A stretch of 64,000 nucleotides of DNA from Paracoccaceae bacterium (GTDB lineage Bacteria; Pseudomonadota; Alphaproteobacteria; Rhodobacterales; Rhodobacteraceae): positions 1 through 64,000 of the forward strand of contig JAFIEO010000021.1 in the NCBI GenBank assembly GCA_020832445.1. The letters are read 5' to 3'. A program made the position numbers and the translations under genes. The first letter of the stretch is position 1. Each line of letters opens with the position of its first letter. Shown here piece after piece: positions 1 to 64,000 of this stretch. The notes beneath the pieces are model-generated. The model was not told where the DNA came from, ran no database searches, and worked only from the letters and a program-made list of their open reading frames with translations.

Positions 1-125
1 GGGGCGCGGGGGGGTGTCGGGGGCTATGGTTGGGGGGGGGGGGGGTTGGGTCCCTTACCACACCGCGGGGGGTGGGGCAATGGGGGCGCGCGCGCCCCCT
101 CTTGCGCGCGAGGGCGCGCGCAATT
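1..125. other. G-rich low-complexity leader with GC hairpins
   Basis: The first 60 bases are dominated by G runs, including one longer than ten. Bases 82-99 form a perfect 18-bp palindrome (gggggcgcg and its complement), and 103-110 pairs with 115-122 around an AGGG loop. There is no coding potential. It may be a low-complexity intergenic region with terminator-like hairpins lacking a T tract, or poor sequence at a contig edge. Confidence 0.5.
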
Positions 126-250
126 CACCCCCCTGCGGATATTTGAACCAGACTGAAACAGGGCATTGAAAGCGCTAACAGTTCCATTCCCTTTGTTTAC
201 CGCGCCCGTTCAACTGGTTATGAGGGTCGCATTCAGGAGGAACCGCACCC

Positions 251-2509
251 ATGTCCCGCAAATCGAAGTTCACTGCCGAAGAGGCCTTGGCCTATCATCA
301 TGCGCCCACGCCCGGCAAATATGAAATCACCGCATCAAAGCCGATGGCCACGCAAGCGGATCTGTCGCTGGCCTATAGCCCCGGTGTGGCGATTCCTGTG
401 CAAGCCATCGCGGATGACCCGCAGGCGGCGTATGATTACACCACCAAGGGCAATATGGTGGCCGTGGTGTCGAACGGCACAGCCATTCTGGGGATGGGGA
501 ACCTGGGGGCGTTGGCGTCCAAGCCCGTGATGGAAGGCAAGGCGGTGCTGTTCAAGCGCTTTGCGGATGTGAACGCGATAGATATTTTGCTGGATACCGA
601 AGACCCTGACGAGATTATCAATGCGGTCAGACTGATGGGCCCGACTTTTGGCGGGATTAATCTGGAAGATATCAAGGCACCGGAATGCTTTATCATTGAA
701 AGCCGGTTGAAGGAGATCATGGATATTCCGGTATTCCATGATGACCAGCATGGCACTGCCGTGATTTGTGCCGCTGGTCTGATCAATGCGCTGGAATTGT
801 CGGGCAAGAAGATTGAGGACTGCAAGATTGTTCTGAACGGGGCGGGCGCTGCGGGGATTGCCTGTCTGGAGTTGATCAAATCCATGGGCGCGCTGCACGA
901 TAATTGTATCATGTGCGACACCAAGGGTGTGATCTGGCAGGGTCGGAGCGAGGGGATGAACCAGTGGAAATCCGCGCATGCCGCGCGCACCGACGCGCGC
1001 ACGCTGGAAGATGCGATGGTGGGCGCGGATGTGTTTCTGGGCGTTTCGGCCAAGGGCGCGGTGACGCCCGCGATGGTTGCCGCCATGGCTGATAATCCGG
1101 TCATTTTTGCCATGGCAAACCCCGACCCCGAAATCACACCGGAAGAAGCGCAGTCGGTGCGCGCCGATGCGATTGTGGCAACGGGGCGCAGTGATTACCC
1201 CAATCAGGTGAACAATGTGCTGGGGTTCCCGTATTTGTTTCGGGGCGCGTTGGACATCAATGCGCGCGCCATCAATGACGAGATGAAGATCGCCTGTGCG
1301 CGCGCGCTTGCCGAACTGGCGCGCGAGGATGTGCCTGATGAGGTTGCCATGGCTTACGGGCGCAAGCTGAGTTTCGGGCGGGATTATATTATTCCCACAC
1401 CGTTTGACCCGCGATTGATCTATACAATTCCCCCTGCGGTGGCCAAGGCCGGGATGAAAACCGGCGTGGCGCGGCGGCCCATTGTGGATATGGACGCCTA
1501 TGTGCAGTCGCTGAAGGCGCGGATGGACCCGACCGCCAGTATTTTGCAATCCATCCATGCGCGGGCAAAGCAGGCGCAATCGCGCATGATTTTTGCCGAG
1601 GGCGATGATGAACGTGTCTTGCGGGCCGCAGTGGCCTATCAGCGTGGTGGCTATGGGCAGGCGCTGGTTGTGGGGCGTGATGATGATGTCCGCGCCAAGC
1701 TGGAGGCCGAGGGGCTGGGCGATGCGGTGCGCGAATTGACAGTGGTGAATGCCGGAAACACACGCCATCTGGAAACGTATAAGGACTATCTGTACGCGCG
1801 CCTGCAACGTCAGGGGCATGACCAGAAGGATGTTCACAGGCTGGCCGCACGCAACCGTCATGTATTTGCGGCGCTGATGCTGGCCCATGGGCACGGCGAT
1901 GCGCTGGTCACAGGGGCTACACGCAAATCCGCCCATGTTCTGGGGCTGATCAACCATGTTTTCGACGCGCGTGCGCAAGATGGCGCGGTGGGTGTGACAG
2001 CGCTGTTGCACAAGGGCCGGATCGTGTTGATTGCCGACACATTGGTGCATGAATGGCCGTCCGAGATGGACCTTGCCGATATTGCCACGCGCGCGGCATC
2101 GGTCGCGCGGCATCTGGGGCTGGAGCCGCGCGTGGCTTTCGTCAGTTTCTCGACATTTGGCTATCCGGTGTCAGAGCGTGCCGAGAAGATGCACCTTGCG
2201 CCGCGCATTCTGGACGCGCGCGGTGCGAATTTCGAATATGAAGGCGAAATGACGGTTGATGTGGCGCTGAACCCCAAGGCAGCGGCGCATTATCCGTTTT
2301 CGCGCCTGACAGGTCCGGCGAATATTCTGGTGGTTCCCGCGCGGCATTCTGCGTCGATCAGTGTGAAGCTGATGCAGGAAATGGCGGGGGCGACAGTGAT
2401 TGGCCCAATTCTTGCAGGCGCGCCAAAGCCCATTCAGATATGTTCAACAGGGTCCACAGTCAGCGACATTGTGAATATGGCCGTGATGGCGAGTTGCGAG
2501 ATTGTCTGA
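251..2509 (+). CDS. maeB: NADP-dependent malic enzyme with C-terminal phosphotransacetylase-like domain
   Basis: Oxidative decarboxylation of malate to pyruvate with reduction of NADP, in the cytoplasm, feeding gluconeogenesis and NADPH supply. The 752-residue length fits the fused alphaproteobacterial malic enzymes. The malic N-terminal domain carries FHDDQHGTAV near residue 161, the Rossmann domain carries LNGAGAAG near residue 195, and from about residue 440 the protein resembles phosphate acetyltransferase (IFAEGDDERVLRAA). In this family that domain is normally regulatory, responding to acetyl-CoA, and not catalytic. The ATG is preceded by a perfect AGGAGG at 235-240. A kinase gene follows after 3 bp, suggesting co-transcription. 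MaeB rather than NAD-dependent MaeA is inferred from domain layout; cofactor preference is not proven. Confidence 0.93.
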   Translation: MSRKSKFTAEEALAYHHAPTPGKYEITASKPMATQADLSLAYSPGVAIPVQAIADDPQAAYDYTTKGNMVAVVSNGTAILGMGNLGALASKPVMEGKAVLFKRFADVNAIDILLDTEDPDEIINAVRLMGPTFGGINLEDIKAPECFIIESRLKEIMDIPVFHDDQHGTAVICAAGLINALELSGKKIEDCKIVLNGAGAAGIACLELIKSMGALHDNCIMCDTKGVIWQGRSEGMNQWKSAHAARTDARTLEDAMVGADVFLGVSAKGAVTPAMVAAMADNPVIFAMANPDPEITPEEAQSVRADAIVATGRSDYPNQVNNVLGFPYLFRGALDINARAINDEMKIACARALAELAREDVPDEVAMAYGRKLSFGRDYIIPTPFDPRLIYTIPPAVAKAGMKTGVARRPIVDMDAYVQSLKARMDPTASILQSIHARAKQAQSRMIFAEGDDERVLRAAVAYQRGGYGQALVVGRDDDVRAKLEAEGLGDAVRELTVVNAGNTRHLETYKDYLYARLQRQGHDQKDVHRLAARNRHVFAALMLAHGHGDALVTGATRKSAHVLGLINHVFDARAQDGAVGVTALLHKGRIVLIADTLVHEWPSEMDLADIATRAASVARHLGLEPRVAFVSFSTFGYPVSERAEKMHLAPRILDARGANFEYEGEMTVDVALNPKAAAHYPFSRLTGPANILVVPARHSASISVKLMQEMAGATVIGPILAGAPKPIQICSTGSTVSDIVNMAVMASCEIV

Positions 2510-2512
2510 AAA

Positions 2513-3403
2513 ATGGAGCGGGATGTGCAAATCTGGTGTTTCGGTTCCATCAATATCGACCATGTGCACAGGCTGGACCATTTGCCCGATGCGGGCGAAA
2601 CGCTGGCCAGTCGTGATTACACGGTGCAGTTGGGGGGCAAGGGCGCAAACCAGTCGGTTGCAGCGGCGCGTGCGGGCGCAACGGTGCGCCATCTGGGGGC
2701 TGTGGGCGCTGACGGGCTTGATATGCGCGATGTGATGACGGGCTACGGTGTTGATTGCGGCGGTGTGCAGGTGCTGGACAGTGCCACGGGTCATGCGATT
2801 ATCATGGTCGACCAGTCGGGCGAGAATGCCATTGTGCTGCATGGCGGGGCCAATCATGCGCTGGCGCTTGATCCCTTGCTGAGTGCGCTGGACGGGGCGC
2901 AAGCAGGGGATTTCCTGCTGATGCAGAATGAAACCGCGTGGCAGCCTGAAATTGCCGCCGCCGCCAGCGCGCGTGGCATGAAGGTTATTTATTCCGCAGC
3001 ACCTTTTTCGGCTGAAGCGGTGCAGGCAGTGCTGCCTTTTGTGTCCATGCTGATGATGAACGACATAGAGGCGCAGCAATTACAGGACGCGCTGGGCGTG
3101 ACGCTTGCGGATTTGCCCGTGGGGAACGTGGTTGTCACGCATGGCGCCAAAGGGGCAAGCTGGCACAGCAAGGGACGCGCTGAAATATTTGTGCCCGCGC
3201 TTTCGGTTCCGGTTCTGGACACCACGGGCGCAGGCGATTGTTTTGCAGGGGCGTTGGTTGCCGCATTGTCAGACGGGAAAGGCCCCGCTGATGCGATGCA
3301 ATTTGCAGCATGCGCTGCGGCGTTGCAGGTGTCGCGCGCGGGTGCGGCCGCGGCAATGCCCGACCGCGTGCAGATTGACACCTTAGCCGGCGAAAGCGGC
3401 TGA
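2513..3403 (+). CDS. PfkB-family carbohydrate kinase (ribokinase-like)
   Basis: ATP-dependent phosphorylation of a sugar or nucleoside, cytoplasmic. The 296-residue protein has the ribokinase N-terminal signature (GGKGANQSVAAARAGA, about residue 42) and the C-terminal PfkB signature DTTGAGDCFAGAL with the catalytic Asp, near residue 237. GSINIDHVHRL at the start matches the substrate-binding strand of ribokinases. It begins 3 bp after the maeB stop, so it is probably translated from the same message. Its 3' end overlaps the convergent msrA by 21 bp. Ribokinase is the best single guess, but no rbs transport genes lie nearby, so the substrate is left open. Confidence 0.85.
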   Translation: MERDVQIWCFGSINIDHVHRLDHLPDAGETLASRDYTVQLGGKGANQSVAAARAGATVRHLGAVGADGLDMRDVMTGYGVDCGGVQVLDSATGHAIIMVDQSGENAIVLHGGANHALALDPLLSALDGAQAGDFLLMQNETAWQPEIAAAASARGMKVIYSAAPFSAEAVQAVLPFVSMLMMNDIEAQQLQDALGVTLADLPVGNVVVTHGAKGASWHSKGRAEIFVPALSVPVLDTTGAGDCFAGALVAALSDGKGPADAMQFAACAAALQVSRAGAAAAMPDRVQIDTLAGESG

Positions 3404-4018
3404 ACTGCCCCAGACTTCGCGCACGCGCTGGTCACGACCGCAGCCCTCGCGGTAGCTTTTGTAAGCGACGCGCCGTTCGATCCAGCCGAAACGTGTCAAT
3501 GTGCGTTCCGCGGAATTGGCGTAGTTCTGATGAAAATCATCGGCTTCATAGAAGGTCGTCGCCGCGCGCACAGGGGTGGCAATGCTTTCGCCCAGTTCGG
3601 CCTTTGCCGCAGCGATGGCGGCATTCGCCTGTTCGGTCTGATCAGGTGTCGCAAAAATGGCGGTCGAATAATGCGCGCCCCGGTCACAGAATTGCCCGCC
3701 CGCATCCAGCGGATCAATGGAGCGCATGAACATGTGCAGGATCTGGTCGTAACTTACGCGCGCGGGGTCAAAGCTGATGATGGCTGCTTCTATATGGTCG
3801 GTGCGTCCGCGCGCAACATCTTCATAGATGGGATCGGGCGTTGTGCCGCCGGTGAATCCGACACGCACATCCACCACGCCATCCACGCGCCGGAAATCTG
3901 ACTCGACGCACCAGAAACACCCCCCCGCAACGATGGCGGTCTGGACCTGTTGCGCGGCGGCGGGCAGGGCGGGGACAAGTGCGGCGATCAGCCAGAATGC
4001 AAAAGCGTGCAGCTTCAT
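3383..4018 (-). CDS. msrA: Peptide-methionine (S)-S-oxide reductase MsrA, exported
   Basis: Repairs oxidised methionine (S-sulfoxide) in proteins. The GCFWC motif with the catalytic Cys lies near residue 34, and HQNY sits near residue 163. The N-terminus (MKLHAFAFWLIAALVPALPA followed by AAQQ) looks like a cleavable signal peptide, so the enzyme probably acts in the periplasm, unlike the usual cytosolic MsrA. Length 211 residues is normal for an exported MsrA. The 3' end overlaps the upstream kinase tail to tail. It appears monocistronic. Confidence 0.93.
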   Translation of the reverse strand: MKLHAFAFWLIAALVPALPAAAQQVQTAIVAGGCFWCVESDFRRVDGVVDVRVGFTGGTTPDPIYEDVARGRTDHIEAAIISFDPARVSYDQILHMFMRSIDPLDAGGQFCDRGAHYSTAIFATPDQTEQANAAIAAAKAELGESIATPVRAATTFYEADDFHQNYANSAERTLTRFGWIERRVAYKSYREGCGRDQRVREVWGSSAAFAG

Positions 4019-4166
4019 TTTCAGTATCCTTGGGCTTGAGTTCGTGAATGATACGTCACAAAGTCAGGATTTGGTCAGTTTCGGTTATCACAAGGGGGTG
4101 AAAACCGCACAGGGCCTGCGTGGAAATGCGGAATTTCCGGTCAGCGCGCCCCTGCCTATATATGCC

Positions 4167-4272
4167 AGAGCATATCCCGTTCATTCGTATTCACGAGATA
4201 TGCTCTAACTGATTGATTGCGCATGTTCGAGAAGCTCAAAACCGGTTCCCACTTTTGAGCAACATGCTCTAG
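4167..4272. repeat. Alphaproteobacterial intergenic repeat, copy A
   Basis: Two nested dyads. The first is AGAGCATATC at 4167-4176 with its exact complement at 4197-4206. The second is GCATGTT plus GCTCAAAA pairing with TTTTGAGC plus AACATGC across ccggttcccac (4221-4267). A closely related copy lies at 39082-39185 and a degenerate one near 37120-37206. The core is familiar from many alphaproteobacterial genomes. It ends just upstream of the VOC gene. Confidence 0.85.
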
Positions 4273-4293
4273 CAGCCACAGAAAGGATAAAAC

Positions 4294-4788
4294 ATGCGCG
4301 CCGACACGACACCCCGCACCGGTCCCATGATTGGCCATGTTCACCTGAAAGTCGCTGATCTGGACCGCGCCATTGAATTTTACCGGCTGTTGGGGTTCGA
4401 CGTAACCCAGCGATACGGCGCGCAGGCGGCCTTTATGGGTGCGGACGGGTATCATCATCATATCGGTCTGAATACATGGGAAAGTGCGGGCGCGGCACCG
4501 GCCCCTGTCGGGCATACGGGGCTGTATCATCTGGCGGTGCTGTATCCCGACAGGGTGTCACTGGCGCAGGCGCTGAGGCGTGTTGTGCAAGCTGGCGTGC
4601 AACTGGATGGCGCTGCCGATCACGGTGTGTCCGAAGCGCTGTATTTCCGCGACCCGGACGGAAACGGAGTCGAGATTTATATCGACCGCCCCCGTCAGGA
4701 CTGGCCCCGCGATGCGGCGGGACAGTCGAAAATGGGCAATGCGCGGCTGGATGTTAGCGCACTTCTGGCCTTGGCGGACACCGCGTGA
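4294..4788 (+). CDS. VOC family (glyoxalase/extradiol dioxygenase fold) protein
   Basis: 164 residues forming the vicinal-oxygen-chelate fold. HVHLKVADLDRAIEFYRLLGF at the start and YFRDPDGNGVEIY near the C-terminus are the classical paired beta-alpha-beta-beta-beta signatures, with His (GHVHL) and Glu (GVEIY) as likely metal ligands. Members include CatE-type catechol 2,3-dioxygenases, glyoxalases and resistance proteins; the substrate cannot be told here. AAAGGA stands 8 bases before the ATG. It sits directly after repeat copy A and converges on ubiH with a 7-bp gap. Confidence 0.85.
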   Translation: MRADTTPRTGPMIGHVHLKVADLDRAIEFYRLLGFDVTQRYGAQAAFMGADGYHHHIGLNTWESAGAAPAPVGHTGLYHLAVLYPDRVSLAQALRRVVQAGVQLDGAADHGVSEALYFRDPDGNGVEIYIDRPRQDWPRDAAGQSKMGNARLDVSALLALADTA

Positions 4789-4795
4789 CAGCGGC

Positions 4796-6022
4796 CTAGA
4801 TCGGCAGGCCGCGCATCAGGCGGGGCAGATCACCTGTAAGCCCGGCCGCTTCGCGGATGAACCGGCGGCGCAGCCCTGGCAGGGATTGCACAACCCCCAT
4901 GCCCAAGCCTCGCACGCCGCGCATCAGTGCGGAATCGTTGGAAAACAGCCGGTTCACGCTGTCGGTGCCCACCGCCATCATCATGGTGTCAAACCGTCGC
5001 CATTGTTGGTAGCGTTCCAGCACGATCGGGCTTGCGATGTCCTCGCCACGCCGTGCGGCCAGTATCAGCACCTCGGCCAGGGCTGCCACATCGCGCAGGC
5101 CGAAATTGAACCCCTGACCTGCAATCGGGTGCATGCCATGCGCGGCATCGCCCACCAATGCCAGACGCGGCCCGATAAAGCTGTTGGCAATGGTCAGGCG
5201 CAACGGATAGGCAAAGCGCTTGCCCGCCAGCGCGATATCGCCCAGAAAATCGCCAAAGCGCGGGCGCAGGGCTTCCAGATAATCGGCATCATTCATGGCG
5301 TGGATTTCAGCGGCGGTGTCTGTGCGTTCGCTCCAGACAATAGACGACCGGTTGCCGGGCAGGGGCAGAATGGCAAGCGGGCCTGCGGGCATGAAGAACT
5401 GATGCGCACAGCCGTGATGCGGGTGATCATGCGCAATTGCACAGACCAGCGCGGTTTGCCCATACTCCCAGCCGGTGCGTTTGATGCGTGCGCGCTGCGC
5501 CACGGCACTGTCGCGCCCGTCACAGCCCACCAGAATACGCGCGCGCAATACCTGCCCGTCATCGGTGGTGGCGCTTACGCCATTGGCGTCCACCTCCTGC
5601 GCGATCACGCGGCGCCCCTCGATCTGGGTAATATTGGGGTTGTCATCCATCGCAGCCAGCAACGCGCGGCGCAGATAGCGGTCTTCCAGCATATGGCCCA
5701 TGGGGCCTTCTTCAATCTCGGCATGGTCGAAATGCAGGAAAAACGGTGCCGCCCCTTCGCCTGCACGCCCGTCGCTGGCCTTGATCTGCAACATGGGCTG
5801 CGCTTCACCTGCCACATCCGCCCAAATGCCGATCCCGTCCAGAACACGTGTGGATGCCAGTGCCAGCGCATAGGCCCGCCCGTCAAATTCCACGCCTTCG
5901 CGCGTGTCGCGCGGCAGGGCGTCAATTACGGTGACCCGCAAACCGCCCTGTGCCAGTGCCAGCGCCAGTGACGGGCCATTCAGCCCACCGCCTACGATTA
6001 AGATATCAGCATCATATGTCAT
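4796..6022 (-). CDS. UbiH/UbiF/VisC-family FAD-dependent ubiquinone hydroxylase
   Basis: Flavin monooxygenase of ubiquinone ring hydroxylation, acting at the inner membrane. The N-terminal ILIVGGGLNGPSLALALA binds the FAD ADP moiety, GCDGRDSAVA is the DG motif near residue 160, and LVGDAAHGMHPIAGQGFN near residue 280 is the GD motif with the UbiH signature. The start at 6022 (MTYDADIL) puts the dinucleotide-binding strand at the usual place; an upstream ATG at 6064 would add an unlikely Cys-rich tail. The product is 408 residues, typical for the family. The ring position hydroxylated (UbiH versus UbiF or UbiL) cannot be decided. Confidence 0.88.
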   Translation of the reverse strand: MTYDADILIVGGGLNGPSLALALAQGGLRVTVIDALPRDTREGVEFDGRAYALALASTRVLDGIGIWADVAGEAQPMLQIKASDGRAGEGAAPFFLHFDHAEIEEGPMGHMLEDRYLRRALLAAMDDNPNITQIEGRRVIAQEVDANGVSATTDDGQVLRARILVGCDGRDSAVAQRARIKRTGWEYGQTALVCAIAHDHPHHGCAHQFFMPAGPLAILPLPGNRSSIVWSERTDTAAEIHAMNDADYLEALRPRFGDFLGDIALAGKRFAYPLRLTIANSFIGPRLALVGDAAHGMHPIAGQGFNFGLRDVAALAEVLILAARRGEDIASPIVLERYQQWRRFDTMMMAVGTDSVNRLFSNDSALMRGVRGLGMGVVQSLPGLRRRFIREAAGLTGDLPRLMRGLPI

Positions 6023-6087
6023 GGTGCAGTTATGGCATGGCGCACAGACTTGTCCATGCGGCAAAGCGCCAAATTTGCGGTTCCCAT

Positions 6088-6138
6088 TTCATCTTGCGCA
6101 AAATACTCTCTGGGGGTCCGGGGGCAGACAGCCCCCGG
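6088..6138. repeat. Short intergenic element plus GC hairpin
   Basis: ttcatcttgcgcaaaatactc at 6088-6108 recurs in inverted orientation at 17881-17902. It is followed at 6118-6138 by a perfect 8-bp stem ccgggggc/gcccccgg with a 5-base loop. It lies in the gap between the divergent ubiH and amidase genes and may be transcribed or regulatory. Confidence 0.55.
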
Positions 6139-6167
6139 CGGCACGCAAAAATCAAGGACACCGCACC

Positions 6168-7505
6168 ATGACCGAAGACTGGCTGACCAGAACCGCCGCA
6201 GATCAGGGACGCGCCATTGATGCGGGGGATCTGTGCCCGCTTGCCCTGACCGAAGCCTATCTTGCGGCCATAAAGGCACATTCCGCAGGGTCGCGCATTT
6301 ACGCGCGCCTGACCGAAAGCCGCGCGCTGGATGAAGCGATTGCCGCGCGTGACCGCGCCCGCGCCGGTTTGCGCCGTCACCTGCTGGATGGCGTGGCCCT
6401 GTCGTGGAAAGATCTGTTCGACACCGCGGGTGTGGCCACCGAAAGCGGGTCAGCGGTTCTGAAGGGCCGCGTGCCCGATCATGACGCCCGCCTGTTGCAG
6501 ACCATGACGCGCGCAGGGACCATTTGTCTGGGCAAGACACATCAGACGGAATTTGCCTATTCCGGTCTGGGGCTTAATCCGGTGACAGCCACGCCGCCTT
6601 GTGTGAATGACCCTGACGCGGTGCCGGGGGGCAGCTCGTCCGGGGCGGCCGCGTCGGTGGCGTTCGGGCTGGCGGCAGTGGCTATCGGGTCCGACACGGG
6701 CGGGTCGGTGCGTATTCCAGCGGCGTGGAATGATCTGGTGGGTCTGAAAACCACGCATGCGCGGCTGACGTTACAAGGTGTGGTGCCGCTTGCGCCAAAA
6801 TTCGACACCGCCGGCCCGCTGGTCCGCAGTGTCGAAGATTGCGCGCTGGTTCTTTCCGTGATGGAGCACCGCCCCGCGCCCGATTTGCGCGGCGCCAGCG
6901 TGTCGGGGCGGCGGTTTCTGGTGCTGGATGGTGCGCCATTCGACGGAATTCGCGATCTGCCCGCGCAAGCCTTTGAAGCGGCGGTTGATGCGCTGGCCAA
7001 GGCGGGCGCGCAGATCACGCGCACATCATTGCCCTGTGTCAGCGATGCGCTGGCGCTGTCGGCCGTAATTTACACGCCCGAATGTTACGCTGTCTGGCGC
7101 GACCAGATCGAAGCTGCGCCCGAAGTTATGTTTCCGCCGGTTCTGGAACGCTTCCGGTCCGGTCAGAACCATCTGGCCAGTGACTATATAGCGGCATGGG
7201 ACGCGTTAATGCGCCACCGCGCGACATATCTGGCGCAAACTACCGGATATGATGCAGTGCTTCTGCCAACCGCGCCCAATATGCCGCCCAATGCGCAGCG
7301 CCTGATGGATGATCATGCTTATTTCACCACTGAAAACCTGCTGACACTGCGCAATACCCGCATTGGCAATATGCTGGGGCTGTGCGCACTGACCCTGCCC
7401 ACGGGGGTGCCGTCGGCTGGCATAAGCCTGATGTGTCCGCCCATGGCGGATGATCGCCTGTTGCGCCTTGGGGCGGCGGCAGAAGCGGCGCTGTCCGTTC
7501 GGTAG
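6168..7505 (+). CDS. Amidase of the amidase-signature (GatA-like) family
   Basis: Hydrolysis of an amide bond with a Ser-cisSer-Lys triad, cytoplasmic. Counting from the ATG at 6168, the Lys is K81 in LSWKDLFD, the cis-Ser is S156 in GGSSSGAA, and the nucleophile is S180 in GSDTGGSVRIP. The 24-residue spacing of the two serines is canonical. The product is 445 residues. Further upstream in-frame ATGs fall inside the ubiH region and are rejected. No gatB or gatC lies nearby, so this is a stand-alone amidase, not the tRNA amidotransferase subunit. The natural substrate is unknown. Confidence 0.88.
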   Translation: MTEDWLTRTAADQGRAIDAGDLCPLALTEAYLAAIKAHSAGSRIYARLTESRALDEAIAARDRARAGLRRHLLDGVALSWKDLFDTAGVATESGSAVLKGRVPDHDARLLQTMTRAGTICLGKTHQTEFAYSGLGLNPVTATPPCVNDPDAVPGGSSSGAAASVAFGLAAVAIGSDTGGSVRIPAAWNDLVGLKTTHARLTLQGVVPLAPKFDTAGPLVRSVEDCALVLSVMEHRPAPDLRGASVSGRRFLVLDGAPFDGIRDLPAQAFEAAVDALAKAGAQITRTSLPCVSDALALSAVIYTPECYAVWRDQIEAAPEVMFPPVLERFRSGQNHLASDYIAAWDALMRHRATYLAQTTGYDAVLLPTAPNMPPNAQRLMDDHAYFTTENLLTLRNTRIGNMLGLCALTLPTGVPSAGISLMCPPMADDRLLRLGAAAEAALSVR

Positions 7506-7716
7506 ACATTCACCACCCCAACCGGACCGCAACCGATAGCGGGTAGTGCGCAAGGCTACCGCCATATATGGTGGTGCCTTCGCGCTATCTACGAAAATGC
7601 CACAATTTCGCGGGGTTATTGGCAAAACTTCAGTCGTTTTTCTGGACGGGGCGGCCCCTGCGCGTTATCCTACACCCAATAATGGGGCAAAAGACCCCGA
7701 GCAGTCGAGGCAGTCC

Positions 7717-8895
7717 ATGGCATACCCAGAGCGGTTTTCGAACCTGCCTGAATACGCATTCCCGCGCCTGCGCGCGCTTTTGGATCATCACCAGCCCGGT
7801 GGTGCCCCTGTCGCCATGACAATTGGCGAGCCGCGCCACGACATGCCGCCCTTTCTGGCGGATGTGTTGAATGCGAATATCGGCAGTTTTGCAAAATATC
7901 CCGCAAACGAGGGCATTCCCCCCCTGTTGCAGGCAATTCAAGGCTGGATTTCAAGGCGTTACGGCGTGTCCTTGATGCCGGAAAACCTGATGGTTCTGAA
8001 TGGCACGCGCGAAGGGTTGTTTAACGCGGCGCTTGCCCTGTGCCCTGAACGCAAGAACGGGCAGACCCCTGTTATCCTGACGCCCAATCCGTTTTATCAG
8101 GTTTATGCGGTCGCAGCCCTTGCTGTGGGCGCAGAGCCGCGTTTTGTTGCGGCAACCGAAGCCACCGGCCATTTGCCCGATTACGCAAGCCTGCCCGCCG
8201 ATGTGCTGGACCGCGTTGCGATTGCCTATGTCTGCTCGCCCGCCAATCCGCAGGGGTCGGTTGCGGATGCTGCCTATTGGCGCGCGCTGATCGCGCTGGC
8301 CGAAAAGCACGATTTCCGCATTTTTGCCGATGAATGCTATTCCGAGATTTACCGCGACACCCCGCCCCCCGGCGTGCTGGAAATTGCCGCCGAAATGGGT
8401 GCCGACAGCGAACGTGTCTTGTCGTTTCATTCGCTGTCGAAACGGTCGAACCTGCCGGGGTTGCGGTCGGGTTTTGTGGCGGGGGGCGTGGAATGCATAC
8501 GCCGCATCCGGCAGTTGCGCGCCTATAGCGGTGCACCACTGCCCGAACCCTTGCAACATGTTGCCGCCGCCGCTTGGGCGGATGAGGCGCATGTGGACCG
8601 GTCGCGGGCGCTGTATCAGCAGAAATATGCGCTGGCAGATCGTATCATGGGCAATGTGCCCGGATATGCGGGGCCATCGGGCGGGTTTTTCCTGTGGCTG
8701 CCGGTGGATGATGGCGAAGCGGCCGCACTGAAGCTGTGGACGCAAACCGGCATCAGGGTGTTGCCCGGTGCTTATCTGTCACGCGAAGTGGACGGGTTTA
8801 ACCCCGGTCACGGGTTCGTCCGCGTGGCGATGGTGAATTTGATTGATGAAATGCAGGACGCGCTGATCCGGTTGCGCGCCTGTTTGTATAGTTAA
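7717..8895 (+). CDS. Class I/II PLP-dependent aminotransferase (possible DapC)
   Basis: Transfers an amino group using pyridoxal phosphate. NPFYQVY near residue 130, SPANPQG near residue 175, DECYSEIY near residue 208 and SLSKRSNLPGLRSGF near residue 240, with the Schiff-base Lys, define a fold-type I enzyme. The start at ATG 7717 (MAYPERFSNLPEYAFPRL) gives 392 residues. This N-terminus resembles the succinyldiaminopimelate aminotransferase (DapC) branch, which would place it in lysine and peptidoglycan precursor synthesis, but the assignment rests on overall resemblance. It precedes ftsK by 18 bp and may share a transcript with it. Confidence 0.82.
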   Translation: MAYPERFSNLPEYAFPRLRALLDHHQPGGAPVAMTIGEPRHDMPPFLADVLNANIGSFAKYPANEGIPPLLQAIQGWISRRYGVSLMPENLMVLNGTREGLFNAALALCPERKNGQTPVILTPNPFYQVYAVAALAVGAEPRFVAATEATGHLPDYASLPADVLDRVAIAYVCSPANPQGSVADAAYWRALIALAEKHDFRIFADECYSEIYRDTPPPGVLEIAAEMGADSERVLSFHSLSKRSNLPGLRSGFVAGGVECIRRIRQLRAYSGAPLPEPLQHVAAAAWADEAHVDRSRALYQQKYALADRIMGNVPGYAGPSGGFFLWLPVDDGEAAALKLWTQTGIRVLPGAYLSREVDGFNPGHGFVRVAMVNLIDEMQDALIRLRACLYS

Positions 8896-8913
8896 ACCCA
8901 AAGGGCGCGTCAG

Positions 8914-11900
8914 ATGGCATCTTACAATATTGACAAGCGCGATCCGCTTCTGGACAGCAGGTTGCAGGCGATTTTGCAAAAGCGCGGGCGTGAACTGGCT
9001 GGTCTTGGGCTGGGGGTGCTGGCTTTTGTCTTTGCGCTGATGCTTGGGTCATATTCGCCGGCCGATCCGGGCTGGATGGTGACAAGTGATGCGCCTGTGC
9101 AAAATTCGCTGGGGCGGATCGGTGCGGCCATTGCGTCGCCGCTTATGGTTATTGCCGGTATTGCGTCCTGGGGGATTGTTCTGTTTCTGGGCGGCTGGGG
9201 CCTGCGTCTGGTGCTGGGGCGCGGCCATGAGGCGGTTCTGGGGCGCGGCGTTTTCCTGCCGCTGGCGATTGCAGTGACATCCATCTGGTGTGCCAGTTTT
9301 GTGCCTGCCGAAAGCTGGGACATGCTGTATGGCATGGGCGGTGTGTTTGGTGATACGGTTCTGGGTGCGGTGGTCAATGCATTGCCCATGTCACCCGCAG
9401 CCGGTGTGGGCTTCATGTCGCTGTCGATGTTGTTTGCCTGCCTGATGGTGTGGGGGTTCGTGATGGGCGTCAGCCAGCACGAGGCGCTGAGCTTCGCGCG
9501 CTTCCTGCTGACAGGTGTAATTCTGACCTATGCCGGCGGAATGGTGCTGCTGCGCGGCGGTATCTCGGGTGGGCTGCGTGGTGCGCGGGCGGCCAGCGGG
9601 GCCGTGGCGCGTAAAGTGCACGACCACCAGCAAGCGCGCGCCGAGCAGGGCGCATATCGCGCCCAACCCGCGCAAGCCCCCTATCATGACCGCGAACCTG
9701 TGGTTCACCGCGCGCATGCCGCGCATGAACCGGTTCTGACGCGCCGCAACGCGCCCGTTATTCGTCCAGCGGCATATTCCAATGATGACTGGCATCAGCA
9801 TGAAGACGCCGTTTTGATAGATCCGCTGGTTGCCGATATGCCGCCACCTGCGCCACAGCACCCGCGCGCACACTATAGCGCGCCACCCGCAGAAGAGCCG
9901 CGCGGTGGCATTCTGTCCAAACTGAAATCCCTAAGCATGCGCGGCGCGGAACCTGCCCCCATGCCCGAACCCGAATTGGTTGAGCGGCAGCCCCATAGCG
10001 CGGCCATGTCGGCGCAAGCGCCCGCTGCCGACCGGATCAGCAGCCGTATTGCCGATGCGGTGCGCCATCGCAGACATGCAAAACCCGTGCAGGTGTTCAA
10101 CCCCAACCTGCGCCCGCCGCCTGTGACAGCAGGCCAGCGCATGGTTCAAGAACCGCCCCTTCAGGCCCCGGCGCGGTCGCCCCATCACGTTCAGGCACCG
10201 CAGCACGCACCTGCGCAACCGCCATTGGCCTCTGCCACGCTGACGGCACAGATGGCGGCACCGGCGATGGGCAATGTACCTATGCCTGATTGGATGATGG
10301 CCGCCCAGCCGGTCACCCCCGCCCCCGCCCCGATGGATGAGTATTCAACCCCGCAACCATCTGCACCGATGTCGCAGGAACCCGCGATGACTGTGCGGCC
10401 CGGTCAGGTTTTGCAGCGCCGTGTCGTGGCAACTGCGCCGGTCAAGCCGCAAACCTCGCGTCAGGCCCGCGCCGAGGCAGAACCGACATTCCCCTTCGAT
10501 ACCAGCGAGTCTGTGACCTATGAACTGCCGCCGCTGTCACTTCTGGAAAGCCCCGGCAATGTTCAGCGCTATTCCCTGAGTGATGAAGCGCTGGAAGAAA
10601 ACGCGCGGATGCTGGAATCGGTTCTGGATGATTACGGCGTGCGTGGTGAAATTGTCAGCGTGCGCCCCGGCCCTGTTGTGACGCAATATGAACTGGAACC
10701 TGCGCCGGGGCTGAAAGCCAGCCGTGTCATCGGTCTGGCCGATGACATTGCGCGGTCCATGTCGGCGCTGTCGGCGCGGGTGTCCACCGTTCCGGGGCGG
10801 TCCATCATCGGGATTGAATTGCCCAATGCACACCGCGAAAAGGTGGTCTTGCGCGAAATCCTGTCGGCGCGCGATTTTGGCGACACCCAGATGCGCCTGC
10901 CATTGGCGCTGGGCAAGGGGATTGACGGCGAACCCATCGTCGCCAATCTGGCCAAGATGCCGCATTTGCTGATAGCGGGGACCACGGGTTCGGGCAAATC
11001 GGTGGCCATCAACACCATGATCCTGTCGCTGCTGTACCGGCTGACGCCGGATGAATGCCGCATGATCATGATTGACCCCAAAATGCTGGAACTGTCCGTC
11101 TATGACGGCATTCCGCATCTGTTATCGCCCGTTGTGACCGACCCCAAGAAGGCGGTTGTCGCGCTGAAATGGGTCGTGGGCGAGATGGAAGAGCGCTATC
11201 GCAAAATGTCCAAGATGGGCGTGCGCAATATCGAAGGGTTCAATGGCCGCGTGCGCGAAGCCCTTGCCCGCGGCGAGATGTTCAAGCGCACCATCCAGAC
11301 AGGGTTTGACGATGACACCGGTGACCCTGTGTTCGAGACGGAAGAGTTCGCGCCTGAATTATTGCCCTATATCGTTGTTGTTGTGGACGAGATGGCAGAC
11401 CTGATGATGGTCGCGGGCAAGGAAATCGAGGCCTGCATCCAGCGCCTTGCGCAGATGGCGCGTGCATCGGGTATTCACCTGATCATGGCCACGCAGCGCC
11501 CGTCGGTCGATGTGATCACCGGCACCATCAAGGCAAACTTCCCCACGCGGATTTCGTTTCAAGTGACCAGCAAGATCGATTCGCGCACCATTCTGGGCGA
11601 ACAGGGGGCGGAGCAATTGCTGGGTATGGGCGACATGCTGTATATGGCGGGCGGCTCGCGCATTACCCGCATTCACGGCCCCTTCGTCAGCGATGAGGAG
11701 GTTGAGGAGATCGTCAACCACCTGAAATCATTTGGCCCGCCCGACTACAAATCCGGCGTGGTCGATGGGCCTGAATCCGACAAGGAAGCTGATATTGATG
11801 CGGTTCTTGGCCTTGGCGGTAATACCACCGGCGAAGATGCGCTGTATGATCAGGCGGTGCAGGTGGTTATTCAGGACCGCAAGTGTTCCACCAGCTACAT

Positions 11901-12027
11901 TCAGCGCAAACTGGGCATCGGCTATAACAAGGCCGCGCGTCTGGTCGAGCAGATGGAAGATGAAGGGCTTGTCACCCCTGCAAACCACGTTGGCAAACGC
12001 GAGATCCTGATCCCCGAACAGGGCTGA
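8914..12027 (+). CDS. ftsK: DNA translocase FtsK
   Basis: Septal DNA pump that clears chromosomes and activates XerCD at dif, anchored in the inner membrane. Residues 1-220 hold about four membrane segments. A long Pro/Gln/Ala/His-rich linker runs to about residue 530. The motor follows, with Walker [13 protein letters not shown] near residue 689 and Walker [14 protein letters not shown] near residue 820. The C-terminal gamma winged helix ([20 protein letters not shown]) reads the KOPS sequences. The length of 1037 residues is between SpoIIIE and E. coli FtsK and normal for Rhodobacteraceae. No strong Shine-Dalgarno precedes the ATG, so translational coupling to the upstream aminotransferase is possible. 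Confidence 0.95.
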
Positions 12028-12136
12028 TGCCCCCTGTGCGGCGGCGGCCAAGCTTATCGGCAACTCTCTGCCTTGTCAGGTGGCGTGATCAGATCGTGGC
12101 TTTGCCGCGATTGCATACTGCATTATTTAGGATGAC

Positions 12137-12742
12137 ATGAGTATATCACGCCGTTCCCTTCTTCTGTCCCTGCCAGCGCTTGCGCTGGTCCGGCCAGCCA
12201 TGGCCCAGGCTATTCCGCTTGCGGAAATCTCGGCCTATTTTAACAGTTTCACCACCGCCGAAGGGGAGTTTACCCAGATAAACCCCGACGATTCACTGGT
12301 GACAGGGCGGCTGTATATCCGCCGGCCCGGCCGCATGCGGTTCGAATATGACCCGCCCGAAGATGCGCTGGTCATGGCGGGGGGCAGTCAGGTGTCGGTG
12401 TTTGACGGGCGGTCCAATCAGGGGCCAAACCAATACCCGTTGCGCCAGACGCCCCTGAACATCATTCTGGAACAGAATGTGGATTTCCAGCGCGCGCGCA
12501 TGGTCGTGGGCCACACGGTTGACGGCGATGTGACAACCGTTGTCGCCCAGGACCCCGACAACCCGCAATACGGGTCCATCCGCCTGAATTTTTCTGCCAA
12601 CCCCACGGAATTGCGCCAATGGGTCATCCGCGATGACACCGGCGCGGAAACCACCGTTATTCTGGGCAATATGCGCTTTGGCGGGCAGTTATCGGCGCGG
12701 TTGTTCGATGTGGTGGCAGAAACCGAACAACGGCGGCGGTGA
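12137..12742 (+). CDS. lolA: Outer-membrane lipoprotein carrier protein LolA
   Basis: Periplasmic chaperone that ferries lipoproteins from LolCDE to the outer membrane. The Arg-containing N-terminus and hydrophobic stretch ending PAMAQA form a signal peptide. The rest (FTTAEGEFTQ, GRLYIRRPGRMRFEYDPPE, NIILEQNVDF) matches the half-barrel of LolA. 201 residues is a usual length. It follows ftsK by 109 bp, an order common in alphaproteobacteria. An AGGA lies upstream of the ATG. Downstream the next sequence is a truncated gene stub on the other strand. Confidence 0.9.
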   Translation: MSISRRSLLLSLPALALVRPAMAQAIPLAEISAYFNSFTTAEGEFTQINPDDSLVTGRLYIRRPGRMRFEYDPPEDALVMAGGSQVSVFDGRSNQGPNQYPLRQTPLNIILEQNVDFQRARMVVGHTVDGDVTTVVAQDPDNPQYGSIRLNFSANPTELRQWVIRDDTGAETTVILGNMRFGGQLSARLFDVVAETEQRRR

Positions 12743-12862
12743 TCAGGGTTTGGCTGGCTGCTGCGCGGGTTTGCGCAGCGGCTTGAACTGGGTGAAGTCG
12801 AGGGCAGAGAGGTCTTGCGGGCGCTTCGATCCAGATTCTTTGTGCGATATAGATTCTGTCAC
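12743..12862 (-). pseudogene. 3' stub of a truncated, unidentified gene
   Basis: The minus frame reads a 39-residue tail ending DFTQFKPLRKPAQQPAKP and stop, abutting the lolA stop. Base composition is like the genome up to about 12840 and then turns AT-rich, where the frame continues into an in-frame TAA. This looks like the surviving C-terminus of a gene whose 5' part was replaced by the insert carrying the 12901-13629 gene. The parent protein is not recognised. A GTG at 12862 could in theory start a 39-residue peptide. Confidence 0.35.
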
Positions 12863-12900
12863 AATTTAATTGCGCACATACTGGCGGAACTTATAAATTT

Positions 12901-13629
12901 TTACTGTCTAAAATGTGCAGCAGGATTTATTAAGAGAAGGACATTATTTTTTTCTACGATATCAATTGATTTTAGAAACTCAACGGCGATAGCTGATATC
13001 GTTGCTGACAAGAAATTCCATCGGTGCGGTGGGCTTCTGAATAGCGAATTCGTGTCCGCTGACTTCGGGATTTTCTGAAAATTCACAAAAGTATAATCTT
13101 GAAAAGCGATTTTAAAAAATGCTGAAATGTCAGAATCAACGTGAGCCCCGATTTCGTTGCGAATATCTCTAAGAAGCTTTTCTCGTGAAAAGTCCTCCTT
13201 TAACATATTTGATACGTCCAAGCCGTAAAGGGCCGATGCTTGACTACCAAAAATCACCTTCTCCGTCTTCCACCTTTGTAGGTCTAGGATGTTAAAAATG
13301 TGATTTTTAAAAACAGTCGGTACAATCCGAGTGCCATACTCTGTTACCTCCAAGACCGTAAGCGGAAACGGATCAGGTGTTCCATCGCTACTTCGTCGAT
13401 GACTTAACATCTTTATCTTGCGGCCTTGTGTCGCAACGGGAAGTTCATCCAAAAGTATTCTTTGAAGAAGGCTGGCGACAGTTCTGCAAGCAAGGTTGTT
13501 ACCTTTTTCGATCGCCAGAATACTAGCCCTTAGCTCCACAAGTGATGATTTCATCAACTCCAGTTTATGCTGCTGGTTTCTTTCGAGGCCGCTGCTTTGG
13601 CGTTTTGATTTTGGCTTTCTTGAAAACAA
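12901..13629 (-). CDS. Orphan protein with a HEPN-like RNx4H motif, AT-rich, probably acquired
   Basis: 242 residues, family not recognised. It is clearly richer in A and T than its neighbours, with many Lys, Asn and Ile codons. A central segment reads LRDIRNEIGAHVDSD; the RN-x4-H pattern is the catalytic signature of many HEPN-domain RNases, including toxins and abortive-infection proteins. The N-terminus is basic and helical (SRKPKSKRQSSGLERNQQHK). The proposed start is TTG at 13629, preceded by GAGGTGAGG that overlaps the ettA stop, leaving only 4 bp between them; an ATG at 13554 is the alternative. No antitoxin or partner gene is visible. A HEPN RNase is an inference from one motif. Confidence 0.6.
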   Translation of the reverse strand: MFSRKPKSKRQSSGLERNQQHKLELMKSSLVELRASILAIEKGNNLACRTVASLLQRILLDELPVATQGRKIKMLSHRRSSDGTPDPFPLTVLEVTEYGTRIVPTVFKNHIFNILDLQRWKTEKVIFGSQASALYGLDVSNMLKEDFSREKLLRDIRNEIGAHVDSDISAFFKIAFQDYTFVNFQKIPKSADTNSLFRSPPHRWNFLSATISAIAVEFLKSIDIVEKNNVLLLINPAAHFRQ

Positions 13630-13633
13630 TACC

Positions 13634-15289
<1,656 letters not shown>

Positions 15290-15373
15290 GTGCTTTCCTT
15301 CGTGTGAAATGGGGGGTTTGCCTTCCCTAGCGCAAGGACGGGCCGTGCTGCAAGCGGGACAGGGCGAAAATGG

Positions 15374-15400
15374 AAAAACCCCCGCGGCCTGCGCGGGGGT
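15374..15400 (-). terminator. Rho-independent terminator of secB
   Basis: On the minus strand an 8-bp GC stem (acccccgc/gcgggggt, 15378-15400) is followed directly by five T residues (15374-15378). It lies just after the secB stop and before ettA on the same strand, separating the two transcripts. Confidence 0.8.
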
Positions 15401-15423
15401 ATGTCTTGGGGGCAAGCGGTGCC

Positions 15424-15933
15424 TTAGTTGGCGACCGGTGCTTCGCCTTGTTGGGCGCGCAATGCGGCCTGACGCTGGATTTCCTGCTTGTACAGCGCCA
15501 GAAAATCCACCGTGTCCAGATTCAGCGGTGGGAACCCGCCATCGCGCGTGACATCGGAAATGATGCGGCGTGCGAAGGGGAAAATCATGCGCGGGCATTC
15601 GATCAGCAAAAACGGGTGCAACTGTTCGGCGGGCACGTTTTCAATCAGGAAAACACCGACATAGTCCAGTTCCACAATGAACAGCGCCTGATCATCTTCC
15701 TTGTTCTTGGATGTGATCTTGAACTTGGTGGCGACTTCATACTGGTTTTCCACGTCGCGCTTGTTCGCATCAAGGCTGACCTGCACCTGAATATCGGGCT
15801 GGACATTGCTACCTTGCAGTTTTTTCTGCGCAGCGACATTTTCGAATGACAGGTCGCGCACGAATTGCGCCAGAACGCGCATGTTCACTTTCGGGGTTTC
15901 GGCTGGCTGTGCGCCGTTGGTTTCTTCTGCCAT
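15424..15933 (-). CDS. secB: Protein-export chaperone SecB
   Basis: Tetrameric cytoplasmic chaperone delivering unfolded preproteins to SecA. The conserved blocks are present: VLAQFVRDLSFENV near residue 20, the SecA-binding region FIVELDYVGVFLIENV, and PFARRIISDVTRDGGFPPLNL near residue 120. The ATG at 15933 (MAEETNG) gives 169 residues, in line with alphaproteobacterial SecB; an upstream ATG at 15960 is less likely. It lies next to fxsA and the Tim44-like gene, an arrangement seen across Rhodobacteraceae. Confidence 0.93.
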   Translation of the reverse strand: MAEETNGAQPAETPKVNMRVLAQFVRDLSFENVAAQKKLQGSNVQPDIQVQVSLDANKRDVENQYEVATKFKITSKNKEDDQALFIVELDYVGVFLIENVPAEQLHPFLLIECPRMIFPFARRIISDVTRDGGFPPLNLDTVDFLALYKQEIQRQAALRAQQGEAPVAN

Positions 15934-16000
15934 GTGTACCAGGCTCCTGTTGATGGACAATTATTCTTCGGCGCGCTTGTAGCAGGGGGGCGCGGGTGGC

Positions 16001-16459
16001 TCAATCCCGCTTTTGGTTTGGTGGCAGGTGGTGTGTGTTTTGTGGTGTATCCGGCTGGCGGACATAGTCGCCGTCAATCACATCATCGCGTGCGGGGCGG
16101 GCCGAATGTGCGGCGCGTGCGTTCAGGACCAGACGCGACAGGATCAAGGCGCGCACAGGCGGCAACAGCAGCAACAGCCCAAGGGCATCGGTGAAAAACC
16201 CAGGCAGCAGCACCAGCAACGCGCCAATCATGCGCAGGGCCGAATGTGCCATGGGGCTTGCGGGGCTTGCATCGCGCGCAAGGGCCGCGCGCACGCTTTC
16301 GGCATTGCGGTAGGGTTCCAGACGCATAAGCACCAGACCCAGCGCGCCGCTTAGGAAAACCCAAGCCAGCGTTCCAATGACGCCGATTTCGCTACCGAAT
16401 TGAACGAAAAGTGCGATTTCAACGACCGGAATGGCCAGTATGGCTAACAGAATCCACAT
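16001..16459 (-). CDS. fxsA: FxsA family membrane protein
   Basis: Small inner-membrane protein; E. coli FxsA relieves phage T7 exclusion by the F plasmid, but its housekeeping role is unknown. 152 residues with three to four hydrophobic segments: WILLAILAIPVVEIALFVQF, IGTLAWVFLSGALGLVLM and MIGALLVLLPGFFTDALG. The GFFTDALGLLLLLPP stretch is the family hallmark. The C-terminus is a polar cytoplasmic tail. It diverges from the Tim44-like gene with a 108-bp shared promoter region. Confidence 0.88.
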   Translation of the reverse strand: MWILLAILAIPVVEIALFVQFGSEIGVIGTLAWVFLSGALGLVLMRLEPYRNAESVRAALARDASPASPMAHSALRMIGALLVLLPGFFTDALGLLLLLPPVRALILSRLVLNARAAHSARPARDDVIDGDYVRQPDTPQNTHHLPPNQKRD

Positions 16460-16567
16460 CTTTCGGCCTCTCGTCTGAAATGATGTTACTTTGGAAGGTA
16501 GACTTGACCGTCATCGCGCCTTACATAAGCACTTGAACCGCCATACCAACCCCTGGCCGAGGTAACA

Positions 16568-17236
16568 ATGGAACCCGCCGTGATCCAGCTTCTTATTCTT
16601 GCAGGCATTGCTGTCTTTCTTATTTTGCGTTTGCGCGCTGTTCTTGGAACACGCGACGGATTTGAATCCAAACCCGTTCAACGCGGTGACGGCACGTCGG
16701 AACCGCTGTCAAAACCACGATTTGAGGTGATTGACGGTGGCCCCGACACCGATATTACCGACCATGTGCCCGAAGGGTCCGACATGGCCAAAGCGCTTGC
16801 GCGGATGAAGGCGGTTGATCCTGATTTCGGTGTGGGTGATTTCCTTCAGGGGGCCCGTGGCGCATATGAGATGATTCTTATGGCGTTCGAATCCTCGGAC
16901 ATGGATTCAATCCTGCCGTTCCTGTCGCGTGATGTGTTCAACAGTTTTGACGAAGTTGTGCAGTTGCGTGAACAGCAGGGCGTGCGCGTGGATGCTTCTT
17001 TCGTGGGGCTGCGCGAACTGGATCTTGTGGGTGCCACATTTGACGACGACACCAACGAGGGCGAGATCACGATCAAGTTTCTGGGTGAATTGACATCTGT
17101 GGTGCGCAAGGTTGACAGCGGCGAGATTGTCGAAGGTGACCCGAACGAGATCAAGCGCCAGCGCGATGTCTGGACATTTGCCCGCGACATGACGGCAGAC
17201 AGCCCGAACTGGAAACTGGTCGCCACCGGCGAGTGA
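16568..17236 (+). CDS. Tim44-like domain protein, membrane anchored
   Basis: 222 residues: one N-terminal membrane segment (VIQLLILAGIAVFLILRL), a polar linker, then a Tim44-like/TimA domain from about residue 75 (FLQGARGAYEMILMAFESSD, then WTFARDMTADSPNWKLVATGE at the end). In mitochondria Tim44 tethers the import motor to the inner membrane. In alphaproteobacteria these proteins are thought to act at the inner membrane, but the function is not settled. The next gene, smr, follows after 16 bp with GGAGG in front, so the two are probably an operon. Confidence 0.87.
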   Translation: MEPAVIQLLILAGIAVFLILRLRAVLGTRDGFESKPVQRGDGTSEPLSKPRFEVIDGGPDTDITDHVPEGSDMAKALARMKAVDPDFGVGDFLQGARGAYEMILMAFESSDMDSILPFLSRDVFNSFDEVVQLREQQGVRVDASFVGLRELDLVGATFDDDTNEGEITIKFLGELTSVVRKVDSGEIVEGDPNEIKRQRDVWTFARDMTADSPNWKLVATGE

Positions 17237-17252
17237 CATTCGGAGGCAGGGG

Positions 17253-17870
17253 ATGACCCGCAAATCCCGCAGGTTGCATCCCGACGATCTTGAACTTTGG
17301 GGCCGCGTCGCGAAAAGCGCGCGGCCTTTGAAGTCCGATCTGGCAAAAGCGTTCGAGATGCCGGATGTGGCGCAACAGGTGTTCACACCCGCGCCCGAAA
17401 AAAAGCCAAAAAAAGCGCCGCGCCATCAGGGAGGGACCATTCTGCGCCCCACGCCCCCTGGTGCGGCAGTTATGCACGACATTGCGCCCCCGTTATCAGA
17501 TGCGTTGGCGGGCGCGGCTGTCAGCATGGACAAGCGCAAATTCCAGCGCATGACCAAGGGCAAGTTGCAGCCCGAAGCACGCATCGACCTGCACGGCATG
17601 ACACTGGCGCAGGCGCATGCGGCGCTGAACGGGTTTATCCTGCGCGCCCAGTCGCAGGGGTTGCGGCTGGTGCTGGTGATTACCGGCAAGGGCAAGACTG
17701 TTGCCGATGACGGCCCGATCCCGCGCAGACGCGGGGCGTTGAAACATGATGTGCCACAATGGTTGCGCATGGCGCCGCTGGCAGGCGCGGTGCAGGAGCT
17801 GCGCGAGGCGCATCTGCGCCACGGGGGCAGTGGTGCGTATTATGTCTATTTGCGCAAGGCACGGCCGTGA
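17253..17870 (+). CDS. Smr domain protein
   Basis: 205 residues with a basic N-terminal half and a C-terminal Smr (small MutS-related) domain: [18 protein letters not shown] near residue 113 and VITGKGK near residue 146. Smr domains are nicking or structure-specific nucleases in MutS2 and in stand-alone proteins. GGAGG precedes the ATG. From memory, many Rhodobacteraceae carry mltA between the Tim44-like gene and smr; here the gap is only 16 bp, so mltA is absent from this spot. Confidence 0.85.
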
Positions 17871-17880
17871 CGTCGGATTT

Positions 17881-17902
17881 GAGTATTTTTTGCAAGATGA
17901 AG
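17881..17902. repeat. Second copy of the short intergenic element
   Basis: gagtattttttgcaagatga and the following bases are the inverse of the 6088-6108 element with small changes. Here the element lies directly after the smr stop and before tgt, again in a short intergenic gap. Confidence 0.5.
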
Positions 17903-17973
17903 GGGCAGGGCGGCCCCTTGGCAAGTGGCCGGATTTGCGGCAAAGGAGCATGTCCGAGCAAGAGGCCAGACAG

Positions 17974-19098
17974 ATGACATTCCGTTTCGATATATCCGCG
18001 CGCGATGGCCGCGCCCGCAGCGGCACCATTCACACGCCACGCGGCGACATTCGCACACCTGCCTTCATGCCGGTAGGCACGGCGGCAACCGTCAAGGCGA
18101 TGATGCCGGAATCGGTGCGTGAAACGGGTGCGGATATCTTGCTTGGCAATACCTATCATTTGATGCTGCGCCCCACTGCCGAACGCATTGCGGATTTGGG
18201 CGGTTTGCACAAGTTCATGAACTGGAACCGGCCCATATTGACGGATTCGGGCGGGTTTCAGGTTATGTCGCTGGCCAGCCTGCGCAAGATGTCGGAGGAA
18301 GGCGTGCGTTTTGCCAGCCATATTGACGGGTCGCGCCACATGCTTAGCCCCGAACGCTCGATGGAAATCCAGCGCTTGCTGGGCTCTGACATTGTGATGT
18401 CATTCGATGAATGCACCCCCTTTCCCGCAGATGAAAAGGTGGCGCGCGCGTCTATGGAACTATCCATGCGCTGGGCCGCGCGGTCGCGCGCGGCGTTTGG
18501 GTACAGGCCGGGACACGCGCTGTTTGGTATTCAGCAAGGGTCGGTTTACCGTGACCAGCGCGCCGAAAGCGCCGAGAAACTGCGCGGGATCGGATTTGAC
18601 GGCTACGCCATTGGCGGGCTGGCTGTGGGCGAGGGGCAGGAGGTGATGTTTGAGGTGCTGGATTATGCCCCCCCACAACTGCCGGATGACAAGCCGCGCT
18701 ACCTGATGGGGGTGGGCAAGCCGGATGATATTGTGGGCGCGGTCCAGCGCGGTGTCGATATGTTCGACTGCGTTCTGCCATCGCGTTCGGGGCGCACGGG
18801 GCAGGGCTGGACCGCGCGCGGGCCTGTGAACCTGCGCAATGCGCGACACCGCGATGACCCCCGCCCGCTGGAAGAGGGCTGCACCTGTCCCGCCTGCCGC
18901 AACTACAGCCGTGCCTATTTGCATCATGTCATCAAGGCCGATGAAATCATCGGGTCGATGCTGCTGACATGGCATAATCTGGCCTATTACCAGCGGTTGA
19001 TGCAGGGGCTGCGGGACGCTATCGTGCAAGGTAGTCTTGACAGGTTCGCAGCTTCCTTCCATGCGAGGCGTGCCGAGGGTGATATAGACCCCATCTGA
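17974..19098 (+). CDS. tgt: tRNA-guanine transglycosylase Tgt
   Basis: Exchanges guanine-34 for preQ1 in tRNAs Asp, Asn, His and Tyr, the first tRNA step of queuosine synthesis. [10 protein letters not shown] near residue 90 carries one active Asp, [11 protein letters not shown] near residue 266 the nucleophilic Asp region, and [17 protein letters not shown] with a later His (LLTWHN) binds the structural zinc. ATG 17974 gives 374 residues, the usual length. Another in-frame ATG at 17950 has its purine tract only one base away and is less likely. A target, tRNA-Asp(GTC), is encoded 1.5 kb downstream. Confidence 0.94.
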
Positions 19099-19114
19099 CA
19101 TACAGGAGGGCCGA

Positions 19115-19813
19115 ATGGCCGCTGACATGCTTTCGACCGTGGTAAAGCCGATTCACAAGGAGGGATACAAGTTCATCCCCGTATTTGCGGCGGTCACGCT
19201 GGTTTTGTTCCTGATCTGGCAACCGCTGGGATGGGTTGGTGTCGGCCTGACGGTGTGGTGCTACTATTTCTTCCGTGACCCTGACCGACAGACCCCTGTG
19301 CGCGAAGGGCTGCTGGTCAGCCCTGCCGACGGGGTGATCTCGCTGATTGAACCCGCTGTGCCGCCCGCCGAGCTGGAGATGGGCGACCAACCCCTGACGC
19401 GCGTTTCGGTGTTCATGAATGTGTTTAACTGCCATGTGAACCGCGCGCCCATCGCGGGGCGGGTGGACAAGATTGCCTACCGGCCCGGCAAATTCCTGAA
19501 TGCGTCACTGGACAAGGCATCGGTTGATAATGAGCGTAATTCCATGGCACTGGAAATGGCGGACGGGCGCAAGATTGCCGTGGTCCAGATTGCCGGATTG
19601 GTGGCGCGGCGCATTCTGTGCGAAGTTGAAGAAGGCCAGATGCTGGACACGGGCACACGTTTCGGGATGATTCGGTTCGGATCGCGCGTTGATGTGTATT
19701 TGCCCGACGGGGTGGAACCGCTGGTTGCCCTTGGCCAGACAATGATTTCTGCCGAAACAGTGATCGCCGATCTAAGCAGCACCGAGCCGCGCCGCATGGC
19801 GGCGATACGCTGA
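19115..19813 (+). CDS. psd: Phosphatidylserine decarboxylase
   Basis: Converts phosphatidylserine to phosphatidylethanolamine at the inner membrane. The 232-residue form is the short, archaeal-type-related Psd common in alphaproteobacteria. It has an N-terminal hydrophobic hairpin ([20 protein letters not shown]) and the self-cleavage region [14 protein letters not shown] near residue 186, where the Ser of GS becomes the pyruvoyl group. [14 protein letters not shown] and [14 protein letters not shown] are conserved blocks. AGGAGG precedes the ATG. pssA starts 1 bp after its stop, so the two enzymes of the pathway are coupled. Confidence 0.94.
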
Positions 19814-19814
19814 C

Positions 19815-20555
19815 ATGACACCGCGCCGCGATACCCTGTCCTTCGTGCAGCTTGTACCCAATCTTGTGACCATCATGGGCATGTGTGCGGGCTTAAGTGC
19901 CATTCGCTACACGTTTGACGGCCGGTTTGAACTGGCGGCAGCGCTTATCATTCTGGCGGCCATACTGGATGGCATGGACGGGTTGCTGGCCCGCAAGCTG
20001 AATGCGGCCACGTCCTTTGGTGCGGAACTGGACAGCTTTTCCGATTTTGTCAGCTTCGGGGTGGCCCCCGGTGTTTTGGTGTTTGGCTATGCACTGACAG
20101 GGCCTATGGCGGGTTTCGGCTGGGTATTCGTGCTGGTTTTTGCGGTGTGTGCCTGTCTGCGGCTGGCGCGGTTCAATATCAGCCGCACCGCGCCCGAAGA
20201 CTCAGGGCACCGCCATTTTGTGGGCGTGCCTGCACCGGCAGGCGCAATGCTTGGGTTGTTGCCGGTCTATGCAGGGCTTGCCGGCCTTGTTGATCCGTCG
20301 CGTTTTCCGGTGCTGACAGCATTCTATCTGGCGGTTGTGGGTTTGTTGATGGTGTCGCGCCTGCCAACACCGTCGCTGAAGGGGATCAGGATCAAACGCG
20401 AATACGCAATATGGGTGCTGGTCGGCATGAGCGTTTTCGTGGGCCTGTTGTTCTTGCGGACATGGATCACGCTGGTTGTAACGGATTTGATTTATCTGGG
20501 CGTTCTGGGCACTTTGGCAATGCGGCATTTGCGGAAACAAAAAGGCATCAGTTAG
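19815..20555 (+). CDS. pssA: CDP-diacylglycerol-serine O-phosphatidyltransferase
   Basis: Makes phosphatidylserine from CDP-diacylglycerol and serine, the substrate of the Psd encoded just upstream. 246 residues with six to eight membrane helices. The CDP-alcohol phosphotransferase signature is present as DGMDGLLARKLNA followed by GAELDSFSD (about residues 52-78), giving the required three Asp residues. This membrane-embedded type II enzyme is typical of alphaproteobacteria. One base separates it from psd. Confidence 0.93.
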   Translation: MTPRRDTLSFVQLVPNLVTIMGMCAGLSAIRYTFDGRFELAAALIILAAILDGMDGLLARKLNAATSFGAELDSFSDFVSFGVAPGVLVFGYALTGPMAGFGWVFVLVFAVCACLRLARFNISRTAPEDSGHRHFVGVPAPAGAMLGLLPVYAGLAGLVDPSRFPVLTAFYLAVVGLLMVSRLPTPSLKGIRIKREYAIWVLVGMSVFVGLLFLRTWITLVVTDLIYLGVLGTLAMRHLRKQKGIS

Positions 20556-20619
20556 CGGGCGTTTTTTACCGATACCTGCTTGACGCGGGCAGACGCTTCG
20601 CATAATTGGACGCCATAGC

Positions 20620-20696
20620 GCGGTTGTAGCTCAGTTGGTTAGAGTACCGGCCTGTCACGCCGGGGGTCGCGGGTTCGAGCCCCGTCAACCGCGCCA
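20620..20696 (+). tRNA. tRNA-Asp (anticodon GTC)
   Basis: A 77-base cloverleaf. The acceptor stem GCGGTTG pairs with CAACCGC. The anticodon stem CCGGC/GCCGG holds loop CTGTCAC with GTC at 20654-20656. The T arm is GCGGG-TTCGAGC-CCCGT, the discriminator is G, and CCA is encoded. GTC reads the Asp codons GAC and GAU; position 34 is a Tgt target. Confidence 0.97.
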
Positions 20697-20699
20697 TTA

Positions 20700-20735
20700 A
20701 AAAACTCCTGCCTTTCGGGCGGGAGTTTTTTGTTT
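20700..20735 (+). terminator. Rho-independent terminator after tRNA-Asp
   Basis: aaaaactcctgcc pairs with ggcgggagttttt (one G-T wobble) around a tttcg loop, followed by a T-rich tract. It starts 4 bases after the tRNA CCA end. The A-rich left arm could also serve the convergent kdgK transcript. Confidence 0.85.
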
Positions 20736-20766
20736 TTGCCAATCAGTGAAAATTCTGAACCTGCGG

Positions 20767-21708
20767 TTAGGGACGCGGCATTTGCGCGCCCGTTATGGCG
20801 GCAACCGCTTGTGGCACCAAAGCGCCCCGATGGCCGATAACTTCGCGGCTAAGGGCATGGCCTGCACGAATGGCGGTGCTGCAATCTGCGCCGTTCAGCC
20901 AGGCAGCCAGATAGCCCGCGTTGAAACTGTCGCCGGCCGATGTGGTATCAACAGGGGTTTCCGGGGCCAGGCCGGTGATGTCACCATGGCCGTCAGTGCC
21001 GCCAAAACACATAGGCCCGCCCCCGTTCTTGACCACCACATGACCGGCCCCAAGCGACAGGTAGCGCGCGATCGTGGCCTGCATGTCGGTATCGCCGAAA
21101 TGGGTGGCTTCGTCGTCAAAACTGGGCAGGACCAGATCGGCAAGGGCGGCGGTGCCCTCGATACCGTCGCGCATGGCGGCGGCGTTGTCCCACAGGCGTG
21201 TGCGCAGGTTCGGGTCAAACACCACTTGCGTGCCCGCCGCGCGCGCGACACTTAGCGCGTCAAGCAGGGTTCTGCGCGCCGGTGCGGGCAGAATCGCGAT
21301 TGTAATGCCCGACAGATAGGCGATTTTGCACCCTGCAAGGGCAGTATGCAGCAAGGCGGGATCATCGGCCAACGCCTTGGCCGCGGATGTGTCGCGCCAG
21401 TAGCTGAAGCTGCGTTCACCGTTATTCAGGCTGATGGCATACAGCCCGATTTCGCGCACAGGATCGCGGCTGACATGGGTGGCGTCAATGCCTTCCGTGG
21501 CAAGAAAATCCAGCATGCGTTGTGAAAAATCGCCCTGCCCCACGCGGGACAGATAACCGACTTTCCAGTTGTCCCCCAGAAGGCGGCGCAGATACCATGC
21601 TGTGTTCAAGGTATCGCCCGCAATGCCAAGCCGCCAGTTATCCGGCTGGTCGGATTGCGACAGTTCGACCATTGCTTCGCCGATGGACAGAATAAGCGGT
21701 GTTGTCAT
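20767..21708 (-). CDS. kdgK: 2-keto-3-deoxygluconate kinase (PfkB family)
   Basis: Phosphorylates 2-keto-3-deoxygluconate to KDPG for the Entner-Doudoroff aldolase, linking uronate or galactonate breakdown to central metabolism. 313 residues; LSIGEAMVELSQ at the start, GIAGDTLNTAWYLRRLL near residue 28, and the C-terminal PfkB signature VDTTSAGDSFNAGYLAAW with catalytic Asp near residue 257. The GDTLNTA and DTTSAGDSFNAGYL variants are those seen in KdgK rather than ribokinase. It stands alone; an upstream dyad at 21785-21803 is a likely operator. Specificity is inferred from sequence only. Confidence 0.85.
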   Translation of the reverse strand: MTTPLILSIGEAMVELSQSDQPDNWRLGIAGDTLNTAWYLRRLLGDNWKVGYLSRVGQGDFSQRMLDFLATEGIDATHVSRDPVREIGLYAISLNNGERSFSYWRDTSAAKALADDPALLHTALAGCKIAYLSGITIAILPAPARRTLLDALSVARAAGTQVVFDPNLRTRLWDNAAAMRDGIEGTAALADLVLPSFDDEATHFGDTDMQATIARYLSLGAGHVVVKNGGGPMCFGGTDGHGDITGLAPETPVDTTSAGDSFNAGYLAAWLNGADCSTAIRAGHALSREVIGHRGALVPQAVAAITGAQMPRP

Positions 21709-21784
21709 GTGTCATGTCCCATCTTGATTTCGACCGCAGTTCTGCGGGCGTGCGGCGCAGTCTTGGGGTCAAACTGGAATATTA

Positions 21785-21803
21785 GTTGACCACCTATGTC
21801 AAC
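21785..21803. promoter_or_regulatory. Candidate operator upstream of kdgK
   Basis: GTTGAC-N7-GTCAAC is a perfect dyad about 80 bp upstream of the kdgK start. On the minus strand its right half is part of a TTGACA hexamer (21797-21802) that could be the -35 element. The overlap would suit a repressor, for instance of the GntR family that often controls ketodeoxygluconate genes. The regulator is not in the window. Confidence 0.4.
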
Positions 21804-21917
21804 CGTAGCGATGCAGATGTCAATCTGCTGGCGGGATGTGCGAATGGCCGCAGCATATCGGAAAACGGTAGCGGTGGTCGAGATGGCCTGTAGGGGACGC
21901 CCAAAGGCGCGGAATCA

Positions 21918-22071
21918 AGGCCGCGGGCCGCCGCGCCATCGGTGGGCGGTCCCGCGGCCTGCCGATTATTCTGCTGACACGCCAAGCCTATGATCTTGGG
22001 AGTATGCAGCTTGCATAAAGTGCATTCCTTGAATGTCGGATCGGCAGACCCCGGCCCACCGATGGCGCGGG
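21918..22071. other. Structured intergenic region between kdgK and clpB
   Basis: No credible gene is seen in 21709-22154. Two overlapping structures are. First, an imperfect 16-bp stem aggccgcggg...ccgcggcct spans 21918-21960. Second, ccgcgccatcggtgggc at 21931-21947 is repeated exactly, inverted, at 22054-22070, with ctgccgat and its complement as a further inner arm. The two are mutually exclusive, as in switching RNA structures, but the element could also be a relic of a small mobile element. Confidence 0.4.
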
Positions 22072-22096
22072 CTTTGTCCAAGCATGGGTGCCGCAC

Positions 22097-22129
22097 AAAA
22101 CACAGACCCGCCATCAAGGCGGGTCTGTG
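22097..22129 (-). terminator. Rho-independent terminator of clpB
   Basis: A perfect 12-bp stem cacagacccgcc/ggcgggtctgtg (22101-22129) with a 5-base loop is followed on the minus strand by TTTT (22097-22100). It starts about 25 bp after the clpB stop. Confidence 0.85.
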
Positions 22130-22154
22130 GCGGTTACTGGAAGCCCGGCAATAG

Positions 22155-24767
22155 TTAATGCACCAGCGTCGCCCGTGGTGCGCTGTCATCGCGTGACAAC
22201 TGGCCATTGACGATCAGCCCGTCCGGCCCTGATGTCACTTCGACTGTGCTGCCGTCCAGAACTGTCCCGCCCAGCAGCATTTCGGCAAGCGGATCTTGCA
22301 AATAGCGCTGGATCACCCGTTTCAGGGGCCGTGCGCCGTAAACAGGGTCATAGCCCTTGTCCGCCAGCCAAGTGCGTGCCCCGTCATCCAGTTCCAGCGT
22401 GATCTTGCGGGCCAGCAGGCGTTTGAGCAAACGTGCCATCTGGATGTCGACAATCGCATCCATATCTGCCCGCGCCAGCCGGTCAAAGATGATGGTTTCA
22501 TCCAGCCGGTTCAGGAATTCGGGGCGGAAATGGGCGCGCACAGCGTCCATCACCTGTTCGCGCGCCTGTGTACCGTCACTGCCTTCGGGCAGCTGCGACA
22601 GCGCTTGCGAGCCAAGGTTCGAGGTCAGGATGATCAGCGTTTGCTTGAAATCCACCGTGCGGCCATGCCCGTCGGTCAGAACCCCATCATCCAGCACCTG
22701 CAACAGCACGTTGAACACTTCGGGATGTGCCTTCTCAACCTCGTCGAACAGCACAACCTGATAGGGCCTGCGGCGCACCGCTTCGGTCAGGACGCCACCT
22801 TCTTCATAGCCGACATAGCCGGGGGGTGCCCCGATCAGACGGCTTACAGCGTGTTTTTCCATGAATTCCGACATGTCGATGCGCACCATCGCGCTGTCAT
22901 CATCAAACAGGTATTCGGCCACCGCTTTGGTCAGTTCGGTTTTGCCCACGCCGGTTGGCCCAAGGAACAGGAAACTGCCAAGGGGGCGGTTTTCGTCGTT
23001 CAGACCGGCACGCGCGCGGCGCACGGCATTGGCCACGGCGCGCACGGCGGTGTTCTGGCCGATTACGCGCTTGTGCAATTCATCTTCCATGCGCAGCAGT
23101 TTGTCGCGTTCGCCTTCCAGCATTTTGGATGTGGGAATGCCTGTCCAGCGTTCCACGACTTCGGCAATCTGTTCGGGGCGCACGGCATCGGCGACCATTT
23201 TCTGGGCCTCGCGGGCTTCTGCGTCAGCCAGCTTGCGTTCCAGTTCGGGGATTTCGCCGTATTGCAGCCGACCGGCGGCGGCAAAGTCACCGCTGCGCTT
23301 TGCGGTTTCCAGATCGATGCGCGCACGGTCCAGATCTTCCTTGATCTTGCGCGCTTCTTCCAGTTTGTCGCGTTCCGCCTGCCATGTGGCTGTCAGTTCG
23401 GCGCTGCGTTCTTGCAGGTCGGACAATTCGCGTTCCAGTGTTTCCAGCCGGTCGCGGGATGCGGCGTCATCTTCCTTGCGCAGCGCTTCGGACTCGATCT
23501 GTTTTTGCAAGATGTCGCGGTCCAGCGCGTCCAGTTCTTCGGGCTTGCTGTCTACCTCCATCCGCAGACGGCTGGCGGCTTCGTCCATCAGGTCAATGGC
23601 CTTGTCGGGCAAAAAGCGGTCGGTGATATAGCGATGCGACAGCGTGGCCGCTGTCACCAGCGCCGAGTCCGAGATGCGCACACCATGGTGCAGTTCGTAT
23701 TTTTCCTTGATGCCGCGCAGGATGGAAATCGTATCCTCGACCGTGGGTTCTTCGACCAGAATTGGCTGGAAGCGCCGCGCAAGGGCCGCGTCCTTTTCGA
23801 CATGCTTGCGGTATTCATCCAGTGTCGTTGCGCCCACGCAGTGCAATTCACCGCGCGCCAGCGCCGGTTTGATAAGGTTGGCGGCGTCCATCGCCCCTTC
23901 GGATTTGCCAGCACCGACAAGGGTGTGCATTTCGTCGATGAACAGGATGATTTCGCCATTGGCTGCCGTGATTTCCGACAAAATTGCCTTCAGGCGCTCT
24001 TCAAATTCGCCACGGTATTTTGCACCGGCGATCAGCGCGCCCATATCCAGCGCCATCAGCTTTTTGTCGCGCAGGGATTCGGGAACATCGCCATTGATGA
24101 TGCGCAGCGCCAGCCCTTCGGCAATGGCGGTTTTACCGACACCGGGTTCACCGATCAGAACGGGGTTGTTCTTGGTGCGCCGCGACAGAACCTGCATGGA
24201 GCGGCGAATTTCTTCGTCACGCCCGATGATGGGGTCAATCTTGCCGTCACGCGCGGCCTGTGTCAGATCGCGGGCGTATTTCTTCAGCGCGTCAAAGCTG
24301 TCTTCGGCAGACGCACTGTCAGCGGTGCGCCCCTTGCGCAGGTCGTTGATGGCATTGTTAAGTTTTTGCGCGGTCACGGCACCTGCGTCCAGCGCATCCT
24401 TGGCATCGGATTTCACCAATGCCAGTGCGGTCAGCATGCGTTCAACGGTTACAAAACTGTCGCCAGCTTTCTTGGAAATCTGGTCTGCCTGATCCAGCAC
24501 CTTGGCGGTTTGCGGGTCAATGTAGATCTGGCCGTCGCCGCCGGACACTTTCGGGATTTTTGCCAGCGCAATCTCATTGGCCTGCATCACGCGGTCGGGG
24601 GCGCCACCGGCGCGCTGAATCAGGTTGGCGGCCATGCCCTGATCATCATCCAGCAGGGCTTTCAGCAAATGTGCGGGCGCGACGCGCTGGTGATCTTCGC
24701 GCAGGGCTATGGTTTGCGCCGCTTGCAGAAAACCGCGGGCGCGTTCGGTAAATTTTTCCAGGTTCAT
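22155..24767 (-). CDS. clpB: ATP-dependent disaggregase ClpB
   Basis: Hexameric AAA+ chaperone that, with DnaK, extracts proteins from aggregates. 870 residues: a Clp N domain ([16 protein letters not shown] at residue 9, then PAHLLKALL), a first AAA with [13 protein letters not shown] near residue 205, a coiled-coil middle domain from about 400 to 535 (which marks ClpB against ClpA), and a second AAA with [13 protein letters not shown] near residue 605. The start has GGAGAG upstream. A candidate heat-shock promoter lies at 24848-24876 and a strong terminator follows, so it is a single-gene unit. Confidence 0.96.
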
Positions 24768-24847
24768 CTGTACTCTCCTTCATAAGCGCCCTGAAATACG
24801 GGAACCGCCTGACATTCAGCGCGGCACCATGTCGGGCCTTGAAGCTT

Positions 24848-24876
24848 ATTTGGGAAGGCTTGCATGCTGTTGCAAG
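24848..24876 (-). promoter_or_regulatory. Candidate RpoH (heat-shock) promoter of clpB
   Basis: On the minus strand CTTGCAA (24876-24870), a 15-base spacer and CCCAAAT (24854-24848) resemble the sigma-32 consensus CTTGAAA-N11-16-CCCATNT. The -10 lies about 80 bp before the clpB ATG. This fits the known heat-shock control of clpB but has not been tested. Confidence 0.4.
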
Positions 24877-24906
24877 ATGGGCACAGTTGATAAGATCGAA
24901 TTTTGA

Positions 24907-25551
24907 TCAGGCGGGTGGGTTGGGTACCTCAGACCAGTCAAGGCCGGTTCCGCGATAGAGTGTAAACCGCGTCCAGTCGGCGGGGGTTTGCGGATCCTGC
25001 GGCATCTTGCGGAACCCCAGCCTGTGAACCAATCGCAGCGACGCCGTATTTTCAACGTGAATGCGCGCCACGATCTGTTGAAGGGCAGGGAATTTTGCAA
25101 AGCAGCGATAGGCAAACACGCCCACCATGGGCGCAGACAGCCCCTTGCCCCAATAATCGCGCCCCAGCCAATAGCTGATTTCGCCGGAGGCAGGCGGCGT
25201 GGCGCCCTTTGCCCATTGCAACCGGACCTGACCGATAAGCTGGTCGTTCCAATATGCGGCCCGAACCTTGTGATGTGCCGCCTGTTGGGACAGGGCAATC
25301 AGGTCCTGCGCCAGTTCAAGTGACAGGGGTGCCGGATATTCCTCGGGCATAAAGCGCCACAAATCGGGATCATCCAGCATTTGCTGATACGCGGGCGCAT
25401 CGTCATGGTGCCAACCATCGAATTTGAATGCATCCCTCAGGCCGTCCGGCGGGGCGCGCAGCGGCAATGAATCAATCTTTTTGCCGCGCAATGTATCCGG
25501 CACGTCCCTGTCATGGGGTGCCATATCCTGCGGATTCGGTTCTGATGTCAT
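24907..25551 (-). CDS. GNAT family N-acetyltransferase (RimJ/RimL-like)
   Basis: Transfers an acetyl group from acetyl-CoA to an amine. In the C-terminal half the pattern ISYWLGRDYWGKGLSAPMVG near residue 130 corresponds to GNAT motif A, and HVENTASLRLVHRLGF near residue 170 is the motif B block typical of the RimJ/RimL subgroup. The N-terminal 40 residues are polar. The start is taken at ATG 25551 (214 residues); a GTG at 25566 would add five. The substrate may be a protein N-terminus or a small molecule. It is a single gene between clpB and the DUF2478 gene. Confidence 0.8.
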   Translation of the reverse strand: MTSEPNPQDMAPHDRDVPDTLRGKKIDSLPLRAPPDGLRDAFKFDGWHHDDAPAYQQMLDDPDLWRFMPEEYPAPLSLELAQDLIALSQQAAHHKVRAAYWNDQLIGQVRLQWAKGATPPASGEISYWLGRDYWGKGLSAPMVGVFAYRCFAKFPALQQIVARIHVENTASLRLVHRLGFRKMPQDPQTPADWTRFTLYRGTGLDWSEVPNPPA

Positions 25552-25664
25552 GTCATCCAGTGGCACGGCTGATTCTACCCTTCGTTCTTGGTTAACAAGA
25601 TAGGCAAGCTATCGCGTCAGAGCAGCCAAAAGCGGTGCAAACTTTTCGTGAACGGCACGAAATT

Positions 25665-26204
25665 TCACAGAATTGTTCGTTCAAGCGATACAGTTTGCAC
25701 AGTCCGGCCCGTTTGTTCACAGCACCAATCAAGCAGCGCACAGATATCAACAGGCAAAGCTTCTGCCATGCCATCGGCAAAGGCAAGAAACATATCCATA
25801 TTGGGTTGGCGCACCGCTGTCAGAACAGGAATGTCCTGTGCCAGCGCCTGCCCGATCACGGATCGAAAGCCGCGCCCTTCTGCTTCGGCCTTGCCGAATT
25901 TGTTCAGGATCAGCAGTGCAGGTCTGGCGTCAAGCGTTGCGGCCACCAGCCCGACAGCCGTTTCCAGCCCGTGCGCGTCCAGCCGGCACCCGCTGGCATG
26001 AGGGCCAAGATTGTGGCTGATGCGTATGTGGCGTGACTGGCCAATGACCTGCAAATCCATATCGCACGGGCGGCCCTGCGTGGTTTCGCGGTTGATCTGG
26101 ACCACACCGGCCAATGGCCAGTCGGCCGCCATAAGCCGATGGGCCAGTTCAGCCAGCAGCCTGTCGGCATTGCCGCGCCCCTGTGCAGAAATATAGCCGA
26201 GCAT
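25665..26204 (-). CDS. DUF2478 family protein (putative NTPase of molybdenum metabolism)
   Basis: 179 residues. The N-terminus LGYISAQGRGNADRLLAELA resembles a degenerate nucleotide-binding loop. CDMDLQVIG, LGPHASGCRLDAHGLETAV and LILNKFGKAEAEGRGFR are the conserved blocks I associate with DUF2478. Members commonly lie near molybdate transport or cofactor genes, and here mobA starts 118 bp away on the opposite strand, so a role in molybdenum cofactor handling is likely by context. The biochemical function is unknown. Confidence 0.7.
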   Translation of the reverse strand: MLGYISAQGRGNADRLLAELAHRLMAADWPLAGVVQINRETTQGRPCDMDLQVIGQSRHIRISHNLGPHASGCRLDAHGLETAVGLVAATLDARPALLILNKFGKAEAEGRGFRSVIGQALAQDIPVLTAVRQPNMDMFLAFADGMAEALPVDICALLDWCCEQTGRTVQTVSLERTIL

Positions 26205-26322
26205 CTGTCTGCCCTTCCGTGCAAGCCGTGTTATATCGCATGTACACTGACGCCGTCATAAGGGCCAGTCTGCATCTGCGGCACAGCCCGCAAAGGTGCG
26301 CCGAACAAAGGGACCGCGGATC

Positions 26323-26925
26323 ATGATTTTGGGTGTTGTGCTGGCAGGCGGGCAGGCCACGCGTATGGGCGGCGGCGACAAAGGGTTTCGCACCCTTGCA
26401 GGCCAGTCCCTGTTTGCACATGTGCTGGACCGCCTGACGCCGCAGGTGGCAGGTGTGGCGCTGAATGCGAATGGCGATCCGGCGCGTTTTGACATGCTTG
26501 GCCTGCGGGTTCTGGCAGATTCGCTGCCGGATTTTCCCGGCCCGCTGGCGGGCATTCTGGCGGGGATGGACTGGGGCGCGCAGGCGGGGGCGGCGCAAAT
26601 TGTGACAGTTGCGGCCGACACGCCGTTTTTTCCGCGCGATCTGGTGGGCCGGCTGCAAGATGCGGCAGGCAGATCAGGCGTGGCGGTGGCCGCAACGCGG
26701 CAAAATGGTGTGTTGCAGCGCCACCCCACATTCGGTTTGTGGCCCGTCGCCCTGCGCGATGATCTGCGGGCGGCATTGAGGGGCGGAACGCGAAAGGTGT
26801 CGATTTGGGTTGACCGCCATGATGGCGGGGTTGCGGAATTTGACACCGCCCCGTTTGACCCGTTTTTCAACATCAACACCCCGAAAGACCTGATCACCGC
26901 AGGCCAGTTGGCAGCGCTGCGATGA
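26323..26925 (+). CDS. mobA: Molybdenum cofactor guanylyltransferase MobA
   Basis: Attaches GMP to molybdopterin to form the MGD cofactor of DMSO-reductase-family enzymes, cytoplasmic. The GTP-binding loop LAGGQATRMGGGDKGF begins at residue 6, VAADTPFFPRDLV near residue 94 holds the metal-binding Asp, and FFNINTPKDL near residue 184 is the C-terminal signature. ATG 26323 with AAAGGGA upstream gives 200 residues; an ATG 27 bp earlier is possible. The stop overlaps the next gene by 4 bases (ATGA), so they are translated together. Confidence 0.92.
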   Translation: MILGVVLAGGQATRMGGGDKGFRTLAGQSLFAHVLDRLTPQVAGVALNANGDPARFDMLGLRVLADSLPDFPGPLAGILAGMDWGAQAGAAQIVTVAADTPFFPRDLVGRLQDAAGRSGVAVAATRQNGVLQRHPTFGLWPVALRDDLRAALRGGTRKVSIWVDRHDGGVAEFDTAPFDPFFNINTPKDLITAGQLAALR

Positions 26926-27806
26926 GGGGGGGCGCACCAGCAGAAGGGACGCAGCATTTCGACCGGGTTGTGGTGGTTGACTGGTCGGCCAATTCAACCC
27001 CCAAACGCGGCGCGGATTCCATCTGGATCGGCAGTGCGGGCGCGGGTGCGTGTGCACCTGAAAATCTTGCCACACGGGTTCAGGCCATGGACGTGCTGCG
27101 CGCGCGCATTGATGCCGGAATTGGTGCTGGCCAGCGTGTTCTGATCGCGTTTGACATAGGTTTCGGGTTTCCGCGCGGTTTTGCGCAGCATCTGACAGGG
27201 CAGGCCAGCGCGCTTGCGGTCTGGGACTGGCTGGCGCGGCACATTACGGATGACGCGCGCAATCGCAACAACCGCTTTGAGGTTGCAGCCGCGATCAACC
27301 GTGAATTTCCGGGCGTCGGCCCGTTCTGGGGGCGGCCAACGGGGCGCGTGTTGCCGGAGCTGCCGGAAAAAGGTTTGGCGCGGCATGGTCACGGGCTGGC
27401 GGAATTGCGCGAAACCGAAGCGCTGTGTTCGGGTGCACACCCTATGTGGAAGCTTTATACCACCGGTTCGGTTGGGTCGCAAAGCCTGTTGGGGATTGCG
27501 CATCTGGAAGCGTTGCGCGTGGAGTATGGCGCAGCGCTGTCAGTCTGGCCGATGCAGCCTGCGGATGCGCCGGTGGTGGTTGTGGAAACCTATCTGTCGT
27601 TGATTGATGCGGCCGTGCGCAAGGCACAAGGGTATGCCTGCAAGGATGCGGCACAGGTGGATTTGCTGGCGCGTGCGCTGCACAGGTCCGATATGTCATC
27701 GCTGATGGTGCCCCCTGCCGCAGCTGCGGTGTTGCGTGAAGAAGGGTGGATTCTGGGCGCCGGGCATCATGCCAGCCTGTTGAAAGCACTGGACGGCGCG
27801 GAATAA
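26922..27806 (+). CDS. Protein of unknown function coupled to mobA (DUF429-like)
   Basis: 294 residues. RVVVVDWSAN at residue 15 and VLIAFDIGFGFPRGF near residue 68 carry acidic residues at the ends of hydrophobic strands, as in RNase H-like folds and DUF429 proteins. ATHIS-like helices are absent; the centre (NREFPGVGPFWGRPTGRVLP) is rich in Gly and Pro, and VVVVETYLSLID follows. In Rhodobacteraceae such genes are often named molybdopterin-guanine dinucleotide synthesis proteins because of their position after mobA. The 4-base ATGA overlap supports a linked role, but no reaction can be assigned. A strong terminator follows the stop. Confidence 0.65.
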   Translation: MRGGAPAEGTQHFDRVVVVDWSANSTPKRGADSIWIGSAGAGACAPENLATRVQAMDVLRARIDAGIGAGQRVLIAFDIGFGFPRGFAQHLTGQASALAVWDWLARHITDDARNRNNRFEVAAAINREFPGVGPFWGRPTGRVLPELPEKGLARHGHGLAELRETEALCSGAHPMWKLYTTGSVGSQSLLGIAHLEALRVEYGAALSVWPMQPADAPVVVVETYLSLIDAAVRKAQGYACKDAAQVDLLARALHRSDMSSLMVPPAAAAVLREEGWILGAGHHASLLKALDGAE

Positions 27807-27892
27807 AAAGGGGGGGCGCATATGGCCCCGCCCACCCACCCACGCCGGTCGCTGATTGCGCCCGGCTAGGCCACATGCGCCCCCCCCTTTTT
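27805..27892. terminator. Large bidirectional terminator-like inverted repeat
   Basis: aaaaaggggggg-cgcat-atggcc (27805-27827) and its near-exact inverse ending ccccccccttttt (27869-27892) form a long stem of about 23 bp with a roughly 40-base loop. An A tract and a T tract flank it, so it can stop transcription after the mobA operon on the plus strand and from the other side. Confidence 0.75.
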
Positions 27893-28036
27893 GCGCGCGC
27901 GGGCCTTGCGCTGTTGCCGCAGCCGGATAAATGCAACGGAAAATTGCCCATTGTCGCGGTTATGTCCCGCGGTGACCCCATTCTTGCCCGAATTGGCGGC
28001 GATGGTGGCACGGTAAAACTGGTAATCCGGGGCGTA

Positions 28037-28945
28037 ATGATGGACAGACTGACCGAGATGGAAGCCTTTGCGACGGTAGTGGACCAAGGCGGGTTCACGG
28101 ATGCGGCGCGCAAGATGGGCATATCGAAATCGGCGGTATCCAAGCATGTATCGGCGCTGGAAACCCGCCTTGGCGCGCGCCTGCTGAACCGCACGACACG
28201 CAGGGTAAGCCCCACAGACATTGGCCTTGCCTATTACGACCGCGCGCGGCGGGTGCTGAATGACGCGGGCGAGGCCGACAATCTGGTTACGGCGATGCAG
28301 TCGGCCCCGTCAGGGATTTTGCGCATTGCGGTTCCCACGGATTTTGGCGCCGCGCATGTGTCCCCGCTATTGGGGGAGTTTCTGGAACGTTACCCGGATG
28401 TGTCCGTGAACATGGTTCTGAAAAACCGCTATGTCGAGTTGATCTCGGAAGGGTTTGATCTGGCCATTCGCATGGGTGATATGGATGACAGCAGCCTACG
28501 TGCGCGCAAGATTTGCGAAACAACCCAGCGTCTTATCGCGTCGCCTGCGTATCTGGCCGAACATGGCCGACCTGCGCGGATTGATGATTTGAATGATCAT
28601 CGGTTGCTGTATTATTCCCACAATGCGGCAACATCGGTCTGGCGTATTACCGCCCCTTCCGGTGAGGTGCGTCAGGTGCGTTCGGCGACATGGTTTTCCG
28701 TCAATGACGGGCAGTCCCTGCTGAATGCCGCCATAAACGGGCTTGGAATAGCCTATTTGCCCAGCTTCCTGTTTTCGCAGTCCATGAAAAGCGGCCTTGT
28801 GGAAGATGTGATCCCCGACCTGCCGCGCGATGTTCAGGCGATGCATGCCGTATTTCCGGCCGGACGCTACACGCAACCCAAAGTGCGCGCGTTGATTGAT
28901 TATCTTGTCGAGAAGCTTGGAAACCGCAGCGCGAATGCGTGGTAG
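28037..28945 (+). CDS. LysR family transcriptional regulator
   Basis: DNA-binding regulator. The N-terminal winged helix-turn-helix reads RLTEMEAFATVVDQGGFTDA then ARKMGISKSAVSKHVSALE (residues 4-45), followed by a periplasmic-binding-like effector domain (SGILRIAVPTDFGAAHVSPLL from about residue 93). Tandem ATGs at 28037 and 28040 start a protein of 301-302 residues, normal for the family. It resembles the common CrgA/PtxR-like branch. There is no divergent target gene on its upstream side, because a terminator precedes it, so the target is unknown. Confidence 0.88.
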   Translation: MMDRLTEMEAFATVVDQGGFTDAARKMGISKSAVSKHVSALETRLGARLLNRTTRRVSPTDIGLAYYDRARRVLNDAGEADNLVTAMQSAPSGILRIAVPTDFGAAHVSPLLGEFLERYPDVSVNMVLKNRYVELISEGFDLAIRMGDMDDSSLRARKICETTQRLIASPAYLAEHGRPARIDDLNDHRLLYYSHNAATSVWRITAPSGEVRQVRSATWFSVNDGQSLLNAAINGLGIAYLPSFLFSQSMKSGLVEDVIPDLPRDVQAMHAVFPAGRYTQPKVRALIDYLVEKLGNRSANAW

Positions 28946-28978
28946 GTCGCCGCCGTAAAAGATGCATATGGGGCAGTT

Positions 28979-29449
28979 TCAGTCCCGATGATAGGGGCTG
29001 CCCGCCAGAATGGTCGCGGCGCGGTAAAGCTGTTCGGACAACATCACACGCGCCAGCATATGGGGCCAGACCATGGCCCCGAACGACACCAGCTTATGCG
29101 CGCGATCCCGTAAATCGGGGTCCAGCCCGTCAGCACCCCCGATCACGAAGGCCATGTCACTTATGCCAGCATCGCGCCTTGTGGCGATATGCTGCGCAAA
29201 TTCGCGCGACGACATGACCTGCCCGCGTTCATCAAGGGCAATGAGTTCTGCACCATCGGGAATGGATTTTTCCAGCAATTTGGCCTGCGCGGCAGGTGTC
29301 GTGGCCTTGCGGTCGTCCAGTTCGTGTTCCAGACACGGACCAAGCGACAGCGCGCGCCCTGCCTTGTCGAAACGCGCAAGATAGTCATCTATCAATGCGC
29401 GTTCCGGCCCTTTGCGTATGCGCCCTATGGCGCAGACATGCAGTCGCAT
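28979..29449 (-). CDS. rlmH: 23S rRNA pseudouridine-1915 N3-methyltransferase RlmH
   Basis: SPOUT-class enzyme that methylates pseudouridine 1915 in helix 69 of 23S rRNA. 156 residues from ATG 29449 (MRLHVCAIGRIRKGPE). LDERGQVMSSREFAQHI near residue 72, FVIGGADGLDPDLRDRA near residue 100, and the C-terminal knot QLYRAATILAGSPYHRD are fully characteristic. The start codon overlaps the rsfS stop by one base (TGATG), so the pair is translationally coupled. Confidence 0.95.
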   Translation of the reverse strand: MRLHVCAIGRIRKGPERALIDDYLARFDKAGRALSLGPCLEHELDDRKATTPAAQAKLLEKSIPDGAELIALDERGQVMSSREFAQHIATRRDAGISDMAFVIGGADGLDPDLRDRAHKLVSFGAMVWPHMLARVMLSEQLYRAATILAGSPYHRD

Positions 29450-29850
29450 CAGGTGGCAGGCACTCGGCCTGCATCCTGCCACATCTTTTCAAGCTGATAA
29501 AATTCCCGCACTTCAGGGCGGAAAATATGGACTACAACATCGCCGGTGTCGATCAACACCCAGTCGCCTGTTTCCTTGCCCTCGATCCGGGCTGTCAGGC
29601 GGTAGGTTTCTTTCAACCGGTCCATCAGTTTCTGTGCCATGGCGGCGACTTGTCGCGTCGAACGACCGGAAGCCACGACCATGTGATCGGCCATGGCAGA
29701 TTTCGACCGCAGGTCGATGGTTACAATGTCTTCGGCTTTATCATCGTCAAGCGAGGTCAGAACCAGATCCAGAAGCGCATCACTGCTTAGGGTGGCAGGT
29801 GCCGAGGGTGCCGTGCGGGCCGCAAGTGCGGTAGGTTCTGTGGTAGACAG
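29449..29850 (-). CDS. rsfS: Ribosome silencing factor RsfS, probable CTG start
   Basis: Binds ribosomal protein L14 and blocks 30S-50S joining under starvation. The core KAEDIVTIDLRSKSAMADHM (about residue 38), ASGRSTRQVAAMAQKLMDRL and GDWVLIDTGDVVVHIFRPEV is typical. The first in-frame ATG (29694) would cut off the first strand of the fold. The frame is open further upstream to a TGA, but it offers no ATG, GTG or TTG there. A CTG at 29850 stands 8 bases after a perfect AGGAGG (29864-29859), giving 133 residues. I therefore propose CTG as the start; this is inference. rlmH follows with a one-base overlap. Confidence 0.85.
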   Translation of the reverse strand: MSTTEPTALAARTAPSAPATLSSDALLDLVLTSLDDDKAEDIVTIDLRSKSAMADHMVVASGRSTRQVAAMAQKLMDRLKETYRLTARIEGKETGDWVLIDTGDVVVHIFRPEVREFYQLEKMWQDAGRVPAT

Positions 29851-30187
29851 AGAACTGTCCTCCTGATGTGTAAATAGTTGACGCCCTCAATTTAACACCA
29901 TGCTGGTGGTTTCTCAATCATGCAGATGGCCCCATTGCGGCGTTGTGGTCACTTTTTGCGTAGAAATTGCATGAAGGACCCAGTGTGAAGCGTTGCTTAC
30001 GGTTTGATTCGGGCGTATGACAGCGGCCATGAAACGTTATTTCGACATGACAGACCATGCGCGCCTGCCGCAACGCTTTCAGCGTGAAAACCGGTCTGTG
30101 CTGGCACGACTGCGCTGATCTGCCCGCGCCAGCCTTTGGGCTGCCCTTTCAGCACCGCCAATTCCTCTGATCGCAAGAGAGATCGCC
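29851..30187. other. Intergenic region rsfS-leuC with possible leader peptide
   Basis: 337 bp between divergent genes. The only small frame of note is 30017-30118 on the plus strand (33 codons, ending RSVLARLR), which ends 70 bp before leuC. It has three Leu codons, two near its end, so it could be a leader peptide, but no clear attenuator follows. TTGACG at 29878-29883 is a possible -35 element for the plus strand. Confidence 0.3.
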
Positions 30188-31615
30188 ATGACTGTAGCCA
30201 AAACTCTGTATGATAAAATCTGGGACGCCCATGTTGTCCATCAGGACAAGGACGGCACCTGCCTGCTGTATATCGACCGTCATCTGGTTCATGAAGTGAC
30301 CAGCCCGCAAGCCTTTGAGGGGCTGCGCATGACGGGCCGCACTGTGCGCGCACCGGAAAAAACCATTGCTGTGCCAGACCATAACGTGCCCACAACGCCC
30401 GATCGCGAAAACGGGATTGAAAACCCCGAATCCCGCATTCAGGTGGATGCATTGGACAAGAATGCGCGCGAATTCGGCGTGAATTACTATCCGGTGAACG
30501 ATATTCGCCAAGGTATCGTGCACATCGTTGGTCCCGAACAGGGCTGGACACTGCCGGGCATGACCGTTGTTTGCGGCGACAGCCACACGGCCACGCATGG
30601 CGCATTCGGGGCGCTGGCGCATGGCATTGGCACGTCAGAAGTGGAACATGTGCTGGCCACGCAAACGCTGATCCAGCAAAAGTCCAAGAACATGAAGGTG
30701 GAAATCACCGGATCACTGCGCCCCGGCGTGACGGCCAAGGATATTACCCTGTCTGTCATTGGTGTGACGGGCACGGCTGGCGGCACCGGCTATGTGATTG
30801 AATATTGCGGGCAGGCCATTCGCGAATTGTCGATGGAAGGGCGCATGACCGTGTGCAACATGGCCATCGAAGGCGGTGCGCGTGCCGGTCTGATTGCGCC
30901 GGATGAAACGACGTTCGCGTATGTCAAAGGCCGCCCGCATGCCCCCAAAGGCGCGCAATGGGATGCCGCGCTTGCATGGTGGAAAACGCTGAAATCCGAT
31001 GATGATGCGCCGTGGGACAAGGTTATCACCCTGAAGGGCGAAGATATTGCGCCCGTCGTGACATGGGGCACCAGCCCCGAAGACGTGCTGCCCATCACCG
31101 CAAGCGTTCCCGCGCCTGAAGATTTCAGCGGGGGCAAGGTGGATGCCGTGCACCGTGCACTGGATTACATGGGCCTGAAGCCCGGCCAGAAGCTGACCGA
31201 CATTGAAATTGATACGGTTTTCATCGGGTCATGCACCAATGGCCGCATTGAGGATTTGCGCGCAGCCGCCGCAATTCTGAAAGGCAAGAAAATCAAGCCG
31301 GGTCTGCGGGCCATGGTTGTGCCCGGTTCGGGGCTGGTGCGTGCGCAGGCCGAAGAAGAAGGGCTGGCGCAGATTTTCATCGATGCAGGGTTTGAATGGC
31401 GCCTTGCGGGGTGTTCCATGTGTCTGGCGATGAACCCCGACCAGCTTAGCCCCGGCGAGCGCTGCGCGGCAACGTCAAACCGCAACTTTGAGGGGCGTCA
31501 GGGTCGCGGTGGCCGCACACATCTGATGTCACCCGGTATGGCTGCGGCTGCGGCAATCACGGGGCGCCTGACGGATGTGCGCGAACTGACGGGCGAACCG
31601 GTTCTGACCGGGTAA
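30188..31615 (+). CDS. leuC: 3-isopropylmalate dehydratase large subunit LeuC
   Basis: Iron-sulfur isomerase large subunit; with LeuD it converts 2- to 3-isopropylmalate in leucine synthesis. 475 residues. [21 protein letters not shown] near residue 125, [17 protein letters not shown] near residue 346 and [20 protein letters not shown] near residue 409 supply the three Cys ligands of the 4Fe-4S cluster and the aconitase signatures. GAGAGA precedes the ATG. leuD follows after 44 bp. Confidence 0.97.
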
Positions 31616-31659
31616 CACTGATGCTGCGCCCTGCGCATATGAATGAAAGGTAGACGTCG

Positions 31660-32265
31660 ATGGACAAATTCACCACACTTTCCAGTGTTGCCGCGCCCAT
31701 GCCGCTGGTCAATATCGATACGGACATGATTATCCCCAAGCAGTTTCTGAAAACAATCCAGCGGTCCGGTCTGGGCAAGAACCTGTTTGATGAAATGCGC
31801 TTTGATGATGATGGAAATGAAATTCCGGATTTTGTGCTGAACCAGCCCGCCTATCGGCAGGCGCAAATTCTGGTTGCAGGCGACAATTTCGGCTGTGGAT
31901 CATCGCGCGAACATGCGCCATGGGCGTTGCTGGATTTCGGCATTCGCAGCGTGATTTCCACAAGCTTTGCGGATATCTTTTACAATAACTGCTTCAAGAA
32001 CGGCATTTTGCCTATCGTTCTGCCACAAGAGCAGATTGACGTTCTGATGGATGATGCCCGCAAAGGCGAGAATGCGCGCATTGCTATCGATCTGGAATCA
32101 CAGACAGTGACAAGTGCCGACGGACAGCAATTTCATTTTGAAATTGACCCGTTCAAGAAGCATTGTCTGCTGAATGGTCTGGATGATATTGGCCTGACCC
32201 TTGAAAAAGTATCTGCAATTGACAGCTTTGAAGCGCAGGCAAGTCAGGCGCGTCCTTGGGTCTGA
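31660..32265 (+). CDS. leuD: 3-isopropylmalate dehydratase small subunit LeuD
   Basis: Small swivelling subunit of isopropylmalate isomerase. 201 residues with [17 protein letters not shown] near residue 19, [20 protein letters not shown] near residue 70 (substrate-recognition loop) and [19 protein letters not shown] near residue 105. It forms an operon with leuC and is followed by a rho-independent terminator at 32302-32330. Length and motifs are standard. Confidence 0.97.
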
Positions 32266-32301
32266 TTGCCCTAGAAGCGTTGAAATATGGCTTTTTCCAG
32301 A

Positions 32302-32330
32302 CGGCACCCCCCGCGGGTGCCGCTTTTTTT
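32302..32330 (+). terminator. Rho-independent terminator of leuCD
   Basis: cggcacc/ggtgccg with a short loop (32302-32322) followed by seven T residues. It begins 36 bp after the leuD stop. Confidence 0.85.
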
Positions 32331-32548
32331 CCACAAATTTGATGCAAAGTCGTGACAGTTCGACCGTGAAATAGCCACAGCCCTGCGCGATATTGAAAAG
32401 GGACTTGCTAGGATGGCGGTAAATGGGCAACTTTGTGGCAAAAATAAGGCGGGCGCTTCCGGATACTCTGGAAATTTCGCGTTCTGTCGGTAAAACGCGT
32501 TCCGCTTCGTCGGGAAGGCGCGGCAAAAGGCAAGGTAGCAGGTCGTCC

Positions 32549-33391
32549 ATGTCCCAGGTGGCAAGCGCATTCTTGCGCGGGTTTTCGGTAGTTGTTCTTA
32601 TTCTGGTGCCCGCGCTGCTATTGCCCGGAATCTCGCCGGATATTTCACAAGGTCTGACGCTGATTGCGCTGATTGCGGGGGTTGTGGTTGTTGTCGAATA
32701 TACCGCGCGCCATCCCGGCCTGATCGAATTTCGCGATGCGAAACCTTATAATCGGGGCCGGTTCGCGTTGTTATTCGCAATTGTTCTGGCCCTGACGCTG
32801 ATGCAGCGCGCTGTCAGTTTGCATGATGGCCAGCATGTGCCGCAGATTGCCATGTGGCTGGGCGCCGCGCTTGATTTTAACTTCAGCCCGGTTCGCATGC
32901 TGCGTGCGGCCCTGCCCGGGGGGCTGACACTGGAACATGAAGCAAATGTGCAGGCTGCGGCCTCTGTCGCGTTTGTGCTGGCCCAGCTTGGGCTGCTGGG
33001 GTTTTTGGCGGCGGTCTATCTGCGCTACTGGCCCAACCGTAGTTCGGTTCTGAATGTCTGGGTCAATTTGCCCAATTTCGACCCGACCAAAGGCATTGAC
33101 GTTGTCCACCGGCTGGAGCGTGAGGGGCAGGTTAACATTTTGGTAGGGATTATCCTGCCATTCTCATTGCCGGTCTTGCTGCATATTTCCAGCCTGCTGG
33201 TGCAGCCCTTGACCCTTGAAACGCCGCTGTCACTGGTTTGGGGTGTTGCATTATGGGCTTTTGTGCCGGTCAGTCTGGTGATGCGCGGGGTTGCAATGTA
33301 CCGCGTTGCGCAGCTTATCCGCGCCCAACGCCGGCGCATAGCGGATGCGGAATCGTCGGTGCCCTTGCCAGCGCGGTCTGCCTATTCCTGA
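32549..33391 (+). CDS. Multi-pass membrane protein of unknown function
   Basis: 280 residues with about six hydrophobic segments: ALLLPGISP region preceded by FSVVVLILVPALL, LTLIALIAGVVVVVEY, FALLFAIVLALTLM, VAFVLAQLGLLGFLAAVYL, ILPFSLPVLLHISSLL and VWGVALWAFVPVSLVM. The loops are short and the C-terminus is basic. The start at ATG 32549 (MSQVASAFLRGF) has only a weak AAGG in front. No characterised family is recognised; it seems to be a Rhodobacteraceae membrane protein. It overlaps the next gene, so the two are likely co-expressed. Confidence 0.75.
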   Translation: MSQVASAFLRGFSVVVLILVPALLLPGISPDISQGLTLIALIAGVVVVVEYTARHPGLIEFRDAKPYNRGRFALLFAIVLALTLMQRAVSLHDGQHVPQIAMWLGAALDFNFSPVRMLRAALPGGLTLEHEANVQAAASVAFVLAQLGLLGFLAAVYLRYWPNRSSVLNVWVNLPNFDPTKGIDVVHRLEREGQVNILVGIILPFSLPVLLHISSLLVQPLTLETPLSLVWGVALWAFVPVSLVMRGVAMYRVAQLIRAQRRRIADAESSVPLPARSAYS

Positions 33392-34497
33392 TATTTCTGG
33401 CCGGTGCTGTCGCCGCGCAGACGCCACGCCTGACCGCAGATCTGCGGCTGGCCTTCTGGCGGGTTGATCTGGGTGGCCGTGGCCCCGGACTTGCCTTGCG
33501 TGACATTCTGGGCCGTGACCCCGCCCCTGTTGCCAAGGCGCAGCTTATCGCACATGTTGCGCCCGATGTGCTGGTTCTGTCGGGCGTTGATCATGATCAT
33601 GGCAATGTCACCTTGCAGGCGTTTCGTGACCTGATCGCAGACCATGGCCATGAGATGGCGTATACCTTCGCCTTTGCCTCGAATGCCGGTTTGCGCACGG
33701 GGCTGGACATGACGGGGGATGGTCGCACAGCCGGGCCGGATGATACCCAAGGATATGGCGACTTCAGCGGCCAGAAAGCGCTGGCCGTTCTGTCGCGCTA
33801 TCCAATCCTGCCAGAGCATTCGCGCGATTTCAGCGATTTCCTGTGGCGTGATCTGCCCGGCAACCTTAGCCCGTATCGCCCTGAAGGGTCCATGCCGGAC
33901 CCCGCCCGCGATGCGTTGCAGCGACTGTCCAGCACCGGGCATTGGGATGTGGCGCTGGCGTTGCCGGATGATGGGCGGCTGCATCTTCTGGTCTATCAGG
34001 CGGGGCCGCCGGTTTTTGGCGGGCAAAATGACCGCAACCTGCACCGCAACCATGATGAAACCGCGTTCTGGTCGTATTTCCTGAATGGGGCCTTGGCCAT
34101 GTTGCCGCCTGACGCCCCGTTCGTGCTGATGGGCGGCAGCAATCTGGACCCGTTTGATGGTGACGGGATGCATGATGCGATGCGCAATCTGTTGGCCCAC
34201 CCCGCCATTCAGGACCCACAACCGGCCAGTGATGGCGCGGTGCACGCCGCCCGAAATGGTGTTGGCAGCCAGCATAGTGGACCGCATGCCCATGACACTG
34301 TCCACTGGCCGCAGGTTCCGGGGCCGGGGAACCTGCGTGTCAGCTATATCCTGCCCGCGCGGGGCGTGTCAGTTACCGATTCAGGCGTGTTCTGGCCCTT
34401 GCCGGATGCGCCAGGCGCCGCGCTTCTGGGTCAACCGGACAATCCGCCAACGCGACACCGGCTTGTCTGGATGGATATCGACGCGCATCATCCGTAG
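33253..34497 (+). CDS. Endonuclease/exonuclease/phosphatase (EEP) fold protein, exported
   Basis: An EEP-fold domain (RLAFWRVDLGGRGPGLALRD, VLSRYPILPEHSRDFSDFLW, MGGSNLDPFDGDGMHDA, RVSYILPARGVSVTDSGVFW, RHRLVWMDI) follows a hydrophobic signal-like stretch (ALASAVCLFLIFLAGAVAAQ). The family hydrolyses phosphodiesters or phosphomonoesters in the periplasm or outside. The usual GDxN metal site reads GGSN here, so activity may be altered. The start is uncertain: ATG 33253 lies 139 bp inside the upstream gene and puts 30-odd extra residues before the signal segment, and no ATG, GTG or TTG lies closer to it. Confidence 0.75.
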   Translation: MGFCAGQSGDARGCNVPRCAAYPRPTPAHSGCGIVGALASAVCLFLIFLAGAVAAQTPRLTADLRLAFWRVDLGGRGPGLALRDILGRDPAPVAKAQLIAHVAPDVLVLSGVDHDHGNVTLQAFRDLIADHGHEMAYTFAFASNAGLRTGLDMTGDGRTAGPDDTQGYGDFSGQKALAVLSRYPILPEHSRDFSDFLWRDLPGNLSPYRPEGSMPDPARDALQRLSSTGHWDVALALPDDGRLHLLVYQAGPPVFGGQNDRNLHRNHDETAFWSYFLNGALAMLPPDAPFVLMGGSNLDPFDGDGMHDAMRNLLAHPAIQDPQPASDGAVHAARNGVGSQHSGPHAHDTVHWPQVPGPGNLRVSYILPARGVSVTDSGVFWPLPDAPGAALLGQPDNPPTRHRLVWMDIDAHHP

Positions 34498-34505
34498 CGG
34501 CAAGC

Positions 34506-35285
34506 CTAGTCTGAACCGGCCTTTGGGGTGCCAAGCTGAACCTGCGTGCCCCACCCATGGCATGCCGCCAGAACAGGGGCGGGCGGGGCGATGTCCGTAT
34601 AAAAGCTGTCCAACTGCGCCAGCGATCCGATACGCGCAGGCGCGCGGCGCTGAAACTTGGATCTGTCTGCAACAAGAAAGCTGCGCCGCGCCTGTTTCAG
34701 GATGGTCTGGCTGACACCCACTTCCTGAATGTCAAAATCCAGCATGTCCCCGTCTTCATCCAGCGCCGAGCAGCTGATGACCGCAAGATCAAACTTGAAT
34801 TGCGCGATGGCCTGCGTTGTCACCGTTCCGACCAGCCCGCCATCCGACCGCCGCAGCAGCCCGCCGACAAGGATGATCTCGCAATTCGGGTTATCGACCA
34901 GAATATTGGCAACATTCATATTATTGGTCAGCACCATGATATCACGGTGGCTCATCAATGCACGCGCCACAGCTTCGGTCGTGGTGCCAATGTTCAAGAA
35001 GACCGAGCACCCGTTGGGAATGTCCTGAACGCACCGCGCAGCGATGGCCGCCTTGGCCGCATCATTCAGGCCGCGCCGATCCTCATACCCGATATTGGCG
35101 ATGGTTGACGGCATGACCGCCCCGCCATGCACGCGTTCAATCCTGCCCTGATCGGCCAGTTCGGCCAGATCGCGCCGGATTGTCTGTAATGTGACGTTGA
35201 AATGCGTGGCCAGCCCGTCAACGGTTACACGGCCATCACGGCGTGCGATGCTCAGAATTTCGGGCAAACGCATATTCTGTGACAA
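34506..35285 (-). CDS. glpR: DeoR family regulator GlpR
   Basis: Glycerol-3-phosphate-responsive repressor. The DeoR helix-turn-helix PEILSIARRDGRVTVDGLAT then HFNVTLQTIRRDLAELADQG covers residues 7-50, and the effector domain has FLNIGTTTEAVARALM near residue 105 and RAPARIGSLAQLDSFYTD near residue 222. The TTG at 35285 (SQNMRLPEIL) is preferred because AGGAGA lies 7 bases upstream; ATG 35273 is the alternative. It is divergent from glpD, the classical target, with candidate operators at 35324-35362 between them. Confidence 0.88.
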   Translation of the reverse strand: MSQNMRLPEILSIARRDGRVTVDGLATHFNVTLQTIRRDLAELADQGRIERVHGGAVMPSTIANIGYEDRRGLNDAAKAAIAARCVQDIPNGCSVFLNIGTTTEAVARALMSHRDIMVLTNNMNVANILVDNPNCEIILVGGLLRRSDGGLVGTVTTQAIAQFKFDLAVISCSALDEDGDMLDFDIQEVGVSQTILKQARRSFLVADRSKFQRRAPARIGSLAQLDSFYTDIAPPAPVLAACHGWGTQVQLGTPKAGSD

Positions 35286-35323
35286 TCCTGTCTCCTGCGC
35301 AGTAAGCTGATTCGCAATGGGTG

Positions 35324-35362
35324 TATGTTCGTTTTTTGCCTGATTTTGGATAACCGAACATA
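35324..35362. promoter_or_regulatory. Candidate GlpR operators
   Basis: tatgttcgtt at 35324-35333 fits the E. coli GlpR half-site WATKYTCGWW exactly, and its inverse aaccgaacata lies at 35352-35362, forming a dyad (TATGTTCG/CGAACATA). A further related ttcggttata stands at 35401-35410. All lie between glpR and glpD, within reach of both promoters. Confidence 0.6.
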
Positions 35363-35513
35363 GAGCATAGAAAAAATGCAGCATATCAGCCACTATTTTA
35401 TTCGGTTATAACTAAACAACATAAACGCGCAAAATTTCGTAATTTCTTGCGCGCTATGCGGCGATATGGCAAGTATCCGTGGTCGCAAACCTGCACACGA
35501 AACCGGAGGGCGC

Positions 35514-37109
35514 ATGCCACGCAATCAACAGCCCAATGCCGCTGGGCAAGATGTCCATGATCTGCTGATTATTGGCGGCGGCATAAACGGCTGTGGTATT
35601 GCGCGCGATGCGGCCGGACGCGGGTTGTCGGTGGTTCTGGCCGAGAAGGGCGATCTTGCGGGTGCCACGTCTTCTTCCTCGACCAAGCTGTTTCATGGTG
35701 GTCTGCGCTACCTTGAATATTTCGAATTCCGTTTGGTGCGCGAAGCGTTGATTGAGCGTGAAACACTGCTGCGCGCAATGCCGCATATCAGTTGGCCCAT
35801 GCGTTTTGTGCTACCATATCATAAGGATATGCGGTTTGAAAGCGACACCCCAACATCGAAACTTTTGTCGCTTTTCATGCCATGGATGAAGGGGCGGCGA
35901 CCGGCGTGGCTAATCCGGCTGGGGTTGTTTTTGTATGACCATCTGGGTGGACGAAAAATTTTGCCGGGCACATCAACACTGTCCTTGGCCGACACACCCG
36001 AAGGTGCGCCATTGCAGGCGCGTTTTGCCAAAGCCTATGAATATTCGGATTGCTGGGTCGAGGATTCGCGCCTTGTGGTGCTGAACGCCCGCGATGCCGA
36101 AGCGCGTGGCGCAACCATCCTGACCAGATCAGAGGTGGTGTCCGCTCAAGTGCAGGACGGAATTTGGCATGTTTCGGTCAAAAGCGAAGATGACACGAAA
36201 ACCCTGCGCGCCAAAACACTGGTCAATGCCGCTGGCCCATGGGTCGGCGACATCATCCATGGCAAACTGCGCCTGAACAGCCGCGAGAATGTGCGTCTGG
36301 TGCGGGGCAGCCACATTGTGACCCGCAAACTGTATGATCACGACAAATGCTATTTCTTTCAGGGATCGGATGGCCGGATTATCTTTGCCATTCCTTATGA
36401 GCAGGATTTTACGCTGATCGGCACCACGGATGCCGAACATGCTGATCCGTCCATCCCGCCCATCTGCACGGATGAAGAACGCGACTATCTGTGCAAATTT
36501 GCAAGCCAGTATTTCAACAGCCCCGTGACCGCCGATGATGTCATCTGGTCCTATTCCGGTGTGCGCCCGCTTTATGATGATGGCGCAAGTTCGGCAACTG
36601 CGGCAACCCGCGACTATACGCTGAAGATTGACCAGTCCGCCGGCGCGCCGGTGCTGAATGTGTTTGGCGGCAAGATCACGACCTACCGGCGGCTGGCCGA
36701 ATCCGCCTTGGACAAGATCGCGCAGGTCATGCCGGTCGGGGCCGGACGGTGGACCGCTGGCGTAGCGCTGCCCGGCGGTGATTTTGCGCATAACGGTGTC
36801 GCGGACCTGATCGCGGGTTTGCGCCGCGACTATCCGTTCCTGACTGATTTCTGGGCGCGGCGTCTGGTGCGCGCCTATGGGCAGGACGCGCGCAAGATCC
36901 TTGGCAATGCCAATGCAGTGGGGGATCTGGGCCGCGATTTCGGGGCAACCCTGACCGAAGCTGAAGTCAGCTGGATGATAGCGCGTGAATATGCGCGCAC
37001 AGCAGATGACGTGCTTTGGCGGCGCAGTAAACTTGGTTTGCGCTTGACGGCGGATCAGGTTGACGACCTGACCGGCTGGATAGCGCAGCACATTGATGCG
37101 GGCACCTAA
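35514..37109 (+). CDS. glpD: Aerobic glycerol-3-phosphate dehydrogenase GlpD
   Basis: Membrane-associated FAD enzyme oxidising glycerol-3-phosphate to dihydroxyacetone phosphate and passing electrons to ubiquinone. 531 residues from ATG 35514, which has GGAGGG 6 bases upstream. LLIIGGGINGCGIARDAAGRG at residue 19 binds FAD; SSSSTKLFHGGLRYLEYFEF near residue 55, LVNAAGPWVGDI near residue 240 and FGGKITTYRRLAE near residue 385 are GlpD signatures. No ugp or glpK genes follow in the window, so glycerol-3-phosphate supply must come from elsewhere. Confidence 0.95.
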   Translation: MPRNQQPNAAGQDVHDLLIIGGGINGCGIARDAAGRGLSVVLAEKGDLAGATSSSSTKLFHGGLRYLEYFEFRLVREALIERETLLRAMPHISWPMRFVLPYHKDMRFESDTPTSKLLSLFMPWMKGRRPAWLIRLGLFLYDHLGGRKILPGTSTLSLADTPEGAPLQARFAKAYEYSDCWVEDSRLVVLNARDAEARGATILTRSEVVSAQVQDGIWHVSVKSEDDTKTLRAKTLVNAAGPWVGDIIHGKLRLNSRENVRLVRGSHIVTRKLYDHDKCYFFQGSDGRIIFAIPYEQDFTLIGTTDAEHADPSIPPICTDEERDYLCKFASQYFNSPVTADDVIWSYSGVRPLYDDGASSATAATRDYTLKIDQSAGAPVLNVFGGKITTYRRLAESALDKIAQVMPVGAGRWTAGVALPGGDFAHNGVADLIAGLRRDYPFLTDFWARRLVRAYGQDARKILGNANAVGDLGRDFGATLTEAEVSWMIAREYARTADDVLWRRSKLGLRLTADQVDDLTGWIAQHIDAGT

Positions 37110-37119
37110 AGTTCACCTG

Positions 37120-37206
37120 CGTTCATTCGCATTCACGCCACCCACTCTGAAAGCTTGGCAACGTGTGTCCGCGAAGCGCAGAACCGGTTGCCACTTCTGC
37201 GCGACA
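37120..37206. repeat. Degenerate copy C of the intergenic repeat
   Basis: cgttcattcgcattcacg (37119-37137) matches the loop of copies A and B. gcgcagaa-ccggttgcca-cttctgcgc forms the second hairpin with changed arms that still pair (GCGCAGAA/TTCTGCGC). Paired changes in the stem suggest the RNA or DNA structure is kept. It lies between glpD and the WGR gene. Confidence 0.6.
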
Positions 37207-37353
37207 TAGTCCAGACACTGGCGCAGGGCGGCACCATCAGCATTGCGGTGCAAATTTACACGCATGAATTATACTGACAACGATTTGGCATTGGTTGATG
37301 CGGTGCTGTGGTCTATCTTCGCGGTGCCGATATATTGCCCAAGGATAGCGCAC

Positions 37354-37614
37354 ATGCTGACCCTTCTTTGTCATCGCACGGCACCCGGTGCGCGGGATGT
37401 GTTGACGCATTTCTACCGTGTAGAGGTCAGCTACAACCTGTTTGGCGAATACACTGTCATTCGCGAATGGGGTCGCGTCGGGTCGCGCGGGCGTCATGTC
37501 AGTGAATGGTTTGCAAACCTGCGGGACGCGGTGCTTGTTGCAGACAGCTCTGCGCGGCGGGCAACAAAGCGCGGATACGATCTGACACAAAAGGACTTTG
37601 TGACAGGCGCCTGA
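37354..37614 (+). CDS. WGR domain protein
   Basis: 86 residues forming little more than one WGR domain: FYRVEVSYNLFGEYTVIREW, then GRVGSRGRHVSEWFANLRDA. WGR domains bind nucleic acid ends in PARPs and occur as small stand-alone bacterial proteins of unknown function. ATG 37354 is preceded by AAGGA; an upstream ATG at 37243 would add 37 non-conserved residues. There is no helicase or PARP partner nearby. Confidence 0.82.
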   Translation: MLTLLCHRTAPGARDVLTHFYRVEVSYNLFGEYTVIREWGRVGSRGRHVSEWFANLRDAVLVADSSARRATKRGYDLTQKDFVTGA

Positions 37615-37647
37615 TCAGTGTGTGCACTTTTCTTCGTGCTGTGCGTT

Positions 37648-38820
37648 CTAGCGATTGCTGTAATAGCAGCGCGCGGACAGCCCTGATATTGTCGAATACC
37701 GCTCCAGGCGTGACAGACGCTGATGCATCGGGCTTGGTGGCAGGCGAACGCCAAATTCCCGCGCGGCGATTGCATAAAGATTAAGGGCATATTGATGCAC
37801 AAAATCAAGTCTGTCCGCAGGGTCAGTGCTGAAACTGGAACCGCGGTTTCCAACTGCCCGAAAGGCCGCATGGTCGCGAATTCCCATCTCTGTTTTCTGA
37901 ACAGCAGCCGCAAGGCGCGGGCCGAGTCTGGGATCAGTGAAATAATTTACGCCCCATTCACGGGCAACCAGCGCATAAGACAGTGCCGGATCAAGACCAT
38001 AGGTGTGATACCAGAACCCGCGCACCCCCCTGTAGGAATTTTCGCTGATATATCCCGAAGGCTCTATATGTTTCAGAAAATCATTCCGGCGGGCAGATAA
38101 TTCCCGTTGTGCAAGGCCCATGTCTTTCTTCAGGGCCGCATAAGCAAGCCGCGCCAGACCCATATTTGCGAAATCATAAACACCACCCGGATCTGCCGCC
38201 AGTTCCGGTGCAACAAACTTTTGATAGGCTTGATCAAACCATGGGATCAATACCTGACGGTCATCATCTGACATAAACGATTCTAGAACCGCAGCAGATA
38301 TCAGAAGATTGGCATACATCCGCGCGACAAACCGCGGGGTGTGCGAAGGGCAAGGCGTATTGGCCCCTTGCGAATAACATGGTGGTCCTTGCATCGCTTG
38401 GGCGCGCGTCAACAAGCCCGGCTCGTTCAGATAGCGCTGGTTGCGTGCCAGTTGCTTCAGGCCGTCAATGATTGTGCGGGCAAGCTGCGCATCCGTGGTG
38501 GCTGCCGCTGCATAGCTGTTGAAAAGCACGGGCTGCCAGTTTGCGCTATATGCTTCGTGATTTACCGTCAGCGATGTAGACCGCCGTAGATCGGCGACAT
38601 AGCGCGTGCTGTTCGTGTTGAGGCGGGCAAGTGCTGCCGCAGCCGCTGACTGGCTGCGCCCGTTGCCGCGTTCATCAACCGCGCAGGATGGTCCAAGCGT
38701 CTGCGCGATGAAGAACCTGGGCGGGGCCACTGAACCTCTCGACCTCACATCGCCCGGCGTCCCCTCCATGCAGGCCGATAGCGCCAGAAGCGCTGCTAAA
38801 GCCAATACTACCGGGCGCAT
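37648..38820 (-). CDS. Predicted lipoprotein, alginate-lyase-like alpha toroid
   Basis: 390 residues. The N-terminus MRPVVLALAALLALSACMEG has a lipobox (LSAC), so it is predicted to be lipid-anchored at residue 17. The rest is helical and rich in aromatic and charged residues; ISENSYRGVRGFWYHTYGLD near residue 255 and QYALNLYAIAAREFGV near residue 345 recall the alpha/alpha toroid of polysaccharide lyases such as AlgL. This resemblance is weak and the usual NNHHYW motif of PL5 is not seen. A role in polysaccharide binding or cleavage is only a possibility. It stands alone. Confidence 0.7.
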   Translation of the reverse strand: MRPVVLALAALLALSACMEGTPGDVRSRGSVAPPRFFIAQTLGPSCAVDERGNGRSQSAAAAALARLNTNSTRYVADLRRSTSLTVNHEAYSANWQPVLFNSYAAAATTDAQLARTIIDGLKQLARNQRYLNEPGLLTRAQAMQGPPCYSQGANTPCPSHTPRFVARMYANLLISAAVLESFMSDDDRQVLIPWFDQAYQKFVAPELAADPGGVYDFANMGLARLAYAALKKDMGLAQRELSARRNDFLKHIEPSGYISENSYRGVRGFWYHTYGLDPALSYALVAREWGVNYFTDPRLGPRLAAAVQKTEMGIRDHAAFRAVGNRGSSFSTDPADRLDFVHQYALNLYAIAAREFGVRLPPSPMHQRLSRLERYSTISGLSARCYYSNR

Positions 38821-39081
38821 TGCCTGACCTTTCGATTTATGAATATCAGAAACATAACTTCAGGTTCACATTTCGGTCAACTGGAACTAACAGGTGCGCT
38901 GAACGCGCAGCAACCCTCTAAATGTGGTCGGATTTGGCCCAACAGGACTCACGAATAAGATTCGGGTCGGCCGCGTCATACTTTTGAAATTGTCTATCGC
39001 ACCAAAGTGACTGTGTTGATGGCATCGATGCGCGCCCTGCGCCAGACCGGCGAAGCTCAGGCCTGGGGCGCGCCTTTCTCT
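38821..39081. other. Intergenic region upstream of the lipoprotein gene
   Basis: No convincing gene is seen on either strand. It should contain the promoter of the 37648-38820 gene and runs into repeat copy B. Together with 39186-39360, which holds a short minus frame that runs into the repeat, the region from 38821 to 39360 appears to be decayed sequence. Confidence 0.4.
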
Positions 39082-39185
39082 AGAGCATATCACGCTCATT
39101 CGCATTCACGAGACATGCTCTAACTTATTGATTTCGTATGTTCGAGAAGCTCAAAACTGGTTCCCACTTTTGTGTAACACTCTAG
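39082..39185. repeat. Alphaproteobacterial intergenic repeat, copy B
   Basis: agagcatatc at 39082-39091 and gacatgctct at 39112-39121 form the first arm pair. gttcgagaagctcaaaac and tggttcccacttttg follow as in copy A, which matches over most of its length. The second hairpin is less perfect than in A. Confidence 0.85.
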
Positions 39186-39360
39186 AATTGCCTCTACCTT
39201 TTCGCCCGAGATGGATCGCGTAAGTGCAGTGAAACCGCCCCGCTGCAGCATGTTACGGGCCGTATCATGGATAACGCGGCTGATTACGCGCGCGACAGTC
39301 GCGAACGGCTTGCCGGCGCGTCTGCACCGTCGCTTCAGTATGGGGTTCTGGCATCTTGAA

Positions 39361-39670
39361 CCCATGGTTCTGACGCTGAATACGACAATCGTGCTGCCCG
39401 TCCCCATCCGCACGCTGTGCCGCGCGGTGGCCGAAGTCCTGCTGATGACCCCCGATTACCTGCTGCAAAAGGTCGAGCATGTGGCCGACGGCGTTCTGAA
39501 GGAAGAAGGGTTCAGTGGTTATCGTGCCTATGTCGTGCGGGCAGGGCGCGGCGCGCCGGTTGGAAGAACGGGACGCTTTGCGCGACCGCATGGGTGCAGC
39601 TATTGGCGGCGACCCGCGCCACCGCTGGCTGACCATCGCCTTCACCACCGGCCCCGACCGTGCTGGTTGA
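39361..39670 (+). pseudogene. Remnant of a CDF-family cation efflux transporter (C-terminus)
   Basis: The frame from 39361 reads PMVLTLNTTIVLPVPIRTLC, AVAEVLLMTPDYLL and EEGFSGYRAYVVRAGRG, the end of the last helix and the cytoplasmic domain of cation diffusion facilitators. It then shifts frame near 39553 and continues as RLEERDALRDRMGAAIGGD, then PRHRWLTIAFTTGPDRAG, to TGA at 39668-39670, a typical CDF C-terminus. The segment between (the beta strand with the IVP motif) is missing, so there is a small deletion plus frameshift. The N-terminal two thirds are gone. Confidence 0.65.
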
Positions 39671-40013
39671 CGGGTGGTGCCCGTATCGCATTCCATAGCA
39701 GTTCTGCCCACAAAGACGGACAAATCGGCGCACGGAATTTTGGGATAGGACACTGGCGAAGGTGTAGTGGATAGCACCTTGCCACCGCGCCCGACGTCGC
39801 AGAATTGTCAGGCGTCGCCTTGGTTCAGAGAACCAGACAGCCTTGCCAGCCGCAGCTATTGTGGTCAGTCGGATGTGGCCAACCGGCTTGCACGCAATTG
39901 ATGCAACGCAAAGACACACTTTCCCGGGCCAGCTATTGTCGTGTGCAGGGCCTTTCACATTGTGACTGGAATGCATCTGCAAAAATGGCGACTTCAGCAA
40001 ACGAGGAGGCATC
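39671..40013 (+). other. Intergenic region upstream of accessory ftsH
   Basis: 343 bp with no gene recognised on either strand. The last bases hold the GAGGAGG ribosome-binding site of the downstream gene (40003-40009). The rest may be decayed sequence continuing the CDF remnant; it should also contain the ftsH promoter, which I cannot place with confidence. Confidence 0.3.
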
Positions 40014-41903
40014 GTGAGCACGCGGCAAACCCCACCAGAACAGCCTGACCCGCAGGGATTGCCACGCATATTGTGGCCGTTTGTGTTCGGGCTTATTGCG
40101 CTGACGATCCTGTTGACCCAACAACCCGGTGAAACAGGGGAAACCAGAACGGTTTCCTACAGCGAAGTCAAAACCCTGATCCGAAATGGTGATGTGCGCG
40201 AAGCAACGCTTGAAGAAACGGCCATTGTCGCAGTGCTGCATGATCGCACGGCTGACGGGGCGACACGGCTGCGCGCGGTCACCCCGCAGCAGCCTGATCC
40301 GGCGCTATTGCCGCTGTTGGAAGATATGGGTGTGACCGTCACCGCCGAAGCCCCGCGTGCCCCGTCAACGCTGATTTGGTTCCTGCCGTGGATTTTGATC
40401 ATCGGATTCTATTTCTGGCTTAGCCGTCGCATGATGGGGGGCATGGGCGGTGGTTTTGGCGGCGGGGTGCCCGGCGGGATGGGGGATTTCCTAAGCGGGC
40501 GGTCTGCGAAACCGACCAAACCCACCCGCAAGGTGACCTTTGGCGATGTTGCAGGGCAGGATGAAGCCAAGCGCGAAGTGTCGGAACTGGTTGAATTCCT
40601 GCGCGATCCCGACCGTTTCCAGAAAGTTGGCGCAACCGTGCCGCATGGCGTGCTGCTGATGGGACCGCCCGGCACCGGCAAGACGCTTCTGGCGCGCGCA
40701 TTGGCAGGCGAGGCTGATGTGCCGTTCTTTTCCACATCCGGGTCTGAATTCGTGGAAATGTTTGTGGGTGTTGGCGCCGGGCGGGTGCGCAAGATGTTTG
40801 AAGCCGCGCGCAAACAGGCCCCTGCCATTATTTTCATTGACGAGCTGGACAGTATCGGGCGCACGCGCGGCACCGGTCTGGGCGGTGGTCATGACGAACG
40901 CGAACAGACGCTGAACCAGATACTGGCCGAACTTGACGGCTTCAGCGCACGCGAAGCAGTCGTGGTGCTGGCTGCCACCAACCGCCCCGATGTGCTGGAC
41001 CCTGCATTGCTGCGCCCCGGTCGGTTCGACCGCCATGTCACCCTTTCGCTGCCCGACAAGGACGCACGCCGCGCGATTTTGGATGTGCATATCAAGGATC
41101 TGCCGCTACGCCATGATGTCGATCTGGATCAGGTTGCCGCTGGAACGCCCGGCTTTTCCGGGGCGGATCTGAAGAACCTGCTGAACGAGGCCGCGATCAC
41201 TGCCGCGCGCCGCCATGCTGCCGACATCACCCCCGACGATCTGGATGAGGCCCGCGACAAGGTGATGATGGGCACCGTGCGCACATTGGCCATCCAGCCT
41301 GATGAGCGGCACAGGCTTGCGGTCCATGAAGCCGGACATACCGCAGCGGCGTTTTATAACCCCGGCGGCGATCCGATCTACAAGGTGACGATCATTCCGC
41401 GCGGGCGCAGCCTTGGCAGCACGCATATGCTGCCCGCCCATGACCGCCATACCCTGGCCGAGGCGTATTTGCGCACGCAACTGGTCACGCTGCTGGCGGG
41501 ACGGGCGGCGGAGAAACTATTGCTTGGCTCGGTCAGTTCGGGCGCTGATGATGATATACGCCGCGCCACAGCACTGGCGCGATCGATGGTGGCGCGCTGG
41601 GGGATGGACCCTGATCTGGGGCCGGTCGATCTGCGCGACAGCGAAGATCACCCGTTTCTGGGTCAGCAGATCGCCCAGCCCAGAAGTTTTTCTGATCAAA
41701 CGGCAACGCGGGTTGATCAGGCGGTGATGGCGCTGCTGAATACAGCCGAGACAGCGGCCATCCGGCTGATCGAGGAGCACCGCGACCAGATCACGCAACT
41801 TGTCGCCCGCCTAGAGGCTGAAGAAACCCTTGATCTTGACGCCATCCGCGCCTGCCTTGACCCTGACACCAAGATCACGCCTTTCGCGAAACACCGCACA
41901 TAA
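40014..41903 (+). CDS. ftsH: Accessory ATP-dependent zinc metalloprotease FtsH
   Basis: Membrane-anchored AAA+ protease. 629 residues: two membrane segments ([13 protein letters not shown] and [17 protein letters not shown]) around a periplasmic part, Walker [15 protein letters not shown] near residue 217, Walker [16 protein letters not shown] region [18 protein letters not shown], and the M41 zinc site HEAGH near residue 440 with the distal Asp in [12 protein letters not shown]. The start is GTG with GAGGAGG in front. The lone position, short tail and pairing with phaC suggest a paralogue of the housekeeping ftsH, which normally follows tilS. It is followed by phaC after 17 bp. Confidence 0.9.
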
Positions 41904-41920
41904 TCCCATAACAGGATATC

Positions 41921-43759
41921 ATGCCCATGACCCGCCCCCCCAAGCGCCCCGGAAAACCCAAAACGCAACTGGACCCGTCCGGCACGGCCCAGATTCCCGT
42001 GGTCACTTTGCCCAATGCAAAGATGTCGTCACCGCGATCTGCGCAGGCCCCCGCGCATACGCACCAGAATTTCGACCGTGCCGCACGCGGTGTTATGGCG
42101 CGGCTTGGCGGGGGCGTGTCCACCCATGCTTTCACCGAAGCCTGGAGTGACTGGGCGCAGCACATGGCCCGTTCGCCCGGCCGCCAGCTGGAACTGGTGG
42201 AACATGCGCAGCAAAACGCGATGAAGCTGATGGGGATGATGACCAGCCCCAACGCCGCGCCGCCTTTTGAACCCAAGGCCTATGACCACCGCTTCAATCA
42301 TCCTGACTGGCAAAAACAGCCGTTCCAGATGTGGCAGCAGGGGTTTCTGGCGGTGCAGGACTGGTGGGACCACGCCACCGAACCGATGCGCGGCCTGCGC
42401 CTTGAAGATGCCGAGCGCACACGCTTTCTGGCCCGCCAGATGCTTGATCTGGCCGCGCCGTCCAATTTCCCGCTTCTGAACCCCGAAATCCTTGAAGCCA
42501 CCCGCAAGGCCGGCGGGCGCAATCTAAGCGACGGGATGGCGCATTTCGCGCGTGACATGACCAAAACACTGACGCGGCAGCGCGATCCTGCCCCGAAGGG
42601 TTTTGAGATTGGCAAGGATCTGGCCTGCACACCGGGTCAGGTGGTGTTTCGCAATGATCTGTTCGAGTTGATCCAGTATGCCCCGCAAACCAAGCAGGTG
42701 CAGGCAAAACCGATCCTGATCGTGCCTGCATGGATCATGAAATACTACATCCTTGATCTGTCGCCCCATAATTCGATGGTGCGATATCTGGTTGCGCAAG
42801 GGTTCACTGTCTTCATGATCTCATGGTGCAACCCGACCGCCAAACAGGCAGAACTGTCGTTGGAAGATTACCGCAAACGCGGCGTCATGGCCGCGCTGGA
42901 TGCAGTCTGCGCCATTGTGCCGGACACCCCGGTTCACGCGGTAGGCTACTGTCTTGGTGGCACGATACTGGCGATCACGGCCGCGACAATGGCGCGTGAT
43001 GGTGACGCGCGGCTGGGGTCGGTGACGCTGATGGCGGCCCAGGTGGATTTCGTGGAAGCCGGTGAATTGCTGATGTTCCTTGATGAAAGCCAGATTGCCT
43101 TTCTGGAAGATCTGATGTGGGAACAGGGCTATCTTGACCGCCCGCAAATGGCCCGCGCCTTTGCGGCCATCCGGTCAGAGGACCTGATCTATACCCGCAA
43201 TGTCCAGCGCTACTTTCTGGGCCGCGACGATCTGCCAAGCGATATCGGGGTGTGGAATGCCGACACAACGCGCATGCCCGCGCGGATGCATTCGGAGTAT
43301 TTGCGGTCCCTGTTTCTGGAAAACCGCCTGACCGCAGGGCGTTTTGCGGTCGAAGGGCGCGTGATCGCGCTGAAGGATATTGCCGTGCCCGTTTTTGTGG
43401 TGGGCACGGAAACCGACCATATCGCGCCGTGGCGATCGGTCTATAAAACGCAGTTGTTTACGGATTGCGACCTTAGTTTCGTGCTGACCAAGGGCGGCCA
43501 TAATGGCGGCATCCTCAGCGAGCCGGGCCACAAGGGCCGACATTACCGCATTTCGCACCGGCCCAAAGGGGCGTTGTATCTTGGCCCCGATGCCTGGCTG
43601 GACCAACATTCGCCCAAGCCGGGGTCGTGGTGGCCGGAATGGGCGGCGTGGCTGACCGCCAAAGGCGGCGAAGTGGTGCCCGCCCCGGCTATAGGGGCCG
43701 CCGAGAAGGGCTACGCCCCCATATCGGGCGCCCCCGGAAGCTACGTCTTTCAGCCATAG
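41921..43759 (+). CDS. phaC: Class I polyhydroxyalkanoate synthase PhaC
   Basis: Polymerises hydroxyacyl-CoA into PHA on granule surfaces. 612 residues. The lipase-like box GYCLGG with nucleophile Cys lies near residue 343; the general-base region ETDHIAPWRSVYKT is near residue 500 and GGHNGGI near residue 530 supplies the His. PILIVPAWIMKYYILDLSPHNS and FMISWCNPT are family blocks. The N-terminal 50 residues are polar and variable. No phaAB, phasin or phaR lies beside it; the only partner is ftsH, 17 bp upstream. It may therefore be a second synthase apart from a main pha locus. Confidence 0.92.
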   Translation: MPMTRPPKRPGKPKTQLDPSGTAQIPVVTLPNAKMSSPRSAQAPAHTHQNFDRAARGVMARLGGGVSTHAFTEAWSDWAQHMARSPGRQLELVEHAQQNAMKLMGMMTSPNAAPPFEPKAYDHRFNHPDWQKQPFQMWQQGFLAVQDWWDHATEPMRGLRLEDAERTRFLARQMLDLAAPSNFPLLNPEILEATRKAGGRNLSDGMAHFARDMTKTLTRQRDPAPKGFEIGKDLACTPGQVVFRNDLFELIQYAPQTKQVQAKPILIVPAWIMKYYILDLSPHNSMVRYLVAQGFTVFMISWCNPTAKQAELSLEDYRKRGVMAALDAVCAIVPDTPVHAVGYCLGGTILAITAATMARDGDARLGSVTLMAAQVDFVEAGELLMFLDESQIAFLEDLMWEQGYLDRPQMARAFAAIRSEDLIYTRNVQRYFLGRDDLPSDIGVWNADTTRMPARMHSEYLRSLFLENRLTAGRFAVEGRVIALKDIAVPVFVVGTETDHIAPWRSVYKTQLFTDCDLSFVLTKGGHNGGILSEPGHKGRHYRISHRPKGALYLGPDAWLDQHSPKPGSWWPEWAAWLTAKGGEVVPAPAIGAAEKGYAPISGAPGSYVFQP

Positions 43760-43772
43760 GGTGTTGCATCGT

Positions 43773-43810
43773 CGCTGGCCTGTCAGCCCAGGATCGCAGA
43801 CCGGCCAGCG
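43773..43810 (+). terminator. Possible terminator hairpin after phaC
   Basis: cgctggcc (43773-43780) pairs with ggccagcg (43803-43810) around a 22-base loop, with an A tract but no T tract after it. A second small dyad gcgggca/tgcccgc lies at 43851-43871. Either may end the ftsH-phaC transcript; support is modest. Confidence 0.35.
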
Positions 43811-44039
43811 CACGAAAAAATACACCAGAGGGGGCAAGAATAACAATATAGCGGGCAAGGATTATGCCCGCACACGAATGCAGACACAGGCATTCCGTAT
43901 CAACGCCACGCGTCAAAGGGTGTTTAGCCATCGGGTTGATAGTGCTACATATCGCAGACATCCACGCGCGTCGGGCAGGTTTGAATATCGGAAGCGGCAC
44001 TTCATTGTTGCGCGGGAAAGTCTGAACTGGAATTGCAAA

Positions 44040-45218
44040 ATGATCCGTAGGATAGCTTGTGCTCTTACATTTCTGGCATTCAGCATGTGCGCATCATTTC
44101 CCGGTGCTCTGGCCAGGGAGTTGCATATATTAACCTCTTACGAGGCAGATTTCGTTTCGCGTTTTCTGGAAGATTTTTCGAACAGGCACCCTGAAATTTC
44201 AGTATTCCACTTAAACAAGAATACGAATGCCGCCGTGGATGAACTGATACGCGGGAATGCCCGGCAGTTTGACATTTTCTGGGCGTCATCATCGGAAGCA
44301 TTCGAACTGCTGGACGAATATGCGCGGCTGACAGATCTTGGATTCGGCATGCATGCCGATTTTGCCTTTTCTGCCGTTGGCTGGGCGTGGAAAAGCGGCA
44401 CGGATATGTCCCCCCCGTATGATTGGAACGACCTTCTTGACCCGGATTATTCCGGCCGGATTACGATGTCGCATCCCATGCGATCGGGCACGACCCATAG
44501 TCTGATTGAAACGATATTGCAGGATCGCGGCTGGGAATCGGGCTGGGCGTATTTGTTGCAACTCGCGGGCCAGCTTAAAAGTATCTCTGCCAGGTCTTTC
44601 GGTGTGCTGGAGGGGCTGGGTGATCGACATGATATTGGTCTGACGATTGATTTCCTTGCATTGCAGCGCGCCGATCAGAATGTCTTGTTCCGCTATGGCC
44701 GCCCGATCATTATCAGCCCCGCGCGGGTTGCCGCGCTGCAAGGCGGCAAAAACCCTGACGCGGCCAGACTATTCATTGATTTTCTTCTTTCGGTTGACGG
44801 GCAACGCATTCTTCTGCGCCCTGATGTCCGGCGCATACCCATTGATGATGACATCAGGGCCGAGCTTACTGAAAGTCTTATCCCGGAAATGCGCGCCGCT
44901 TTGACGTTTAGCTGGTCGCGCTACGATCCGGAACTGGCCCGAAAGCGCTATTGGCAAGTAAACGAGATATTCAATATCTTCATTGCGCGTGATTTCCTGC
45001 GCCGGCGCGACCTGTGGCGGCGGTTGAACGATCTGGACCCAAGGGCGGTGCAGGACCGGGCCACGATTGCGCAAATCCTGACCCATATGCCTGTTACTGA
45101 AGCAAGCTTGCGACTGGCCGTGCCGGGGGGCAATACGCTGCTGTCATGGCAAGCTGAATCCAGACGCCTGCTGGATGCGGCAGAAGCGCGTTTGCACAAT
45201 GCCGAACAACGACGATGA
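44040..45218 (+). CDS. Periplasmic binding protein of a Pgt-like sensing system (PgtC-like)
   Basis: 392 residues. An N-terminal signal peptide (LTFLAFSMCASFPGALA) is followed by a binding-protein fold: LHILTSYEADFVSRFLEDFS, DIFWASSSEAFELL, YDWNDLLDPDYSGRITMSHP and RSGTTHSLIETIL. RSGTTH and the SARSFGVLEGLGD/IDFLAL blocks recur in the transporter binding protein at 48665 (TERSFGVPDAV, IDFFGLA), so the two are paralogues and may bind the same ligand. The gene overlaps the kinase gene by 4 bases (ATGA), and the size matches PgtC (about 397 residues) of the phosphoglycerate system, which feeds ligand status to a sensor kinase. A sensing role is inferred from context. Confidence 0.78.
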   Translation: MIRRIACALTFLAFSMCASFPGALARELHILTSYEADFVSRFLEDFSNRHPEISVFHLNKNTNAAVDELIRGNARQFDIFWASSSEAFELLDEYARLTDLGFGMHADFAFSAVGWAWKSGTDMSPPYDWNDLLDPDYSGRITMSHPMRSGTTHSLIETILQDRGWESGWAYLLQLAGQLKSISARSFGVLEGLGDRHDIGLTIDFLALQRADQNVLFRYGRPIIISPARVAALQGGKNPDAARLFIDFLLSVDGQRILLRPDVRRIPIDDDIRAELTESLIPEMRAALTFSWSRYDPELARKRYWQVNEIFNIFIARDFLRRRDLWRRLNDLDPRAVQDRATIAQILTHMPVTEASLRLAVPGGNTLLSWQAESRRLLDAAEARLHNAEQRR

Positions 45219-47251
45219 GGCGCTCCATTTCCATCTGGACCCGCCTGTTCTTGGGGATCGGGGCAATCATTATTATCGCGGCAGTCATCCTTGGGGCAGG
45301 GATGGCCCTTGTGCTGCGTGCCGAACGCGACTTTGCCAGTCTGGCAGAGGACCGGATTCCCCGCGTTGCCGTCGCGGGCGAGCTGGCAGAGTTTACGGGC
45401 GAATTGGCCGCGCTTTCGACGGCCATCATGGCCGAGGGCCAGAAACCTGACGGGCAGATGCAGCCCTTCGTTCACCGGATCGAAAACACCGCCGCCGGTC
45501 TGGCAGATCTTCTGCGTGGTCCGGTCCTTTTCGACACACCGGAGGCTGATACAATGGCCATCGCCGAAGTGGAGTTGCGTGACAGTTTGTCGAGGGTCAT
45601 CGAGGCGTCGATGGAAAGCGCGCGGTTGTCATCTGTCTTGCAACAGGCGGATGAGCAGCTGCGCTGGACTCAGGTCGATGTGCAGGATCAGGCAAGTGCG
45701 TTGCTGGATGATATGTCATTCAATATGGATGCCAGCTTGCGTATTCTGACGACCGCGCCGGACACCGCGCAACTGGGCGCAGTTGAACGCGAGCTGGGGA
45801 TAGAGCGGCGCCAGCGTGACAGGCTGCAACGTCTGGCGTCAGAGGCAGCGACGCTGGCTGCGCTGCTTTTGCAGGCCCGTGCGTCCGGCAGTGTTGTTGC
45901 GCTGGAACAGGTTGAAATACTGGGTCAGGACACGCTTGATATGATCGCGCTTGCGCGCACCGATTTGCCCGATCGTATTGAAATAATGTTCCTGCTTCAG
46001 TCGCTGGACAATCTGGTGGAACTTGCCCAAGGCCCCAACAGCATTTTTGTACTGATGCATGAACAGATCCAGTTGCGCGAACAGATCCTGGATGCGCTTG
46101 CCCGTGCGCAGGACAGTCTTGGAACATTGCAAACGCAGCTGACGCATCTGGGGCAGGCAGAACGCCTGGCGGCGCAAACACGCGCTGATGATGCCGCTCG
46201 GCGTATGCTGCGCGGTGCGACCGGGCTGGGCGTGCTGATATTCGCAGGTGCCGTATCTGGCGCGGCAATCCTGTTTTTCTTTGTGCGCCAGCGGATCGTC
46301 CGGCGTATCCGTGAACTGACGGACGATCTTATGCATATTGCATCGGTCGAATTGTCATCATTGCCCAAAGCCGGGCATGGCGCAGATGATTTCGCGCGAA
46401 TGGCGCATGCTGTCGATATGTTCCGCACTGCGGTTCATGATCTGAAGACAACGCATCTTGAGTTGTCGAATGAAGTGCGCGAAAGGCGACTTGCCGTCGA
46501 GCGGCTTGAACAGACCCAGCGCGAACTGGTTCAGGCGGGTAAAATGGCAGCCCTTGGCCAGATGTCTGCCGCCATCAGCCATGAGATCAACCAGCCCCTT
46601 GCCGCCATGCAGCACCGGCTTCATGGTTTGCGACAGGCCCATGCGGAAACAGGGCCGGCATTAGACCGCATAGAGGCGCTGATGCGCCGGATCACGCGAA
46701 CGATAAATCATTTGCGCCGAATTGCCCGCCGGGCAGAATACCGGCGTGATACTGTTTGTATGCGCGAGCCGCTGAACGCCGTTCTGGACCTGCTGGCACA
46801 TCGTTTGAAAGAAACCGGCGCCAGCATTCATATTGCTGGGAATGTCAACGAAATGCGCGTTGAAGGGGACGAGATTCTGATCGAGCAGGTCTTGCTGAAC
46901 ATTCTGTCCAATGCGCTGGATTCGGTCGAGGAAGCGGATGGCGGGGACGGTCGCATTGTCGTCGCGCGCAAGGCCGATTCCGGTGCTGTTTTGTCAATCA
47001 CAGATAACGGGGTTGGCCTGCGCGGCCTGAGTGGCGCTGCATTGATAGACCCATTTTTTACCACTAAAGACGTTGGCAAGGGCCTTGGTCTGGGATTATC
47101 CATCGTGTTCAATGTGATGCAGGACATGGGCGGGCATCTTAGCATCATGGCGGGGGACAAAGGGGGGGCAAAAGTGCTGTTGCGCTTTCGTCAGGGCGGG
47201 GGAGAGTGTGGAAATGACGCGCAAAATGACGGTAATGCTGATCGAGGATGA
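45215..47251 (+). CDS. Membrane sensor histidine kinase (PgtB-like)
   Basis: 678 residues. A membrane segment at 10-32 (FLGIGAIIIIAAVILGAGMA), a long helical periplasmic domain to about 340, a second membrane segment (GVLIFAGAVSGAAILFFF), HAMP, then the kinase core: SAAISHEINQPLAAMQ with phospho-acceptor His near residue 456, N box LLNILSNALDSVEEAD, ITDNGVGL, and GKGLGLGLSIV. The architecture and size resemble PgtB and TorS-type sensors that read a periplasmic binding protein. It overlaps the upstream binding-protein gene (ATGA) and the downstream regulator by 38 bp, so the three are tightly coupled. Confidence 0.88.
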   Translation: MRRSISIWTRLFLGIGAIIIIAAVILGAGMALVLRAERDFASLAEDRIPRVAVAGELAEFTGELAALSTAIMAEGQKPDGQMQPFVHRIENTAAGLADLLRGPVLFDTPEADTMAIAEVELRDSLSRVIEASMESARLSSVLQQADEQLRWTQVDVQDQASALLDDMSFNMDASLRILTTAPDTAQLGAVERELGIERRQRDRLQRLASEAATLAALLLQARASGSVVALEQVEILGQDTLDMIALARTDLPDRIEIMFLLQSLDNLVELAQGPNSIFVLMHEQIQLREQILDALARAQDSLGTLQTQLTHLGQAERLAAQTRADDAARRMLRGATGLGVLIFAGAVSGAAILFFFVRQRIVRRIRELTDDLMHIASVELSSLPKAGHGADDFARMAHAVDMFRTAVHDLKTTHLELSNEVRERRLAVERLEQTQRELVQAGKMAALGQMSAAISHEINQPLAAMQHRLHGLRQAHAETGPALDRIEALMRRITRTINHLRRIARRAEYRRDTVCMREPLNAVLDLLAHRLKETGASIHIAGNVNEMRVEGDEILIEQVLLNILSNALDSVEEADGGDGRIVVARKADSGAVLSITDNGVGLRGLSGAALIDPFFTTKDVGKGLGLGLSIVFNVMQDMGGHLSIMAGDKGGAKVLLRFRQGGGECGNDAQNDGNADRG

Positions 47252-48512
47252 TCAAGACCTGCGCGAGGCAACCTGCGAAACGCTGACGGGCGCCGCCTTT
47301 TCTGTCCACGCATTCGGACATGCACAGGCGGCACTGGACACCCTGAATACCATCGCGCCCGATGTAATCCTGTGCGATATGCGCCTGCCCGGAATGTCGG
47401 GACTGGACCTGCTGGATGTCGTGCGCCAGCAGGCCCCCGATATTCCCTTTGTGCTGATTACCGGACATGGTGATGTGGGCAGCGCGCTTCGTGCCATGCG
47501 GGCGGGCGCGCATGATTTTCTGGAAAAGCCCTGCCAGCCCGAACTGGTCATCGATATCTTGCGGCGTGCTGTTGCCATGCGCAGGCTTTCGCAGGAAAAC
47601 GAGGCGCTGCGCGACAGGCTTGCAAGCACAATTGCCCCCGAAGACCGGCTGCTTGGCAAGGCACCTGTCATGGCAGACCTGCGCAGGCGGGTGGCTGCGC
47701 TGGGTGGTTTGCAGGTTGATTTATTGATTGCGGGCGAAACGGGCACTGGCAAGGAACTGGTTGCGCGCGTCCTGCACGCCATTTCTGCGCGGCGCAAGGG
47801 GCCGTTTGTGGCTGTGAATTGCGGCGCGCTGAACCCGGCAGAAATTGATCGCGACCTGTTCGGGGACGCATCTGTTATGGGACGGGTGGCGCGCGCGGCG
47901 GGTGGCACGCTGTATCTTGACGAACTGGAAGCCATGCCAGAGGCTTTGCAGGTGCGTTTGCTAAGGGTTGTGGATGCACGCGAAATATCACCGCTTGGAC
48001 TGCCGCCACAGAAGCTTGATCTGCGCATTCTGGGAAGTGTCAAAGGGGACCCGTCGCAGCTTGTTGCGCAAGGGAAGCTGCGTGCCGATCTGTTTCACCG
48101 TTTCAATGCGGGGGCGCTGCGCCTGCCACCCCTGCGCGAGCGCACTGGTGATGCGGAAATGTTGCTGGAGCATTTTGTCGCCGAGGCCGCAGAACGCCAT
48201 GACCTGCCGGTGCCCGACATCTCCACCGTGCTGCGCAGGCAAGCAGGCTGGTATGCGTGGCCCGGCAATGTCAGGGAGGTGCGAACAGTTGCAGAGCGTC
48301 TGGTAATCGGCCTGGACATCTCGCTTGAAGAGGCGATGGAAGAGCGCGCGGTTGTGTCCGAAGGGTTTGATGCTGCCATGGAAGGCTTCGAATCGCGCCT
48401 GCTTCAGGCCGCTTTATTGCAGGTGGGGGGGCGGAAAAATGACGCCGCTGCGCTTTTGGGGATACCCAGAAAACGCCTTTATTTGCGCCTGCGCCATCAC
48501 GGGTTGGGGTGA
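47214..48512 (+). CDS. NtrC-like response regulator lacking the GAFTGA motif (PgtA-like)
   Basis: 432 residues: receiver domain with phospho-acceptor Asp55 (VILCDMRLPG), Lys in FLEKPCQPE, AAA+ domain with Walker A GETGTGKELVAR near residue 178, and C-terminal Fis-type helix-turn-helix (GGRKNDAAALLGIPRKRLYL). Where sigma-54 activators have the GAFTGA loop, this protein reads DLFGDASVMGRVARAAGGTL, so the loop is deleted. Such regulators usually work with sigma-70 polymerase. ATG 47214 is preceded by GGAGAG; a GTG at 47208 is also possible. Candidate binding dyads lie directly downstream at 48512-48553. Confidence 0.88.
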   Translation: MTRKMTVMLIEDDQDLREATCETLTGAAFSVHAFGHAQAALDTLNTIAPDVILCDMRLPGMSGLDLLDVVRQQAPDIPFVLITGHGDVGSALRAMRAGAHDFLEKPCQPELVIDILRRAVAMRRLSQENEALRDRLASTIAPEDRLLGKAPVMADLRRRVAALGGLQVDLLIAGETGTGKELVARVLHAISARRKGPFVAVNCGALNPAEIDRDLFGDASVMGRVARAAGGTLYLDELEAMPEALQVRLLRVVDAREISPLGLPPQKLDLRILGSVKGDPSQLVAQGKLRADLFHRFNAGALRLPPLRERTGDAEMLLEHFVAEAAERHDLPVPDISTVLRRQAGWYAWPGNVREVRTVAERLVIGLDISLEEAMEERAVVSEGFDAAMEGFESRLLQAALLQVGGRKNDAAALLGIPRKRLYLRLRHHGLG

Positions 48513-48553
48513 ATGGGTCGTATCTGACCCATTTGAAGGGTCAGGAATGACCC
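48512..48553. promoter_or_regulatory. Tandem dyads, candidate operator of the ABC operon
   Basis: AATGGGTC-N6-GACCCATT (48512-48533) is followed by GGGTCA-N4-TGACCC (48538-48553). Both contain GGGTC and GACCC half-sites, and equivalent half-sites repeat at a 23-bp period, about two helical turns. They lie 25-66 bp upstream of a putative -35 element, a usual place for an activator such as the preceding response regulator. Confidence 0.6.
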
Positions 48554-48577
48554 AAAAAAATTAATAAAAACATATGT

Positions 48578-48606
48578 TTGCAACTTTTTTTGGCATTGCG
48601 CATAGT
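48578..48606 (+). promoter_or_regulatory. Candidate sigma-70 promoter of the ABC operon
   Basis: TTGCAA (48578-48583), a 17-base spacer and CATAGT (48601-48606) match four of six consensus bases at each element. No -24/-12 TGGCAC-N5-TTGCA pattern is found. Downstream, gcattgc-gaggag-gcaatgc (48614-48633) forms a hairpin in the leader. Confidence 0.4.
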
Positions 48607-48664
48607 GACTGTGCATTGCGAGGAGGCAATGCGCACCCTGACTTTCAGGCCAAGGGAGGGCCCC

Positions 48665-49984
48665 GTGAAAAAACTTATGTTTACAACCGCGCTTGCGCTG
48701 GTTTCCAGTGCTGCCGCGCAGGCGGATACTGTTGTCGTCGTGACATCGTTTCCCCAGGATCTGACCAATCCGTTCAAGGCCGCATTTGAAGCGGCGCACC
48801 CGGAACACACGCTTGAAGTGGTAAGCCGCAACACCAATGCGTCCGTGGCTTACTTGCAGGAAACCCGCAGTTCCAACACCACAGATCTGTTCTGGGCCTC
48901 GGCGCCCGATGCGTTTGAGGTGCTGAAATCCGAAGGGTTGCTGGCCAATGTCGGGATCAGTGTCGATGGTATCCCCGATGCAGTGGGCGGCTATCCGATC
49001 AATGACCCGGACGGGTATTATTACGGCTTTGCCGCGTCCGGCTACGGGATCATGTACAACACACGGTATGTGGCAGCAAATAATCTGCCCGTCGCGCAGG
49101 AATGGGATGACCTGATGCGCGCGGAATATAACGGGCATGTGGCGATGTCTTCGCCCTCGCGTTCGGGCACGACCCACCTGACCGTGGAAACCCTGCTGCA
49201 AGGTGATGGCTGGGAAGAAGGCTGGGCCAAGTGGAAATGGATCGCGGGAAACATGAACACGGTGACCGAACGCAGCTTTGGTGTGCCTGATGCTGTGAAT
49301 TCCGGATCTACCGGTTTCGGGATCGTGATTGATTTCTTTGGTCTTGCGTCAAACGCATCGGGTTTTCCGGTCGAACTGGTGTATCCAAGTCTGACCGCGA
49401 TTGTTCCGGCAAATATTGGCATCGTTGAAAACGCACCCAATGCGCAGGGTGCGCAGGATTTCGTGGAATTCGTGCTGTCCCCGGAAGGCCAGCAAGTGCT
49501 GTTGAATCCCGCAATCATGCGTCTGCCTGTGAACCCAGAGGTGTATGCAGACGTGCCTGAAGGGTTTCCGAACCCGTTTTCGGAAGATTTTGCGCCGGGG
49601 GCGATTGCCTTTGATGTCGATATATCGGGCGCGCGCTACAACCTTGTAAATTCGATGTTTGACGTGATGATCACCTACCGGCTGAATGATCTGCGCGCCG
49701 CGGTTGCGGCTGTTCAGGCCGCTGAAGCCGTGCATGCGGACAGCGACAATGCAGAAGCGCTGGAACTGATCGCAGAAGCCCGCGCATTGGTCGAAGCACT
49801 GCCCATCACCGAAGAGCAATCGCTGGACCCCGCTTTTGCCGGTGTATTCCAGATTTCGCGCAGAAGTGCGGACATCGCTGTTGTCGGCCGGCAGGCCGAA
49901 GTTGAACAGGCATGGGATGGTTTCACCGTCGCCAACTATGCGAAAGCCAAGGAACTGGCTGACCGCGCAGCGGCTATGCGCTGA
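48665..49984 (+). CDS. ABC transporter periplasmic binding protein (AfuA/Fbp superfamily)
   Basis: 439 residues from a GTG preceded by AGGGAGG. Signal peptide KKLMFTTALALVSSAAAQA. The fold is that usually named iron(III)-binding protein, but the paired Tyr residues that bind iron in FbpA are not evident at the matching place, which reads ERSFGVPDAVNSGS. SPSRSGTTHLTVETLL is shared with the regulatory binding protein at 44040. In this superfamily AfuA binds sugar phosphates. A phosphorylated organic ligand is inferred from this and the neighbours. The C-terminal 60 residues add a helical extension (EALELIAEARALVEALP). A stable hairpin follows the stop. Confidence 0.85.
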   Translation: MKKLMFTTALALVSSAAAQADTVVVVTSFPQDLTNPFKAAFEAAHPEHTLEVVSRNTNASVAYLQETRSSNTTDLFWASAPDAFEVLKSEGLLANVGISVDGIPDAVGGYPINDPDGYYYGFAASGYGIMYNTRYVAANNLPVAQEWDDLMRAEYNGHVAMSSPSRSGTTHLTVETLLQGDGWEEGWAKWKWIAGNMNTVTERSFGVPDAVNSGSTGFGIVIDFFGLASNASGFPVELVYPSLTAIVPANIGIVENAPNAQGAQDFVEFVLSPEGQQVLLNPAIMRLPVNPEVYADVPEGFPNPFSEDFAPGAIAFDVDISGARYNLVNSMFDVMITYRLNDLRAAVAAVQAAEAVHADSDNAEALELIAEARALVEALPITEEQSLDPAFAGVFQISRRSADIAVVGRQAEVEQAWDGFTVANYAKAKELADRAAAMR

Positions 49985-49990
49985 ACCTTC

Positions 49991-50016
49991 TGCCCGCCCT
50001 GAAATACGGGCGGGCA
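49991..50016 (+). other. Intercistronic hairpin
   Basis: tgcccgccc/gggcgggca, a perfect 9-bp stem with an 8-base loop and no T tract, lies between the binding-protein and permease genes. Such hairpins commonly protect the upstream message or attenuate read-through, so that binding protein exceeds permease. Confidence 0.6.
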
Positions 50017-50038
50017 TCACTAGCCCAGGGAAAAAATC

Positions 50039-51778
50039 ATGTCAGATATGCCACAACCGGCCCGCGGTGCCGGACGTTTCACGCTGTTCCCCCGCCTGTC
50101 CGGTGTCGCAATTACAGGTATCTTGATTGCGATCTTTCTGATGGCGTTTCTGGTCCTTCCGGTCATTCAGGTGATCTATGTTGCGTTTCTGGACGCACAG
50201 ACCGGGGCAATGACGCTTCAGAACTTCCGTGATTTCTTCAACACATCGCTGTTTCGCGAAAGTTTTGTGAACTCGTTCTATGTGTCGGCCATGTCGGTGG
50301 TGTTTGCGACAATTATCGCCTTGCCGCTGGCTTATATCACGACGCGTTTCAATTTTGCGGGCACTGCGATTATTCAATCGCTCGGGTTTATTCCGCTGAT
50401 CATGCCGCCTTTCGTCGGTGCTGTCGCGATGAGTCTGCTTTTCGGGCGCAACGGAACAGTCAACTTGTTGCTGGATCAGTATTTCGGCTTCAAGGTGCCC
50501 TTCATGGAAGGGTTGAATGGCGTGATATTCGTGCAGTCGATCCACTATTTTCCATTCATTCTGATCAACCTGTCAGCGTCACTTCGCAATATCGACCGGT
50601 CCATGGAAGAAGCTGCGCAGAACCTTGGGTCATCGGGTATGCGCATGTTCCGGCGCATCGTGTTTCCATTGGCCATGCCCGGCTATCTGGCCGGTGCCGC
50701 TTTGGTGTTCATCAAGGTGTTTGACGATCTGGGAACGCCGTTGTTGTTGAACGTCAACACGATGCTGGCCCCGCAGGCTTACTTACGCATCACGGGCGTC
50801 GGCATCAATGATCCGATGGGTTATGTGATATCCTTCATTTTGGTCGCCTTCTCGATCTTTGCGCTTTGGACATCTTTTCTGTTCATGCGCGGCAAGGATT
50901 ACGCGACCGTGCAAAAGGGCGGGGGCGGGCTGTCAAAGCGTGATCTTGCCCCGCGCGAGAAACTGGTCGCATGGGCCGTTATCCTGTTCATTCTGGCGCT
51001 GGTTCTGGCCCCGCATTTCGGTCTGATGCTGCTGGCATTTGGCACGATATGGTCATTTTCACCACTTCCCGACGGGTTCACGTTGCAGCATTTCGGAACT
51101 GTTTTCACGCAGTCATCGCAATATATCTGGAACACGATCCTTTATGCGGGGTCGGCGGCCATTATCGATGTCATCCTTGGCGTCGCCATCGCCTATATCG
51201 TGCTGCGCACCGGGCTGATCGGGCGCAAGTGGCTTGACTATATGGCCACGGCAGCGCTTGCGGTGCCCGGTGTGGTTCTGGGTATCGGGTATCTGCGCAT
51301 GTTCCATGGGGTTCAGTTGCCCTTCGGACTTGGCCAGATGTCAAGTTTCTGGGGGCTGATCATTGTGGCACTGGCGGTGCGGCGCCTGCCATATGCGCTG
51401 CGGGCGTGCATGGCTGCCCTGCAACAGGTTGCCCTGTCGCTGGAAGAAGCCGCCGAAAGCCTTGGCGCGAATAAATCCAGCACTGTGCGGCGCATCGTGG
51501 TGCCGCTGATGACGGGGGGGATTCTTGCCGGGTTTGTCACCAGTTTTGCGACTGCGGCTGTGGAATTGTCTGCAACGATCATGCTGGTGGGCAGGGCATC
51601 TGACGCGCCGCTCGCCTATGGGATCTACCTGTATATGCAATCACCCGCGGGGCGCGGGGCAGGTGCGGCACTTGGCATTCTGGCCGTCGTTATTGTGGCG
51701 CTGGGCACCTACCTGTCGCAGCGCATCATCGAAAAAGACCGAAACCGCCGGGCTTCTGCCCCGGGCGCAGAGCAATAA
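50039..51778 (+). CDS. ABC transporter permease, fused double domain (AfuB/FbpB type)
   Basis: 579 residues with about twelve membrane helices in two homologous halves, so one gene supplies both permease domains. Each half carries an EAA loop that contacts the ATPase: EEAAQNLGSSGMRMFRRIVF near residue 200 and EEAAESLGANKSSTVRRIVV near residue 475. A cytoplasmic linker (KGGGGLSKRDLAPREKL) separates them. This is the usual form in the Fbp/Afu/PhnS group. The ATPase gene starts 11 bp downstream. Confidence 0.9.
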   Translation: MSDMPQPARGAGRFTLFPRLSGVAITGILIAIFLMAFLVLPVIQVIYVAFLDAQTGAMTLQNFRDFFNTSLFRESFVNSFYVSAMSVVFATIIALPLAYITTRFNFAGTAIIQSLGFIPLIMPPFVGAVAMSLLFGRNGTVNLLLDQYFGFKVPFMEGLNGVIFVQSIHYFPFILINLSASLRNIDRSMEEAAQNLGSSGMRMFRRIVFPLAMPGYLAGAALVFIKVFDDLGTPLLLNVNTMLAPQAYLRITGVGINDPMGYVISFILVAFSIFALWTSFLFMRGKDYATVQKGGGGLSKRDLAPREKLVAWAVILFILALVLAPHFGLMLLAFGTIWSFSPLPDGFTLQHFGTVFTQSSQYIWNTILYAGSAAIIDVILGVAIAYIVLRTGLIGRKWLDYMATAALAVPGVVLGIGYLRMFHGVQLPFGLGQMSSFWGLIIVALAVRRLPYALRACMAALQQVALSLEEAAESLGANKSSTVRRIVVPLMTGGILAGFVTSFATAAVELSATIMLVGRASDAPLAYGIYLYMQSPAGRGAGAALGILAVVIVALGTYLSQRIIEKDRNRRASAPGAEQ

Positions 51779-51789
51779 GGAAAAACGCC

Positions 51790-52827
51790 ATGAAAAAAGC
51801 TGGCATCCGCATTGAGAACCTTCACCTGTCCTTTGGCGATACAACCGTTCTGGCCGGGATAGATATGGAGATCCACCCCGGTGAATTCTTTGCCTTTCTT
51901 GGGCCGTCGGGTTCAGGGAAATCCACGCTTCTGCGCGCCATTGCAGGGTTCGGGCCGCGCCCGAAGGGGCGTATCCTGATAGATGGAAAGGATATTGCAG
52001 ATCTGCCACCGTGGAAGCGCAACGTTGGCATGGTGTTCCAATCCTATGCGCTGTGGCCGCATATGACCGTGCGCCAGAACGTAGCGTTCGGGCTGGAAGA
52101 ACGCCGCATGCCGCGCGCCCAGATTGGCCCGAAGGTCGAGGCCGCGCTGGAGTTGGTGGGATTGTTGCATCTGGCTGAACGCATGCCGTCGCAATTGTCT
52201 GGCGGGCAGCAACAACGGGTTGCGCTTGCTAGAACCGTGGCAATCGAGCCGCAGGTGTTGCTGCTGGATGAACCCTTGTCGAACCTTGATGCGGCCTTGC
52301 GCGTCCAGATGCGGCGCGAACTTTTGTCACTTCAGCGCAAACTGGGTCTGACAACAATTTTCGTGACGCATGACCAGGAAGAAGCAAACACCACATCAGA
52401 CCGTATGGCGGTGCTGGATGGGGGGGTTATTCAACAGATCGGCACCCCACAAGAACTTTACGATACGCCGGTCAACGGCTTTGTCGCGGGGTTCTTGGGA
52501 ACCGCGAATGTGCTGTCGGGGCATATGAATGACGGGTGCTTCGTGACCAAAGGTGGCAACCGGCTGGCCGTTGACAACTACAGGGACAGCGCGCGCCGTA
52601 TCGTGCTGCGCCCGCAAAGTGTTTCCCTGACCGAAGAAAAGCTTGGGTCCATAGCTGGGAAAGTCACCCACCGCGAGTTTCTGGGCAGCCAGATCCGCTA
52701 TCTTGTAGGAACCGCAGATGGCGAGATTATCGTGGATACCTTGCATCATGCGGGGCAGTCCGGGCATGCGATTGGTGCTGATGTCATGCTGATGATCGAC
52801 AGCCAAAGCGCGTCATTGCTGGACTGA
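51790..52827 (+). CDS. ABC transporter ATP-binding protein
   Basis: 345 residues that power the adjacent permease. Walker A GPSGSGKSTLLR near residue 38, Q-loop VFQSYALWPHM near residue 82, signature LSGGQQQRVALART near residue 138, Walker B VLLLDEPLSNLDAALR, and H-loop VTHDQEEA near residue 195. The C-terminal 110 residues form a TOBE-like domain as in FbpC, PotA and MalK, which may be regulatory. It lies in operon with permease and binding protein, and the phosphatase gene follows after 2 bp. Confidence 0.92.
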   Translation: MKKAGIRIENLHLSFGDTTVLAGIDMEIHPGEFFAFLGPSGSGKSTLLRAIAGFGPRPKGRILIDGKDIADLPPWKRNVGMVFQSYALWPHMTVRQNVAFGLEERRMPRAQIGPKVEAALELVGLLHLAERMPSQLSGGQQQRVALARTVAIEPQVLLLDEPLSNLDAALRVQMRRELLSLQRKLGLTTIFVTHDQEEANTTSDRMAVLDGGVIQQIGTPQELYDTPVNGFVAGFLGTANVLSGHMNDGCFVTKGGNRLAVDNYRDSARRIVLRPQSVSLTEEKLGSIAGKVTHREFLGSQIRYLVGTADGEIIVDTLHHAGQSGHAIGADVMLMIDSQSASLLD

Positions 52828-52829
52828 AC

Positions 52830-53393
52830 ATGGCAGCGCTTTGGTTCATAAGGCATTTCCGGACCCCGTGGAATGCAGAGGGTCGCTTGCAGGGCCGGCG
52901 TGATATTGCGCTGGATGAGCCGCTGTGCAGCGGTGATCAGGCCGCGCTTGCGCATAATCTGTCGGCGCTTGACGGAATGGTGTTCGCCGAAGTCTGGACA
53001 TCGCCCCTGAAACGGGCGCGACAGACCGCAGCGCTTCATGGTCATCACACCGCCCTGTCGCAAGAGGCGCTGCTGGAACTTGATTTCGGCCCGTGGGAAG
53101 GGCGCACATGGACAGAGCTTCACGCCGCCCACCCGGATCATTGGAAAACCTCGCCCGGCAAGCTGCCGCTGGGCGAGCCGTTTGATGCGTTCGAACAGCG
53201 CGTAAGTGCAACGCTGAACGCTGTCTGGAACCGGTCCGGCCCACCGGTTCTGGCGTTTGGTCACGGGGCTTGGGCAAATTGCGCACAGGCCGTCATGGCA
53301 GGTGCAGCGGCGTCCAGAATGAATGAATGGAATACCAGCAATGGCGCGCTTGTTGTGCTGCGCCCCGCGTCAATCAGAAAGGCCCTTCCATGA
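52830..53393 (+). CDS. Histidine phosphatase (phosphoglycerate mutase-like) family protein
   Basis: 187 residues of the branch-1 histidine phosphatase superfamily. FIRHFRTPWN near residue 6 contains the catalytic Arg-His; the usual Gly after RH is Phe here. TSPLKRARQTA near residue 57, ELDFGPWEGRTW near residue 88 and FGHGAWANC near residue 147 supply the remaining Arg, Glu and second His. It removes phosphate from small molecules or acts as a mutase. It begins 2 bp after the ATPase gene and overlaps gph by 4 bases, so it is part of the transport operon and probably acts on the imported compound. Confidence 0.85.
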   Translation: MAALWFIRHFRTPWNAEGRLQGRRDIALDEPLCSGDQAALAHNLSALDGMVFAEVWTSPLKRARQTAALHGHHTALSQEALLELDFGPWEGRTWTELHAAHPDHWKTSPGKLPLGEPFDAFEQRVSATLNAVWNRSGPPVLAFGHGAWANCAQAVMAGAAASRMNEWNTSNGALVVLRPASIRKALP

Positions 53394-54094
53394 CAGCAAT
53401 CGTATTTGACCTTGACGGCACACTGATTGACAGCGTTCCTGACATCCACAATGCAGCGGTGCGGATGCTTGCAGACGAAGGGCGTGCCCCGCTGGATATG
53501 GCCAAGATACGCAGTTTCATCGGCAATGGCGTGCCCGCTCTTATCTCGAAGATCATGAATGAAATCGATGAGAACCCCGAAGATCATGCGCGCCATGCCA
53601 TTCTGGAGCAGTGCTTTATGCGGCATTATATGGCCGCGCCCGCGGTGCTGGGCCGTCCATTCGACAATGTGCAAAACGCATTGGAAGCGCTGACGGGAAC
53701 GGGTTTCAAACTTGCAGTTTGCACAAACAAGCCAGAGGGAATTGCCAGACAGATACTTCAGGATCTTGGTATCGACTCATATTTCAAAACTGTGATCGGG
53801 GGCGATAGCCTGTCTGTGCGAAAGCCCGACCCGGCGCCGTTACAGGCGGCAATCAATCAAGCGGGTGCCAAAACGGCAATCTATGTGGGCGACAGCGAAG
53901 TTGATAGTGAAACTGCCTTGGCCGCAAATGTGCCGTTTGTTCTGTTTACGCAAGGGTATCGAAAGGGTCCGATAAGCGAAATCCACCATGAAGCCGCATT
54001 CCCGGATTTCACGCAGTTGCAAGGTATCATCCAGACGCTGCGGGATAATGTGTCCGGCCACCGCGATGACAGCACACTTCCCCGCAGAAGTTAG
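53390..54094 (+). CDS. HAD phosphatase, phosphoglycolate phosphatase (Gph) like
   Basis: 234 residues. Motif I FDLDGTLIDSVPDI at residue 5 with both catalytic Asp, motif II VCTNKPEG near residue 110, motif III Lys in VRKPDPAPLQAAI near residue 145, and motif IV YVGDSEVDSETA near residue 168. An alpha-helical cap lies between motifs I and II, as in 2-phosphoglycolate phosphatase. The ATG overlaps the upstream phosphatase stop (ATGA). Gph is the closest named family, which fits a locus handling a C2 or C3 phosphate, but HAD specificity is hard to read from sequence. Confidence 0.85.
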   Translation: MTAIVFDLDGTLIDSVPDIHNAAVRMLADEGRAPLDMAKIRSFIGNGVPALISKIMNEIDENPEDHARHAILEQCFMRHYMAAPAVLGRPFDNVQNALEALTGTGFKLAVCTNKPEGIARQILQDLGIDSYFKTVIGGDSLSVRKPDPAPLQAAINQAGAKTAIYVGDSEVDSETALAANVPFVLFTQGYRKGPISEIHHEAAFPDFTQLQGIIQTLRDNVSGHRDDSTLPRRS

Positions 54095-54275
54095 GGAACA
54101 AAGTTGCAGGTGCAACCGGCCTGCTGTTATGTGGGTATGCCGTCCCTGAGGCATACTGGCCGTGTGCCCTGTAATCTGGAGAGAGCAATTGCCAAGCTGG
54201 ATCGAATCCCTTTAAGACCTGCACGCCCATTACGGACAACCCGCAGAGGCATCGCAGATCAAGGTCACGCAGTTC

Positions 54276-54797
54276 ATGACACCGGCCTACCGTGCCCATA
54301 TCGGATGTGCCCGTTTTTGCGTGCTGGCAACAATCGGGCCGGAAGGCACAGATTGCAGTCCCCGCGGTGATGAAGGGCCGGTTGTCACCATTCACGATGA
54401 TCGCACCCTTCTGCTGCCGGACTGGAAAGGCAATGAACGGATTGATTCACTTCGCAATATTGTCCGCGACGATCGTGTCAGTCTGTTGTTTCTGATTGCG
54501 GGGTCCAATGTTGCGATGCGGGTGAATGGCAGGGCGAAGGTGACAGCCGATCCTGAAATTGCGCAAAGGTTTGAACGTCAGGCAAGGTCGCCCCGCTCGG
54601 TTATCGTGATCCGGATTGAACAGGTGTATTCACAATGCGCCCGCGCGCTTATCCGATCCGGGCTTTGGACGGACCACCACGACACGACATCCCTGCCAAC
54701 CGTCGGGGATATGCTGAACGAGATCACATCAGGCGAGTTTGACGGCGCACGCTATGATGCTGAATGGCCGGATCGCGCTGCCCGCACCATGTGGTAG
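54276..54797 (+). CDS. PPOX-type FMN flavoprotein, N-terminus interrupted by a stop
   Basis: Pyridoxamine 5'-phosphate oxidase-like split barrel: ARFCVLATIGPEGTDCSPRG at residue 12, LLPDWKGNERIDSLRNIV near residue 46, and RIEQVYSQCARALIRSGLW near residue 112, typical of the MSMEG_1061-like FMN family. From ATG 54276 it has 173 residues. Homologous-looking sequence continues upstream (DLHAHYGQPAEASQIKVTQF) and reaches TTG 54189 (PSWIESL) behind GGAGAGAG, but a TAA at 54213-54215 breaks that frame at codon 9. Either the gene is inactivated or translation restarts at 54276 without an obvious ribosome site. Confidence 0.7.
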   Translation: MTPAYRAHIGCARFCVLATIGPEGTDCSPRGDEGPVVTIHDDRTLLLPDWKGNERIDSLRNIVRDDRVSLLFLIAGSNVAMRVNGRAKVTADPEIAQRFERQARSPRSVIVIRIEQVYSQCARALIRSGLWTDHHDTTSLPTVGDMLNEITSGEFDGARYDAEWPDRAARTMW

Positions 54798-55300
54798 CGC
54801 CCTAACCACCAGATGGAACCCGCCTCAGGGCTGGGGCTGTTCACGCCTTTCGGAACGGTCAAGGTAAATGCACACACTTGAACGGCAAGGCGCTGTGCGA
54901 CATTCGACCTACCGGTGAAAACTGGTTCCGGGGCTTGAACCGGAACCGGGCAAAACGGCGAAGCCGGCGGTCTCACGACAATAAAATCCCAAAGCATATG
55001 TTGCACCTGCGCTTCGCGATTCCAAAACCAGCCCGCGCGCAAGCCCGAACTCAAGGTTTATAAAGCCCTAGTGGGAGTCAATAGGCCAACCACAGTCAGC
55101 CAATCTCAACATAAATCTGAAAACTGTAAGCGACTGAACTATAAACAGAATATTTCCCGTGTGGGATCGTTGGCGATACAGTCTGGTGATACACTGTCAC
55201 ACCATTTCAAGGGTTACACCGTATTTGCGTTCCCGTGACTGTTGTCTGTCGGGCGGGAACGCCCCGCGCCCTCGTCAGCGCGGGATCTCTTATAACCTCT
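54798..55300. other. Non-coding region, no gene recognised
   Basis: About 500 bp with no supported gene on either strand. ggttccgg (54924-54931) and ccggaacc (54940-54947) form a small hairpin. Composition becomes more AT-rich around 55070-55200. It borders decayed genes and is probably decayed sequence itself. Confidence 0.4.
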
Positions 55301-55999
55301 TCAACTCGGTTCGAGTTTCTCTTGGTCTGCGACCATTCTGCCCTGATCTCGGGCGTCCTCTGCTTTGGCATCAGGATCTGGTGCAGGGGGTGTGACAGCC
55401 AAACGGTCCAGGTAAGACTGAAGGACTTCACCTGTCAGCACCCCCGTTTCAAGCAGGCAAACAAGGTCCTTTTCGTAATCCGCCCGACGCGAGGCACTTG
55501 GAACCCGCGACATTGCTGCCGCACCACCAGTGCCATGGATCGTCAGCAAATGCGGAATAGCCCGACCAGTTATGTATCCTGCAATCGCATGTCCACATTC
55601 ATGAACGGCAATCTGCCAATGCAGTGATTTATCGATGAATGGGCGGCGGTTGCGGATTGCCTTCTGCAGATCATCAACCACCATTTCTAGCTTGTTCTGC
55701 CGTGCGATCGCACGGGCATCGCGTACAGTGGCGGCAACTTCGGCGCCGGTCATTCCCGTCGCTGCCAGAGCTGCCTTACTCAGATCGACCCCCTCAAGAT
55801 CCCTGTGCAAATGCCAGCGCTATGCTTGCGGCATAATCTCTTGGGTGGGGTGGTCGATCGAGACCAACCGGTCGAACTGGCCCGGCCGGCGCAGGGCTGT
55901 GTCGGTTTTGTAAAGGTGATTTGTCGCAGCGACAACGACCACGCCTTCCAGCCCGTTGAACCCATCCAGGCAATCGAGAAAGCCGCCGATGACAAGGTC
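55301..55999 (-). pseudogene. Decayed AAA ATPase-M41 peptidase (FtsH-like) gene
   Basis: One minus frame reads LDGFNGLEGVVVVAATNHLY, ALRRPGQFDRLVSID (sensor 1 and arginine finger of an AAA domain), a TAG at 55820-55822, then LSKAALAATGMTGAEVAATV and VHECGHAIAGYITGRAIP with the M41 zinc motif HECGH. The Walker A and B half is missing, and the protease domain appears shortened after DYEKDLVCLL. A 169-residue piece from 55810 could be translated, but it lacks a complete domain. The 5' end stops at the junction with the GH42 remnant near 56000. Confidence 0.7.
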
Positions 56000-56013
56000 G
56001 GTCCAACTGCTGT

Positions 56014-56556
56014 ACGCTGATATCCGAGGCCTGCCCGGGCTATTTTGGTGATCATGGTCAGGTCGGCGTGACCCAGCCGAACAATGGGCTGGACGTATTT
56101 TTCGGCGCGACCGAAACGAATGTCGAATTCATGCCTGACATTGCCGACCGCGACACAATACTGCTGGACGGTAACATTCTGCCCTGTGGCGGCTTCCGGC
56201 AGGTTTATGCGCCGAGAACCGGGCGGGCGCTTGGCACATTTGCAGATGGCGGGTGTGCGGTCATTGACAATGCGTCCGGCAAGGGCCGGACCCTGCTTGT
56301 TGGCGCTGGTGTCTGGACTGGGCGGGTGTTGCGCCGCGCGTGGAGACGGGGCAACCCGCATCTGGTCGCGCGCCTGCACGACGGCGAAGGGAAGCAGTTT
56401 CTGTGGATCGTGAACCCCGACCGCAGCGCGCAATCGGGACGACTGAAGGTTGACGGTGCCGATGTGCAGGGCCGCGCCCTGTGAGGGGAACTGACCAGCG
56501 CCAATCGCCTTGTGGTCCCGGGGCGTGACGCCATAGTGCTGGAGCTGAGTAGTTAA
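56014..56556 (+). pseudogene. Decayed GH42-type beta-galactosidase C-terminus
   Basis: The plus frame reads LISEACPGYFGDHGQVGV, TQPNNGLDVFFGATETNVEF, ALGTFADGGCAVIDNASGKG and LHDGEGKQFLWIVNPDRSAQ, resembling the trimerisation and C-terminal domains of GH42 beta-galactosidases. A TGA at 56482-56484 stands where Trp would be expected, and the frame goes on as GELTSANRLVVPGRDAIVLE to TAA at 56556. The catalytic barrel is absent, and sequence around GVWTGRVLRRAWRRG looks deleted. Confidence 0.6.
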
Positions 56557-57066
56557 AGCATATGCACAGCCACAACTGTCACATTGATCCCGTCTGTATC
56601 AGCGCGTTCAGAATCAACGGGTTTTCTTCACAAAAGTAGTCACGACCAAGCGAATTGTTGCAGTAACGATCGCGGCAACCCAAGATCGTGCGTCGTCCAT
56701 CGGGCGTGAACCGATGGGTGCTCTTTCCGAACGCATCAATGTACGGCTCGACAGAGGACGCAGCTTTTCAACGCGCTTGCAGATGAGTTGGAAACCTTGT
56801 CAAAGACAGATGTGTGTTGATTGTCATCCAGATCTGACCCGCATCACTCTGGCACATTGCGATGCCGTCGGAAGCGGGAGTTGTCGACCCCATCCGCTCT
56901 CAATGACAATTTTGGCAGTTGCCGGGTCAGGTCTTTGTGACAAGCAGCATCTAAGCGGCCACAATCAGGACGCGGGAACAAGCCTTGAAGTGTGCTTTGC
57001 CCTGTCAATGATATCCGGCGCAGGGGCTTGAAGCCTGCGGCCATACAGGCACAGGCCGCGCTATAT
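56557..57066. other. Non-coding region, no gene recognised
   Basis: About 510 bp between the GH42 remnant and the cupin gene. A 105-codon plus frame at 56714-57031 is rich in Cys, Arg and Ser and shows no family features, so I do not call it. The region is probably more decayed sequence. Confidence 0.4.
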
Positions 57067-57720
57067 TCATGTCAGGCCTGCGCCTGCGGGAACATCTTTT
57101 GTGGACAGATAGGCAGGCAGGCCTGCCACACTATTCGAATAATCGCTGCGAAACGGGACATATTCTGCGGCTGACCTGTTCCAAATTTGGCGCTGAAGGC
57201 GGCCTATATCCGCGCCATAAATATGAAGGCTGACTGCCATATCCCCCTGTGCGCATTCGACCTGATGGAAGGCACCAGGTGCCGCATCTGCCATGGTTAC
57301 TTCGCCAGGCTTGCGCAGGCGTGACAGTATCTCGACAGGGGCCGCAGACAGGTCATCAGGTACCTTATACAGATATTCGCGTTCGACCCCTTCCAGACAT
57401 GAGAAAACACACCAACACCGGTGGTTATGGGCGATGGCCGCTTGCTGGGCCATGAATATGTCAAGAACGATGCAAAGATCCGCAGCCTCGGACAGGTATA
57501 GCAGGTATGACGCGTAGGGCGCGTCTTTTTGAAGTTGCAGAAACCGCGGATCCGGCATCTTCCAGTCGGCGACGAAAGCGCGCGTCAGATCGGCAACCCT
57601 TGCTTGCGTGTCATCATGATCAACAGCCATGGTGCAGGCCCTTGCAAAATTGATGAATCGCGTATCACCAGCAGCCACTGCCGGGGAAGAGATGCCCTCG
57701 TGAATGAAGGTTTTGTTCAT
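57067..57720 (-). CDS. Cupin protein related to cysteine dioxygenase
   Basis: 217 residues from ATG 57720 (MNKTFIHEGISS), preceded by GGAGACAGGA. The core IAHNHRCWCVFSCLEGVERE near residue 95 and HQVECAQGDMAVSLHIYGAD near residue 148 provides His residues suited to the 3-His iron site of thiol dioxygenases, with the N-terminal half helical. Related proteins oxidise cysteine or other thiols, or have no known substrate. The gene stands alone at the edge of the decayed region. An in-frame ATG at 57756 adds 12 residues and is less likely. Confidence 0.72.
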   Translation of the reverse strand: MNKTFIHEGISSPAVAAGDTRFINFARACTMAVDHDDTQARVADLTRAFVADWKMPDPRFLQLQKDAPYASYLLYLSEAADLCIVLDIFMAQQAAIAHNHRCWCVFSCLEGVEREYLYKVPDDLSAAPVEILSRLRKPGEVTMADAAPGAFHQVECAQGDMAVSLHIYGADIGRLQRQIWNRSAAEYVPFRSDYSNSVAGLPAYLSTKDVPAGAGLT

Positions 57721-57831
57721 AGTCCTGTCTCCCAATACTGGCAGCACAAACGCCAAGCTATACTGACCTGATCCGCAATCTATTCATAGGGTTTTTGTGG
57801 CGTTGTCCGGTCCGACACTGCGTTGCACTGG

Positions 57832-58716
57832 TCATCGCCGCGTGACCGCCAGCGTTGCGACAATAATGATCGCCGCGCCCGAAAGCATGTGGAGTGTTGG
57901 CACTTCGGCAAAAAAGAAATACCCGACCGCAGTCGACAGGACGAGCGAGCTGTAGCCGAGCGGTCCCAGCACGCCGGACTCGCCCCAGTAATGGGCGCGC
58001 AGAAAACAATATTGCGCAGCTTGCGCGAAAGCCCCGATCAGCAGCAGGACAGGCCATAATGCGCCCGGCGCTTGCCATGTCAGCGCAGCGGGCAACGCGG
58101 TGACTGCGCCAATTCCTGCGGTATAGGCAAGCATCATCACCAGCGCGGATTCCTCGCGCATTTTGCGGGTTACGATGATTGCGCCGGTCCCTGCGAAAAT
58201 TGTTACCATCAACGCCCAAAGCCCGGAATTGACCGCTATTTCCCCCGGTTGCACCGCCACCAGCACGCCTGCCAGTCCGACCATGCCCGCGAGCCAATGC
58301 GCAGGGCGTACCACCTCGCGCAGGATCAGCGCGGCCATGGCCATCATGATCAGCGGGCGGGTGAAACTGATTGCTGTGAACAAGGCCAGTGGCAATCGCG
58401 CAACGGCATAGAAACTTGTCACGATGGCCGTGGCCGATAACGCGACGCGCATCGCGTGCAGTCCCGGCTGGCTGGTGCGCAATTCGGCCCGTCCCTGCCA
58501 CAGGAAGGGGGACAGCAACACAAGCCCCGTCAGCGCCCGGATGCACACGATCTGTACGGCGGGAAAATCGGCACCCATCGCCTTGACGATGGCAAGCGCC
58601 CAGATGTTCAGCCCCATATCGGCCAGCAGCCATGCCGCCCCGCGCAGATTGTCGCGTTGGGGCGCAGGGTCGGGCAGGGGGGCCGGGCCGGGGCCGGGGC
58701 GGGGAATGGGCGTCAT
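57832..58716 (-). CDS. EamA/DMT family transporter
   Basis: 294 residues with ten membrane helices in two EamA repeats; TSFYAVARLPLALFTAISFT near residue 98 and GPLGYSSLVLSTAVGYFFFA near residue 250 are the repeat-end blocks with the conserved Pro and Gly. The N-terminus is Pro-rich (PRPGPGPAPLPDPAPQ). The family exports amino acids, nucleotide derivatives or other metabolites; the substrate is unknown. It starts directly at the stop of the PIG-L gene with no gap, so the two are co-translated. Confidence 0.85.
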   Translation of the reverse strand: MTPIPRPGPGPAPLPDPAPQRDNLRGAAWLLADMGLNIWALAIVKAMGADFPAVQIVCIRALTGLVLLSPFLWQGRAELRTSQPGLHAMRVALSATAIVTSFYAVARLPLALFTAISFTRPLIMMAMAALILREVVRPAHWLAGMVGLAGVLVAVQPGEIAVNSGLWALMVTIFAGTGAIIVTRKMREESALVMMLAYTAGIGAVTALPAALTWQAPGALWPVLLLIGAFAQAAQYCFLRAHYWGESGVLGPLGYSSLVLSTAVGYFFFAEVPTLHMLSGAAIIIVATLAVTRR

Positions 58717-61053
58717 TCAGGCCCGCCTGCGCGGCGCGATCATGTTTGCCATCAGCCGGAACGCCCCCGGAACCAGCGCTTCCATTTGTAGATGCACGAT
58801 CAGGGCGCAATGGGTGTGGCGACCAGCACCGATTTCGGCCGACAACAGCGCGCCGCGATGCGGGGCTTCTTCAGGGTCCGCCATTTCCAGCAAGGGTGTA
58901 TAGGCGGCATCCCAGCTTTTGGCAAAATATAGCCCCCGTTCCTTGACCCAGCCGTTCCAATCATCTGGACTGATGGGGTTGGGACCGGTCAGCACCGGAT
59001 GATCAGGGGCAAGATGCGTCACTGTCGCCGTTTCATCGGTGACGCGCCAGCGCAGCGATGGCTGCCCCACTTCCAGCCGCGCGGGCGGAATCGTGTCGGG
59101 ATTCCAGTTGTCCCACGGCCGATGATACAGCGTCAGCAAGGTGCCGCCACCGGCGACCCATGCCTTCACAACCTGCATGAATCCTGCAAGCTTCGGCACT
59201 GTTTTCATGGCGAATATGCCGATGACGAGTGTGTCTAGTCCCGCAAGCATGCCGGCGGACAACGCAGACGGGTCCAGTACAGTCACATCTGCGCCCATCG
59301 CCTGCATCCAGTGATCGGCGCGGTCATTGCCGCCACCGATATAACCTATGCGCGCCGACGCAAGCGCCACATCGGCGACCCTTAGCCGCAGCACGGCGGG
59401 CGCGCGATGCACAAGCGGGCCAGTGTGGGGATATGATATATGCGTGGCCCCCTCGGCGGGGTTGCCCGCGACGGTCACGGCAAGACGGGACAATTCCGGC
59501 ACTGGCAAGGGCGGTGGGGTCAGTGTCGCGCCACCATCTGTCGTTTCGCATGTCCAGCCATCGGGCAGGTTGATTGCCGCGCCATCACTTAGACGAAGTG
59601 GCGTCGCACGGGGGTCGCGCGCGTTCACGAAAATGGCCTGCGGCGTGATTTCGGCAAGCGTTGCGGGCAGCACCAGCAAGGGGGATTCCAGCGGCAGATG
59701 TGCTGTCAGTTCTTGCCCCGCAAGGATCATCGTCAGGGCCATGTTTACCGGACCGCAAGGACCGTTGGGCTGGTGCAACAAAGGGTAGGGATCGGCGGCT
59801 TGCGCGTCGGGCGGCAGGTGCAGCGCGTCATCCGTAGTCCGCCAGCCATCCGGTATGGCCCAGTCCAGCCGTGCCGTCACCGGTCCCTGTGGCGCATGCA
59901 GCGATAGTCGCGCACCGATTTGTCCGCCGGGGTGCGCGTGATCGGAGTCAAGGCGCGCTTCGGCCCGAATACCTGCGGCAAGACGGATCACGTGGGCAAG
60001 CTGTGCTTCCTTCAGGCAAAGACGATGCTCCAGCACATCGGCCAGATCGGGCGGGCAGGCCGCCCGCGCTGCGCGTAACGCCACCAGCGCACGCCCGGCA
60101 GCCGCCAGTATACCTGCCCGGTCGGGAAAAGCTGCGACAGTTTCCGCAAGCGCCGCATCAAGTTCGGCGCAAGCAGGCAAGCCTGTGGCAATGGCAGCAA
60201 AGCTGCCGGGCAGGTTGTCGGTAATCGCGCCTGTGTCATCACCAACCGTGCTGATCGCCAGATGCAGCGGCCAACCGGCCCCTTCGGTCGGGCCGACCCA
60301 GCGCCCCATCCCCTGCGTTGCATGAAGGACACGCGAATGCTGGCCGATTTCGGCCCATGTCCAGCCTGACAGCGGCTCACGCCCATGGCCCGCGATACGC
60401 ACTGTCTGGGGTGGGGGCGGCTGATCGTCGTCATATGCCGTTCCCGCCCCCGACCATCCTGGCAGATACAGTTTGGACACCTGCCACGGCTTGCCTTTGG
60501 CCTCGAAATTCGGGTCGGCGGCGGCTGCAATTACGTCATGCGCGGCCTGTGTCATGGCGCGGTGGTGGCCGTGTTGGCCCGGAATATCCAGAAAAGTCGG
60601 GCAGATAATATCGGGCCGGTCCGCACGGATAATTTCGGCAAAGCGACGCAGGGTGCGGGTGTGACCCCATTTCGCCAGTGTCTCGACGCCGGATTTGGAA
60701 AACCCGAAATCGGTGATCGTATCTTCGGGGCTTTCCGACAGCCAGTGCATCGTCATGCCCAGCACATCACAGGCGCGCGCCATTTCCGCAGTGCGCAGCG
60801 TTCCAAGAACAGCACCTGCTTCGCGCCCGATGTCATTCTGGCCGCCTTCGCCCCGTGTCGAGCAGGCATAGGAAATCGACAGCCCGTCGCGGTATGTCAG
60901 CGCAGCAAGCATTCCGCTGGTTTCATCATCGGGATGGGCACCAGTATTCATGAAACGCACGATACTTCTGAGCGGCTGAAGCGCGCGCCACAGCATCAGC
61001 GCTTCGGGTTTGGTGCGCTGTGCAAGGAGCCTTGCGGAATCTGACATCGGCAC
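58717..61053 (-). CDS. Large PIG-L family deacetylase with C-terminal extension
   Basis: 778 residues. The N-terminal 200 residues are a PIG-L/LmbE zinc deacetylase: NTGAHPDDETSGMLAAL near residue 36, STRGEGGQNDIGREAG near residue 65, and GQHGHH near residue 159 as the distal metal site. The remaining 550 residues include a beta-rich part (about 370-545) and a C-terminal domain resembling class I glutamine amidotransferase-like folds (VLDPSALSAGMLAGLDTLVI, then GGTLLTLYHRPWDNW). The family removes N-acetyl groups from sugars. The start is probably GTG 61053, 8 bases after AAAGG; ATG 61047 is the alternative. The neighbours are a ROK repressor and a sugar importer. Confidence 0.82.
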   Translation of the reverse strand: MPMSDSARLLAQRTKPEALMLWRALQPLRSIVRFMNTGAHPDDETSGMLAALTYRDGLSISYACSTRGEGGQNDIGREAGAVLGTLRTAEMARACDVLGMTMHWLSESPEDTITDFGFSKSGVETLAKWGHTRTLRRFAEIIRADRPDIICPTFLDIPGQHGHHRAMTQAAHDVIAAAADPNFEAKGKPWQVSKLYLPGWSGAGTAYDDDQPPPPQTVRIAGHGREPLSGWTWAEIGQHSRVLHATQGMGRWVGPTEGAGWPLHLAISTVGDDTGAITDNLPGSFAAIATGLPACAELDAALAETVAAFPDRAGILAAAGRALVALRAARAACPPDLADVLEHRLCLKEAQLAHVIRLAAGIRAEARLDSDHAHPGGQIGARLSLHAPQGPVTARLDWAIPDGWRTTDDALHLPPDAQAADPYPLLHQPNGPCGPVNMALTMILAGQELTAHLPLESPLLVLPATLAEITPQAIFVNARDPRATPLRLSDGAAINLPDGWTCETTDGGATLTPPPLPVPELSRLAVTVAGNPAEGATHISYPHTGPLVHRAPAVLRLRVADVALASARIGYIGGGNDRADHWMQAMGADVTVLDPSALSAGMLAGLDTLVIGIFAMKTVPKLAGFMQVVKAWVAGGGTLLTLYHRPWDNWNPDTIPPARLEVGQPSLRWRVTDETATVTHLAPDHPVLTGPNPISPDDWNGWVKERGLYFAKSWDAAYTPLLEMADPEEAPHRGALLSAEIGAGRHTHCALIVHLQMEALVPGAFRLMANMIAPRRRA

Positions 61054-61123
61054 TGAGATTACCTTTCTGTAAGTCGTGAGCGGGTCTTGCGTCGTTTCGA
61101 TGAAGGCGGGGTTTTCGCGGGCG

Positions 61124-62338
61124 TCACGGCGCAGGGTCCAGTCGTGGTGTGACAGTATCGTGGATCACCAGCGCTGCACCGCCGAGCGCGCCAGTCATCC
61201 GCCCCGAGGCCCCGCGCAGAACACGCGGGCGCGCGCGATCCCGTCTGCGTGCGACAGACCCGCGCGGCAGATCAAGGCGTGCAATCAGATCGTCCAGCAA
61301 CCGGTCGGGCAGCGCACCGCCCAGCACGACGGCTTCGGGGTCAAACAGGTTTTCGAGCGTCCCAATCACCGGTGCCAGCAGGCGCGCAGCCTCGTTCAGC
61401 CATGCATCAAGCGCTGCATCCTCAACGGCCAACAGGCGCGCCGCCACCGCGTCGGTCTGCCCCCCGCCGGGGGGCGTGTCCGGTGACAGCAAGCCGCGCG
61501 CGGCCAAATGGCGGCGCAATGCCATGCGGCTGGTATATTGCTCCAGACACCCTGTATTGCCACAATCGCAGGGCAACCCGTCCGGCACGACGATGACATG
61601 GCCGATTTCGCCTGCGTTTCCAAAGGCACCGCGCATCGGCTGGCCCTGCGCGATCACGCCAAGGCCAAGGCCGGCGCCAAAATAGAGATAGCAAAAGGTA
61701 TCCAGCCCTTGCGCGGCACCAAGCATTGCCTCGCCTATTGCAGCGGCGGTTGCGTCCTTTTCTACGATCACCGGCAGCTTAAGCGCCTCTGCTGCCTGCG
61801 CTGCGGCGTCATCAAAGCCCTGCCAGCCTGTCAGAACAGTCGCGCCCGCAGCGCTAAGTCCCTCGACGCCGAAGGGGCCGGGCAGCACCAGCCCAGCCCC
61901 CAGCACGGGCACTTCACATTGTGCCCGTGCCTGACCGGCCAGATCTGCCATCAGGGCGAACACGGTTTCGGGGTCGGATGCAGGCAGCGGGGTCTGTGCC
62001 TGCCATAGCACGGTGCCTGCCAGATCCGTCAGCACCGAGAGCAGCGCGTCGGGTCGAACCTCGAAGCCAAGTGCCGCAGCGCCTGCTGGGTTGAACGTAT
62101 ACAGGACAGGTGGCTGCCCGCGCGCAGAACGCCTGCGTCCGGCGGGGACGACCAGCCTGTCATGTTCCAGCTCTGCGATCAGGTTCGATACTGTCTGTGT
62201 GCTCAACCCGCTGGAGCGGGCGATCTCGGCGCGGCCCGCGCCATCGCTTAATTGGACATAGCCCAACACCACCCGCCGGTTATGGGCTTTGGTGCGTTCG
62301 GCATTCGTGCCGGCAATCTGGGTCTGGCGCGGCGGCAT
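61124..62338 (-). CDS. ROK family transcriptional repressor
   Basis: 404 residues. An N-terminal winged helix (GRAEIARSSGLSTQTVSNLI, residues 35-54) is followed by a ROK sugar-binding domain with IVEKDATAAAIGEAMLGAA near residue 190 and the zinc motif CDCGNTGCLEQY near residue 257. This is the NagC/XylR-type layout that senses a sugar or amino sugar. It diverges from a sugar ABC importer, and a palindrome at 62344-62368 lies 6 bp before its start, fitting autoregulation and control of the importer. Confidence 0.9.
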   Translation of the reverse strand: MPPRQTQIAGTNAERTKAHNRRVVLGYVQLSDGAGRAEIARSSGLSTQTVSNLIAELEHDRLVVPAGRRRSARGQPPVLYTFNPAGAAALGFEVRPDALLSVLTDLAGTVLWQAQTPLPASDPETVFALMADLAGQARAQCEVPVLGAGLVLPGPFGVEGLSAAGATVLTGWQGFDDAAAQAAEALKLPVIVEKDATAAAIGEAMLGAAQGLDTFCYLYFGAGLGLGVIAQGQPMRGAFGNAGEIGHVIVVPDGLPCDCGNTGCLEQYTSRMALRRHLAARGLLSPDTPPGGGQTDAVAARLLAVEDAALDAWLNEAARLLAPVIGTLENLFDPEAVVLGGALPDRLLDDLIARLDLPRGSVARRRDRARPRVLRGASGRMTGALGGAALVIHDTVTPRLDPAP

Positions 62339-62343
62339 GGTAT

Positions 62344-62368
62344 CTTAACTCAAAAGATTTGAATTAAG
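62344..62368. promoter_or_regulatory. Candidate ROK repressor operator
   Basis: cttaactcaaa-aga-tttgaattaag is a palindrome with 11-base arms (one mismatch) and a 3-base centre, AT-rich in a GC-rich setting. It lies between the ROK gene start (62338) and the divergent binding-protein gene (62494). Confidence 0.6.
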
Positions 62369-62493
62369 TATTGATCTTTGCAGCGAAGCCGTCAACACTC
62401 AACTTCAGAAACGAGAGGTCCCGGGCACACGCCGCTTAAGGGAATCCCAAGTCACCGGGCCAAATGTGCCCAAGCGATAGGAGAGGAAGACAC

Positions 62494-63750
62494 ATGAAAT
62501 CCATGAGGAAAATGGCGCTTGGCCTGACAACGAGCGTTGCTACACTGATCTCGGCGCAGGCTGTCAGTGCCGTCGAGATAGAATACTGGCAATATATCTT
62601 CGACACGCGCGTTCAGGCGATGGATACCCTGATAGAGCGCTTTCAGGAAGAAAACCCGGGAATTACCGTCCGGCATTCGACCTTTCCGCTTGCCGATTAC
62701 CGAACGCGCCTTGCGGCAGCGATTCCTGCGGGGCAGGGGCCGGATGTGATGCAGCTTTTCTATGGCTGGCTGGATGCCTATGTCGACGAGGGTCTTGTGC
62801 AACCCCTGCCGACTGACGTTTTCGCGCCAGAAATGATCGAGGAAGAGTTCTTCCCCATGGTTGCCGCGATGAAGCGTGATGGTGCCTATATGGCGCTGCC
62901 TACGGCCGTGCGTTCGCTTGCGCTGTTCTACAACACCCGCCTGATGTCTGCTGCCGGTTTCGACACGCCACCTGAAACACTGGAAGAAATGGTCGATATG
63001 GCGCGCGCCATGACTGTGCGTGACGGGTCGGGCAACATCACGCAGGTCGGCATTACAACGGGCATGAACGCGCAAGATCACCACTGGTTCCGAGAAGTTC
63101 TGACCCGTCAATTTGGTGCCGAACCCTATCTGGATAACTACCGCACCGTGAATTACGCGACGCCCGAGGGTGTGGCCGCTTTCGAGTTCTATACCGGGCT
63201 GGAAGCGACAGAAGGTGTGAGCCAGTCAGGTTTCATGGATGAGCCACAGGCCGCTTTCCGTGCCGGGCGTGCGGGGATGCATATCGACGGCTCGTTCCGG
63301 ATTGGCGCGCTTGAGGGGACACGCGGGTTGGATTGGGGTGTTGCGGCACTTCCGGCCAGTGCAGATGGTGTGACCGCGAATTATGGCAGTTACTGGGTTA
63401 ACGCGATCACCAACCGCGCGCAGGGTGAACGCAAGGAAGCAGCGGTCAAGTTCATGGAGTTCGTCACCTCGGAAGAGGCGATGCAACTGTGGCTTGATGT
63501 GGTGGGCGAGCTTCCGGCGCGTCCTTCGGTTGCATTAACCGACGAAAACCTTGCCAATCCGGTCTATGGCCCGTTCATCGAAGGTTTGGCCACAGCGCAA
63601 ACGACACTTTTTCTGGATGAAACGGCGCAGCGTCAGGTGCTTATGGATGCCGTGCAGCGTGTTCTGCTGGAAGGTATGTCCCCCGCTGACAGCCTGATGG
63701 TTGCGCAAGAAGCCGAACAGGAAATCATCGACCGGCTTGGTGGAAACTGA
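62494..63750 (+). CDS. Sugar ABC transporter substrate-binding protein (family 1)
   Basis: 418 residues. Signal peptide (MRKMALGLTTSVATLISAQA) followed by a family 1 binding protein: EIEYWQYIFDTRVQAMDTLI, ERFQEENPGITVRHSTFPL, YRTRLAAAIPAGQGPDVMQL and AAFRAGRAGMHIDGSF. These bind mono- or oligosaccharides for CUT1 importers. GGAGAGGA stands before the ATG. A permease gene begins 190 bp downstream, and the divergent ROK repressor and PIG-L deacetylase suggest an amino-sugar or acetylated-sugar substrate; this is inference. Confidence 0.9.
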   Translation: MKSMRKMALGLTTSVATLISAQAVSAVEIEYWQYIFDTRVQAMDTLIERFQEENPGITVRHSTFPLADYRTRLAAAIPAGQGPDVMQLFYGWLDAYVDEGLVQPLPTDVFAPEMIEEEFFPMVAAMKRDGAYMALPTAVRSLALFYNTRLMSAAGFDTPPETLEEMVDMARAMTVRDGSGNITQVGITTGMNAQDHHWFREVLTRQFGAEPYLDNYRTVNYATPEGVAAFEFYTGLEATEGVSQSGFMDEPQAAFRAGRAGMHIDGSFRIGALEGTRGLDWGVAALPASADGVTANYGSYWVNAITNRAQGERKEAAVKFMEFVTSEEAMQLWLDVVGELPARPSVALTDENLANPVYGPFIEGLATAQTTLFLDETAQRQVLMDAVQRVLLEGMSPADSLMVAQEAEQEIIDRLGGN

Positions 63751-63772
63751 TCTGCGCAAAAGCTGCAATTCT

Positions 63773-63797
63773 GGCGCGCGCGCATTCAGCGCGCGCC
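63773..63797 (+). other. Intercistronic GC hairpin
   Basis: ggcgcgcgc/gcgcgcgcc, a perfect 9-bp stem with a 7-base loop and no T tract, between the binding-protein and permease genes. It is placed like the hairpin at 49991-50016 and probably has the same message-stabilising or attenuating role. Confidence 0.55.
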
Positions 63798-63940
63798 CCT
63801 GATCACACCTGATTTGGGTCTGACTGGCATATCTGGATTGTGCTGAAGGCGGACTGTCGCCTGAAAACCTGAAAACAGGTGCCTGCCCACGTGCCGTTCC
63901 GTCATCCGTGCCGCGGACCGGGAAACTATAAAGCGGAGTC

Positions 63941-64000
63941 ATGCTGATGAACCTTTACAGCCGCCTGTCGATCGAACGCAAGCGCACCGTCTGGGCGTGG
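63941..64000 (+). CDS. Start of an ABC permease gene, cut by the window end
   Basis: Twenty codons beginning MLMNLYSRLSIERKRTVWAW after GCGGAG. Position after a family 1 binding protein and the basic stretch before an expected first membrane helix suggest the first CUT1 sugar permease. The remainder lies outside the window. Confidence 0.6.
   Translation, partial: MLMNLYSRLSIERKRTVWAW

Follow-up and report, generated by a model that had tools for sequence, protein, structure and literature searches.

The window, a 64,000-nucleotide stretch of DNA from a Paracoccaceae bacterium, contains between 44040 and 54094 eight open genes, all on the + strand in our ORF reading, in which Pgt-type sensing is most likely combined with an ABC organophosphate importer. 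We regard it as probable that the block is a ligand-induced system for scavenging organophosphates, and its ligand is very probably a phosphate ester of some kind. The first six genes form a recurring unit, found in 32 of the loci that we read (window included), 27 of them alphaproteobacterial. As this six-gene order is found again in distant genomes, it is not the product of chance and the gene block is real.

Organization and conservation of the gene block

Protein classes were assigned with Pfam and NCBIfam profiles (Table 1). The first-pass annotation had described eight genes on one strand with overlaps or short gaps. The single strand, the overlaps of 4, 38 and 4 bases and three small gaps of 54, 11 and 2 bases agree with this, but the gap between the regulator and the second binding protein, at 152 bases, is not short and contains the control region. 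The regulator gene has an alternative GTG start at 47208, while that of the second binding protein begins with GTG and has ggaggg upstream. The proposed Pgt-type sensing trio is borne out by the order binding protein, kinase, NtrC-type regulator and by a kinase nearest to PgtB, although at 181.5 bits, far below the 1000-bit cut-off of the NCBIfam PgtB profile, this kinase is kin of PgtB and not its equivalog. None of the eight genes is an MFS gene. A PPOX gene at 54276 was dropped as a member of the block, given a 181-base gap and its not being recognised in locus L009. In annotated records, block genes are named, for example, iron ABC transporter permease or generic solute-binding protein.

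Table 1. Genes and putative control elements of the block in the window
Feature	Position	Strand	Evidence or remark
Sensor-type periplasmic binding protein (PgtC-like), 392 aa	44040..45218	+	SBP_bac_6; kinase gene directly 3'
PgtB-like histidine kinase, 678 aa	45215..47251	+	HisKA + HATPase_c; best NCBIfam match PgtB
NtrC-type response regulator	47214..48512	+	Response_reg, Sigma54_activat, Fis HTH
Putative regulator operator 1, GGGTCGTATCTGACCC	48515..48530	.	
Putative regulator operator 2, GGGTCAGGAATGACCC	48538..48553	.	23 bases downstream of operator 1
Tentative sigma-70-type promoter TTGCAA-N17-CATAGT	48578..48606	+	Fixed-geometry listing
Transport-type periplasmic binding protein, 439 aa, C-terminal extension	48665..49984	+	SBP_bac_6
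Fused double permease, 579 aa	50039..51778	+	BPD_transp_1, two stretches
ABC ATPase with TOBE domain, 345 aa	51790..52827	+	ABC_tran
Histidine phosphatase, 187 aa, RHF replacing RHG at active site	52830..53393	+	His_Phos_1
HAD phosphatase, phosphoglycolate-phosphatase type, 234 aa	53390..54094	+	TIGR01449 PGP_bact

The first-pass annotation had advised examining the conservation of all eight genes as a block. The six-gene core is indeed kept as a unit, so the lack of conservation that would have spoken against the proposal was not seen, but the phosphatases are an optional, variable tail that differs in kind and order between loci. One or both are present in 17 of 30 assessable blocks and no recognised phosphatase adjoins the other 13, a count made without L041 and L121, whose contigs reach no further than the ATPase gene or barely beyond it; the neighbour script was run without L049. 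No common enzyme was found among the selected neighbours of ten loci with the importer only. The window itself has two phosphatases, as the first reading had it, with matches to His_Phos_1 and TIGR01449. The HAD protein scores 219.8 bits against TIGR01449, above the equivalog cut-off of 180, and another copy, 41% identical, lies elsewhere in the genome. The histidine phosphatase, with its altered active-site motif, reaches 106 bits against TIGR03162 (alpha-ribazole phosphatase CobC), below the equivalog cut-off of 162.9, and a CobC function was therefore rejected.

Loss of sigma-54 from regulator and promoter

The window regulator has the phospho-acceptor, Walker A and Walker B motifs, while its GAFTGA loop is deleted, and the best -24/-12 match in the target promoter is only 7/11; we therefore do not count it among the sigma-54 enhancer-binding regulators. 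The same holds for the window clade: its regulators are missing the loop that contacts sigma-54, and their target promoters have no sigma-54 site. This joint loss, as read from the sequences, appears to be new here. Despite it, palindromes with the putative operator consensus GGGTCR-N4-TGACCC remain in the window at 48515-48553, and nowhere else in the 4.08 Mb assembly do two exact matches stand in tandem as operators 1 and 2 do. The place of a tentative sigma-70-type promoter is kept in six of ten window-clade loci, window included, leaving aside L122 (broken genes) and L110, L111 and L115 (regulator not adjoining the importer). A generic sigma-70 consensus scan of the window clade did not score above shuffles (p 0.05 to 0.97), so it is only the kept position that points to the proposed promoter.

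Binding proteins

The RSGTTH and RSFGV blocks, reported earlier from both binding proteins, are found in both window sequences and correspond to phosphate-binding loops. They are largely present also in sensors adjoining carriers unlike PgtP, which suggests that they indicate an organophosphate and not phosphoglycerate specifically. When pocket residues are compared, as the first-pass annotation had advised, both proteins prove to have kept the three loops with which AfuA and P5PA contact phosphate (PMC4546632, PMC8427247). In the second binding protein the counterparts of these loops are T57, S167-G168-T169 and S204, of which the first two match AfuA Ser37 and Ser148-Gly149-Thr150. Both proteins are without AfuA H205 and E229 and without the iron-binder tyrosine pair. 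In a 138-protein alignment, all 58 permease-linked and all 36 kinase-linked proteins from outside the PgtP, other-carrier and Tct loci have S167, G168, T169, R203 and S204. PgtC proteins vary at T57 (T in 9/12) and H171 (H in 4/12), and sensors beside other carriers have most motifs in common but D for G168 in 10/12. At positions 224, 225 and 250, PgtC mostly has S-Y-Y, while ABC-locus proteins have F, F or L, and N or varied residues, so their ligand may differ from that of PgtC. The window sensor groups with 19 other sensor proteins (support 94/81) in a tree with a midpoint root and long branches, in which the order of duplication is uncertain.

Nature of the ligand

The proposal that an ABC importer stands in place of PgtP can be upheld in the sense of a modular exchange: in other loci the partner of the sensor trio is PgtP itself, a PgtP-like carrier with only 25-29% identity to it, or a TctCBA transporter, and in L144 the trio adjoins a different ABC set. 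According to PMC10715179 and PMC11077982, PgtP imports 2-/3-phosphoglycerate and phosphoenolpyruvate, and PgtC senses 3-phosphoglycerate. Pyruvate kinase adjoins PgtP in nine of ten assessable fetched loci and other PgtP-like carriers in 0/12, a comparison biased by the query (PgtC from a pyruvate-kinase locus), by the choice of fetched matches and by 10 of the 12 other-carrier loci coming from one family; L127, whose contig ends, was left out of the count. It also follows two of 30 ABC blocks, in L044 and L048. This distribution favours, but does not prove, acids of the phosphoenolpyruvate/phosphoglycerate type. Small phosphorylated acids of the phosphoenolpyruvate, phosphoglycerate or phosphoglycolate kind are thus the most likely ligand class, which we put forward tentatively, as a little less than an even call.

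A hexose- or heptose-phosphate importer like AfuABC, placed under Pgt-type control, is an unlikely alternative in spite of the common phosphate loops, of AfuA (4r72) and P5PA (6wce) being among the nearest solved proteins, and of the different ABC set beside the trio in L144. AfuA H205, D206 and E229 are each required for binding (PMC4546632). Opposite E229 stand hydrophobic or other residues, and opposite H205 either Ile or Asp, depending on the alignment; of these only Asp may match D206. With His205 and Glu229 not kept and Asp206 only perhaps kept, AfuABC membership was rejected, so of the 'Afu-like importer' first suggested the resemblance to AfuA and P5PA stands but not identity with AfuABC by the published residue motif. 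No sugar enzyme was recognised among the identified neighbours of the 32 blocks, where many neighbours are unnamed. Vitamin B6 phosphate (PLP) import of the P5PA type is very improbable. Among solved proteins, P5PA comes closest to the window sensor, in P. denitrificans a gene of the pyridoxal-phosphate-synthase type lies after the block, and the PPOX flavoprotein gene after the window block has a counterpart near the block in L010. In P. pantotrophus L083 and in L009, however, neither a synthase-type nor a PPOX gene was recognised behind the block, P5PA His203 occupies the AfuA His205 position that is not kept, and PLP would leave pyruvate kinase and Gph unexplained.

Import of a phosphonate, 2-aminoethylphosphonate or another, is suggested by profile names, as the importer proteins of the window have their best NCBIfam matches in phnS2, PhnU2 and PhnT2; a phnS2-type protein in L106 comes near the cut-off (346.9 vs 392.75), and genes like it flank the block in L109 and L112. 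The window proteins, however, reach 107.6 of 392.75, 169.5 of 593.25 and 366.2 of 457.7, all under the curated cut-offs, so membership in PhnS2/PhnU2/PhnT2 (TIGR03261/3262/3265) was rejected. Phosphatases cut P-O bonds, and these are common beside the block, while no phosphonate enzyme was recognised among identified neighbours; we consider this reading improbable. Ferric iron is hardly credible as the cargo, even though records name an 'iron ABC transporter permease' and 8x1a, the solved chain nearest to the second binding protein, was deposited under an iron(III) transporter name. In FbpA-type ferric importers a tyrosine pair is the iron ligand; FF or FL aligns there (7w3w alignment), so that both binding proteins lack the ligand tyrosines by which a ferric binder would have been known, and iron import was rejected. 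Moreover, 8x1a itself carries the AfuA-type HD, and phosphatases and a Pgt-type trio are unsuited to iron.

Under scavenging of an organophosphate, a phosphate ester from outside the cell would be captured in the periplasm by the first binding protein, which would activate the kinase, as described for PgtC with PgtB. The kinase would phosphorylate the NtrC-type regulator, which may then bind the two GGGTCR-N4-TGACCC palindromes and, having lost the sigma-54 loop along with the promoter's sigma-54 site, activate a housekeeping-type promoter. This promoter would drive the three importer genes, that of the second binding protein included, and the phosphatase genes; the ester would enter the cell through the ABC complex together with its binding protein, and one or two cytoplasmic phosphatases would free phosphate from it. 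More tentative still is the possibility that this is the first ABC importer for phosphoenolpyruvate, phosphoglycerate or phosphoglycolate, under a portable Pgt-type periplasmic sensor module paired variously with ABC, PgtP-like MFS and TctCBA transporters, whose window-clade regulator moved from sigma-54 to housekeeping promoters with its operators kept. We found no report of the block, nor of an ABC importer for such acids, in our searches of the open-licence PMC literature. Should this reading be correct, a widespread block imports phosphorylated metabolites whole, supplying carbon and phosphorus together, and current annotations (iron permease, generic solute-binding protein) need correction.

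Comparison with known systems

The PgtABC-PgtP phosphoglycerate system is known from Salmonella; the Pgt loci compared here are from Plesiomonas and Proteus. The window block resembles it in having a sensor binding protein, a PgtB-type kinase and an NtrC-type regulator, in the same order and near a transporter for small organophosphates. It differs in its carrier, where PgtP is replaced by an ABC importer that has a second binding protein for itself, in the binding-protein positions 224, 225 and 250 noted above, and in a regulator with Walker A, a motif whose search pattern did not match the tested PgtA proteins. The binding proteins of AfuABC and P5PAB are among the nearest solved ones, and their phosphate loops are conserved in the block; unlike in these systems, sugar and ring residues are lost and the block includes two-component control genes, and the second binding protein has 439 aa against the 321-aa chain of AfuA. 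As described in PMC10274813, Rhodobacter capsulatus NtrC has no GAFTGA and uses sigma-70 promoters, and the window regulator is likewise NtrC-type without the sigma-54 contact loop. It is, however, a different regulator, with relatives that retain the loop and sigma-54 sites, so the switch can be traced inside one system, and the block offers a clear case for tracing the joint exit of a regulator and its promoter from sigma-54.

Organization and conservation of the gene block

Family searches bear out the eight plus-strand genes and the domains described in the first-pass annotation: a sensor-type (PgtC-like) binding protein, a PgtB-like kinase and an NtrC-type regulator (the trio), a second, transport-type binding protein, a double permease and an ATPase, then a histidine phosphatase and a phosphoglycolate-phosphatase-type HAD (Gph-like). 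The overlaps or short gaps it reported hold for the first binding protein and kinase (4 bases overlap), the kinase and regulator (38) and the two phosphatases (4), but 152 bases, the control region, separate the regulator from the second binding-protein gene. We infer that the block would sense, through a phosphorelay, import and dephosphorylate its ligand.

Coordinates of the features discussed
Feature	Locus	Coordinates	Strand
Six-gene block	window	44040-52827	+
Candidate operator 1	window	48515-48530	
Candidate operator 2	window	48538-48553	
Histidine phosphatase	window	52830-53393	+
FtsH-like ORF	window	40014-41903	
Short ORF with HECGH motif	window	55301-55810	-
Stretch directly upstream of block	L045	5434-11750	
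Trio and Tct genes	L101	8917-16816	

Searching the 149 genomes of the family set with the first binding protein gave some match in 65, and five genomes (G000, G002, G010, G089, G091) hold a pair of matching binding proteins separated by 4.4 to 4.7 kb. In profile searches full-length members score above 220 bits, whereas ordinary binding proteins stay below 125 bits and their matches stop by profile position 330; the former occur in 15/385 class genomes and 14/398 phylum genomes, samples that overlap. Among the fetched loci read (L numbers), 32 including the window carry the complete six-gene block. Of these, 27 belong to the class and the other five (L118-L121, L123) come from genomes related at phylum level only; several are closely related, so these do not represent 32 independent events. 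Named hosts include Roseinatronobacter, Natronohydrobacter, three Paracoccus species, Maritalea, Pseudochrobactrum, Chelatococcus, Ensifer, Shinella, Aminobacter and Azospirillum. Between regulator and importer, other genes intervene in L081 and a histidine phosphatase on the opposite strand in L118. A binding protein followed by permease and ATPase, without a complete trio directly upstream, occurs in 28 further cases, some at contig ends or with part of the trio. One copy of the block (L122) has its kinase and regulator split into several frames. Two very small genomes (1.2 Mb) of the same class (L062, L065) have the importer without the sensor, in L062 with an adjoining Gph-like HAD under the curated cut-off.

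Conservation as a unit extends to the six-gene core of the 32 loci but not to the variable phosphatases. Leaving out L041 and L121, which are cut off, a histidine phosphatase adjoins the ATPase gene or directly follows the HAD gene in 15/30 blocks, an HAD gene is present in eight, at least one of the two in 17, and no phosphatase was recognised in the tail of 13. Seven of the latter have an identified gene of another kind in the next position: a regulator (L123), a LacI-type regulator (L106), EF-G (L098) or another gene (L067, L068, L103 and, by annotation, L046). The histidine phosphatase precedes the HAD in the window, L009 and L010 and follows it in Azospirillum and Chelatococcus; in Pseudochrobactrum and L044 it is followed by pyruvate kinases that are 53% identical. 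In the histidine phosphatases of the window, L009, L010, L045 and L083, Phe stands in place of the conserved active-site Gly (RHFRTPWN); the motif is RHGET in the eleven other listed sequences.

On plasmid 1 of Paracoccus denitrificans (L045), the stretch immediately before the block encodes another ABC importer together with an inositol-monophosphatase-type protein, a MurR/RpiR regulator and the acid phosphatase AphA. Elsewhere in the window, by eye, the short HECGH ORF resembles an FtsH-type peptidase fragment and another ORF is FtsH-like.

Association of the trio with other transporters

The trio adjoins PgtP in 11 fetched loci (74-78% identical to the Plesiomonas PgtP, itself counted). Pyruvate kinase adjoins PgtP in nine of these (L051, L052, L075, L124, L125, L126, L129, L131, L138) and not in L074, L127 being cut by a contig end. 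Another 12 loci have the trio beside an MFS carrier that shares 25-29% identity with PgtP, and in none of them was a pyruvate kinase recognised up to three genes away. Because the fetched matches were chosen (12 of the 13 from one PgtC search, the thirteenth already included, and part of those from another) and the PgtC query itself lies beside pyruvate kinase, this contrast is suggestive and not a census. The trio also adjoins TctC and TctA genes in L101 and L102 (TctB was scanned in L101) and a different ABC set in L144, and six further trio loci (L132-L137) have no recognised carrier. In L129 a single PgtP and pyruvate kinase are flanked by two copies of the trio. The module is portable, and its presence alone therefore does not fix the ligand.

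Binding proteins and their ligand

In a midpoint-rooted tree of 67 binding proteins, with long branches present, 20 of the 21 sensors cluster together (94/81), and the one left, from L055, groups with PgtC proteins (98/90); a separate cluster (100/99) unites the 37 transport proteins and two unassigned ones. This topology fits an old duplication whose products were kept together.

The phosphate contacts are T37, S147-G148-T149 and S183 in P5PA (PMC8427247) and S37, S148-G149-T150 and neighbours in AfuA (PMC4546632). In profile alignments, with the numbering offset derived by hand, the matching positions in the second binding protein are T57, S167-G168-T169 and S204, with counterparts in the first. 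Of 58 permease-linked proteins, 57 have T57 and all have the other contacts; the 36 kinase-linked proteins outside PgtP, other-carrier and Tct loci keep every one. R203 is invariant in both sets, R166 is present in 58/58 and 34/36, and H171 in 57/58 and 33/36. At the places of R166 and H171, AfuA and P5PA carry Ser and Tyr, and AfuA H205 and E229 are not retained in the block proteins. Iron-binder tyrosines, which in the first-pass annotation would have pointed away from a phosphorylated ligand, are not retained in them either. Judged from these residues, the ligand is likely to be a phosphate ester, although not necessarily that of PgtC, since PgtC proteins beside PgtP vary at T57 and H171 and have other residues at positions 224, 225 and 250. 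We tentatively favour PEP, phosphoglycerate or phosphoglycolate because of the pyruvate kinase and Gph neighbours and the kinship with Pgt.

Control region and loss of the GAFTGA loop

Directly 3' of the window regulator gene lie two 16-base palindromes spaced 23 bases, with half-sites GGGTCR and TGACCC and four bases between. The best such putative operator exceeds shuffles (p<=0.01) in 20/21 loci of the main promoter set (L055, p 0.067), in a test that is partly circular since the consensus was drawn from the same regions; L098, L106, L109 and L112 have weaker best sites (8 or 9 of 12). With one mismatch allowed, the window holds six strand-matches at four places against 1.08 expected. The exact tandem pair is unique in the whole assembly; single sites occur at two other places, and a reversed control matched nowhere. 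The position of TTGNNN-N17-CAYAST is kept in 6/10 window-clade members, and the generic sigma-70 score of window-clade regions showed no significance.

The window regulator keeps the phospho-acceptor and the Walker A and Walker B motifs and lacks the GAFTGA loop, which is absent from all ten window-clade loci; nine of them have a Walker A-like motif, L044 being the exception. Promoters were scored against the 11-base sigma-54 consensus. No window-clade locus has a site above 8/11 (single-base shuffles, p>=0.12), whereas 23 of the 25 ABC loci with a full loop (GAFTGA, GSFTGA, GAFTNA or GAFTSA) in the adjacent regulator have one of 9 to 11 bases (p<=0.024). The remaining two, L118 and L123, reach 8/11 (p 0.147 and 0.047), and the L120 site lies more distant from the called start than in other loci. 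Both Tct loci, where GAFTGA is intact in the trio, likewise have such sigma-54 sites. By eye, TTGGCACCTTGC and TTGGCAACCTGC, in the regulator/binding-protein gaps of L043 and L046, resemble shortened sigma-54 sites and are possible relics of a lost promoter.

In the regulator tree the ten loop-less proteins form one clade (100/99) next to the loop-bearing Maritalea protein (94/91), which would most simply place the loss of the loop within this system. PgtA also lacks the loop, apparently through a separate event, and R. capsulatus NtrC provides a known precedent for loop loss with sigma-70 use (PMC10274813).
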